Source: Candidatus Heimdallarchaeota archaeon (GTDB taxonomy: Archaea > Asgardarchaeota > Heimdallarchaeia > Heimdallarchaeales > Heimdallarchaeaceae). Taken from it: a stretch of 37,206 nt of DNA. Position 1 is the stretch's first letter, and each line of letters begins with the position of its first letter. The stretch spans positions 1 to 37,206 of the forward strand of contig JAGXNV010000005.1 in NCBI GenBank assembly GCA_019894795.1, read 5' to 3'. The notes beneath the pieces are model-generated. The model was not told the origin of the DNA, ran no database searches, and saw only the letters and a list, made by a program, of their open reading frames with translations. Shown here in pieces: positions 1 to 37,206 of this stretch. Both the position numbers and the translations under genes were made by a program.

Positions 1-468
1 CACGAGACTAGGGAAATTCAGAAATTGGAAAAAGTGAATTTCTTAGCCAATGGTACAAAATTAGATTTAACTTTAATCGACATGCCTGGAATTGCTACTT
101 CTGTTAATCCAAAGGAATTTATGAAGCACGGATTATCTGCAAGTGAAGCTATGCAGAGAGCTAAAGAAGCAACTAGAGGAATTGTTGAAGCGATAAAATA
201 TCTTGAACAAGTTGATGTAGCACTTGTTATAATTGATGCAACACGAGCACCTTTTGACCAAGTAAATTTCACAATCATAGGAAATCTAGAGCATCAGAAA
301 AAGCCATTCATATTAGTACCAAATAAAATTGACTTAATGGAAGCTGATGTAAGACTTGTCAGAGATGCTTTTAGTGGATATCCTGTTGTACCGGTTTCAG
401 CAACTCAAGGTGATGGTATTGATGAACTTTATGATAAAATTGCCGAACTGGCAAAAAAGGTGAGGTGA
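1..468 (+). CDS. arvA: ArvA-like small GTPase, 5'-truncated by window edge
   Basis: The reading frame is open to base 1, so the TTG at 25 offered by the ORF track is not the true start; the P-loop lies outside the window. The visible part opens with an HETR segment, then a G3 motif DMPG, a conserved loop ending FMKHGLS, and the G4 motif NKIDL, followed by a G5-like VSATQG. This matches the archaeal Era-like GTPase family whose haloarchaeal member was, as I recall, named ArvA for driving extracellular vesicle formation. Membrane remodelling is therefore the likely role, but this is transferred from family knowledge. The stop overlaps the region used to start the next gene, so the two are translationally linked. 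An ordinary Era-type ribosome GTPase is less likely because of the DUF2073 partner. Confidence 0.85.
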   Translation, partial: HETREIQKLEKVNFLANGTKLDLTLIDMPGIATSVNPKEFMKHGLSASEAMQRAKEATRGIVEAIKYLEQVDVALVIIDATRAPFDQVNFTIIGNLEHQKKPFILVPNKIDLMEADVRLVRDAFSGYPVVPVSATQGDGIDELYDKIAELAKKVR

Positions 469-473
469 TTGTG

Positions 474-824
474 ATGAAGTATAGAGTAGATTTTATACCA
501 TATGCAGAAACTAATGATCTCACTGAAGATGAAAAGATTAGATATATTTTATCCAAAGTGATGAGAAATACTATATTGGTACTTGAAAATGGTTTAACAC
601 CAGCTGAAGAGATGGATCTTATAAGCAAGACTATGGGAAAAATAGATTTCAATGATTTTGTGGGGTTAAAGCTCTTCTCATTTGATGGTGGGGATGATTT
701 CAAGCTTGCAAAGCTGTTTGGAAGAGGTTCAAAAAATAAGACCTTTACAATAGTAGCCCCAAATGAAGCGGTCTCAGTTCAAAAAGACCGACGCGGAATA
801 TTGTCAATTCGAATTAATGATTAA
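474..824 (+). CDS. arvB: ArvB / DUF2073 family protein
   Basis: This 116-residue protein begins VDFIPYAET after its start and has the mixed alpha/beta, Gly-rich tail pattern of DUF2073, an archaeal family that accompanies the ArvA-type GTPase. Its biochemical role is unknown to me; the conserved pairing suggests it is an effector or regulator of the GTPase. I place the start at ATG 474 rather than GTG 465, because a GAGGTGAT ribosome-binding site at 462-469 lies five bases upstream of 474 and overlaps the stop of the GTPase gene. The third usual partner, a small zinc-ribbon protein (ArvC), is not downstream; it may be upstream of the window or elsewhere. The gene ends four bases into the convergent Fap7 gene. 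Confidence 0.85.
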   Translation: MKYRVDFIPYAETNDLTEDEKIRYILSKVMRNTILVLENGLTPAEEMDLISKTMGKIDFNDFVGLKLFSFDGGDDFKLAKLFGRGSKNKTFTIVAPNEAVSVQKDRRGILSIRIND

Positions 825-1327
825 CTTTCACCTATCTTTCCTACAAGATCTAGAACACTCTGAAATGTCTCTTCAATTGAAACATCGGATTGAACTGTAT
901 CAACAATCTCAGGTCCATACAGATACAACATATCAGTGAGGATTACTTCCATGATTTCAGCTTCAACGTTCTCTTCAATCTTCGTAGCACTATAACTTCT
1001 GTCGATCAACCTTTGACGGAGATGTCGAATAGAACATCTGAGAACGATACAACAGGTAACATAAGAAGGAGGGAGTTCTACTACATGTCCATCAATTACA
1101 AGAGGCAGAGTTGAAGAGTTTTGGGCAATCAGTTCGATTAATCTTTTATTTAATAATTCATCATTCACCACATAACTATCTGTTTCTTCATCAAAATAAT
1201 CATATAATTTCTCTTCCTTGACAAGTTTTCCAGTTTCAATACTAGTATAACCTTCTGCTGAAAGAAGCTTTGATATAGTTGTTTTCCCTGTTCCAGGGGT
1301 TCCAGTGATCATGATCACTTGCTTCAT
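821..1327 (-). CDS. Fap7/AK6-type adenylate kinase-like protein
   Basis: The protein of 168 residues has a P-loop GTPGTGKTT at residues 9-17, a VIDGHVV segment matching the EGH motif of the family, an IVLRCS strand, and an ENVEAEIM helix, all in the order typical of Fap7/hCINAP (AK6). Family members are adenylate kinase-like ATPases needed for small ribosomal subunit maturation and occur in archaea and eukaryotes, not bacteria. The usual EGHxxH is changed to DGHVVE here, so the second histidine is absent. No ribosome-binding site precedes the ATG, and a TTTTTAATAT element sits about 15-25 bases upstream, so the transcript is probably leaderless. It is convergent with, and overlaps, the DUF2073 gene. 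Confidence 0.85.
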   Translation of the reverse strand: MKQVIMITGTPGTGKTTISKLLSAEGYTSIETGKLVKEEKLYDYFDEETDSYVVNDELLNKRLIELIAQNSSTLPLVIDGHVVELPPSYVTCCIVLRCSIRHLRQRLIDRSYSATKIEENVEAEIMEVILTDMLYLYGPEIVDTVQSDVSIEETFQSVLDLVGKIGES

Positions 1328-1454
1328 TGAAAAAAGATATTAAAAATCAGTTAAAAGAGTTCTCACAAAAGATAAAAAAGTCAGAAATTTCAGAAAAGTA
1401 GGAAAAATCAGAATGTTTATTAATGTGTTAACATACTTGAGCATAAGGATAGAA

Positions 1455-1736
1455 ATGAGTAAGAAGAAAGCTGAAGAGAAATGTTGTTCATCAAACTCAG
1501 ATGTATTAGGATGTTGCCATGTTGAAGGAATAGCCCAGATGGATAGAAAGGGGCAAATTGTTCTTCCTAAGAGTCTAAGAGATGAGATGGGGTTGCAAGA
1601 AAAGGATAAGCTAATAGTTATTGGTATGAGGGACAAGGGGAAGATAGCTAGCATTTCTCTAATTAAAGCTAACAAAATGGACAACATGGTAAAAATTATG
1701 CTCAAGCCAGTCATGAAAGAGATACTTGGGGAATAA
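1455..1736 (+). CDS. Cys-rich AbrB/MazE/SpoVT-type regulator (HgcAB-associated-protein-like)
   Basis: The start is ATG 1455, preceded by AAGGAT; the longer ORF from 1413 adds a non-conserved tail over the promoter. The 93-residue product has a charged, cysteine-rich head (KCCSS, then GCCHVE) followed by a swapped-hairpin AbrB domain with DRKGQIVLPKSLRDEMGL and KDKLIVIG. The head-plus-AbrB architecture resembles proteins annotated as HgcAB-associated in anaerobes. It lies about ten bases upstream of the arsenite methyltransferase and is almost certainly co-transcribed with it. The paired cysteines could bind As(III), Hg(II) or another soft metal and make this the local sensor; that is inference. 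Upstream lie a TATA-like TTTATTAA and an 8-bp palindrome TGTTAACA (1426-1433) that could be its operator. Confidence 0.8.
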   Translation: MSKKKAEEKCCSSNSDVLGCCHVEGIAQMDRKGQIVLPKSLRDEMGLQEKDKLIVIGMRDKGKIASISLIKANKMDNMVKIMLKPVMKEILGE

Positions 1737-1746
1737 GGTGAGAAAC

Positions 1747-2589
1747 ATGGAAACAAAAAACGTAAAGAAAATTGTAAGAGACAGATATGGTAAAGTAGCT
1801 AAAAGCCAATCCTCATGCTGTGGTTCAACAAAAGTGAATGCAGAGGAGGTAAGTAAAGCAATGGGATATACTTCACAAGAATTAGAAAGCATACCTGATG
1901 CAGCTAATATGGGATTAGGATGTGGCAACCCTACAGCAATAGCTTCACTCAAGGAAGGGGAAGTTGTGCTAGATTTAGGGGCAGGAGGAGGTCTTGATTG
2001 TTTTCTAGCTGCTCAAAAGGTAGGGATTAAAGGCAAAGTAATCGGAGTTGATATGACACCAGATATGATCGATTTAGCAAGAGATAATGCAGAGAAGAAT
2101 AACTTTGAAAATGTTGAATTTAGATTAGGTGAAATTGAAAATCTTCCTGTAGCTAATGATTCAGTAGATATTATTATTTCCAATTGCGTAATCAATCTGT
2201 CACCAGAAAAACAAAGAGTGTTCAATGAAGCATTTAGAGTACTTAAACCAGGAGGTAGGATCGCAATATCAGACATTGTGTTACTTAAAGAACTTCCAGA
2301 GGAATTAAGAAACAATGAAACACTTCTTGCGGGGTGTGTTGCAGGAGCAGAATTGAAAGATAAATATCTAGAGATGATCAAGAATGCAGGTTTCAAAAAC
2401 ATTGAAGTCGTAGAAAAAGCACAAACTTCCACTGAGTTGATGGATCCTGATGAAAGAAAAGGAGACCCTGTACTGGTAGTGGATGGTGAAATAATTGACA
2501 TTGAAGATTTTGAAGAAATAAAAGAAGGTGTTAATATCATTCAAGATTCAATTCAAAGTATAACCGTAGCAGCGATAAAACCAAAATAA
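1747..2589 (+). CDS. arsM: Arsenite S-adenosylmethionine methyltransferase
   Basis: ArsM transfers methyl groups from SAM to thiol-bound As(III), forming mono- and dimethyl arsenicals. The 280-residue protein has the SAM-binding motif LDLGAGGGLD and all family cysteines: the SSCCGS pair near residue 22, GCGNP near 58, SNCVINL near 146 and AGCVAG near 196. The tail with VLVVDGEI is typical of prokaryotic ArsM. ATG 1747 is chosen over the ORF-track start because AAGGTGAG ends four bases before it. It follows the Cys-rich AbrB gene in what looks like a two-gene operon and ends at a hairpin. Together with the ArsP-like permease at 18.4 kb it suggests a methylate-and-export arsenic route. Confidence 0.95.
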   Translation: METKNVKKIVRDRYGKVAKSQSSCCGSTKVNAEEVSKAMGYTSQELESIPDAANMGLGCGNPTAIASLKEGEVVLDLGAGGGLDCFLAAQKVGIKGKVIGVDMTPDMIDLARDNAEKNNFENVEFRLGEIENLPVANDSVDIIISNCVINLSPEKQRVFNEAFRVLKPGGRIAISDIVLLKELPEELRNNETLLAGCVAGAELKDKYLEMIKNAGFKNIEVVEKAQTSTELMDPDERKGDPVLVVDGEIIDIEDFEEIKEGVNIIQDSIQSITVAAIKPK

Positions 2590-2598
2590 GAGTATTAA

Positions 2599-2630
2599 GG
2601 TAAGTGAAAACTTACCATTAATTTATTTTA
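2599..2630. terminator. Hairpin terminator between arsM and plsY
   Basis: A perfect 7-bp inverted repeat GGTAAGT/ACTTACC (2599-2616) closes a GAAA tetraloop of the GNRA type, followed by a T-rich stretch. It lies ten bases after the arsM stop and just beyond the convergent plsY stop, so it may end transcription from both sides. Confidence 0.6.
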
Positions 2631-3351
2631 AAGCTTCATCGGAAAGCTTGCTTTTTCCTCTGAAAACTTTTAGTATGTTCATCTTCTTTGCTTCACCGGA
2701 TCTAATTTTTCTGAAATTATCACCTTGTCTGGATAGCATAATTATAGTTATACCGAAGAGAAGCAATGCTAAACCTAGATTACATTGAGCCCATGACATC
2801 AGCATAACTGAAGGTAAGAAGAGGGCTATTACTCCTACAAGAAATGTCACAACAATATAGGTAATTGAAGAGTAGCCTATTATTGTTATTATGATTGGCC
2901 AGAGTAAAACCCAAAAACCAAGCAATATGGGATTTGCTAATGCCATTGATGCTATTACTACGGTTATACCCTTTCCCCCAGAAGATAGTAGATAAATTGG
3001 CCAATTATGTCCAAGAATAGCACCAATTCCACTTAAAGCTAGCGCAAAACAAGCTAATCTATCATAAGGCCACACTGAAATGTACTCTGGATTAGTAAAA
3101 TAAAAATTTAAAGAGAGAAAATAAGGAAGAGCCATAGCAGTTAAAGATCGTGACGTATCAAGAAATCCAGCAAACACTGCCCAAGGTGTTGACTTTGTCG
3201 CACGATAAACATTCCTTCCACCAACATTTCCTGAACCTATTTCTCTTAAATCGTTTCCAGTTTTAAGTTTTGTAACAATCCAACTAAAAGGTATGGAACC
3301 AATAATATATGAACTGATAAATATTAGAATATAAACTACAGATATGTGCAT
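2623..3351 (-). CDS. plsY: PlsY-family glycerol-3-phosphate acyltransferase
   Basis: PlsY enzymes are membrane proteins that transfer an acyl group from acyl-phosphate to glycerol-3-phosphate in bacterial phospholipid synthesis. The protein (242 residues) shows GSIPFSW near residue 18, GSGNVGGRN at 39-47, and GHNWP followed by SGGKG near residues 112-127, the three family motifs, with about six hydrophobic segments. The second motif is usually GxTN; here it is GGRN. The tail after the last membrane segment is longer than usual and basic. An ester-lipid enzyme is unexpected in an archaeon, though Asgard genomes are known to carry such genes. The start gives the canonical short N-terminal membrane helix. 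It is divergent from the phosphohexomutase gene. Confidence 0.88.
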   Translation of the reverse strand: MHISVVYILIFISSYIIGSIPFSWIVTKLKTGNDLREIGSGNVGGRNVYRATKSTPWAVFAGFLDTSRSLTAMALPYFLSLNFYFTNPEYISVWPYDRLACFALALSGIGAILGHNWPIYLLSSGGKGITVVIASMALANPILLGFWVLLWPIIITIIGYSSITYIVVTFLVGVIALFLPSVMLMSWAQCNLGLALLLFGITIIMLSRQGDNFRKIRSGEAKKMNILKVFRGKSKLSDEALK

Positions 3352-3421
3352 AATTCTTAATCGCTAACGCTACAATAAAAAATTTATGTGGAAAGGTGTT
3401 TTGAATATCCTCTTAGAAACA

Positions 3422-3432
3422 AATTTTTAAAC
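3422..3432 (+). promoter_or_regulatory. TATA-like box of the phosphohexomutase gene
   Basis: AATTTTTAAAC lies about 25-30 bases before ATG 3456, the archaeal TATA spacing for a leaderless transcript, and there is no Shine-Dalgarno sequence before that ATG. Confidence 0.4.
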
Positions 3433-3455
3433 AGTTACATATCAAATAAACTATA

Positions 3456-4835
3456 ATGAACCCTAGAATCTCACCTCACATTTTTCGCGCTTATGACATT
3501 AGAGGATTATACAATAAGGATTTATCGTCTTCAATAATGTTTGAGATAGGTTTAGGTTTTGGATCCTACGTTAAAGAAGTATTGAATGGAACAGAAATAA
3601 CTGTTGGATGTGATATTCGGCAATCAAGCATGCCTTTGGTATATGCATTTATCTCCGGAGTTGCTACAACAGGAATTAACGCAATCTTTGCGGGTACTAC
3701 AGCATTCGGTCAAGCACTGTTTGCAGGATGGTCTCTAAAGAGTACTGCTATTGCTTTCATAACTGCAAGTCATCTCCCTCCAGAATGGAACGGAATCAAA
3801 TTCTATCATGCTGATGGAGTAGGTTTCTCAGAAGGAGAATTAATGATTATTAGAGATCGAACACTAAATAAGGAACATACAAAAATGGGATGGAAGGATG
3901 TTGGAACAGTAATTAATCATGATATTACTCAGGATTATATTAATTTCTTTTTAGAGAAATTCAATTTTACTACAAAACTAAAAGTAGCTCTAGATTGTGG
4001 AGGAGGGAGTACAGCTCTTTCTGCTCCAGAAGTATTTTCAAAACTTGGATTAGAGGTTGTACCTATATATTGTGACCCCGACCCAACGTTCTCAGGTAGA
4101 CCTTCAGATCCAAAGCCCAAGAATTTAACTAAGGTAATTGAAACAGTAAAAGCTCAGGGATGTGATTTTGGTGTAGCTTTTGATGGGGATGGGGACAGAT
4201 CAGTAATAATTGACAATCAGGGGAAAGTTTTGTCTGCAGATGAGACAGGTATTATAATAGGTACTTATGGTCTAAAGCAGAAACATGGAACAATAATTGT
4301 TAATGTAGAATGTTCAAAAGCAGTTAAGGAACAGCTTGAACCTTTAGGATATAACGTAAAACAAATCCCAGTTGGACACACTTATCTGACGATTGAAGCA
4401 AAACAAGAAAAATCGCCTTTAGGTATAGAATCCAGTGGGCACATAATCATTCCAGAATACTTCTTGTTCGATGATGCACTAGTTACACCACTTAAGGTTG
4501 CAGAAATACTTAATAACTTAGAATCGAGACTCTCAGATTTAGTAGAGAAAATTCCAACCTATCCAATGAAGAAAGTAGAAATAGACTGTGAAGATGAACT
4601 AAAATTCGATATAGTTGAAGCATTTAAACTAGAAGCTGAACGTGAATTTGAAGAAATAAATACCATGGATGGCGTGAGAATAGAAACAAAAGAAGGATGG
4701 ATATTAATTCGTCCATCGAATACATCTCCAATAATCCGGATGACAATTGAAGCTGATGATAGAGAAGCGATTGAAGCAATACAGAATAGGTTTGAGGATA
4801 AACTAAAATCACTAATTGATAAAGCATCGAAATAA
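3456..4835 (+). CDS. manB: Phosphomannomutase/phosphoglucomutase (alpha-D-phosphohexomutase)
   Basis: The 459-residue protein has the four-domain phosphohexomutase layout: ending FRAYDIRGLY at the N-terminus, the phosphoserine loop TASHLPPEWNG near residue 105, the metal loop FDGDGDRS near residue 243, the sugar-recognition loop GIESSGH, and the phosphate-binding loop RPSNTSPIIR near the C-terminus. These enzymes interconvert the 1- and 6-phosphates of mannose or glucose, feeding nucleotide-sugar and glycan synthesis. Mannose versus glucose preference cannot be read from the sequence; GEMEA-type and GHxxx loops are ambiguous. The typical family length is matched. The YkgJ-like gene follows after 12 bases, probably co-transcribed. 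Confidence 0.92.
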   Translation: MNPRISPHIFRAYDIRGLYNKDLSSSIMFEIGLGFGSYVKEVLNGTEITVGCDIRQSSMPLVYAFISGVATTGINAIFAGTTAFGQALFAGWSLKSTAIAFITASHLPPEWNGIKFYHADGVGFSEGELMIIRDRTLNKEHTKMGWKDVGTVINHDITQDYINFFLEKFNFTTKLKVALDCGGGSTALSAPEVFSKLGLEVVPIYCDPDPTFSGRPSDPKPKNLTKVIETVKAQGCDFGVAFDGDGDRSVIIDNQGKVLSADETGIIIGTYGLKQKHGTIIVNVECSKAVKEQLEPLGYNVKQIPVGHTYLTIEAKQEKSPLGIESSGHIIIPEYFLFDDALVTPLKVAEILNNLESRLSDLVEKIPTYPMKKVEIDCEDELKFDIVEAFKLEAEREFEEINTMDGVRIETKEGWILIRPSNTSPIIRMTIEADDREAIEAIQNRFEDKLKSLIDKASK

Positions 4836-4847
4836 AAGTGTAGTAAA

Positions 4848-5594
4848 ATGATAACACCGCTCCCAGAATTTTATTGTCCATATTCAGAAAAGTGTTACGA
4901 GTGTTGTCTTGATACAGAGATGACTCTTTCCGAAGAGGATATCACACGGGTAGAACAACTAGGGTACAAAATTGAAGAATTTTTGGACGAGAAAGATGGT
5001 TTTATGGCTTTGAGAAATATCGATAATCATTGCATATTCTTGAAAGATGAATCCTGTTCAATTTACGAAAATCGACCACAAGGGTGTAGATTTTATCCGC
5101 TCATATACGATTTTGATGTAGAGGACATTGTAATCGACAATTTATGTGAACATCAAAGCAATTTTGACTTGGAAATATACAGACCCCTTTTTGATGCAGT
5201 ACAAGTTTTTGTCTATAATCTACTCGGAGAAAGAGAAACAAGAATGAGGAAAACAATGGAAAAAGAGATTAGGGTAGAAGTCAAGGAAACCAAAAATGCG
5301 CTTGAAGATCCGTTAACGGAAGAAATGAGGAAACTTGAAAGAGATAAAGAAAAAATCGAAAGTTTAATAGAACAAGCTATTTTGGATCCTCAAGATGAAC
5401 AGGTGGGAAATTTGGAAGAAGCCTTGAAATCTGAGATGAGGGAAATAGAAGAAGATATTGAAGCATTAGAGAAAGGTATAAAGGAAGATTTAGCTTCTGC
5501 AGAGGAATATATTAAGATTACAGAAGAGAGCATAAATTCAGAGTTAAAGGATTTAGAAAAAAGAAGAAAAAATTTTGAGATAGAGGACAAATAA
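4848..5594 (+). CDS. YkgJ-type cysteine-cluster protein with C-terminal coiled coil
   Basis: The first ~115 residues form a YkgJ-like (CxxCxxCC) metal-binding domain: CPYSEKCYECC near residue 10, then CIFLKDESCSIYENRPQGC and a final C in DNLCEH, the classic cysteine pattern thought to bind zinc or an iron-sulfur cluster. From about residue 125 to the end the protein is Lys/Glu-rich and heptad-like, predicted as a long coiled coil (EEMRKLERDKEKIESL and similar). The tail is an addition to the compact family members of about 110-160 residues. Function of the family is not established. It follows the phosphohexomutase by 12 bases with no strong terminator between them. Confidence 0.75.
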   Translation: MITPLPEFYCPYSEKCYECCLDTEMTLSEEDITRVEQLGYKIEEFLDEKDGFMALRNIDNHCIFLKDESCSIYENRPQGCRFYPLIYDFDVEDIVIDNLCEHQSNFDLEIYRPLFDAVQVFVYNLLGERETRMRKTMEKEIRVEVKETKNALEDPLTEEMRKLERDKEKIESLIEQAILDPQDEQVGNLEEALKSEMREIEEDIEALEKGIKEDLASAEEYIKITEESINSELKDLEKRRKNFEIEDK

Positions 5595-5609
5595 CTACTA
5601 GTTAGATAG

Positions 5610-6710
5610 TCAGCTATTTTCTCTAAATCTGTCTTCAAATTTCTTTAAAACACCAGGAAGTGTGGTATATTCCATTTCACTCAATGGGAGCCTTCCAGGT
5701 TCAAAGGGACCATGACGACGCATGTATTCTGCAATTTCGTTACACTTTTCTCTAGTTGAATCAAATGATGGGTCATCGAATAGGTCAACACCTCCAATAA
5801 GTTTTCCATTCTTCAATTGAAATCCTAAACCTATAACACGAGGGGGTCCATCAAAACGAACACACTGACTGTATTCAAGAGAGACAGGCATCAATGGCCC
5901 TCTGTGAGATCCTCGCATCCAGCCAGAAACAAGATGTCCTAAAGTGAACGCTTCAACAATCTCCCCTACAGCGGGAAAACCACTTTGGCTTCGGACTATA
6001 GCAACAGGATCATCCTTTCCAACGTATTTACCTGCAATCAAGGATAGTTTATCGGTAGATACAGATGCAGCTATTCCTAAATCAGGATTTTTACTCAATA
6101 CATATTTGATTACGTATTTGCTTGGAGCACCAACAAGAGCTAAAAGATCATACATTTCTTCTGGACAATTTAAGTCCAAGAATTTGTTATTGAAAACATC
6201 CATCACTGAGAACTTAAAACCATCATGTAGTTTTGGGTCAATAATCAACCCAGCAGTATTAAACGGATTTCCGAACATCTGGAAGATTGGATAATTGAAA
6301 GCTCCGGGTTCAGTTTTATCCATTGCAAAAACAAGGATTGGTTCTGCGGGTCTTTCCTCTATCTCCATTTCAGCACAACCTGGACCCATGCCTTTGACAT
6401 TTCCAGAAAATGTATCTTTTAATAGATCTTGTCCAGCACCATAGAGACCAATTTCTTTTGCTTCGGTTCCAAGATGCATGAACGTATCCCAAGCCAATTT
6501 GTGTATTTCTTCATTGTCTACACCTTTGTTGTGAGTCATAAGCAGTTCTGTATCATCACCTGCATTAAAAACGAGGAAATCTGTAATAATATTTTCATCC
6601 TTAGCTTTTTCCATTAGTTCTTCTGCCATAGTCATTAAAGGTTCATAAACTGTCACATGACCTGGGCTAGAACCTATATCAGCTTTAAGTAAACTTATTG
6701 TTGTTTTCAC
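5610..6710 (-). CDS. fbp: Bifunctional fructose-1,6-bisphosphate aldolase/phosphatase
   Basis: This enzyme condenses dihydroxyacetone phosphate with glyceraldehyde-3-phosphate and dephosphorylates the product, driving gluconeogenesis in archaea. Family motifs run throughout: KADIGS with Asp11 and His18, GDDTELLMTH (metal ligands), GNVKGMGPG, DKTEPGA, the Schiff-base segment GKYVGKDDP, GWMRGSHRGPLMPV and the C-terminal MEYTTLP tyrosine. I prefer GTG 6710 over ATG 6719, because relatives start directly at the MKTTIS stretch and AGGTGA lies nine bases upstream of the GTG; the ATG would add only three residues. The C-terminus is shorter than in crenarchaeal enzymes. Next to a class I FBPase-like and a class II aldolase gene on the same strand, it is one of two candidate systems here for the same steps. 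Confidence 0.95.
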   Translation of the reverse strand: MKTTISLLKADIGSSPGHVTVYEPLMTMAEELMEKAKDENIITDFLVFNAGDDTELLMTHNKGVDNEEIHKLAWDTFMHLGTEAKEIGLYGAGQDLLKDTFSGNVKGMGPGCAEMEIEERPAEPILVFAMDKTEPGAFNYPIFQMFGNPFNTAGLIIDPKLHDGFKFSVMDVFNNKFLDLNCPEEMYDLLALVGAPSKYVIKYVLSKNPDLGIAASVSTDKLSLIAGKYVGKDDPVAIVRSQSGFPAVGEIVEAFTLGHLVSGWMRGSHRGPLMPVSLEYSQCVRFDGPPRVIGLGFQLKNGKLIGGVDLFDDPSFDSTREKCNEIAEYMRRHGPFEPGRLPLSEMEYTTLPGVLKKFEDRFRENS

Positions 6711-6827
6711 CAAATGCAATCACCTAATAAAACCATACGGGTCGCTAATACATATTATGTTTAGTTAATTTAAATCTTTGCCTTTAGAGTGGTAATAAGT
6801 AAACAAAAAGAAAAAAAGGATAAAAAA

Positions 6828-7745
6828 CTATAATTCATCAATTTTGAACCAGAGCTCAATAAGATCTTTTGAGCCACCCACAAATCCTACTCGTCGATGG
6901 AGATAGTGCATCTGTGTTAATTTCTTGACATCAAGTGGCTTAATGTTTTCATATTTTATTTCATGGCCATCGGCAGTAATATAGAAACCATCGCCATTAA
7001 CCTTAGATAGAATGTATAGATAGGGGATTATCTCATAGACAAATCTAAGTTTAGGGGCAAAATAACCAAAAACACCTGTTTTCTCGAAAACGTTATTCAT
7101 ATCTTGTACCATACATCCGCCATATCTGTTCTTTCCTTTAATATCTAGAGCATCAACGAAGAGCTTCTGTTTTGCTGAATGATCATTATATTTTCCACCT
7201 AATCCAAAAACTGGACTTTTGCTTGGGCTAATATCCAATGTATCTCTTATGACGCGAAATGATTCACCATCATGAATAAACTGTATAAAACCTATTTCGG
7301 TTGCTAAATCAAATCTCAGATAAAGCGTGTAACTAACTGTTAAAGCTGCGACAGTAATGCCTTCCTGATTAATTATATTAACAATTGCCCCAGGACTTCT
7401 ACTTCTGATAATTGAAGAACCATCAATAAAATCTCCGAGAATGATGAAATTTCCTGTACCTTCCTTTATATTGTCTTCATCAGTTTCTTCACCAAGAAGC
7501 AGAGAATAAAGGTTATTAGGTATTTTTTGAAGAAAGAGTTCTTGAGTTGCAATATCGAGACTTAATTGTTCATCACCAGAAACATTAATTATCCCCGAGT
7601 AATCATTTTCCCCTAGTAAGAGAGTTAAGATTTGTTTTGGAACTTCCAAACTAATAGTTATTAGTTCTCTAAGTATTTCACTTAACTCTTCTGGCTGAAT
7701 GGCCTCAAGATAAGAATCAAGTGTATTGTATTTTGATATAGACAT
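6828..7745 (-). CDS. Divergent class I fructose-1,6-bisphosphatase-like protein
   Basis: The 305-residue protein keeps the sugar-phosphatase signature as DFIDGSS (compare DPLDGSS) near residue 105, an EE pair some 20 residues before it, a GGCMVQDMNN segment matching the family's GSMVAD, YEIIPY matching the LYE region, and HRRVGFVGGSKD near the C-terminus matching the HQR and GSKEDV stretch. It is therefore a Mg-dependent phosphatase of the class I FBPase fold, probably acting on fructose-1,6-bisphosphate, but overall it is distant and another sugar bisphosphate is possible. AGGATC lies seven bases before the ATG and the upstream class II aldolase stops eleven bases away, so the two form an operon, which supports the FBP assignment. 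Confidence 0.72.
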   Translation of the reverse strand: MSISKYNTLDSYLEAIQPEELSEILRELITISLEVPKQILTLLLGENDYSGIINVSGDEQLSLDIATQELFLQKIPNNLYSLLLGEETDEDNIKEGTGNFIILGDFIDGSSIIRSRSPGAIVNIINQEGITVAALTVSYTLYLRFDLATEIGFIQFIHDGESFRVIRDTLDISPSKSPVFGLGGKYNDHSAKQKLFVDALDIKGKNRYGGCMVQDMNNVFEKTGVFGYFAPKLRFVYEIIPYLYILSKVNGDGFYITADGHEIKYENIKPLDVKKLTQMHYLHRRVGFVGGSKDLIELWFKIDEL

Positions 7746-7756
7746 TTTTTCAGATC

Positions 7757-8929
7757 CTAATATGTATTTTCTAGATTGTTCTCTACTATATACTTATAGC
7801 ATAAATTAGCCGAACCTTTCATTTTAAGGGCCTCTATAAAGTCATTCATGTCAAATATGGTTTGAGTAATTATAGATTCTTTTGTACTTGGTTTAATATT
7901 TTCAACTTCATCAAAAAACTCTTTCCAAGCGAATTTCGAATTTTTAGCAAAAGTTGTGTGTTCATCTTCATCAGGTTTACTGTAAGTATCAAGTATCCAA
8001 TTTCTCATCTTTGAATACAACTTTGGTTCAGCTACTTCAAGTATCTTGTAAACTAATCTCTGCCAATGAGTACCTATATTTCCCTTTGCTATATTACCAT
8101 GTGGGAATGTTGATCCAATAACATTGACTGGAGTGCCAGTAATGCCATGCTGTGCTATTCTAGTATGATAACCTAATTTTTTAAATTCGTCAACTATTTC
8201 TACTGTTCTTTGCACATTGATCCCCAGTTGAGGTACAACCTTACCACTTGCATCAACATTGACACCGTGAGTAGACCCATTTGCTATTGCAAGATAATCT
8301 AATTTTATACCAGTTTTTTCTAAGGACTGAACATAGTGGGTTGCTTCTTCAACACTAGTATATTCTGTAATCCCTATTTCTCCAACCTCACCTTCTAAAC
8401 CATATGGTTTGTCACCCAGTTTTTCTTTCAAGAAATCAAACAAAATTAAACCTTTTGAAAGAATATCCTTTAGTTGACTATCTACTGTTGTTTCCTCTCT
8501 ATTGAAAAGGAAGGAAGTATCAATTGCATATCCTGAAAAACCTGCCTCAATTCTAGCATTTATCTCATTCATCACATTAGACATTTCCTCAGCAGTACCT
8601 TTTTTTACAGTTAAATGATCAGCATGTAAAGCATAAGCATACCACCGTTCCTTTGTTGCTGCGGATTGACATCTGTCAGCAAATTTCTTAGGAGTATATC
8701 CAGTATAACCACCATTGAGAGACATTTCACTCAATGCAAGTTCAAATATCACAACAGAATTTGCTTGTTTTGCTGCTCTTAATATTCCTCTGATAACTTC
8801 TTCAGTTGCTCTCGGATTTATAGCAGCAATGATTGTTTCTTCTCCTAAAACTCCATTTGCAATAAAATTCATGGGAAGGGGAGCCCTTGGAGTTTCAAAG
8901 AATTCAATAACATCTTGTTCTAGAACCAT
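7757..8929 (-). CDS. Class II (zinc) fructose/ketose-bisphosphate aldolase family protein
   Basis: The protein has the class II aldolase metal and phosphate motifs in order: LHADH near residue 101 (zinc histidine and catalytic Asp), the GFSGYAIDTS strand, EGEVGEIG, IANGSTHG and a final QHGITGTP that replaces the usual HGGSG. Such enzymes cleave or form ketose bisphosphates with zinc. At 390 residues it is longer than most (about 280-360) with an extended C-terminal helical part. I start at ATG 8929, which has AAGGTG six bases before it, rather than at 8962. It leads an operon with the FBPase-like gene, and palindromes lie upstream. Substrate could be fructose or tagatose bisphosphate. Confidence 0.82.
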   Translation of the reverse strand: MVLEQDVIEFFETPRAPLPMNFIANGVLGEETIIAAINPRATEEVIRGILRAAKQANSVVIFELALSEMSLNGGYTGYTPKKFADRCQSAATKERWYAYALHADHLTVKKGTAEEMSNVMNEINARIEAGFSGYAIDTSFLFNREETTVDSQLKDILSKGLILFDFLKEKLGDKPYGLEGEVGEIGITEYTSVEEATHYVQSLEKTGIKLDYLAIANGSTHGVNVDASGKVVPQLGINVQRTVEIVDEFKKLGYHTRIAQHGITGTPVNVIGSTFPHGNIAKGNIGTHWQRLVYKILEVAEPKLYSKMRNWILDTYSKPDEDEHTTFAKNSKFAWKEFFDEVENIKPSTKESIITQTIFDMNDFIEALKMKGSANLCYKYIVENNLENTY

Positions 8930-8980
8930 ATGATAACACCTTGTAAAAATTATAGTAGTCATCTTAAGAATTTTTGCCTA

Positions 8981-9007
8981 TAGATTAAATCTAAAAACTA
9001 TAGTTTT
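8981..9007. promoter_or_regulatory. Two abutting palindromes in a divergent promoter region
   Basis: TAGATTAAATCTA (8981-8993) is a perfect 6-1-6 palindrome, immediately followed by AAAACTATAGTTTT (8994-9007), a perfect 14-bp palindrome. They lie 52-78 bases upstream of the aldolase ATG and 94 bases upstream of the divergent membrane protein gene, and the first includes a TATA-like stretch. This arrangement fits operator sites for a dimeric repressor, but no regulator gene is adjacent. Confidence 0.4.
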
Positions 9008-9100
9008 AGAGAAAGTTGTGTTTTATAAATAAAGTAATTTCTAATTGGTACTGTTTTTGAATTAGAATGATTTTAATAATAAATTAAATTTATCATAGTA

Positions 9101-9688
9101 ATGACGATTGAGAAAGAGTATCTCGATCCACGTAAAGGATTTCTCGGAGAATGGGATAAATTCATTGGTCCTGGAGCAAACAAAGTTGAATTATTATTAA
9201 TATTAGGTATTGCTTTGATTGCGGGCTTAGTTATGCTATTTTTCGGCATATTTGGAAATCTGAATTGGAATATATTACAAATCATTTTAGCAACACTTAT
9301 AGCTGTAGATTTAGGAGGGGGGGTTGTTGCAAATGCTGCATCACCTGCAAAAAGGTGGTATCACAGAGAAGGTCAGGGTTTTTGGAAACATATGATTTTT
9401 GTTTTGTTTCATATTTATTCATTCATAGTAGCATTTCTTTTTAGACCAACAGATTGGGTTTATGGAATAGTTATTTATGGTTATCTTATCATATCATCAA
9501 TTATTATAATATTGATTCCATTGTATCTTCAAAGACCAACCTCTGTAATATTGTTCAGTGGTGCAATAATGATAAATTGGTACGGGTTTTCATCCACACC
9601 TGGACTAGAATGGTTTATCCCAGTACTCTTCTTGAAATTACTACTAGGACACCTAGTTAAGGAAGAACCATATAGGCCTGAAAAATAG
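9101..9688 (+). CDS. Polytopic membrane protein of unknown function
   Basis: I do not recognise this family. The 195-residue protein has a polar N-terminus (about 28 residues with EKEYLDPRKGFLGEWD) and five or six hydrophobic segments, near residues 29-50, 56-76, 95-115, 119-141, 145-162 and 165-182. A conserved-looking LGGGVVANAASPAKRWYHREG loop between segments two and three carries most of its charged and histidine residues and would be a candidate functional site. The ATG has no Shine-Dalgarno sequence but lies behind a T/A-rich TTTAATAATAAATT element, consistent with a leaderless transcript. It stands alone between the aldolase operon (divergent) and a small membrane protein gene. Confidence 0.7.
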   Translation: MTIEKEYLDPRKGFLGEWDKFIGPGANKVELLLILGIALIAGLVMLFFGIFGNLNWNILQIILATLIAVDLGGGVVANAASPAKRWYHREGQGFWKHMIFVLFHIYSFIVAFLFRPTDWVYGIVIYGYLIISSIIIILIPLYLQRPTSVILFSGAIMINWYGFSSTPGLEWFIPVLFLKLLLGHLVKEEPYRPEK

Positions 9689-9819
9689 AGATTGGGATAG
9701 GTTTTCCTCTAAATCAATCTTCACTTTTAATAGAAGCTAAATGATTTTTGATAGTTGAAAAAGTGTGAAAAATTATACAAAGTTTTTTATAAAACTTCAA
9801 TAAGTAGGGTGTGATTAAA

Positions 9820-10119
9820 ATGGTTGAAAAACGTAATCCCTTAATGGTTTTAATCTTGATAATCATCACATTTGGTATTTATGCCCTCGTGTGGATGGTA
9901 AAGACAAAGAATGAAATGAACGAGTTAGGAGCAAACATTCCTACAGCTTGGTTCATAATTATACCTATTTTGAACATATATTGGTTTTGGAAGTATTGTG
10001 AAGGTTTTGCAATCGCTACCCAGAAGATGGAAGCAATTATCTTGTTCCTGATTTATCTCATCTTCTCTCCAGCAGCTGTATGGATTGTTCAAGCCGGATT
10101 AAATGAGAAAGCACAATAA
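9820..10119 (+). CDS. DUF4234-like small membrane protein
   Basis: The protein of 99 residues has a basic start (VEKRNP), then a first membrane segment with the ITFGIYALVWMVK pattern that marks DUF4234, a NEMNELGANIP linker, and two more membrane segments. The family function is unknown. I choose ATG 9820 over GTG 9811 because AGGGTG ends seven bases before the ATG. A TTTTTATAAAAC element at about 9784-9795 is a good TATA box. It is followed by a T-rich stretch from 10125 onwards that probably stops transcription. Confidence 0.72.
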   Translation: MVEKRNPLMVLILIIITFGIYALVWMVKTKNEMNELGANIPTAWFIIIPILNIYWFWKYCEGFAIATQKMEAIILFLIYLIFSPAAVWIVQAGLNEKAQ

Positions 10120-10123
10120 GCTC

Positions 10124-10165
10124 ATTTTTCTTGCATTTTTTCTTTTTTAGATTTTTTTAATTTAA
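10124..10165 (+). terminator. T-rich terminator stretch after the DUF4234 gene
   Basis: Several runs of T (ATTTTTC, ATTTTTTC, CTTTTTTAG, ATTTTTTTAA) begin a few bases after the stop codon. Oligo-T tracts are the usual archaeal termination signal; no hairpin is needed or obvious here. Confidence 0.45.
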
Positions 10166-10248
10166 AATTTGTCTTTCCACAGTATTTAAGATAGAATAGT
10201 TATATAATATCATAAAACCCGTTACTAAAAAAATAGGAGAGTAAAAAA

Positions 10249-11244
10249 TTGAAGTATAGAAAAGTTGGAAAATCAGGTCTTAAAATTAGTGAGATCTCTC
10301 TTGGTTCATGGTTAACTTATGGTGGTACTGTAGATGATGACATAGCTAAGAAGTGCATTATAGAAGCTATTGAAAATGGTATTAATTTCATTGATTCAGC
10401 GGAGATATATGCTAAGGGGGGAGCAGAAAAGGTTATCGCAGACTTCCTCAAAGATGAAATTGTTAGCAGAAAGGATCTTGTAATCTCAAGCAAACTATTC
10501 TGGCCCATGTCTGAAAATATCAACGATTGGGGTTTAGGTAGAAAAAATGTTATGAATGCAATTGAAGGAACACTAGAACGATTGAATACAGAGTACGTTG
10601 ACATTTACTATTGCCATCGATATGATTACATGACACCGTTGAAGGAGACTGTTCAGGTCATGGATGATCTCATAAGAAGTGGAAAAGTGCATTACTGGGG
10701 AACAAGTGTATGGACAGCAGCACAACTAGAGAGAGCAGTCGCCATTGCAAAGGAATATCACGCTCACAAACCTGCAGTTGAACAGCCACTTTACAACATG
10801 TTTGTCAGACATATAGAAATGGAAATTATGTCTGTAGCTAAAACACATGGAATAGGTTTCACTGTGTGGTCACCATTGGCTCAAGGACTATTGACTGGAA
10901 AATACAATGAAGGCATACCAGAGGGTAGTAGAGCATCTAGGTCAGAATTTTTGAAGAAGAACCTTACTGAAGAGAATGTCGAAAAGGTCAAGAAACTTGG
11001 AGATATTGCAAAATCATTAGAGATATCCATGGGTCAATTAGCACTCGCTTGGATACTAAGACGACCTGAGATATCAAGTGCGATTATAGGAGCAACAAAA
11101 CCAGAACACGTAACAGAAAATGTTAAAGCTTCTGATGTAGTTTTATCAAAAGATATTCTCATGCAAATCAACAAAGTATTAGATAATGAACCTGAATGGC
11201 CATTAACATATAAGCCTAACATCTATGACGATAAAATGAGGTAA
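10249..11244 (+). CDS. Aldo/keto reductase (Kv-beta-like family)
   Basis: This 331-residue NADP(H)-dependent oxidoreductase starts with the AKR pattern MKYRKVGKSGLKISEISLGS and has the catalytic tetrad visible: Asp in FIDSAEIY, Tyr of the same motif, Lys in SSKLFW and His in YCHRYD. The cofactor-binding C-terminal part ending in SAIIGATKPEHVTENV is intact. The similarity is to the voltage-gated potassium channel beta subunit-like/YghZ group. Substrate cannot be told. The start codon is TTG at 10249, supported by AGGAGAG seven bases upstream. It is a single-gene unit ending in a strong hairpin terminator. Confidence 0.93.
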   Translation: MKYRKVGKSGLKISEISLGSWLTYGGTVDDDIAKKCIIEAIENGINFIDSAEIYAKGGAEKVIADFLKDEIVSRKDLVISSKLFWPMSENINDWGLGRKNVMNAIEGTLERLNTEYVDIYYCHRYDYMTPLKETVQVMDDLIRSGKVHYWGTSVWTAAQLERAVAIAKEYHAHKPAVEQPLYNMFVRHIEMEIMSVAKTHGIGFTVWSPLAQGLLTGKYNEGIPEGSRASRSEFLKKNLTEENVEKVKKLGDIAKSLEISMGQLALAWILRRPEISSAIIGATKPEHVTENVKASDVVLSKDILMQINKVLDNEPEWPLTYKPNIYDDKMR

Positions 11245-11264
11245 AATCTCATTTTATTTTTTTT
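11231..11264 (+). terminator. Intrinsic-type hairpin terminator of the aldo/keto reductase gene
   Basis: A perfect 10-bp inverted repeat ATAAAATGAG/CTCATTTTAT with a 7-base loop is followed directly by a run of Ts. The left arm lies inside the last codons and the loop contains the stop codon, so the C-terminal codons are part of the signal. Confidence 0.65.
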
Positions 11265-11334
11265 CACATAACGCTTAAATAATTCTTAACACTCACTATC
11301 TATAGAAAAAACCCAGCTTTTGTGAGAGATGGCA

Positions 11335-12669
11335 ATGTTAAGTAAGCGTCAAAAAGTCTTTTATGGAATGTGTAGATTTGGAACATCAATTTTTATGCAA
11401 GTTGTTACATTAGCAACAATATATATCTACGCTAATCATTTTGAATTAAGCCAGGATTTAAATGCAATTGGAAATGCAGTTGGAAAAATCGTCATAGCTT
11501 TTTCTGGTTTCATTTTTGGATACATATCAGATATTCTCCCATCATCAAAATTTGGGAGAAGAAAGATATTTATCTGGACTGGAGCACCGTTATTAGCTCT
11601 TTCATTTGTTATGTTATTCATTCCACACTTGTTCATTCCAATTGGTGACAACACTTCAGTATTTGTCTGGTTGTTAATTTGGATTTCATTGTTTAATCTC
11701 TTCTATGGTTACCTACTTACACCATATCAATCTTGGATGCCAGAAATTACAACCGAAGAGGATAGAGTCAATGTATCTGGATATCAAAACACTTCAAATT
11801 TAATCGCAACTGTAGGAGGACTGGCTTTCGTATTCATTATAGCTGGAGGTTTAAGTGAAGAGGGAATATCAAGCTCTTATGGAACATTTCTCATATTTGC
11901 AATAATCGCTTTTGCAGTAATTGAAGTTCTTATGTTCTTGCCAATGCTTCTTACAATTGAAGAAAGACAAGTTGAGAGAAAAGAAAGGAATATTCTTAGA
12001 GAGTTCAAAGTTGTTCTAAAAAACAAGAACTATGTTATCTGGTTTATTGCACAAGGGATCTATTCAATTGGGTTAACAATTCTACTTTCCTTAACTCTGG
12101 ATTTAATGGGTTTTATGGGATTATCAGGAATTCAAGACTTTAGTATATTCGGAGTACTTATGTTTGGGATGGTAATAGTCAGTTTTGTTTTTTGGACTAG
12201 GTTATCTAAGAAAATCGGTAAAAAATGGAGTCTCATCATTGGTTTTGCTTGTGTTATTGTAGTATTACCATGTACTCTTTTTGTTGCGGAAATACCTTAT
12301 AATATTGGTGGTTACTTATTCGGGTTTCTTTTAGGGATTGGATTATCAGTTTCATATCTATTTCCATATGCAATTATTGGTGATATAGCTGACGAGGATG
12401 AGAGGTTAACAAAAGAATCACGAGCTGGAATGTATACAGGTTTCAATTCTATTCCTCTAAATATCTTTCAAGCATTAGCTTTACTCATAATACCATTGAT
12501 CTATGATCCTAATAATCCAATCGCGGGTGTGGGTCTTCAATGGTTGGGCCCAATAGCTGCAGGATTCATTCTGTTATCTATTCCAGTACTTTGGTTAGGT
12601 AATTTTGATCCTTTTATGATTAAGAAAGCAAAGAAGGCTGAACTTATAGAAGAAGTGGAGATGGTGTAG
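11335..12669 (+). CDS. MFS transporter, GPH-like (sugar:cation symporter) family
   Basis: A 12-segment membrane transporter of 444 residues. The loop after the second membrane segment reads SDxxxxxxxGRRKIFIW, and the first helix region with CRFGTS, the FNLFYGYLLTPYQSWMPEI stretch and GDIADEDE loop fit the glycoside-pentoside-hexuronide cation symporter group (MFS_2). Substrate is unknown; a sugar or glycoside is likely. The second ATG (11335) is preferred because its paralogue at 26.3-27.7 kb begins at the same point and GTGAGAG sits suitably upstream. Its last base is shared with the first base of the TIM-barrel gene, so transporter and enzyme are coupled, which suggests the enzyme acts on the imported compound. 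Confidence 0.85.
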   Translation: MLSKRQKVFYGMCRFGTSIFMQVVTLATIYIYANHFELSQDLNAIGNAVGKIVIAFSGFIFGYISDILPSSKFGRRKIFIWTGAPLLALSFVMLFIPHLFIPIGDNTSVFVWLLIWISLFNLFYGYLLTPYQSWMPEITTEEDRVNVSGYQNTSNLIATVGGLAFVFIIAGGLSEEGISSSYGTFLIFAIIAFAVIEVLMFLPMLLTIEERQVERKERNILREFKVVLKNKNYVIWFIAQGIYSIGLTILLSLTLDLMGFMGLSGIQDFSIFGVLMFGMVIVSFVFWTRLSKKIGKKWSLIIGFACVIVVLPCTLFVAEIPYNIGGYLFGFLLGIGLSVSYLFPYAIIGDIADEDERLTKESRAGMYTGFNSIPLNIFQALALLIIPLIYDPNNPIAGVGLQWLGPIAAGFILLSIPVLWLGNFDPFMIKKAKKAELIEEVEMV

Positions 12670-13535
12670 TGGGATTGTTATTCGGTATAAGACCTTTTGA
12701 ATTTTCTGATTTTTTTGAATTATTTAAGGATGGAAATTTGGATTTATCGCGATTGAATTATGTAGAAATTGTGAGAAAAAACATTGATGCTGGTTTCAAA
12801 CACATCGAAATTACAGGAGATCTTGCTTATGTTCTTCCGGGTGTTTTAACACAAGCAATAATTGAAGATCTCGTGAAAATAAAGGAAGAAGAGAGTATCT
12901 CATTTTCAGTTCATCTTCCCTTATGGGCGATTGAACCAGCAGCTTTTGCTCCCGAAATTAGAAAAGCTTCAGTCGAAATTTTTGTCAATTGTATCAACTT
13001 AACAAAACCCTTAGACCCTCTTTGTTGGGTTATGCACCCTACTGGCTCTTTAACTGTTGAATTTATGAACATGAATCTTCCAGAATTTGCCCAAGCTATA
13101 ATGATGCAACAATTTACATTATATGCAACAGAAGCAATAAAACAAACTTTAGAATTAACAGGAATTGAACCAAGAAAATTGGCTATAGAAAATATAGAAT
13201 ATCCTTTTGATATTATGTATCCTATCATTCAGCAACTAGACCTAAGTATCTGCTTTGATACAGGTCATTTACTCGCAGGTTTCTCAGGCAATATGGGTGT
13301 GATTGAATTTCTAGAAAATTATTATTGTAGGATAATTGAGTTTCACATTCACGATGGAGAGTATCCTCGGGTTGATCACAAGGTTTTAGGAAAGCACAAA
13401 TTACCCGTTCGAGAACTTTTACTAAATCTAATAGATAAGAACTATCAAGGACCTTTAGTATATGAACTCAATCACCAGGAATCTTTGGAATCTATGGAAT
13501 ATGTTAAGAAAAATGTTCCTGAAGCCCTTGATTAA
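12669..13535 (+). CDS. TIM-barrel sugar phosphate isomerase/epimerase-like protein (AP endonuclease 2 superfamily)
   Basis: The 288-residue protein has the xylose isomerase-like TIM barrel metal set in order: SVHLPLW, VMHPTGS, IENIEYP, FDTGHLL, EFHIHDGE and a final YELNHQE. These bind two or three metal ions in endonuclease IV-type barrels; in most family members the reaction is a sugar isomerisation or epimerisation, while others are phosphodiesterases. The start is GTG 12669, sharing one base with the transporter stop (TAGTG), preceded by GGAGATG. The tight coupling to a GPH-like transporter favours a sugar substrate. It ends four bases into the convergent YCII gene. Confidence 0.78.
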   Translation: MGLLFGIRPFEFSDFFELFKDGNLDLSRLNYVEIVRKNIDAGFKHIEITGDLAYVLPGVLTQAIIEDLVKIKEEESISFSVHLPLWAIEPAAFAPEIRKASVEIFVNCINLTKPLDPLCWVMHPTGSLTVEFMNMNLPEFAQAIMMQQFTLYATEAIKQTLELTGIEPRKLAIENIEYPFDIMYPIIQQLDLSICFDTGHLLAGFSGNMGVIEFLENYYCRIIEFHIHDGEYPRVDHKVLGKHKLPVRELLLNLIDKNYQGPLVYELNHQESLESMEYVKKNVPEALD

Positions 13536-14182
13536 GAATTACCCATTAGAAGAACGCGAAACGGGTGTAATCCTGGTTTCATTAGTTTTGCTTTAACGGA
13601 TGGATCGTTGTTTACATAATATAATGCTTCATCATAGTCAGAGGCAAGAAAGATTGTCACTCCAAACTTATCTTCACAAAGAATCGGTCCTGCGAAAATC
13701 AGTTTTTTTTCATCATAACGTTTCTTTAAATATTGAAAATGATTACCCATTATTTTTCCTTCTTCTTCAGTGAGATCATTGATGAATGTTGGACGTCCAG
13801 TAATTGTGCTGAAGTATTGATCAGTATTCTCAAGAGTGTAAACTGTTTCAATGGTTGCATCTTTTTCTTCTAAATGTTGTTTTATTTGAGCTGAAGTAAC
13901 CAAAGAAGATCTAATAGGGCATACTGAATAGTCTAGAACCTCTTTCTGAATGAGAGGATCTCGCATAATAATTTCAAGAGCTTCTTTTTCATTTTTGCTA
14001 CTTAGAATTATAATTTCATAGAAAGCATCTAGCGAAGTTCCAGCAAGAGTGAGTTGTTTATCTTTCTTAAGTATCCTTAAAAAATTCCAATGCTCCTCTA
14101 TTAAAGCTGCATTCTCTGATATTTTGCTTAAGAAATTGTCTGTAAGATCCAATAGACAAATGTAATCAATTCTTCTGCTCAT
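13532..14182 (-). CDS. Protein with two tandem YCII-like domains
   Basis: Two copies of a ferredoxin-like YCII domain are visible: residues about 28-95 (EHWNFLRILKKDKQLTLAGT ... EALEIIMRDPLIQKEV ... CPIRSSL) and about 145-213 (NHFQYLKKRYDEKKLIFAGP ... EALYYVNNDPSVKAKL ... HPFRVLL). Each keeps the leading His, the AG turn and the DP motif typical of the family, whose members are small dimeric proteins of mostly unknown activity. Fusion presumably makes an internal pseudo-dimer. The first copy ends with CPIR where the second has HPFR. No operon partners; the stop overlaps the convergent TIM-barrel gene. Confidence 0.78.
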   Translation of the reverse strand: MSRRIDYICLLDLTDNFLSKISENAALIEEHWNFLRILKKDKQLTLAGTSLDAFYEIIILSSKNEKEALEIIMRDPLIQKEVLDYSVCPIRSSLVTSAQIKQHLEEKDATIETVYTLENTDQYFSTITGRPTFINDLTEEEGKIMGNHFQYLKKRYDEKKLIFAGPILCEDKFGVTIFLASDYDEALYYVNNDPSVKAKLMKPGLHPFRVLLMGNS

Positions 14183-14282
14183 TTGCTATAATTAGGTCAT
14201 TTCTTAATTAATACTTCTCTGATTAATAATACGATATTTAGCCAAAGTAAATGTTTATTTGTAGAAAAAAGTTTCTTAATTT

Positions 14283-14696
14283 ATGTCATTAGTTATCTCG
14301 GTTGAATTAGACTTGGACCAAAGCAGATTTGAAGAAATAGAAGCTGTTACTCGAAAAATACTAGCAGAGCATGGATTTGGCATATTAACGGAGATAGATG
14401 CTCAAGCAACTTTAAAGAAAAAGATAGATGTTGATATTCGACCATATAAAATTCTTGGAGCGTGTAATCCTCCTTTTGCACATAAAGCAATTGAACTTAT
14501 ACCAGAAATTGGAGCTCTTCTTCCTTGTAATGTTATTATATACGAAAATAAAAAAGGAAAAATAACTGTTTCAGCAATGAATCCTGATGTAGCCATGAGC
14601 GTCGTAAAAATAGATGGCATAGAAGCGATAGCTAGTTCAGTAACAGAAATTCTAAGCAATGTCATTCGCAAAGTAGAGAAGTATTTTACTGAATAA
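14283..14696 (+). CDS. DUF302 family protein
   Basis: The 137-residue protein has the DUF302 pattern: an EEIEAVTRKILAEHGFGILTEID start, KKKIDVDIRPYKILGACNP in the middle, the HKAIELIPEIGALLPCNVIIYE stretch and a late ISAMNPD-like segment (VSAMNPDVAM). The family is small, dimeric, widespread in archaea and sulfur-associated bacteria; its activity is not established. The cysteines in GACNPP and LLPCNV are both family positions. The ATG has no Shine-Dalgarno sequence, and an upstream TTTATTTG element suggests leaderless expression. Confidence 0.9.
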   Translation: MSLVISVELDLDQSRFEEIEAVTRKILAEHGFGILTEIDAQATLKKKIDVDIRPYKILGACNPPFAHKAIELIPEIGALLPCNVIIYENKKGKITVSAMNPDVAMSVVKIDGIEAIASSVTEILSNVIRKVEKYFTE

Positions 14697-14787
14697 TCCA
14701 GGACATGTAATTTCAGAAGTGGTTACAAGAAAATGAAGGGAGTTCTATTTATTGAAATCGAAAAAGTAGAAAATCGAAATCTTCCTT

Positions 14788-15708
14788 TTATTCTTTCTTC
14801 TGCGTTTTTTGTCTTTCTAGTCTTTCCTTCTTATATTTTTTGAGCATTAGTTTATCTAATTGTTCATCAGACAATTCGGGTGGTATCAAGAGAGGTTCAG
14901 GATTTTCAATGAGATCTTTGAACAAGTTAATTGTTGGACCAGTGTAGCTTCCTGGAGCAATTCGATCATCAATGCTGATTTTTAGATCCATAACTTTTCG
15001 AATTTCAATTTCATCAGAATTCTCATTTATTATTTGAGATTTGTGCATTTTCCCAAAAGTGATTAATAATCCTGTTGTTCCCAATTCGAAGAGATGATGA
15101 TATACAGCATCTACGCCGATTGAACCCAAATGTGCCAGAAATAGAGTGGACCACATAGGTATATCTTTTGTAAAAGCGTATATTGGAATATTTCGTTCAT
15201 CTGTCCATCGCAAGAGCCAGAACATGAATCTTATGACCCATCTTGGCTTTGAACCCCAAAATTTAACGTCCTGCTCATTTTTATTTGCTCCAAAACGAGA
15301 TTCATATAGATGGTGGGATGCTGTTTTTTGAACTGTTTCCAAAGTATCAAATGGGTCAAACTCAATCATGGCATTTATTTCTTCTCCGTCCTCAGTTTTT
15401 TCTTTCTTAACAACAAAAGAAAAAAGTATCTGATTTCTTTGCCATAATCTTCTTCCAGAAACGAACCTGTTTATCTTAGGTCGCAGAGTTACTGCTCTTA
15501 CACCAGCTGCTAAGTAGATTTGAAACAAAGTTAACTTATCTTCGTCTTTTCGTCCTTTATTATACTTTTCCAGAAATTCGAAGGTGTGTGTGAGATCAAC
15601 TTGAGTCTTGTTAAAGATTGTACTATCTAGTTTTTTTCGCATTATATAGAACTCTAACTCATGAAATTTTGTTGTTTTTACTAATTCAGCATCAGGTCTT
15701 TTTGGCAC
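14788..15708 (-). CDS. Stand-alone 2-oxo acid dehydrogenase E2-like acyltransferase domain
   Basis: The 306-residue protein has the CAT-like fold of E2 catalytic domains: VDLTHTFEFLEKYN, LTLFQIYLAAGVRAV, NRFVSGRR and, near residues 247-252, DDRIAPG in place of the E2 signature DHRxxDG, then NLFKDLIENPEPLL. The catalytic histidine of DHR is replaced by aspartate, and there is no lipoyl or subunit-binding domain, so it is unlikely to serve a standard dehydrogenase complex. Related stand-alone proteins with DER in this place occur in anaerobic bacteria as far as I recall. Start is GTG 15708; a stop lies three codons upstream. The Lys-rich tail (KKYKKERLERQK) could bind nucleic acid or membrane. 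True function unknown. Confidence 0.75.
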   Translation of the reverse strand: MPKRPDAELVKTTKFHELEFYIMRKKLDSTIFNKTQVDLTHTFEFLEKYNKGRKDEDKLTLFQIYLAAGVRAVTLRPKINRFVSGRRLWQRNQILFSFVVKKEKTEDGEEINAMIEFDPFDTLETVQKTASHHLYESRFGANKNEQDVKFWGSKPRWVIRFMFWLLRWTDERNIPIYAFTKDIPMWSTLFLAHLGSIGVDAVYHHLFELGTTGLLITFGKMHKSQIINENSDEIEIRKVMDLKISIDDRIAPGSYTGPTINLFKDLIENPEPLLIPPELSDEQLDKLMLKKYKKERLERQKTQKKE

Positions 15709-15845
15709 TCTGGTTTACATCTCCTATAAACTTAAGGTGAATTGAGTCTTATTTAGTGTTTTTCAAGAAAACTTTCTTTATTTATATATTTCCTCAAATA
15801 ATTAAAACTTGAAATTATAAGAGATTTAGAAAAATGTATTGAGTA

Positions 15846-16472
15846 TTATGTTTGTTTTGGAGTTCTTTCCATACACCAGATTTCAATTTCTGTACTAGGT
15901 ATTATTGATTTGTTTAATACCTCAAATCCATAGTGGAGGTAAATGTCAACATTAGACTTGTCTTGTGTTTCTAGATAACAGTGGAGATGTTCTTGATCTA
16001 ATCTATTGAATATAGGGCGTAGTAGTTTACTTGCATTCCCTCTTCCGTGTAATTCTGGATTAACTCCTACTGGAGACAGAAAAAGGTGTGGAAATGTTGC
16101 ATATTTCTTATGTAATGCTGATACAAAATTACCTATTTTCAACATTCTTATAATAGCATCTTTCCCTACATTACGAAACAAATTTAATCCTCCCGCTCTA
16201 ATTATTTTCCAATTAGTCATTTCGATATTTTCAGAGTAAACCCATACTGCTAAGCCTTCTAGATGAGGTGAAGTCGCATAAACCTCACCATATAGTAATC
16301 CATAATTAATACGAAATCTATGGTAATGGTATAAATTCTGTTTTCTTGTCTCTTCTTCTGGAAACATCCACATCGCTATAGAATCTTCGAAAAATACTTT
16401 TGAAAATAATTCCGCTGCAGAATTTAAGTGAGTTTTTCGTAGACGATATAATTCATCAAGTGAGTACTCCAT
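15846..16472 (-). CDS. GNAT family N-acetyltransferase
   Basis: The acetyl-CoA binding core is visible as LSPVGVNPELHGRGNASKLL near residues 128-148, followed by YLETQDKSNVDIYLHYGFEV, the last two GNAT motifs. Length (208) fits the family. The substrate is unknown. The N-terminal half, with FSKVFFEDSIAMWMFP and GLAVWVYSEN, resembles the group of acetyltransferases found next to a variety of secondary-metabolism genes, but no clear partner is present here. The gene stands between the E2-like gene and an acyl-CoA dehydrogenase on the same strand, with gaps of over 50 bases. Confidence 0.85.
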   Translation of the reverse strand: MEYSLDELYRLRKTHLNSAAELFSKVFFEDSIAMWMFPEEETRKQNLYHYHRFRINYGLLYGEVYATSPHLEGLAVWVYSENIEMTNWKIIRAGGLNLFRNVGKDAIIRMLKIGNFVSALHKKYATFPHLFLSPVGVNPELHGRGNASKLLRPIFNRLDQEHLHCYLETQDKSNVDIYLHYGFEVLNKSIIPSTEIEIWCMERTPKQT

Positions 16473-16530
16473 ACCTATGATTTGTTATTGAGATTATTAA
16501 AACTTTACAAAAAAAAGGGATAAGATAAAT

Positions 16531-17775
16531 TTAAAATTTATCTGTATTCTCTTTGGCCCATTCTTCTGGATCATATGCTGGAGGCATACATCTCAAAGGT
16601 TTATCTTCATAATAACCCAAAGCGTAACGGGCTTGTATGATTTTTTGTATTTCATTACTGCCTTCATAGATTGTTGCTCCTCTAACATTGCGATAATAGC
16701 GAGCTACTGGATAATCATCACAGAAACCATAAGCACCATGTATCTGTATTGCCCTATCTGCACATCTTACGGCAGCATTAGTGGCATACCATTTAGCAAG
16801 AGCGGTTTCCCTTGTATTCACTTTACCAAGATTTTTAGTCCAACCAGCTTTCCAGGTAAGTAGTTCAGCTGCTTCAATATCTGAAACACATTCAGCAATC
16901 ATTCCTTGAACAAGTTGATGTTGTCCAATTTTCTTTCCGAATGTTTCACGTTCATTTGCGTATTCAACAGCGGCCTCAAGCGAAGCTTTTGCTCCACCTA
17001 CTGCACCTCCTGCAACTGTGTATCTACCCCAATCAAGTGCAGCCATAGCCACTTTGAAACCTTCTTCTGGTAATCCTAGAAGATTTTCCTTCGGTACACG
17101 AGTCTCACTGAGATGCATCCAACCAGTTTCACCAGCTTTAACTCCCATTTTGTGATCTATATTTCCAGAAGTTACACCACCAAAATCACGTTCAACAATA
17201 AAAGCTCTCATACCTTTATGACGAACATTTACTTCATAAGCGAATACTAGAAAGATATCTGAAGAAACTGTATAACTTATCCACATTTTTTCTCCATTTA
17301 TTACCCATTCATCACCATCAAGATAACAAGTTGTTTTAAGTCCAGCAGGATCACTTCCAGCAGAAGCTTCAGTTAAACCAAACGTACTCATTTTTTCTCC
17401 TGTTGCTAATATAGGTAGATATTTTTTCTTCTGTTCCATATCACCCCACTGCCAGATTGTAGAACTGACAAGTCCATTGTGGACACTGAGAATAACGCGA
17501 AAAGCAGTATCTATCCGCTCTAATTCCTCACAAGCAACAGCAAGTGAGATATAGTCGAGTCCTCCTCCACCATATTTTACAGGAATACTTAACCCTAATA
17601 TTCCTTGTTCAGCCATCTTTTTCAGGATTGGTTTGTGAAAAGTATGAGATTGATCCCATTCTTTAACATATGGAGCAATCTCTGCTTCAGCAAATTCCCT
17701 TACAGATTGTTTAACCATCTTTTGTGTTTCACTTAACTCAAAATGTGGTCCTATTTCACTAAGTTGTTCATACAT
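16531..17775 (-). CDS. Acyl-CoA dehydrogenase
   Basis: A flavoprotein that oxidises acyl-CoA at the alpha-beta bond. The 414-residue sequence has LTEASAGSDPAGLKT and WVINGEKMWISYT (FAD/substrate loop), GYTVAGGAV-like RYTVAGGAVGGAKAS, RETFGKKIGQHQLVQ, the IQIHGAYGFCDDYPVARYYR segment and the catalytic glutamate in YEGSNEIQK. ATG 17775 is preferred over the TTG six bases earlier; AGGTG lies seven bases before the ATG. The chain-length preference is not readable. No electron-transfer flavoprotein genes are in the window, so the acceptor must be encoded elsewhere. Confidence 0.94.
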   Translation of the reverse strand: MYEQLSEIGPHFELSETQKMVKQSVREFAEAEIAPYVKEWDQSHTFHKPILKKMAEQGILGLSIPVKYGGGGLDYISLAVACEELERIDTAFRVILSVHNGLVSSTIWQWGDMEQKKKYLPILATGEKMSTFGLTEASAGSDPAGLKTTCYLDGDEWVINGEKMWISYTVSSDIFLVFAYEVNVRHKGMRAFIVERDFGGVTSGNIDHKMGVKAGETGWMHLSETRVPKENLLGLPEEGFKVAMAALDWGRYTVAGGAVGGAKASLEAAVEYANERETFGKKIGQHQLVQGMIAECVSDIEAAELLTWKAGWTKNLGKVNTRETALAKWYATNAAVRCADRAIQIHGAYGFCDDYPVARYYRNVRGATIYEGSNEIQKIIQARYALGYYEDKPLRCMPPAYDPEEWAKENTDKF

Positions 17776-17855
17776 AAACAAACACCTAACTGATTGTAAA
17801 AAGATTACGTGGGGGAAACTTTAAGATTTTCTACTCAATTATGGGTAAAGGAAAT

Positions 17856-18281
17856 TTACTTGAATATGTTATTTATTAAATTTAGAAATAATTCTTTAGA
17901 AATATCTTTCTCTGGTGATTTAACCAAATTCCACTTTCCAGATTTTATTGCTTCAATTGCCCCTACTTTTACAAGAGCATTAATATGATGAGAAACAGTG
18001 GATTGCGATAGGTTTAGTATATGCTCAATCTCGCATGCACATCGTACTCCATTCATAATTAACCAAAGAATGAGAAGTCGTTTCTGATTTCCAAGGGCTT
18101 TGAACAGTTTTAATAAGTTCACGATTGTTTTATCTTTCTTCATCCCCTCTACATTCTTTTCTAAATTCTCTAATTCTTTCAGTCTTTTATCTGAATCTTC
18201 TAAGAAAACACCTTGTTCATAAAGAGCATCTAATTTTTGCTTTAATTCCTCAATGGATTCATCATGAATTGAATCTTTCAT
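17856..18281 (-). CDS. arsR: ArsR-family metal(loid)-responsive repressor
   Basis: After an N-terminal ~50-residue coiled stretch, a winged helix domain follows: LFKALGNQKRLLILWLIMNG, then RCACEIE with Cys81 and Cys83 matching the ELCVCDL metal-binding motif, and the recognition helix LSQSTVSHHINALVKVGAI. As(III) or a related thiophilic ion bound at the cysteine pair should release it from DNA. It is divergent from the permease/thioredoxin operon, with a perfect palindrome in between, so it very likely controls them. The long N-terminal extension is unusual for ArsR proteins of about 100 residues. Confidence 0.88.
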   Translation of the reverse strand: MKDSIHDESIEELKQKLDALYEQGVFLEDSDKRLKELENLEKNVEGMKKDKTIVNLLKLFKALGNQKRLLILWLIMNGVRCACEIEHILNLSQSTVSHHINALVKVGAIEAIKSGKWNLVKSPEKDISKELFLNLINNIFK

Positions 18282-18292
18282 TTCTTCCTACG

Positions 18293-18302
18293 ATAGTACT
18301 AT
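18293..18302. promoter_or_regulatory. 10-bp palindrome just upstream of arsR
   Basis: ATAGTACTAT is a perfect palindrome eleven bases before the arsR start codon. It could be an autoregulatory site, but its sequence differs from the palindrome at the permease promoter. Confidence 0.3.
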
Positions 18303-18383
18303 AATTCCATAAAACTTTCGATTGAAAGCATTTTAACATAAATAATAACCCAAAAGAGTAGATCAGGACAACCTATCAACAAT

Positions 18384-18408
18384 TTTATATATCGAAAAAA
18401 ATCGATAT
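18384..18408 (+). promoter_or_regulatory. TATA box and palindromic operator of the ars permease operon
   Basis: TTTATATAT (18384-18392) is a TATA element. Overlapping and following it is a perfect 7-6-7 inverted repeat ATATCGA-AAAAAA-TCGATAT (18389-18408), which lies between the TATA box and the predicted transcription start near 18412-18416. A bound ArsR dimer here would block TBP/TFB or polymerase. A GGAG ribosome-binding site follows at 18414-18417. Confidence 0.6.
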
Positions 18409-18426
18409 GAAACGGAGAAGAAGAAT

Positions 18427-19803
18427 ATGTCAGTGTTCTGGGAAAAAGTGTTGGAAATGCTTTTAGGGGGAGTCTATTCACTGGCAGATTATTTATCATT
18501 ACATGTATTATTATGCTTAATTCCAGCGTTTTTTATTGCGGGGGCAATGGTGGTATTTGTACCTAAAGACACAATTGTAAAATACATGGGCAAGGACACC
18601 AAGAGAATTATTGCATATCCCGTTGCAGCGATTTCAGGTTTATTATTAGCAGTATGTTCGTGTACAGTTTTACCTCTTTTTGCTGGAATAAAAAAGAAAG
18701 GGGCAGGACTTGGACCAGCAATGACATTTCTCTTTTCAGCTCCTGCAGTAAATATTTTAGCGCTAACATACACCGGAGTATTAATAGGAATGGACATAGC
18801 AATTGCAAGAGCTGTATTAGCTCTTGGATTTGCAATTATCATAGGATTAATTATGGAATTTATTTTCAAAGAAAAACCAAAGGTTGAAGCGGAAAAGGAA
18901 GATATAGAATCAAATCAGATGGAGGAAGAAACATCAACAGAGCTGAAAAGAAGCAATAAAGGAAAAAAGGTTCTAGATGGAGTTTTGGTAAGTTTCCTGT
19001 TGGTAACAGGTGTTCTCCTTGCTTTTTTGAACAAAAGTAATCTTCAAGCTATAAACATAAACAATCCACCATTGATTCAAACAATCATTTGGGGATTTGG
19101 TTTAGTATTACTAACAACAATATTCTTTGTAATAAAAAACTCAAAAATCAACATATTTCTAGGATTACTTTATCTTTTGTTTACTGGAACGTCACAAATC
19201 AGCTATTTCTCAATTAGTGGATCAAGCACTGAACCAGAAATTTCTCGTTCATTTGAATATTTCATGTCAGAAGCATTCAGAATCGACCTGATGAATATGG
19301 GAATAAAAACTGCATTATCAATAGCAGTTGCTCTTGTAATTACTATTTATGTCATTAAGAAAGTAGAAAAAGAAGAGGGTAAAGAATGGATGAGAGAAAC
19401 ATGGGCATTTGTTAAGCAGATTTTTCCATTCTTAATTTTGGGTGTTTTCTTAGCTGGAATCTTATCAGTTCTAATACCTGCTGATTTTATCCAGGACTTA
19501 GTTGGGGAGAATACTGTTATAGCTAATCTTATTGGAGTGCTTTTTGGAGTTGTTGCATATTTCCCAACTTTAATGGAAGTACCTATTGCAAAAATGTTTC
19601 TAAATCTAGGAATGTCAAGAGGAGTTTTGCTAGCATATCTATTGGCAGACCCAGTACTATCAATTCAGAGTGTTTTGGTTACGCGTAAATTTATAGGAGA
19701 TAAGAAAAATTTTGTTTACTTGCTGCTAGTAATAGTTCTTACTGTTTTAGCAGGATTATTATTTGGTTTAGTGATATCAAATGAACCAATACAATTTATT
19801 TAA
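18427..19803 (+). CDS. arsP: ArsP-like permease (DUF318/YraQ family)
   Basis: This 458-residue permease has two homologous membrane halves: the first with AVCSCTVLPLFAGIKKKGAGLGPAMTFLFSAPAVN (Cys77 and Cys79) and the second with VAYFPTLMEVPIAKMFLNLGM and LADPVLS, separated by a charged cytoplasmic linker near residues 155-185. COG0701/ArsP proteins of this kind export trivalent methylated or aromatic arsenicals in characterised bacteria. The ArsR gene upstream and the thioredoxin downstream support metalloid efflux. A GGAG site lies nine bases before the ATG. Other COG0701 members have no proven substrate, so the metalloid could differ. Confidence 0.82.
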   Translation: MSVFWEKVLEMLLGGVYSLADYLSLHVLLCLIPAFFIAGAMVVFVPKDTIVKYMGKDTKRIIAYPVAAISGLLLAVCSCTVLPLFAGIKKKGAGLGPAMTFLFSAPAVNILALTYTGVLIGMDIAIARAVLALGFAIIIGLIMEFIFKEKPKVEAEKEDIESNQMEEETSTELKRSNKGKKVLDGVLVSFLLVTGVLLAFLNKSNLQAININNPPLIQTIIWGFGLVLLTTIFFVIKNSKINIFLGLLYLLFTGTSQISYFSISGSSTEPEISRSFEYFMSEAFRIDLMNMGIKTALSIAVALVITIYVIKKVEKEEGKEWMRETWAFVKQIFPFLILGVFLAGILSVLIPADFIQDLVGENTVIANLIGVLFGVVAYFPTLMEVPIAKMFLNLGMSRGVLLAYLLADPVLSIQSVLVTRKFIGDKKNFVYLLLVIVLTVLAGLLFGLVISNEPIQFI

Positions 19804-19818
19804 ATTTGAGGTGTAAAT

Positions 19819-20064
19819 ATGGCAAATATGAAATTAATTCAAGTTGTAGGAAAAGGTTGCAAAAAGTGTGAAAAACAATACGAGTTAGTACTTGAAGCAA
19901 TTAAAGCAACTGGAAAAGAAGATGAATACAAGGTTGAACACTTTACGGATATAATGAAATTTGCAGATCTTGATGTCTTTATGACACCGGCATTGAGGAT
20001 TGATGGTACAATTGTTAGTGAAGGTAGAGTAATTGGTGTTGAGAAAATAAAAGAAATGCTTTAA
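19819..20064 (+). CDS. Small thioredoxin-like redox protein (MTH895/TM0996 type)
   Basis: The 81-residue protein has a KLIQVVGKGCKKCEKQY start with the redox CxxC (Cys-Lys-Lys-Cys) and a cis-Pro loop MTPALRIDG, in the compact beta-alpha-beta glutaredoxin-like fold that commonly follows DUF318/ArsP permeases. It probably reduces or delivers the permease's substrate. GAGGTG five bases before ATG 19819 fits, and 15 bases separate it from the permease stop, so it is the last gene of the operon. A clear terminator was not seen; a degenerate GTPase fragment begins within 20 bases. Confidence 0.85.
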   Translation: MANMKLIQVVGKGCKKCEKQYELVLEAIKATGKEDEYKVEHFTDIMKFADLDVFMTPALRIDGTIVSEGRVIGVEKIKEML

Positions 20065-20080
20065 CTCATAAAAAATCAAT

Positions 20081-20435
20081 CCTAATGTAACGAATGAAGA
20101 TCATGTAGATATTATGTTCAACACAATTAAATCTCTAGACATGTGGTTGAAATTGGGATTAGTTCGAGGATGAGTGCATGAGAAAACACTTATCCTACTA
20201 GTTTCTAATAAAACAGGTTTACAAAAAACCAATTATGATTATATCCAAAAAATGCATCAATGGATATATACTATGTAACTCAAAAAGGAATCAGAATCGG
20301 TGAACAACAAGTCAGATCCATCAACATTCATTTTTGAAACAAGAAAGTTTATGTGTATTAAGAGATGACATAATTTACTGGATTGCTGAAAATGGAATCA
20401 AAGGGATAGGTACTAGATATGAGTTGCTGGATTGA
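20081..20435 (+). pseudogene. Decayed 3' fragment of a small GTPase, paralogue of the next gene
   Basis: Translating the supposed gap gives a chain that aligns with residues ~117-225 of the intact GTPase that follows. Pieces: PNVTNEDH ... IKSLDMWLKLGLVRG, stop (TGA at 20171, where the intact copy has Trp141), then VHEKTLILLVSNKTGL (G4 region; NKID decayed to NKTG), QKMHQWIYTM. A frameshift near 20272 leads to GIRIGEQQVRSINIH (intact: ELQVGKDQIKSVKTS). A further shift gives LRDDIIYWIAENGIKGIGTR and a stop at 20433. The P-loop half is missing and its place is taken by the ars cassette. Divergence is large, so the duplication is old. Confidence 0.85.
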
Positions 20436-20497
20436 AAAGAATTTTAACCTCACTTTCGCTAGGTATCTTTGAGTAGTTCGAAAATTATTCTTTAAAG

Positions 20498-21208
20498 ATG
20501 AGTAAGATGGTAGATGAATTAAGACATTATGCTACTGGTTCAGTTATTCCGCTAGGTGATGGGTTCACCGGAAAATCAGTCTTATCAAGGCTATTAATTG
20601 ACCCTCAATTATCTGATGAAAAACTAAACAATATTCTGCTAAAAACAAGGAAATCATATAATATTGAGATAGAATTCAGCAGTGAAGAAGTTATTGTAGA
20701 TAATTCACCAGTTACATCTACTTTTCAGTTCTATGTGTTTCCAGGGCAAAGGCAAAAAATATCAGACAAAAGTACCACATTTGATGAAATATTAGATGTC
20801 TTCGATTGCTTCCCAGCTTTGTTAAAGGTATCAGTTTTACTATTAATTCATGATGTAACAAAACCACATACTCTCAAATCTTTAGAGATGTGGTTAAGAT
20901 TTGCTTTAGTCAAAAATTGGATTTATGAGGATACTTTGATTGTTTTTCTATCAAATAAAATAGATTTAGAACCTGCAGATGATACAGTCATTGAGCAGGT
21001 AAAAGAAGTAATTTACTCATACATTGAAGATCATGAGTTACAAGTTGGAAAAGATCAAATTAAATCAGTAAAAACTTCTTGTGTAAAAATGGTGGGAATT
21101 CAAGAGCTAAGAGACATGATAATAGAATGGATAGCAAAAAGAGGGATAAAAGGTATTGGGATTAGAGCATTAGAGGAAGAAATAAAGGAAGAAAAGAAAG
21201 AAAATTGA
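20498..21208 (+). CDS. Ras-superfamily small GTPase, MglA-like G3 motif
   Basis: The P-loop GDGFTGKS is at residues 20-27, the G3 region is VFPGQ at 80-84 where Ras proteins have DxxGQ, the G4 NKID is at 153-156 and a TSCVK segment is the likely G5. Loss of the G3 Asp with an x-x-P-G-Q pattern resembles bacterial MglA and other prokaryotic Ras-like proteins (Rup groups), many of which are expanded in Asgard archaea. The C-terminal tail is charged (EEIKEEKKEN) with no prenylation motif, so membrane attachment is not evident. Probable role: a regulatory switch in polarity, trafficking or signalling. No GAP/GEF neighbour is obvious; a decayed paralogue precedes it. Confidence 0.85.
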   Translation: MSKMVDELRHYATGSVIPLGDGFTGKSVLSRLLIDPQLSDEKLNNILLKTRKSYNIEIEFSSEEVIVDNSPVTSTFQFYVFPGQRQKISDKSTTFDEILDVFDCFPALLKVSVLLLIHDVTKPHTLKSLEMWLRFALVKNWIYEDTLIVFLSNKIDLEPADDTVIEQVKEVIYSYIEDHELQVGKDQIKSVKTSCVKMVGIQELRDMIIEWIAKRGIKGIGIRALEEEIKEEKKEN

Positions 21209-21415
21209 ATTTCAAATTCTTCTGGACAGGGAGACCTTATTAGAAGAGTAGTTAGCACTTAAAACTTAAAGGATTCGGTCAACAAAGTCCTTTCCAATAT
21301 GGTGGAAGTTCTTGGAAGTAAGATGGCGTTGCAAAATAATGCAACAGAAAAATATTTACAGAAATCGTAGAAGGATTTAAGATAGTTGTTGAGATAGAAT
21401 TATCTTGAAGATTGA

Positions 21416-22276
21416 ATGAAAATTCGAAAGATAAGCTATAGCCTGATCTTATTATGTATGGTTTCAACATGTATGATTCTTCCACTAGAAGATGGAAATT
21501 TATTAGCCAATCCAGTAAATGTTCTATATCAAGCTGTTGGAGGGATAATACCAGTTAATCAAACAAATTTACAAATGATCAAAACTGAAGTGTTAATGGA
21601 AATTAATGAAACATATGGAGAAGAAAATGAATTTATGGTTTCGTTTGAAGGTAATTACACAATTTATAATTCTAATATTACAACGAAATTATTAATCGGA
21701 GCACCCTTCTACACAGTTTTTGATATCACAGATTTGCTTATAGAAGTTGATGGGATTGAGCAAGAATATGAGATTTTACTTTATGACATATACAACAACA
21801 CAATAACAGATTGGGAAGACTATATTGATTATTTTTACAATCAAGCTTTTGAGGGAAGGTATTTTGCTTTATGTAATGTTACATTTAATAGCGGTGTAAA
21901 TACAACAATACGTTATAAATTTGTATCTCCAGTTTCAACTATAGGACCCGACTATGGATATGGGTACATAAATATACGATATGATGTTGGAACAGCGAAT
22001 AATTGGGATGGAGTCATCACTGAAAATGTTGAAATTAAAATATATGGAAAACAACCAGACAAATATACTTCCACTGGAATTAGTATAGTAGATTTTGCCT
22101 ATGGAAAAAGATATATTTGGTCGTGGATTGAAGAAAAAATCGATCTTCTTTTTGTTGAAGTAAGTTATGATTTTAGAGTAAAAGGAAACTCAGGATTTAA
22201 TGGAATTTACGGGATAATAGTATTATTAATGTCTAGTATTGTTTTAAAATTTAGCAGGAAACGAAAAATGCGATAA
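21416..22276 (+). CDS. Secreted type-I membrane protein, unknown function
   Basis: The N-terminus has a basic KIRK start and hydrophobic stretch to about residue 23, a signal peptide or anchor. An extracellular region of ~235 residues carries seven N-x-S/T sequons (NQT, NET, NYT, NIT, NNT, NVT, NTT), so heavy N-glycosylation is likely. The region around residues 55-120 looks like a beta-sandwich with the FEGNYTIYNSN segment. A transmembrane helix GIYGIIVLLMSSIVLKF and a basic tail end the protein. No family recognised. The start ATG has no good ribosome-binding site. Confidence 0.65.
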   Translation: MKIRKISYSLILLCMVSTCMILPLEDGNLLANPVNVLYQAVGGIIPVNQTNLQMIKTEVLMEINETYGEENEFMVSFEGNYTIYNSNITTKLLIGAPFYTVFDITDLLIEVDGIEQEYEILLYDIYNNTITDWEDYIDYFYNQAFEGRYFALCNVTFNSGVNTTIRYKFVSPVSTIGPDYGYGYINIRYDVGTANNWDGVITENVEIKIYGKQPDKYTSTGISIVDFAYGKRYIWSWIEEKIDLLFVEVSYDFRVKGNSGFNGIYGIIVLLMSSIVLKFSRKRKMR

Positions 22277-22382
22277 AATTCCAACTACTTTTCCTTTTTA
22301 TATCAGATACTTAATGCAGTAAATGTTTACCAATCATTCTTAAACAAAATAGATTTATAAGTACCCCTAATTTCTCCAATTC

Positions 22383-22979
22383 ATGTCTGAAGAAGAAATT
22401 ATTCCTGAAATCCCAGGAGTAGATCCAAACATAACAAAAGTTACTCCTTTTCAAGAAATAACGATTGCTGAAATACCTTCTGGTTCAATTATCGATATCG
22501 GTGGAGGAGGGGAAGGTGTTATCGCTCAAGTGGGTAAAGAAAGGGTAACCGCAATTGATAAACGTCAATCTGAGATTGACGAAGCAAAAGATAAAGCTCC
22601 TGAAGCAAAGTGGTTAGTAGCGGATGCTTTAGACTTACCTTTTGAAGATGAAGAATTTGACAATGCAACCTCTTTTTTCAGCGGCATGTACATGTCTCAT
22701 GAAGATAAAAAGAAAGCAATAAAAGAAGTTTATAGAGTAATATCTCCTGGTGGGGAATTATGGATTTGGGATTCCAAAGTTCACACAGACAAAAAGAGCT
22801 TCATAATTGTCTTAACAATATCTTTGTCAGGTAAGGAGAAATTCAACACAGGGTACGGCAACAAGACAACAGATCAAAACGAGAATATGTACAAAGAATA
22901 TTTGGAAGAATCAGGTTTTAGTATAGAAGAAATAGAAGTGAATAAGTATTGGTTCTTTATTAGAGCAAAGAAAACATAA
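22383..22979 (+). CDS. Class I SAM-dependent methyltransferase
   Basis: The Rossmann core is visible with motif I IIDIGGGGEGVIAQVG near residues 38-53, an acidic residue in AIDKR after strand two, LVADALDLPFEDEEFDNAT and the RVISPGGELWIWD segment. At 198 residues it is compact and the substrate is unknown. The upstream TTTATAAGTA element about 25-30 bases before the ATG indicates a leaderless transcript. A second, larger methyltransferase with zinc ribbons follows after 45 bases on the same strand. Confidence 0.85.
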   Translation: MSEEEIIPEIPGVDPNITKVTPFQEITIAEIPSGSIIDIGGGGEGVIAQVGKERVTAIDKRQSEIDEAKDKAPEAKWLVADALDLPFEDEEFDNATSFFSGMYMSHEDKKKAIKEVYRVISPGGELWIWDSKVHTDKKSFIIVLTISLSGKEKFNTGYGNKTTDQNENMYKEYLEESGFSIEEIEVNKYWFFIRAKKT

Positions 22980-23024
22980 ATTGCCGAAGATAGAATTTTT
23001 ATATTCAGCTTTGGTTTTCATTTT

Positions 23025-24290
23025 ATGAGTTATTCTGAATCAGAAATGTGTTTCTATTGTAAAGAATATTATAAAGTCACACAAGATTATCCTGTCAATA
23101 TAGCAACTTATGATGTAGGTTCTTTTACTCCCCGTTGTTTTCTTCATTGGCAGTATGACTGTAAAAAATGCGGAAAAATGACACATTTCAATGGAGTTGC
23201 TTGGTGTTCGGTATGCAAAGAGTTTACCTGCGTGCATTGTGTAGAAGAAAGAATGGTAAGAAAAGAATTCCTCGTTTATGATTATTATTATGAAATTCCA
23301 TGTCACAAATGTGGTGAGTATAATCCTGCTCTAGATTTTGCAGAATATAATGGAACACACCCATTTCAAATTGGAGATCAAATACCAAAAGAAGATATCG
23401 TAATTTGGATGCCCATCTATAAGGAATTAAATCAACAGGAATTCCCCCACAGAGCTTGGGGATCAGAGAGAATACTTGACTTAGGAAAAGCACCCAAGCA
23501 CACAAGATTGGACTCTCTTGATGAATATACTCCAAAGTCAACTTGGGATAAAATGGCAACACTCTGGGTATCGCCTGAAACAGAAGGTGAGTATCATCAT
23601 ACAAATCTAATTTTACCAGAAATATATAGGATGCTTGATGCACAAGAAAATGAAAAAATACTCGATGTTGCTTGTGGTGAAGGAACTGTAGCCAGATATT
23701 TAGCTAAACTTGGAACAAAAGTGACAGGAATCGATATTTCGAAAATGATTGATAGAGCAGTGGAAAGAGAAAATGAAGATATGTTGGGAATTCATTATAT
23801 CAAAATGGCTGCTGAAGATTTAAGCAACAAATTTGAGAGAGATACTTTTGATAAAGTTATTTGTAATATGGCTCTAATGGATATTGAAGACTATCAAACC
23901 ACAATCAAAAACATCTCTTATATTTTGAAAGGAGATGGGGTCTTTGTCTTTAGCATAACCCACCCTGCTTTTGCTTGGCCAGCAACTACTTCGATACGCG
24001 TTCCTCAGGATAGTCAGAGAAATGAGGATAAACGTAAAATCGCTTTGAACTACTTTGATGAAAGACCAACGTTGATCTATTTCGGTTGGGAAGCTCCATC
24101 AATTGCTTTTCCTAGACCGATTAGCAAATATGTAAATGAATTAGTCAAAAATAACTTAGAGGTTCTAGAGATGAGTGAACCAAAAGCTTCTGAAGAGCTA
24201 GTAGAAAAGTTTCCAAGACAATCTTATCTAGATAATGATACACTTCCTGATTTTCTTATGATAAAAACAAAGAAGAAATCAACTAGATAG
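23025..24290 (+). CDS. Zinc-ribbon/methyltransferase fusion protein
   Basis: The N-terminal ~110 residues carry five CxxC half-sites (CFYC, CKKC, CSVC, CVHC, CHKC), enough for two or more zinc-binding knuckles, as in nucleic-acid or protein binding ribbons. After a linker, the methyltransferase core starts near residue 211 with ILDVACGEGTVARYL, an acidic GIDIS, and the FDKVICNMALMDIED motif, ending with a SITHPAFAWP stretch seen in Methyltransf_11/25 proteins. The target is unknown; the zinc part suggests a macromolecular substrate such as RNA or protein. It follows another methyltransferase and ends next to the convergent GNAT pseudogene. Confidence 0.82.
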   Translation: MSYSESEMCFYCKEYYKVTQDYPVNIATYDVGSFTPRCFLHWQYDCKKCGKMTHFNGVAWCSVCKEFTCVHCVEERMVRKEFLVYDYYYEIPCHKCGEYNPALDFAEYNGTHPFQIGDQIPKEDIVIWMPIYKELNQQEFPHRAWGSERILDLGKAPKHTRLDSLDEYTPKSTWDKMATLWVSPETEGEYHHTNLILPEIYRMLDAQENEKILDVACGEGTVARYLAKLGTKVTGIDISKMIDRAVERENEDMLGIHYIKMAAEDLSNKFERDTFDKVICNMALMDIEDYQTTIKNISYILKGDGVFVFSITHPAFAWPATTSIRVPQDSQRNEDKRKIALNYFDERPTLIYFGWEAPSIAFPRPISKYVNELVKNNLEVLEMSEPKASEELVEKFPRQSYLDNDTLPDFLMIKTKKKSTR

Positions 24291-24296
24291 ATTTCA

Positions 24297-25088
24297 TTAA
24301 TTCTCTATTCCCACCATTGCAAAAGTTGCATATACTTCATATCCAACTTTGGAATATATTTTAATTGCAGGTTTGTTCTCAGTAGTCACATGAATAATTG
24401 CTATATCGGTATGATCCATCATTTCATGGACGTTTTCATTGACCAGATAAGTTGCTAGCCCTTGATTTTGATATTTGGGATGTGTTGCTACAGTTGTTAT
24501 AATAGCTGCTGTCTCATCAATCCATGCTAATGTAAAAGAAATTAACTTCCTACCATCAAACAAACCAGTATAAATCTGATTCTCATCAAAAGTTAAATTA
24601 TCGACTTTTATTTTACCCCAGAAGATAGGATGATCTTTTGCCATGAGTTTTACAATTGCTGGAGCATCTGCTTTTGATAAAGGTCTCTGTGTATAAGGTT
24701 TATCTAGTGGAAACCGGGGGATTAATTTACCCCTATTGAGCACCATCCTGTGTAATGATATTTCATATTTTGGATTAGGAATCAAAGATTTCAGCAGTTC
24801 TTTGTATTTGTATTCAAAGTTTATTTGCGTAACAGGGATATCCTTTGGAATTGCATTGAAGAGAGATTTCACGATATCTTCATTTTGTCCTCGAACATGA
24901 GCAACGTGATTTTTCCATATAAGACACAAACCAACTATACTTTCATTCTCAAATGCCATAAAGAAACGACATTCTTCTGGATATTATTTTAAATCCAAGA
25001 TAAAGTAGAAATAATATGGAACATCTTTGAGGACATAATCCCAAAATCTTTTATCTTCTCTCTCTTCTAATTCGATTATCTCAACCAT
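24297..25088 (-). pseudogene. GNAT acetyltransferase gene split by an in-frame TAA
   Basis: The ORF track starts this gene at 24959, but the same frame continues upstream and reads MVEIIELEEREDKRFWDYV ... FILDLK, stop (TAA at 24984-24986), then YPEECRFFMAFEN into the long ORF. The upstream part has its own ATG at 25088 with GGAGATG ten bases before, 19 bases after the exonuclease III gene. Euryarchaeal GNAT relatives have an Asp-Trp-Lys-x-Tyr-Pro stretch exactly here. The C-terminal part keeps the acetyl-CoA site (THPKYQNQGLATYLV and ENKPAIKIYSKVGY). So this is a full-length gene with one premature stop, either a real nonsense mutation, a sequencing error, or internal restart at 24959, which has no good Shine-Dalgarno. 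Confidence 0.85.
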
Positions 25089-25107
25089 ACACTTTCATCT
25101 CCATCGT

Positions 25108-25917
25108 TTATTTGAATTTCAGCTTTATTAGTAAAGGACAATGATCTGACCCCATAACTTCATTCATCGTTTTTGATTCAATCAAATTATCTAGTAAATC
25201 ATCGGATATGAAGAAGTAGTCTATTCTCCAGCCTACATTTCTTTCTCTGGCTGTAACACCCTTCACTATAGCTCTTGCTGACCACCAAGTATAATTTTCA
25301 GATTCTTTATTGAAGTGCCTAAATGTGTCGATAAAACCATTTTTCAGAAGTTTATCAATCCATTCTCTTTCTTCTTTAAGAAAACCTGAAGTGTTTTCAT
25401 TTGCTTTTGCATGTGTAAGATCTATCTCGGTATGTGCTGTATTTACATCTCCACAGATAATAACAGATTTACCTTCTTTCCTCAGCTTCATTACATAATC
25501 AAGAAAAGTATCATAGAAGTCCATTTTGTATTGGAGTCTTTCTTTATTCATTTTCCCATTGGGGAAGTATACGTTGAATAAAACAAAGTCATCAAATTCA
25601 GTTTCTACAACTCTACCTTCACTATCAAACTTTTTTATTCCGAGATTGTTGTTTACACGGTTAGGGTTAGTTTTAGAATAAGTGACAACACCACTGTATC
25701 CTTTTCTTTCTGCTGAATGCCAATAACTTTTGTAACCCTGAGGACTTATGATCTTTTCAGTTAATTGATCTATCTGTGCTTTAGTTTCTTGCAAGCATAA
25801 AACATCAGGAGAAGCTTTGTACAACCAATCATTAAATTTCAGATTATTATGTACTACTTTCTTTGAAACAGCTCGTATTCCGTTAACATTCCATGAAATT
25901 AAAGTTATTTCACCCAT
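25108..25917 (-). CDS. xth: Exodeoxyribonuclease III (AP endonuclease)
   Basis: The 269-residue protein belongs to the ExoIII/ExoA family of Mg-dependent AP endonucleases/3'-exonucleases that act in base excision repair. Active-site motifs are complete: SWNVNGIRA, LQETKA with the metal Glu, FNVYFPNG, CGDVNTAHTEIDL, WRIDYFFISD, and the C-terminal GSDHCPL with the catalytic Asp-His. Length and start fit the family. The GNAT pseudogene lies just downstream on the same strand, 19 bases away, and was probably co-transcribed. Confidence 0.95.
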   Translation of the reverse strand: MGEITLISWNVNGIRAVSKKVVHNNLKFNDWLYKASPDVLCLQETKAQIDQLTEKIISPQGYKSYWHSAERKGYSGVVTYSKTNPNRVNNNLGIKKFDSEGRVVETEFDDFVLFNVYFPNGKMNKERLQYKMDFYDTFLDYVMKLRKEGKSVIICGDVNTAHTEIDLTHAKANENTSGFLKEEREWIDKLLKNGFIDTFRHFNKESENYTWWSARAIVKGVTARERNVGWRIDYFFISDDLLDNLIESKTMNEVMGSDHCPLLIKLKFK

Positions 25918-26061
25918 ATGAAAGATTAGCAGAATCCTATCTTAAATGTTGTGAGTGCTGTTCAATAAGCTTTAACCAAATGGTTTAATCGATTCACTTC
26001 AGTATTAAGAGATGAAATCAAATGTTTAGTCAGCTACAAGGAGAAGTTTGCATATCACCCC

Positions 26062-26078
26062 AAAGAGTTAAACTCTTT
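26062..26078. promoter_or_regulatory. 17-base palindrome upstream of the small ORF
   Basis: AAAGAGTTAAACTCTTT is a perfect 8-1-8 palindrome. It lies about 60 bases before the ribosome-binding site of the 41-residue ORF and just upstream of a TTTAATAAA element at about 26099-26107, so an operator role is plausible. As a hairpin it would have 7 base pairs and a 3-base loop. Confidence 0.4.
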
Positions 26079-26140
26079 TCTTTATTAATTAAAAGAATGT
26101 TTAATAAAAGGATTGAATGCTGTAATGTAGGTGCAAAAAA

Positions 26141-26266
26141 ATGGCAGCAAAAATCACAACCGGAAAAAACAACAAAGATTACAAATTAATAGCTAGATTA
26201 GCAAAAGAACATTCAATTGTTGAGCAATTAACCTTAGCAGTTAAAAATGGTTTCATTGCTAACTAG
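26141..26266 (+). CDS. Candidate small protein (41 residues)
   Basis: This ORF is below the length limit of the supplied track. It has a good ribosome-binding site, AGGTG at 26129-26133, seven bases before ATG 26141, and a TATA-like TTTAATAA further upstream. The product is basic and amphipathic: MAAKITTGKNNKD, then a helix-like LIARLAKEHSIVEQLTLAVKNG. There is no signal peptide or cysteine. I do not recognise it. T-rich sequence follows the stop. Codon composition looks like that of neighbouring genes, but no homologue comparison was possible. Confidence 0.45.
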   Translation: MAAKITTGKNNKDYKLIARLAKEHSIVEQLTLAVKNGFIAN

Positions 26267-26338
26267 CCTCTTTCTATCTTTCTTTTAAGCATGGTTTTTA
26301 TCTTAATTTGGATTATTAATTTTACAAAAAAAGTCTTT

Positions 26339-27670
26339 CTAATCAGTTTCCGTGATCATATCTTTTGACTTTTTCTTGAAGAAATCGTAATCACCTAGTA
26401 ACATTATTGGTAAAGCAATTACTAGAAATACTGTGACTATTGGTCCAATCCATATTAAATCAATATTAGTCTCCGGAGAAAGCAAATAACCTACTAATAT
26501 GAACCCTCCAGCTTGTGCAATATTGGTAGGAATACTTTTGAATCCAGTATAAACCCCAGACCGGTTCTCCAAAGTATCTTTCTCATCCTTATCTGCTATA
26601 TCAGCAATAATAACATAAGGGAAAAGAAAAGCTGCCGACATTCCAAAAACAGCAAAAAAGCCAAAGATATACCCTTGTATGATTAGAGGAATTAAAGGTA
26701 TTTTCCCAACTAATATAGTTAATGGCATCCAGATTAAGAGAAAGCAATACGAAATTATCAATGAGAGTTTTATTCCTTTCTTCTTCGACAATATGGACCA
26801 CGTATAGAATCCCAAGACCATTGCTACAAACATTAAAGCTGCAAAAATAAAATTATCAAGCGTTGTATTTAACCCAAGCACTACATGCACAAAATCCAAC
26901 ATCAGAACAGACATAATCGTTATACCAACGCTTAGGATCGCATAACTAATCATCCAGACAACATAGTTTTTGTTCTTCAGAGCAACCTTCAGTTCTTTCC
27001 AGATGTTCTTTTTCTTGGTTGCAACATGTTTCTCTTTTATGGAAACCAAAGCTGGAATAAACATAACAATTTCAACAACTGAAAAAATTATTGCAAATGA
27101 TAGTAAAACTACTGCTGCATCTCCTACAACCCCACCAGATTCTTGTATTATACCGGCCATAAGTAAAGCGAATCCAGAACCTACTGCACCACCAAACAAA
27201 TTGGTGATATTCATTACAGCTGAAACACCAACTCTTTCTTCAGGTTTGGTTATTTCAGGTAGCCATGACTGATATGGTGTCAGTAGAAAACCGTAGAAGA
27301 AATGAAACAATGAATTCCAAATCAACAACCACAAAAATATTCCAGTTTGACTACTATCTGGAATGATAAAATGGGGAGTAAATAACATAGTAAAAGAAAG
27401 ACCTAGCAATGGAGCCCCGATCCAAATGAAAAGCTTTCGTCTTCCATACTTAGCTGTGGAAGAAGATAGAGAGTCAGAAACAAAGCCAAAGAAAAATGAC
27501 GATATACCTATAACCAACTTTCCTACAGCATTCCCGATACCATTTAACATCGGATCCAAATTTATTGTATTGCTATACATCCAGAAAGTTGCTACAAATA
27601 CAACATTCAGAAGAATAGTTGTTCCGAAACGACATATTCCATAAAAGATTTTTTGGCGAAGTGTAAGCAT
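26339..27670 (-). CDS. MFS transporter, GPH-like family, paralogue of the gene at 11.3 kb
   Basis: A 443-residue, 12-segment transporter clearly paralogous to the one at 11335-12669: both begin ML-x-x-RQK-x-FYG-x-CRFGT, share GIGNAVGKLVIG, KYGRRKLFIWIGAPLL, LLTPYQSWLPEI, a KNKNYVVWMI stretch and the ADIADKDE loop. GPH-like symporters move sugars or glycosides with a cation. Unlike its paralogue it has no enzyme gene coupled to it; the nearest gene in its direction is the small-ORF region. Substrate may differ between the two copies. The upstream region 27671-27842 contains A/T-rich promoter-like sequence shared with the divergent HEAT gene. Confidence 0.85.
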   Translation of the reverse strand: MLTLRQKIFYGICRFGTTILLNVVFVATFWMYSNTINLDPMLNGIGNAVGKLVIGISSFFFGFVSDSLSSSTAKYGRRKLFIWIGAPLLGLSFTMLFTPHFIIPDSSQTGIFLWLLIWNSLFHFFYGFLLTPYQSWLPEITKPEERVGVSAVMNITNLFGGAVGSGFALLMAGIIQESGGVVGDAAVVLLSFAIIFSVVEIVMFIPALVSIKEKHVATKKKNIWKELKVALKNKNYVVWMISYAILSVGITIMSVLMLDFVHVVLGLNTTLDNFIFAALMFVAMVLGFYTWSILSKKKGIKLSLIISYCFLLIWMPLTILVGKIPLIPLIIQGYIFGFFAVFGMSAAFLFPYVIIADIADKDEKDTLENRSGVYTGFKSIPTNIAQAGGFILVGYLLSPETNIDLIWIGPIVTVFLVIALPIMLLGDYDFFKKKSKDMITETD

Positions 27671-27851
27671 TTTGTAGCCCCGAATTTTATTGTTTTAGAA
27701 CAACTTTGTCAGATTGTTTGTTGAATTATATAAAATTTTGCAAAAAAGAAGTTAGGTCATTTTTTAAGAAGAAAAGGGCTACCAGCATAAATATTCTTAT
27801 ATTGAATATATTTCACTATTATTCGACACTAACAATTCTGTTGTGGTTTAT

Positions 27852-28736
27852 ATGTCCAACGAAGAGATACAAAAAATAGCAAAATTATTAGAAAATGAAA
27901 ATCCGGCAATGAGACAATTAGCTTTAGAACAATTATCGCCCCATAAACAAAATCACACAGCAACTAACATGATAATTAGAACTCTACAAGATAAAGATAA
28001 AGGAGTTAGGACTTTCGCAGCGGAGATATTGGGGGATGTTGATGATAGACATGCCTTGATTGCTTTAACTCATACTTTGGAAGATGGGGAATGGGAAGTA
28101 AGAAATGCAGCTATAGAGTCTTTTGGAAAGCACAAGAATCCTGAAACAGTGCCTTTCTTAATTCAATCATTAAGAGATGAACACCAACAAGTTAGATATT
28201 CCGCTACAAAAGAACTGAAACATTTTGATAGTCCCTCCATTATTGAACCTCTCTTTGAGATGCTAAAAGATGATTCTGATTCAGTACGTGAGGAAGCCAG
28301 ATCAACATTGCTTAATTTTCAAGTAAAGGTTCCTGCTTCATTAATTGCTAAATTCATACTAGATTTAAACAAAAACGTAAAAGAAGTTGCTGTTGAATTC
28401 TTAACTACACGAGTTGAAGGGAACCCAATTCCACATCTTGAAAGAGCTTTGGACGATAAAGATTGGGAGATACGATTACTAGCGCTCACTGAGATAGGGA
28501 AAATAATCAAGAAAGGAGAGATACAAGATCCAAAAATCTTGAAAATAATTCTTAAAGCTCTAGATGATGAACATTCCAGAGTAAGATTTGAAGGTTTAAG
28601 CAATCTCAAGGAATTAAATAATCCTTCTACAATAGACAAACTTGGTGAAATTGCAAGAAACGATGAAGATTCCAATAATCGGCTTATGGCTACAGAGACT
28701 ATGACTTTCATCCGGCGATCTTTGAGATTGGAATAA
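27852..28736 (+). CDS. HEAT-repeat protein
   Basis: The 294-residue protein is almost entirely helical repeats of about 30-33 residues, recognisable by the D-x-x-VR motif: DKDKGVRTFAAEILG, DGEWEVRNAAIESFG, DEHQQVRYSATKELK, DDSDSVREEARSTL, LNKNVKEVAVEFL, DKDWEIRLLALTEIG, DEHSRVRFEGLSNL and a last DEDSNNRLMATETM, i.e. about eight repeats. Such scaffolds bind proteins or nucleic acids. I start at ATG 27852; GTG 27843 would add three residues. It stands first in a run of plus-strand genes for small zinc proteins and a TPR protein, which may be its partners. Confidence 0.85.
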   Translation: MSNEEIQKIAKLLENENPAMRQLALEQLSPHKQNHTATNMIIRTLQDKDKGVRTFAAEILGDVDDRHALIALTHTLEDGEWEVRNAAIESFGKHKNPETVPFLIQSLRDEHQQVRYSATKELKHFDSPSIIEPLFEMLKDDSDSVREEARSTLLNFQVKVPASLIAKFILDLNKNVKEVAVEFLTTRVEGNPIPHLERALDDKDWEIRLLALTEIGKIIKKGEIQDPKILKIILKALDDEHSRVRFEGLSNLKELNNPSTIDKLGEIARNDEDSNNRLMATETMTFIRRSLRLE

Positions 28737-28816
28737 ACTTGTAACAAGACTAATAATAAATTTATTCACTCTTTTCTTCCCCTAAAATTTTTATAGTCGG
28801 GCTATCAGCGAATCTT

Positions 28817-29065
28817 ATGAAGCCCCCAATGTGCGCATTATGCTATAAAGAATTTCTAGATACTGATGAAGGCGGTTTGGTTTACTTTGAAAAACGAAGT
28901 AGCGATGAAAGATGGATTTCTGTTATGAAAGAGGAAGGTATGCAAGGTCATCCACCCTTTGCAGAATGGTTCTGTGCGGAACACTATGAGGCAGCTATAG
29001 AGCTTAAGAAACTAACCATTGATGAAGCAATGAACATTCTAAAAGAGAAATATCCAATGAAGTGA
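28817..29065 (+). CDS. Small C2-CH zinc-binding protein, copy 1
   Basis: An 82-residue protein with KPPMCALCYKEF at its start and HPPFAEWFCAEHYEAA near residue 50; the CxxC and FCxxH pairs form a probable zinc site. A conserved EGGLVYFEKR stretch sits between them, followed by a LTIDEAMNIL helix. It is clearly paralogous to the next gene, which starts four bases after its stop. Leaderless expression is suggested by TTTTTATAG at about 28787-28795, 25-30 bases before the ATG. I do not recognise the family. Confidence 0.75.
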   Translation: MKPPMCALCYKEFLDTDEGGLVYFEKRSSDERWISVMKEEGMQGHPPFAEWFCAEHYEAAIELKKLTIDEAMNILKEKYPMK

Positions 29066-29069
29066 TACT

Positions 29070-29336
29070 ATGAAACCACCAGTATGCGTAATTTGCTCTA
29101 GGAGATTCAGCCCTCAAGAGGAAGGAGGTGTTGTTAATTTTGCTAAACGAAAAGGTGACATTGAATGGGAAAAGAAGGATATAGTCGAACACCCTCCTTA
29201 TGCTGATTGGTTCTGTGGAAGGCACTTTTCTTATGCGGAAAATCTATCAGGACTTACAATTAATAAAGCGATGGAAAAAATAATAGAAAGATTTGCATCA
29301 GACTACAAACAGTTTGAAGATGCTGACAGTTATTAG
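29070..29336 (+). CDS. Small C2-CH zinc-binding protein, copy 2
   Basis: An 88-residue paralogue of the preceding protein with the same plan: KPPVCVICSRRF, EGGVVNFAKR, HPPYADWFCGRHF and LTINKAMEKI. The spacing between the middle and the FCxxH motif is shorter by about five residues and the C-terminus is extended with an acidic DADSY end. Start spacing of four bases after the stop of copy 1 shows co-transcription. Roughly half the positions match by eye, so the tandem duplication is not recent and the copies have probably specialised or form a heterodimer. Confidence 0.75.
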   Translation: MKPPVCVICSRRFSPQEEGGVVNFAKRKGDIEWEKKDIVEHPPYADWFCGRHFSYAENLSGLTINKAMEKIIERFASDYKQFEDADSY

Positions 29337-29352
29337 AAGAGGAGAAAACCAA

Positions 29353-29375
29353 ATCTCGAAATATTATTTTGAGAT
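29353..29375 (+). terminator. Possible hairpin after the twin zinc-protein genes
   Basis: ATCTCGAAAT and ATTTTGAGAT form a 10-bp stem (one G-U pair) with a three-base loop 17 bases after the stop of the second zinc-protein gene. A clean T-run is missing, so it may be a transcript-end structure rather than a true terminator. Confidence 0.35.
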
Positions 29376-29490
29376 AAGATTAGTGTATTCCAGTTCAAGG
29401 AATTTTGACCGATTAAACATCTCCTTTCTTTACCACTGTCGCAAGTTTATTATTGTACTGTAACATATTTTAAAAGTGAGGTTTTTGAAT

Positions 29491-31434
29491 TTGGACAATT
29501 CACCTTTACAGATTTTCACTCAAGTAAGGACTTACATTGATGAAGGCAAGTACGATGAAGCTTTACAAGAATTAGATAGATTTGAGAAGAGAGGAGAGTT
29601 AAACTCAAAAGCAAATATCAATTTCAAGATTCTTAAAAGTGAGGTTTTCAACAGAATTGGTAAATATGAAAATGCGTTAAGCTTAGCAGAAGAAGCTCTT
29701 GAGAAGTGTAAGGATCCAGAAGATTGCTTAGCTATATTAGATGCTACCAATGAGACAGCTTATTCGTTTTGGAGACAAGGGAAGTTAGAAGAGGCTACCA
29801 AAGCAATTCTGAAAAACGAACCAATTATCACTAAACTGAAGAATCAAAAAGTAGAGGGTGTCAAGAACAGAGAAGCTAGAACACATAGGATCAAGGGAGT
29901 TCTATATCATACAGGAGGGGATTTAGCTGAAGCAGAAAAAAGTTACAGAAAAAGTCTTTCTATATGGGAGGAAATTGGAAATAAACAAGAAATTAGTTCA
30001 GTTTTAAACAATCTTGGTGTTCTCAATCGTACAAAGGGAGAGCTTCACAAAGCCTTAGGATATTATCAAAAAAGCTTATTTCTTTACAAAGAAGTTGGTA
30101 ACAAAGACGATATTGCTACATCTTTAAACAATATAGGTAATATATTTCGATATCAAGGTGAGTTAGAGGAAGCTTTACATTATTATAAACAAAGTTTATC
30201 CACCTGGGAGGAAATAGGAAATAGTCAGTTTGTGAGTTTAGCTTTCTACAATATTGGGGAAGTGTATCAACAGAAGGGAAAATTCGAAACATCAATCCGT
30301 TATTTCAAGCAGAGCTTATCATTAAGAGAAGAAATAGGAAATAAACAAGATATTGCTCTAACACTATTTTATCTTATTTCAGCATCTTTAGATTCAAACA
30401 ATATGAAAAGTGCGCAAAGATTTTTAGATAGACTAAGAGATGTGGAATCCTTTGAAGACAATGCTTTCATTAGTCAATTGAGAAAAATATCAGAAGCAGC
30501 GCTTCTAAAAACGAGTCCTCGGATGAAACACAGAGTAGAAGCTCAAGAACTTCTACAGAAAGTACTAGAAGAGGAAATCATTGATCATTCGCTTACTGTC
30601 ATGGCCTTAATTGGCCTTAGCGAATTATTGCTAGAAGAATTAAAAATATCAGGTGATCAGGAAATATTCACTTTATTAAGAGCAATGGTGAGTAGCCTTT
30701 TTGATATCGCAAAACATCAGGGATCACATAATCTTCTTGCAAAGACTTATTGGTTACAAAGTCAAATAGCTTTAGTAGATTTAGACTTGTTAAAAGCTCG
30801 AGATTTGCTGAACAAAGCTCAAGAAATTGCTGAGAGTAAGGGATTACGAAAACTAGCTATCAGTATTTCTAGCGACCATGATTTGCTGTTAAATCAATTG
30901 AGTGACTGGGAAAACATGGTTAATAAAAAAGCTAGTTTAAAAGAAAGACTGGAATTTGCACAACTTGGAGGACTTGTTGTAAAACTAATCAAAAACGGTG
31001 AAATAACATCACCAGAAATTGTGAATGAAGAACCTGTTCTCCTAATTATCTTATCTGAAAACGGAATACCACTTTACACGAAAAACTATGTCGAGGGAAG
31101 TCAATTAGATGGTGTTTTGGTAGGAGGGTTTCTCTCTGCAATAATCAAATTTAGTCAAGAGACTTTTGCAAGCGAGGGATCAATTGAGAGGATAAAACAT
31201 CAAGAGTACACCCTACTACTAAGAGCAAAGAAACCTTTCCTTTTTAGTTATATAATAAAGGGTCAAACTTATTCGGCAATGCAGAAACTGGAAGCTTTAA
31301 CGAGAATAATAGGAACATCAACATCCGTATGGGATGACCTATTGAGAGCAGTAAAAACTTCAAAGACAATTTCTGCAGGTTCAAAGAACATGATTGATGA
31401 ATTAGCAAAAATGGTTTTTCCAAGCAAGGCGTAA
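29491..31434 (+). CDS. TPR protein with a longin/roadblock-like C-terminal domain
   Basis: The N-terminal ~330 residues are tetratricopeptide repeats, e.g. GDLAEAEKSYRKSLSIWEEIGN, GELHKALGYYQKSLFLYKEVGN, GELEEALHYYKQSLSTWEEIGN and GKFETSIRYFKQSLSLREEIGN, of the 40-residue type. After a further helical region, residues ~510-615 switch to alternating beta strands and helices: VLLIILSENGIPLYTKNY, GGFLSAIIKFSQETF, YTLLLRAKKPFLFSYIIKG. This pattern resembles the profilin-like longin/roadblock superfamily used by GTPase regulators, which Asgard archaea have in number; that assignment is by eye only. TTG 29491 has GAGG suitably upstream and is preferred over GTG 29476. Confidence 0.78.
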   Translation: MDNSPLQIFTQVRTYIDEGKYDEALQELDRFEKRGELNSKANINFKILKSEVFNRIGKYENALSLAEEALEKCKDPEDCLAILDATNETAYSFWRQGKLEEATKAILKNEPIITKLKNQKVEGVKNREARTHRIKGVLYHTGGDLAEAEKSYRKSLSIWEEIGNKQEISSVLNNLGVLNRTKGELHKALGYYQKSLFLYKEVGNKDDIATSLNNIGNIFRYQGELEEALHYYKQSLSTWEEIGNSQFVSLAFYNIGEVYQQKGKFETSIRYFKQSLSLREEIGNKQDIALTLFYLISASLDSNNMKSAQRFLDRLRDVESFEDNAFISQLRKISEAALLKTSPRMKHRVEAQELLQKVLEEEIIDHSLTVMALIGLSELLLEELKISGDQEIFTLLRAMVSSLFDIAKHQGSHNLLAKTYWLQSQIALVDLDLLKARDLLNKAQEIAESKGLRKLAISISSDHDLLLNQLSDWENMVNKKASLKERLEFAQLGGLVVKLIKNGEITSPEIVNEEPVLLIILSENGIPLYTKNYVEGSQLDGVLVGGFLSAIIKFSQETFASEGSIERIKHQEYTLLLRAKKPFLFSYIIKGQTYSAMQKLEALTRIIGTSTSVWDDLLRAVKTSKTISAGSKNMIDELAKMVFPSKA

Positions 31435-31500
31435 ATGGTTTATTTTTTTCAAACTGTAAATTTAGAAAAACAAGCATTTTTTGCTATTTTAGCACCTTAA

Positions 31501-31533
31501 ACAACGTTGTCACATTCGAAACATTAAATATTT
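31501..31533 (+). promoter_or_regulatory. Palindrome and TATA-like element before the 4-TM gene
   Basis: ACAACGTTGT (31501-31510) is a perfect 10-bp palindrome, followed by TTAAATATT (about 31524-31532), which is placed 22-30 bases before ATG 31554 as expected for a leaderless archaeal promoter. Confidence 0.35.
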
Positions 31534-31553
31534 GCAATGGCTCATCGTAGGAC

Positions 31554-32006
31554 ATGTCTTTAAAAGCAGAATTAGAAGAAATATCCAAAAACTCATGGGG
31601 GATAGGTATTTTTGTCTCTTGGGGAATATTCATAGTTTTTTCATTGTGGAACATGATAGCATCATTTATTTTTACAGCTACAATAACAGGTAATGCAGGT
31701 CAAGGAGTTATCAGCATTTTTGCTGTGGGATCTGCAGCATTATATTTGTTGACATATTTGATTGCAGAAAAAGTATCATATTCTAAAGAGCAGTTATACC
31801 TAGTTTTCTCACTAGTTCCTTTGGTGTTGTTATTCATCATGGCTGTGGTTACAGGATACTTGGTTTTCGTGATACTCTTATGGCCTCCTTATACAATCAT
31901 GCTCTTAGGAAGTATAGGAATCATTGTTTGTACATATTTCTACATAAAAACAAAGGAACAACTACCAGAAGTAAAGGATACAATTCATACTGAAGATGAG
32001 ATTTAG
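31554..32006 (+). CDS. Four-helix membrane protein of unknown function
   Basis: The 150-residue protein has a short polar N-terminus (SLKAELEEISKNSWG) and four hydrophobic segments near residues 17-38, 48-68, 78-98 and 100-124, then an acidic soluble tail (EVKDTIHTEDEI). No family was recognised and there are no conserved polar motifs in the membrane parts. It is monocistronic and convergent with the Ddn-like reductase gene, with a T-rich stretch between them. Confidence 0.65.
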   Translation: MSLKAELEEISKNSWGIGIFVSWGIFIVFSLWNMIASFIFTATITGNAGQGVISIFAVGSAALYLLTYLIAEKVSYSKEQLYLVFSLVPLVLLFIMAVVTGYLVFVILLWPPYTIMLLGSIGIIVCTYFYIKTKEQLPEVKDTIHTEDEI

Positions 32007-32029
32007 AACATTAACCCCCATTCTAAACT

Positions 32030-32590
32030 CTATACTTCACTTCTTTTTTTTATTTTTATAAGTTTGATTAATTTTGAAAAATTAGTAAAATCAACCATTT
32101 CGGGATTATCATTTTTCGAATCCCATCCAAAAAGAAATTTAGCATCGCGGGGGAATTTTGTTACGTACCATGTGAAGAATTGGTTCTTTGTCGCTACATC
32201 TTCAATTAGTTCATATCTGGCAGGAAATTTACGAAAACCTATTTTCACTTTCATATCATCGGGATTAGCTGTTAGATTATTGAACCAATGAGCTTTTCCT
32301 CCTCTACCCGCCACAACATAAACTTCTCCATCTTTTCTTCTATATTCAAGAGGAGTCACTCTAGTTTTTCCAGTTTTTCGACCTTTTGTAAATAGAAGCA
32401 AGAAAATCTTACCAAAACCGAATAGAGGGAAAATCCCACTTTTATACAGAGGTATAGTAAAATACTTATTCAATCTTTTCCAGCGTTTTAACACTTTTTT
32501 CTGTTTTTCAGCATCTCCGAAGAGGAAACCATATTCAGCAGAACCTCGACGGGGGAACTCTCCACCTTTCGTTTGAACTGTTTTATCCAT
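32030..32590 (-). CDS. Deazaflavin (F420)-dependent nitroreductase-like protein (Ddn family)
   Basis: The 186-residue protein shows the Ddn/split-barrel signature: LLFTKGRKTGKTRVTPLEYRR, VVAGRGGKAHWFNNL and TANPDDMKVKIG, positions that bind the F420 phosphate and ring in characterised relatives. The family reduces quinones, nitro compounds or fatty-acid groups with F420H2; the substrate here is open. It supports F420 metabolism in this organism. A hydrophobic helix IPLYKSGIFPLFGFGKIFLLL near residue 50 may hold it at the membrane. Confidence 0.82.
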   Translation of the reverse strand: MDKTVQTKGGEFPRRGSAEYGFLFGDAEKQKKVLKRWKRLNKYFTIPLYKSGIFPLFGFGKIFLLLFTKGRKTGKTRVTPLEYRRKDGEVYVVAGRGGKAHWFNNLTANPDDMKVKIGFRKFPARYELIEDVATKNQFFTWYVTKFPRDAKFLFGWDSKNDNPEMVDFTNFSKLIKLIKIKKRSEV

Positions 32591-32691
32591 AAATTACTTC
32601 TAAATGCAACTTAAATAAAGATTGTCTGTCATAAACAAGTGATATCCTTGAATAATCGAAAAGTATTTTTTTCCAGTTGGATACAGTATTA

Positions 32692-33093
32692 ATGGAGATA
32701 CTAGAGATGAGAAGAGAAAATTATCAAGAATCATATGTATCTGAATTGATAGATGAAGAGGATGACACTGATCACCTTGATGGATTAGATGAGATTGAAT
32801 TTGAGATAGACCAGGAGTTATATGAATTGGGATTAGATAAAAACAAGAGACATGTTACATCTGAAAAGGGAGATAAGATGACATTTAGGCTTCTATTTGC
32901 AATCGTATTATCAATTATTTTTTTAGTAATCACTCCTCTAACAGCGAAACAGATTAGTCTACAAATTTATTGGTGGGCACCTATGATTGCAGCTTTTGTG
33001 GGTGCTTTAGTCGGAGCATATATTGGTTCAATATTTGATGCTTTTAACTCTAATCTACCTAGTAAAAGGGATAAAATAGATGTACAAAAGTAA
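32692..33093 (+). CDS. Acidic protein with two C-terminal membrane helices
   Basis: The product of 133 residues has a highly acidic N-terminal half (DEEDDTDHLDGLDEIEFEID) and two hydrophobic segments near residues 64-82 and 90-112 with a Gly-rich GALVGAYIGS. It is unrecognised. ATG 32692 is preferred over TTG 32677, though neither has a good ribosome-binding site. The acidic half would face the cytoplasm by the positive-inside rule if the KDK-rich tail is inside. Confidence 0.55.
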   Translation: MEILEMRRENYQESYVSELIDEEDDTDHLDGLDEIEFEIDQELYELGLDKNKRHVTSEKGDKMTFRLLFAIVLSIIFLVITPLTAKQISLQIYWWAPMIAAFVGALVGAYIGSIFDAFNSNLPSKRDKIDVQK

Positions 33094-33146
33094 ATTCTTT
33101 TGAATCACCTTTTATAGCTGAAATATCATATATTACACTGATTCAC

Positions 33147-34037
33147 ATGGGGAGACAGAAATATTCTCTTTTACTATTATTGTTATGTTTTAGTTTTTAT
33201 TATTCAACTGATGTAATAGTTGCAGCCAAAAACTACACAATTGATGCTCAGGATAGTATAATACTTACTTACGAAGAATCATCAGAGAGTGTAGTTATTT
33301 TATATTGTGAGAACTATGAAGGCAGCAGGTTTCATGTTGAGATAAAAAATTTGAGTAACATGATTCTAGCCTCAAGATATAATTACACACAAGGTATACA
33401 CTTATCTTTCATTAAAGAAGGTGAATATACTATTACTTTAACTAACCCTAACAATGAAGAAATAGAAATCAAGGTAGAACAAAATTCTTTTCCAGTTGTA
33501 ATGAATTCAAATATTGAGGGATACTCACACAATGATGACCTCTACTGTTGGAGTTTTAATTCTGTAGAAGAATCATATGGAGTTATATTTCCGATAAGCA
33601 CTATAAAATTAAAATACTACGAACTTTTTTTTATTGTTGAAAATATTGATGTTTCAAGTAATATTTGGCTCTCATACGAGAATCCAATAACTGAATCAGA
33701 TTGGGCAGATCATCTTGATCCAATAAGCTATTCAAAAAATGGTAAAGTATCAGTTAAAGTTGAGGATGGGATGAATTGGCTAATTACTGATTTATCCATT
33801 GCAAGTGATTATGACGTGTTAGTTATCCTTTATGATGCACCTGTATTCACAACAGTTGGTAAGGTTCTAGTAGGTATCGCTGCATCTGGCGCGGCAATTG
33901 CTTTGTTATTAGTTTATTACGACCCTCTTAAATTCAGAAAACGCAAAGTTGATGGTAAATCATATGATAAGATCAAGAGTGATTATGAATCAACTGAAAA
34001 TATGTCAGTGAAAGTTAAAGAATTATTTAATGAATAG
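33147..34037 (+). CDS. Type-I membrane protein with signal peptide, unknown function
   Basis: It starts with a GRQK head and an LLLLLLCFSFYYS hydrophobic core, a signal peptide with a probable cleavage near VIVAAKN. The extracellular part (about 200 residues) is beta-rich with sequons NYT, NLS and NYT. Near residue 240 the membrane helix VGKVLVGIAASGAAIALLLVYY is followed by a basic cytoplasmic tail of about 45 residues (FRKRKVDGKSYDK). The plan resembles the surface protein at 21.4 kb but the sequences are not clearly related. Start ATG 33147 lies behind an A/T-rich element. Confidence 0.65.
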   Translation: MGRQKYSLLLLLLCFSFYYSTDVIVAAKNYTIDAQDSIILTYEESSESVVILYCENYEGSRFHVEIKNLSNMILASRYNYTQGIHLSFIKEGEYTITLTNPNNEEIEIKVEQNSFPVVMNSNIEGYSHNDDLYCWSFNSVEESYGVIFPISTIKLKYYELFFIVENIDVSSNIWLSYENPITESDWADHLDPISYSKNGKVSVKVEDGMNWLITDLSIASDYDVLVILYDAPVFTTVGKVLVGIAASGAAIALLLVYYDPLKFRKRKVDGKSYDKIKSDYESTENMSVKVKELFNE

Positions 34038-34072
34038 TATTATAGAAAAAAGTAGAAAGAAAAAAAATAAAT

Positions 34073-34456
34073 TTATTCAACTTTTACTTCTTTTTCAAAT
34101 TTCCAGAAACCATGTATATTGCAGTAAGAGGTAGCTATGAGTTTACCAGTCTTTTCAGTTTTAAGATGAAAAACTGCAAAAGGTTCAGAGTAAACACCAC
34201 TTGTATCAGGACCCTTTATTGAAGCACCGTGTGCATCAAAATTAACCAATCCAATTTGATAGGGATATTTCTCATCCTCTGGCCAAAACATAAGTTTTAT
34301 CCATGAGATGTGATGTTCTGTCTTATTTGGGTGAGCGATCTCTTTCCCAACACTAACTGTTATGGGAGTTTTTTCACCGCTCTTTACTATCTCAGCAACT
34401 TCAATTACTGGCACATGTTTTTCTGTTTTCCAATCAGCTGTTCCGTATATTTCCAT
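34073..34456 (-). CDS. Superoxide reductase (neelaredoxin type)
   Basis: The enzyme reduces superoxide to hydrogen peroxide without making oxygen, protecting anaerobes. The one-domain 127-residue protein has the catalytic EKHVP (Glu12, Lys13, His14), further iron ligands His42 and His48 in AHPNKTEHHISW, and the final Cys112 and His115 in SYCNIHGFW. The N-terminal desulforedoxin domain is absent, so it is the class II type. AGGTGAG lies five bases before the ATG. It is monocistronic. Confidence 0.95.
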   Translation of the reverse strand: MEIYGTADWKTEKHVPVIEVAEIVKSGEKTPITVSVGKEIAHPNKTEHHISWIKLMFWPEDEKYPYQIGLVNFDAHGASIKGPDTSGVYSEPFAVFHLKTEKTGKLIATSYCNIHGFWKFEKEVKVE

Positions 34457-34561
34457 TATTACTCACCTAGATAAGATAGACATCTAACTATAAATAAATT
34501 TCTTGGAAGAACAAAAAAATATTTCAGACCTAAAGTAAAATAAAAAGGAATAACGAAAGTA

Positions 34562-34993
34562 CTATTCGTTTTCAAGGACAGTTGGTTCTAGAGGGAAGGA
34601 TTCCTTTTTTTGAGCAGATGATCCAGATTGATGTTCAGATATATCACTCTCAACTTCTTTTAACTCTATTTCAAGCTGAACAATCTCTTCTTCAACCTTA
34701 ATGGCTCTTCTCTCGAAATCTCGAATCTTATATTCTTTTTCGGCAATATTCGCTTCTTTCTTTTTAGCATTAACTTCACTTTTTAGAGCTTTATCATTTA
34801 GACCTTTAGCTTCAAAGTCAAGTTTATCGAGCAATTGTTCCTCTCTTTCTCTATTATCTCTAGCTTTCTTCTTCTGTTGTTCTGCTCTTTTTTTCTTAAA
34901 ATCCTGCAAGTTGCCTAATTTTTTGAAAATGTCCTCTTCAACTTCATGTTTTTTTTCTAGAAGTTTAAAATAATGAACGTTCGATTCACTCAT
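34562..34993 (-). CDS. Coiled-coil protein
   Basis: The ORF track's start at 35065 adds a non-conserved hydrophobic stretch; ATG 34993 gives MSESNVHYFKLLEKKH and lies 28-35 bases after a CTTAAAAAC TATA-like element, fitting a leaderless transcript. The 143-residue protein is almost wholly Lys/Glu-rich heptads (KKRAEQQKKKARDNREREEQ, KKEANIAEKEYKIRDF, EEEIVQLEIELKEVE), ending in a short acidic disordered tail. It was not recognised; a structural, possibly ESCRT-like or scaffold role is imaginable but unsupported. Confidence 0.65.
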   Translation of the reverse strand: MSESNVHYFKLLEKKHEVEEDIFKKLGNLQDFKKKRAEQQKKKARDNREREEQLLDKLDFEAKGLNDKALKSEVNAKKKEANIAEKEYKIRDFERRAIKVEEEIVQLEIELKEVESDISEHQSGSSAQKKESFPLEPTVLENE

Positions 34994-35182
34994 ATTAATC
35001 CATATTAATAGGAGGGGGATTGTTTTTAAGGTTATAGAAATGAGGGAAAAATGAATGCTAATCACACGTCTACATTGGTTAGAAGTTCATGAATAAATGA
35101 AGATAGAAAAGAAAAATTTAAGAAGAAAAGCAAGTGAAAGAGAATAAGTGAAAGAGTGTAAACTCAAACACTAACAAAAAAT
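34994..35182. other. Intergenic region upstream of tRNA-Tyr
   Basis: It contains the promoter-like element of the coiled-coil gene at its left end, and two copies of AAGTGAAAGAG (near 35133 and 35146) that form a short direct repeat before the tRNA. Nothing else is seen. Confidence 0.35.
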
Positions 35183-35306
35183 CGGGCCTTAGCTCAGTGG
35201 CTTAGAGCTCTCGGCTGTAGTCAGAAGACACCCTTGTGAGCAATGATCAAGGCGTCAGCCGGTGGTAACCGAGCGGTCCCGTGTTCAAATCACGGAGGCC
35301 CGACCA
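35183..35306 (+). tRNA. tRNA-Tyr (anticodon GTA) with a 47-base intron
   Basis: The acceptor arm CGGGCCT pairs with AGGCCCG (35296-35302); the D-stem is GCTC/GAGC, the anticodon stem CTCGG/CCGAG, and the T-stem CCGTG/CACGG with loop TTCAAAT. Discriminator A and CCA are encoded. The C1:G72 pair is the archaeal/eukaryal tyrosine identity element. The anticodon GTA is at 35217-35219. The intron is 35221-35267, after position 37, and folds as GAC-ac-CCTTG/CAAGG-c-GTC. The 3-base bulges expected at both splice sites (AGT and TAA) are present, but the helix between them is mostly G-U. Confidence 0.92.
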
Positions 35307-35320
35307 CTCTCTTATTTTTT

Positions 35321-36076
35321 TTAACTCTTCCTTCCTATTGCAGTAAAAACTGGGATGAAAATAGTCCGTCTATTTTGATTTATCAAATCCTTCTCTTTTC
35401 TAACAAGTTGATCAAATTCCTTCTGAGATATCAAGTCAGCGTTAAGGATTCGTTTCCATTCTTCTTCTATATTGCACAACAAATTTTCTTGATTCCAAGT
35501 TTGGGCTATAACTGATACTTCTGTTTTAAAACCAGCAGATTCAAAGTAAGACAAGATTTTCCTTCCAGCTAAAGGATCAGCTCCTTCTTCCCTTAAGTAT
35601 TCGATGTGCTTCTTACCAAGATTCATTTCAGGATATTCAACCCATCCACCATAATCTGGTTCTGCTAAAGCTGCAACATGTCCTTTCTTTTTACATACCC
35701 TGTATATTTCTTTCATTGCTTTAATTGGGTTCTTAACCCACAGTAATAGATATTGAAAGACTACAACATCATACTTATTATCCTTCAGAGTAAGATTTTC
35801 AACATTTTCTACAAAGAATTCCACATCATCTACTCTTTTCTTAGCAACTTCAATCATTTCTTCGTCAGAATCTATAGAAGTAATTTTTGCAGATGTCCTT
35901 TTCCTTAACTCCTTTGTTATTGTGCCCATTCCACACCCAATTTCCAAAATATGTTTAGCTTTTGTTAGACCAATTTTCCTGTAAATTTCATTACGAAAAA
36001 AAAGGGTCCAAGAAGCTTGACGCTCAAACTGTTCTTCTATTTCAGGACCCCAATCAACTCGAGTATCTTTATTCAT
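35321..36076 (-). CDS. Class I SAM-dependent methyltransferase
   Basis: Motif I is ILEIGCGMGTITKEL near residues 42-56, followed by SIDSDEEMIEVAKKR (the acidic residue binds the SAM ribose), ENVENLTLKDNKYDVVVFQY and YRVCKKKGHVAALAEPDYGGW. The overall plan is a UbiE/Methyltransf_11 type enzyme of about 250 residues. I start at ATG 36076; the GTG at 36085 is three codons longer. The radical SAM gene lies upstream on the same strand with 25 bases between, so the two may act in one pathway. Confidence 0.88.
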   Translation of the reverse strand: MNKDTRVDWGPEIEEQFERQASWTLFFRNEIYRKIGLTKAKHILEIGCGMGTITKELRKRTSAKITSIDSDEEMIEVAKKRVDDVEFFVENVENLTLKDNKYDVVVFQYLLLWVKNPIKAMKEIYRVCKKKGHVAALAEPDYGGWVEYPEMNLGKKHIEYLREEGADPLAGRKILSYFESAGFKTEVSVIAQTWNQENLLCNIEEEWKRILNADLISQKEFDQLVRKEKDLINQNRRTIFIPVFTAIGRKS

Positions 36077-36101
36077 TTGAGCCACTCACATTTACTTTAG
36101 G

Positions 36102-37181
36102 TTAAGAGAAAGATTCTTTACAAATATTTGTAGGAGCGTCGTAATTGAGAGGGCATCCTCCTCCGCAAATCTCTTTCTCTGGACAATCAACACATTCATC
36201 AGGTAAATATTTCAAATTTCTCAGCTTCTTAGCTAATTTGTTATTCCATATTCTTTTCCACTTAGTTGTTAAGATATTGCCAAGTGGTTCGAAGTAGCTC
36301 TGACATGGTAAAACCATCCCATCTGGTTCTATAGCCATTGCAATATGAGCAGCTGTACATTGCTTCAACCCCAATCCTTTCTCAATTGGATTGAAGTCAC
36401 AATATCTTGTTGGGCTGTACCAGAGGAAGCTCATATCTTTATCTTCTGCTTTTTTCATTATGCGGGTTACAACATCATCTAATGTTTCCACAGAAAGAGC
36501 GAAATCTTCTTGCTTTCCTCCACCTGATTTTATAATTCCGTTAGCTGCAAAATGATCAATACCTAGTGAGTCCAGGAATTCTATGGTCTTTTCTATATCC
36601 CTTGTGTTATATGGAGTAAGAGTAGTGTTTGTCATAATATAGACCGGAGTAGGAACAATATTCTTTAATCCTGCAACAGTGTCTTTCCAAGCTCCTTTCG
36701 ATGCACACAACTCATCATGAAGCTTCTCATCATGACTTTCAATAGTAATTTGGAAGTGATCAATACCCGCTGTAACTAGTGCATCTACAAGTTTCTTGTC
36801 TTTGAAAGCTCTTCCATTTGAAATAATGCCTGTAATAATGCCTAGATCCTCAGCGTATTCAACAAGTTCTGGTAAATCTTTTCTTAAAGTCGGTTCTCCA
36901 CCAGTAAAGGTAACATGGGGAACACCAATCTCCCATAAATTATCAAGAACTTGTTTCCACTCTTCAGTGCTTAATTCAGTTATTTCTCTTTTATGTTCAA
37001 CATAACATTTAGTGCATTTGTTATTGCATTTGTAGGTCAATGCCAGATCCATACGTAATGGAGCAGAAAAATGAGTATCGAGTAATGAACTAATATCTTG
37101 TGATAGATGTTGAACAGGATCAATGTCTGGTTTAGTAAGAAGATCTAGTATCGATGTTTTGAATTGTACTAAATCATTCAT
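36102..37181 (-). CDS. Radical SAM enzyme with SPASM-type C-terminus
   Basis: The 359-residue protein has the radical SAM cluster motif CNNKCTKC (Cys52, 56, 59), GGEPTLR for SAM contact, and a C-terminal auxiliary cluster region with CTAAHIAMAIEPDGMVLPCQ followed by CVDCPEKEICGGGCPL, a SPASM-like arrangement. Such enzymes modify peptides, proteins or cofactors (PqqE, anSME and AhbD are relatives). The start ATG has AAGGTT eight bases upstream. The methyltransferase gene downstream is probably co-transcribed. No precursor-peptide-like small ORF was found between the two; anything upstream of the window is not visible. Confidence 0.9.
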   Translation of the reverse strand: MNDLVQFKTSILDLLTKPDIDPVQHLSQDISSLLDTHFSAPLRMDLALTYKCNNKCTKCYVEHKREITELSTEEWKQVLDNLWEIGVPHVTFTGGEPTLRKDLPELVEYAEDLGIITGIISNGRAFKDKKLVDALVTAGIDHFQITIESHDEKLHDELCASKGAWKDTVAGLKNIVPTPVYIMTNTTLTPYNTRDIEKTIEFLDSLGIDHFAANGIIKSGGGKQEDFALSVETLDDVVTRIMKKAEDKDMSFLWYSPTRYCDFNPIEKGLGLKQCTAAHIAMAIEPDGMVLPCQSYFEPLGNILTTKWKRIWNNKLAKKLRNLKYLPDECVDCPEKEICGGGCPLNYDAPTNICKESFS

Positions 37182-37206
37182 AAGTTGAACCTTGTCTACT
37201 CTATAT

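Follow-up and report, generated by a model that had tools for sequence, protein, structure and literature searches.

The closest described system is the ArvA-ArvB-ArvC set of Haloferax volcanii (OapA-OapB-OapC, HVO_3014-3012; Mills et al. 2024, PMC10927574), in which vesicle output falls approximately threefold when arvA or arvB is deleted, rises 1.65-fold when arvC is deleted, and rises 3.5-fold when arvA is overexpressed. Deletion in H. volcanii also alters the cell shape and growth, and GEF/GAP-like roles for the partner proteins are a suggestion of the same authors (PMC10927574). The oapABC genes were first named for their position near the replication origin. In the published models, the N-terminal extension of H. 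volcanii ArvA is an amphipathic helix and the closest structural match of ArvB is SepF, and an HHpred link of ArvA to Arf was reported (PMC10927574). The count of ArvA homologs reached 1,666 across 14 archaeal phyla, with representatives in DPANN and Korarchaeota and in 8 of the 183 Asgard genomes, and a third clade, composed of Asgard, Thermoproteota, and Hydrothermarchaeota sequences, had a bootstrap of 56 (PMC10927574). The occurrence of the ArvA family in some Asgard archaea is already published, and these counts correct a sequence-only reading of the DNA analysed here, which held that the system is regarded as euryarchaeal and that an Asgard host would widen its range. In our literature search, the term 'archaeal vesiculating GTPase' was not found outside the ArvA paper, no paper since 2024 combining ArvA, Asgard, and GTPase was found, and no experiment on ArvA in any Asgard archaeon was found.

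The window, which is the whole stretch of DNA that we analysed (37,206 bases), is the entire contig C319 of an Asgard MAG (3.07 Mb, 363 contigs) with 89% completeness and an estimated contamination of 6.97%. The host is an Asgard archaeon of the Heimdallarchaeia, in the genus of AB_125 and the family of Heimdallarchaeum endolithica. Among named genomes, the GTPase has its relatives in Heimdallarchaeota MAGs such as AB_125 from the same genus and H. endolithica from the same family, and together with the tree described below these relatives bear out the Asgard host that had been considered probable.

The open frame at the start of the window encodes 155 residues with the motifs G3 (DMPGIA), G4 (NKID), and G5 (SA); the G1/Walker A part is absent from the window because the contig begins within arvA. 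Pfam assigns the translated part to GTP_EFTU (2.8e-9) and MMR_HSR1 (2.2e-6), and it is 82% identical to a full-length 204-residue ortholog of the same genus. The arvB gene lies directly downstream, its start overlapping the arvA stop by 4 bases, and its product matches PF09846 (OapB) with an E value of 6.2e-21 and 74.8 bits, above the curated cut-off of 27 bits. At the level of sequence, the Pfam OapB match, the G motifs, and the 82% ortholog confirm that the first 824 bases carry the pair of an ArvA-type GTPase and ArvB, as the sequence-only reading had proposed for a GTPase and a DUF2073 protein. Synteny of the pair extends to about 20 genomes of the window's family. The coordinates of all features are collected in Table 1.

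Table 1. Coordinates of the arv genes and of nearby genes in the window and on related contigs.
Feature	Position	Strand	Basis or remark
arvA 3' part, residues 50-204 of a 204-aa Era-like small GTPase	window 1..468	+	open frame without start, Pfam, ortholog match
arvA 5' part, first 51 codons	G000:C11:28256-28410		overlaps window by 8 bases
arvB (OapB, formerly DUF2073, PF09846), 119 aa	window 465..824	+	Pfam
arvC (DUF2072, OapC, PF09845, zinc ribbon)	C11 ~22,803-23,168	same strand as arvA	Pfam E 4e-12, CxxC...CxxC
AK6-like / adenylate-kinase-like gene	window 821-1327	-	PRK03839 family
HgcC-like AbrB protein	window 1413-2589	+	NF040962
PlsY-type glycerol-3-phosphate acyltransferase	window 2623-3351	-	PF02660, E 2e-28
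Fructose-1,6-bisphosphatases of two families	window 5610-7745	-	PF01950 and PF00316/PF18913
Rpb5/Rpo5 with eukaryote-like N-terminal domain	L179:9246-10055 (G000:C11 ~23,245-24,054); L180:4226-4891; L181:4008-4886
407-residue protein with Gtr1/Rag- and Arf-like GTPase domain	L179:15-1238	-	contig preceding the window

Several neighbours of the pair were recorded in their own right. The AK6-like kinase gene is convergent with arvB, the 3' ends overlapping by 4 bases, and such a kinase also adjoins arvAB in family f6, where it is encoded in the direction of the pair. The HgcC-like gene stands beside the arsenite methyltransferase ArsM, and the PlsY-type acyltransferase represents a lipid enzyme of bacterial type within an archaeal genome; a sequence homolog of PlsY is also found near arvAB in H. 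endolithica. The two fructose-1,6-bisphosphatase genes adjoin each other.

A GTPase profile search located the N-terminal 51 residues of arvA right where contig C11 of the same genome ends. The C11 terminus reads ...CACGAGAC and the window starts with CACGAGAC..., with frames that agree across the junction, and around this 8-base overlap (C11 terminus ...ATACCACACGAGAC, window start CACGAGACTAGG...) the reading frame is kept. The joined ArvA has 204 residues, begins at a TTG start as (M)SWRLWLKSRPKSVNLGFYGEVNAGKTTLANKIGLDWANQEVGTVSEIPHETR..., and is collinear with the complete orthologs of the genus. From the overlap, the frame, and the synteny, we infer the C11-C319 junction and a complete arvA, so that the upstream contig which the sequence-only reading had wished to obtain is supplied by C11. 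The full-length protein is a single domain of fewer than 250 residues with intact G1 (GEVNAGKTT), G3, G4, and G5 motifs.

The zinc-ribbon gene sought as the third partner is also present on C11, and its OapC match passes the Pfam cut-off. ArvC had been described as not in sight because the contig break separates arvC from the window, but the gene is situated approximately 5.1 kb upstream of arvA in the same direction, whereas the ArvA family usually has arvC no more than two genes downstream. Of the family genomes, 13 have arvC and arvA together on a single contig, and in all of these arvC is found approximately 4-6 kb upstream of arvA on the same strand. The closed H. endolithica genome shows the gene order arvC - rpb5 - cofD - Dus-like - cofC - peptidase - arvA - arvB, with gene names transferred from the C11 homologs. 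Compared with H. volcanii, the window's family places arvC upstream, with rpb5-cofD-(Dus-like)-cofC-peptidase between arvC and arvA. Common to both are the Pfam families and a single-domain small GTPase with a DUF2073 protein encoded immediately after it and a zinc-ribbon protein of the DUF2072 type nearby.

The rpb5 gene in this interval was noted separately. Residues 36-188 of the L180 protein align with residues 52-205 of plant Rpb5 (E 2e-18), and Pfam gives Rpb5_N at 9e-5, while archaeal Rpo5/subunit H chains among the PDB matches have 77-84 residues and consist of the C-terminal domain only. The N-terminal part of Rpb5 was matched in 70 of the 228 Asgard genomes, and our literature search did not find a paper on an Asgard Rpb5 with a eukaryote-like N-terminal domain.

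Of the 228 Asgard genomes, 68 contain ArvA, 67 contain ArvB, and at least 50 contain ArvC. ArvA is present in 51 of the 59 Heimdallarchaeia genomes but in only 17 of the 169 Asgard genomes outside the class, the latter including Baldrarchaeia, Jordarchaeia, Wukongarchaeum, and several other families; five of the eight absences within the class fall in one group, f6/g12. In four genomes of that group (G037, G039, G041, and G048), ArvA and ArvB were undetected and ArvC was kept, which suggests a role of ArvC apart from ArvA. The arvC gene lies directly downstream of arvAB in f5 (within the class), f7, f13, f20, and Jordarchaea, divergently upstream in Baldrarchaea, and unlinked in f6. An apparent absence of ArvC from f5 in the Pfam genome search was a sensitivity effect, since the proteins either pass the cut-off when scanned singly or are recovered by a local profile. 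One genome, G030, has two diverged arvA-arvB loci (L182 and L183), one with arvC downstream and the other without. Of 14 control genomes, just two, those of Haloferax volcanii and Methanosarcina acetivorans, contain the OapB and OapC families; NCBIfam contains no ArvB model and no ArvA-specific model. A nearly invariant signature, SEIPHETR...RAKEATxGI, is common to the full-length ArvA and to relatives in DPANN and other archaea with ordered arvA-arvB-arvC loci.

The profile of ArvA matches Der/EngA best in the PDB (2e-17), together with MnmE and Era, while Arl3 ranks far lower (~1e-5); in Pfam, the full-length protein hits MMR_HSR1 (2e-14), with Arf absent down to an E value of 0.01. The predicted structure (pLDDT 88) is nearest to Era (E 1e-10) and to the MnmE G domain (TM 0.73 on the target); Rho, Rab, Ras, and Arl follow further down the list of fold matches. 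Compared with Era, Der, and MnmE, ArvA stands alone without a KH or second G domain and has a conserved GL..EA..RAKEATxGI stretch between G3 and G4. The likeness to eukaryotic Arf, Arl, and Rab consists of the G-domain fold and some functional analogy in membrane budding, but the sequence similarity is weaker than that to Der and Era, and no specific affinity was found. The reported HHpred link to Arf is not contradicted by these results but is unspecific, and the connection to eukaryotic trafficking implied by the sequence-only reading is weak, given the proximity to Era, MnmE, and Der in both sequence and fold. The N-terminal helix in the window's family (SWRLWLKSRPK) is short and belongs to a low-confidence part of the model, with hydrophobic moments of 0.29-0.37 that are not above those of shuffles; the family differs from H. 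volcanii in that its short helix (WRLWLK) lacks clear amphipathicity. Many ArvA of DPANN and the probable Hydrothermarchaeota have a clear N-terminal amphipathic helix, with moments of ~0.6-1.0. The ArvB model (pLDDT 84.7) is a confident small alpha/beta structure with no significant PDB match, and its similarity to SepF (8hzt; TM 0.56 on the target, E 0.36) is weak.

The ArvA tree comprises 82 sequences from Asgard, DPANN, the probable Hydrothermarchaeota, and Altiarchaeota, and its root was not inferred. The window copy falls within its family (100/99) and within the order f1-f4 (97/87), and all 40 Asgard ArvA form one clade with a support of 99/98 in the full set and of 100/96 once a long Nanohaloarchaeal row and the long paralogs from Altiarchaeota are excluded. 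This clade is sister to the probable Hydrothermarchaeota phylum (98/93) and is not inside DPANN; the data do not reject a single clade of Heimdallarchaeia (p-AU 0.43). The ArvB tree, built from few columns, agrees in topology and places the Asgard sequences on one side, without strong support (91/5). That the contig is a contaminant from a non-Asgard genome might be considered from the MAG estimate of 6.97%, but the order arvA-arvB-kinase-hgcC-arsM recurs in independent MAGs of the genus, synteny extends in part to the closed genome of H. endolithica, and the window ArvA lies inside its family in the tree; synteny and tree rule this out in practice, and bin contamination is not credible. Lateral gain of the Asgard copies from DPANN or other archaea of the same sediments would fit the patchy occurrence across the Asgards as a whole (17 of 169 genomes outside the class), and the top non-Asgard identities (55-58%) rival those to other Heimdallarchaeal families. 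It is nevertheless very improbable in view of the single Asgard clade beside the probable Hydrothermarchaeota and outside DPANN, the clade of the order, and the compatibility with Heimdallarchaeia monophyly. From the single Asgard clade, ArvA therefore looks inherited and not sporadically acquired, and the data favour vertical inheritance with losses in the Asgards. The sequence-only reading had called for such a tree; the window copy does group with the GTPases of arvA-arvB-arvC operons in DPANN and the probable Hydrothermarchaeota, but haloarchaeal or methanogen ArvA were found neither among the 80 named loci nor on plasmids or viral contigs, so that orthology to the tested H. volcanii protein rests on the three-gene context and the Pfam families. 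Separately, three Altiarchaeota loci (L224-L226) carry second, strongly diverged ArvA-like GTPases with no adjoining arvB.

We consider the locus a probable Heimdallarchaeal ortholog of the ArvA-ArvB-ArvC module with a vesicle-budding function by analogy, with a probability of roughly 0.65. Since the same three proteins are present here, the best guess is a budding process that would be driven by ArvA, dependent on ArvB, and restrained by ArvC. In one of its nucleotide states, ArvA would associate with the membrane and promote the budding of extracellular vesicles; ArvB would be required for this activity, possibly as an activator or adaptor; and ArvC would restrain ArvA. By analogy with H. 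volcanii, we infer GTPase activity, membrane binding, and vesiculation in the window's organism as well as GEF/GAP-like roles of the partners. The main rival accepts the orthologous module but assigns it another job in the Asgards, related to the membrane, division, or the ribosome, with an Era/Der-like GTPase and a SepF-like adaptor, the vesicle changes in H. volcanii being one readout among others. The affinity of ArvA to Der, Era, and MnmE, the altered cell shape and growth of the H. volcanii deletion, the weak membrane helix of the window's family, the origin of the oapABC name, the AK6-like kinase neighbour in f1 and f6, and the persistence of ArvC in f6 genomes without ArvA and ArvB all lend it some weight. 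We regard it as rather unlikely, with the direct and opposite effects of the deletions and the overexpression on vesicle number in H. volcanii standing against it and on the side of vesicle budding.

The Asgard ArvA of the earlier count (Mills et al. 2024; 8 of 183 genomes) share family and phylum with the window copy, and they differ from the present count of 68 of 228, with its clade at 100/96, also in the genome set and the detection method. New here are the near-universality in Heimdallarchaeia, the strongly supported Asgard clade, the varied placement of arvC, and the complete module of this genome. The published frequency implied that ArvA is rare in the Asgards, but it is close to universal in the Heimdallarchaeia, the class to which the origin of eukaryotes is usually traced, and vesicle output could be tested there with a defined three-gene set that stands apart from the usually discussed Arf, Rab, and ESCRT parts. 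A tentative and somewhat doubtful extension is that the last Asgard common ancestor already possessed the ArvABC vesiculation module, which was then lost in many lineages but kept near-universally in the Heimdallarchaeia. If this is true, the archaeal line closest to eukaryotes would have had an Era-type, non-Arf, and non-ESCRT GTPase system for vesicle budding.

Follow-up and report, generated by a model that had tools for sequence, protein, structure and literature searches.

Proteins with a longin domain are found in multiple copies in Asgard archaea (PMC10933270; PMC10936438), where they may activate small GTPases and can be combined with other domains, including TPR (PMC10936438). TPR is not mentioned for these proteins in PMC10933270, which remarks that small GTPase genes of MK-D1 generally do not lie in operons with longin genes and that it is difficult to infer from the arrangement of a genome which regulator belongs to which GTPase. 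Two further types of described protein bear on the locus studied here, the archaeal one-domain zinc finger micro-proteins, such as those of Haloferax (PMC6562870), and the THAP domain (PF05485), a C2-CH zinc finger with a beta-alpha-beta order of elements. Here, we analysed a stretch of 37,206 nucleotides (the window) from an archaeon that a sequence-only reading had correctly placed within the Asgard archaea: among named genomes it is closest to Candidatus Heimdallarchaeota MAGs, and its genus includes one of these, AB_125.

Four genes lie in a row on the plus strand of the window, as the sequence-only reading had described. The first (27852-28736) encodes a HEAT-repeat protein of 294 aa, followed by two small putative zinc proteins, Z1 (28817-29065; 82 aa, with a C2-CH set of C6, C9, C53 and H56) and its tandem paralogue Z2 (29070-29336; 88 aa), and by a TPR protein (29476-31434; 652 aa from a GTG start) with a C-terminal longin domain. 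The genes are separated by 80, 4 and 139 bases; the first two gaps had been given correctly, and the last had been put at about 154. Pfam bore out the domain calls for the two large proteins (HEAT_2, E 4e-43; TPR_12, E 2e-48). Each genome of the genus has one HEAT orthologue. The window protein has the repeat profile of HEAT_2 proteins (PF13646) and otherwise nothing specific, and it reaches the cut-off of no named NCBIfam subfamily; it is a scaffold protein of a generic type. We consider it probable, at about three chances in four, that the row comprises three separate, adjacent transcription units in a single Heimdallarchaeota genus and does not encode a four-part complex.

When gene order was compared across the genus, HEAT and Z1 were adjacent in 18 of 19 cases (20 loci), with an intervening ORF in the exception. 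However, unrelated flanks were conserved equally well: the exonuclease and MFS genes, which lie on the strand opposite to HEAT, were adjacent in 16/16 loci, and MFS and HEAT in 19/19. Adjacency of zinc and TPR genes was seen in just 9 of 20 loci. The order was kept within the genus, and the complete four-gene order did not reach beyond the clade of the window (window, G015, G022, G023, G027 and G028). Within this clade, two genomes have a broken TPR gene (loci L074 and L075), with a split frame in G027 and a truncated one in G028, through decay or assembly error. Counting these two copies, a TPR orthologue is present in 11 of the 21 genus genomes; the other ten have only paralogues of 30-40% identity elsewhere. 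Absences of TPR and of Z2 are independent of each other. At the TPR position, the AB_125-type clade carries genes for a ThiS-like protein and an FG-GAP propeller after its zinc genes. One such locus (L083, 3365-7924) encodes the ThiS-like protein, a 602-aa FG-GAP propeller with weak BBS2/PTHB1 matches, a ferredoxin-type protein and an aldehyde ferredoxin oxidoreductase.

In the sister genome G008, a single contig, 1.53 Mb separate HEAT (at 2,318,534) from the zinc gene (at 788,690). In another genome (G007, ∼89% complete), HEAT is kept and no zinc gene was found; HEAT and an apparent TPR gene, whose start lies at the contig end, keep their order ∼2.8 kb apart with other ORFs between them. A sister-genus locus (L200) has an unrelated small Cys-rich protein (FFGKCGQCGRPIEES...; 8594-8857) between HEAT and TPR. 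Across 20 genera the zinc gene had no recurring neighbour. In the Lokiarchaeal genome G144, the zinc gene lies ∼3 kb away from a TPR-longin gene, and the GTPase gene paired with the latter lies between the two; no other such case was seen. In one Lokiarchaeal genome (locus L035), a free-standing longin-like protein (4528-4935; Fuz_longin_1, E 2e-4) is encoded just upstream of the zinc gene. Among 228 Asgard genomes, many of them incomplete, 61 had both a zinc gene and a TPR-family match, 17 the zinc gene only and 77 a TPR-family match only. Thus, the genes neither keep their order beyond the local background and the genus nor share a pattern of presence and absence across these genomes, and the data show no persistent link between the four.

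Promoter-like elements also bear on the row. A TATA-like box (CCCCTAAAATTTTTATA; 28779-28795, plus strand) precedes Z1 in the window, with 21 nt between its end and the start codon. Of 21 genus genomes, 20 carry such a box, ending 20-24 nt ahead of Z1, whereas shuffled sequences would give 0.72. The box was detected upstream of HEAT in 1/20 genomes, and upstream of Z2 (0/12) and TPR (0/9) in none. Having no box of its own, Z2 would be expected on the transcript of Z1. In one locus (L118, from 8256), the Z2 reading frame is broken by a stop after 18 residues, again through decay or assembly error. A conserved block upstream of the TPR gene (TTACCACTGT..TTTATTATT; 29430-29455, plus strand), judged by eye, is a candidate for a separate promoter. 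These sequence elements point to separate transcription units for HEAT, Z1-Z2 and TPR. Separate promoters are compatible with a shared complex. Together with the synteny controls and the phyletic pattern, the promoter-like boxes speak against a four-gene operon.

By sequence, the C terminus of the TPR protein resembled longin only weakly (Fuz_longin_1, E 0.069). Residues 501-652 were modelled with AlphaFold2 from a 12-row alignment (pLDDT 77); the model showed the order bb-a-bbb-a-a, which is the longin topology, and Foldseek matched it to VAMP7, Sec22b and sedlin (E 4e-5 to 1e-3, TM up to 0.68), with sigma-adaptin and zeta-COP also among the matches. Model, Foldseek and alignment place the domain at residues ∼519-652 (31030-31431, plus strand). 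Of the longin/roadblock-like domain proposed earlier, longin is thereby retained and roadblock, which the modelled topology does not fit, is dropped. The protein thus resembles described Asgard longin proteins in its fold, in its combination with TPR and in its copy number: at E 1e-20, 138 of 228 Asgard genomes have family matches, often several each.

In 39 surveyed loci (356 kb), the full set of Ras-type motifs was found in five genes only, each directly downstream of a TPR-longin gene. The resulting five pairs with a Rab-like GTPase come from four Lokiarchaeal genomes (L216, 6327-8905; L220, 56-2030 and 4340-7028; L235, 4220-6862; L241, 3043-5688), with both genes on the same strand, gaps of 93-184 bases and a GTPase switch II region of FWDI-[AS]-GQ..FNFL. 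L219, L238 and L241 also showed similarity to this GTPase, weaker or partial and in positions other than directly downstream. The pairs depart from the remark made for MK-D1 (PMC10933270), and as gene neighbourhoods, in a class other than that of the window, they support a small-GTPase role for the TPR-longin protein alone. The GTPase-signalling link suggested by the sequence-only reading is accordingly supported for this protein and not for the set of four. The window also encodes an atypical small GTPase (20498-21208; P-loop GDGFTGKS, NKID; Ras E 2.6e-4) ∼6.6 kb upstream of HEAT, which is present in several loci of the genus.

Z1 and Z2 are paralogues with 41% identity (E 1e-23). A profile of both found relatives in 78 of the 228 Asgard genomes, usually one copy per genome, the named ones including Heimdall-, Loki-, Sigyn-, Jord-, Borr-, Frey- and Hermodarchaeal MAGs. 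Since conservation of the family extends through an archaeal phylum, coding of Z1 and Z2 is beyond chance. Among these relatives, intact tandem pairs were seen only in the genus of the window, where Z2 sits on longer stem branches than Z1. The putative zinc ligands are near-invariant in 58 relatives (C6 98%; C9, C53 and H56 100%), as are P3, P4, G19, G20, F24, D30, W33, H45, P46, P47, W51, F52, A60 and A71, giving the motif PP-x-C-x2-C ... GG-L-x-F ... GHPP-x-A-x-W-F-C-x2-H. Identity and ligands uphold the earlier description of tandem C2-CH mini-proteins. So does the search of Pfam and NCBIfam, in which neither protein matched a family or model, for the claim that they lie outside known families; by sequence, they are an undescribed family in the libraries searched. 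The literature yielded no usable AsCOG description of the family. The Haloferax micro-proteins (PMC6562870), compared here by their description only, are likewise small and single-domain; Z1 and Z2 form a sequence family of their own by motif.

Outside the archaea, relatives were sparse, with 4 of 379 Myxococcota genomes searched. One bacterial match is a Kofleriaceae MAG, for which contamination is unlikely given the even GC of the contig, the bacterial-looking flanking ORFs and the three more Myxococcota with relatives. No relative was found in plasmids or viral contigs, which argues against spread by either. One Myxococcota relative (L190) has lost the ligands and retained GGLVYF and GHPPNAVW. 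This points to a structural role for zinc, and to the remaining motif residues as the working face.

The confident Z1 model (pLDDT 91.6) consists of a strand (19-23), a helix (28-40) and a second strand (49-53) followed by helices. C6 and C9 lie near the start, and C53 and H56 at the end of strand 2 and the start of the next helix; on this model, we read the ligand order as that of a treble-clef-like finger. Foldseek gave no significant match of the model in the PDB. A C2H2 (zif) finger does not fit, since 43 residues separate the Cys pair from the Cys-His pair, two Cys and two His do not fall within ∼25 residues, and the matches cover the CxxC end only.

The zinc proteins might instead be DNA- or RNA-binding fingers acting as small regulators, possibly distant relatives of THAP. 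Their spacing (C6-x2-C9-x43-C53-x2-H56) satisfies the THAP signature C-x2-4-C-x35-53-C-x2-H, and the beta-alpha-beta order is common to both. Weak Pfam THAP matches appeared in 3-4 family members (best E 0.018), three THAP chains were among 55 weak Foldseek matches, and hhalign, using a THAP1 sequence checked against PDB entry 2jtg, scored 21.0, where shuffling gave at most 19.1. However, the hhalign probability was just 9%, the Foldseek matches had E >1 and TM ∼0.3, and the C-terminal AVPTxF motif of THAP is absent from the family alignment; neither profile nor structure comparison with THAP reached significance. Moreover, the acidity of Z1 (pI 5.0, charge -5.3) and the median pI of 7.3 in the family make plain nucleic-acid binding less likely. 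Membership in THAP is thus not supported, as the signature fits and the significance does not, and we treat the weak resemblance as a lead only. A nucleic-acid-binding role is quite unlikely on this evidence, and we consider it highly improbable that these proteins of Asgard archaea and a few Myxococcota are prokaryotic relatives of the THAP finger of animals.

A more general cellular function for the zinc proteins, for example in ribosome or enzyme maturation and independent of signalling, would agree with the usual single copy per genome, the strong conservation and the lack of a preferred neighbour. Yet the protein was found in only 78 of 228 Asgard genomes and not in many Asgard families, unlike a housekeeping gene, and it is sparse in bacteria, and we regard this function as unlikely. 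The sequence-only reading had proposed an undescribed Asgard complex, and the four genes could form a functional module within the genus, in which HEAT and TPR-longin scaffolds and Z1/Z2 adaptors regulate a small GTPase or trafficking. The HEAT-Z1 adjacency, the longin fold, the GTPases beside TPR-longin relatives in Lokiarchaea and the atypical small GTPase of the window all favour it. In every genus locus with both genes, HEAT and Z1 are adjacent or nearly so, and this persists at protein identities down to ∼64%, which counts against fully separate units and may reflect a weak functional link between these two. The HEAT-TPR order kept in G007 and the proximity of zinc and TPR-longin genes in G144 likewise count against the three-unit reading. 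Against the module stand the equal conservation of unrelated flanks, the lack of a TPR orthologue in 10 of 21 genomes, independently of Z2, the separation of HEAT and zinc genes in G008, the promoter-like box of Z1's own and the 17 genomes with a zinc protein and no TPR-family match. We therefore find a four-gene module or complex very unlikely and favour three neighbouring units.

Under the three-unit reading, the first unit would provide a HEAT-repeat scaffold protein, and the second the Z1-Z2 pair, transcribed from what is probably its own promoter. Z1 and Z2 would each be a beta-alpha-beta finger held together by zinc with a structural, non-catalytic role, and the conserved face (GG-L-x-F and GHPP-x-A-x-W) may grip a partner protein. 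In the third unit, the longin domain would most likely serve as a platform for a Rab-like small GTPase, with the TPRs presumably holding another partner.

Overall, the supposed four-gene complex dissolves, and effort on a false lead is spared. What emerges in its place is an undescribed, strongly conserved family of small zinc proteins in a third of Asgard genomes; if its relation to THAP were true, the THAP domain would have deep roots in archaea or bacteria. For Lokiarchaea, the pairing of TPR-longin and Rab-like GTPase genes names a specific candidate match between a regulator and its GTPase.
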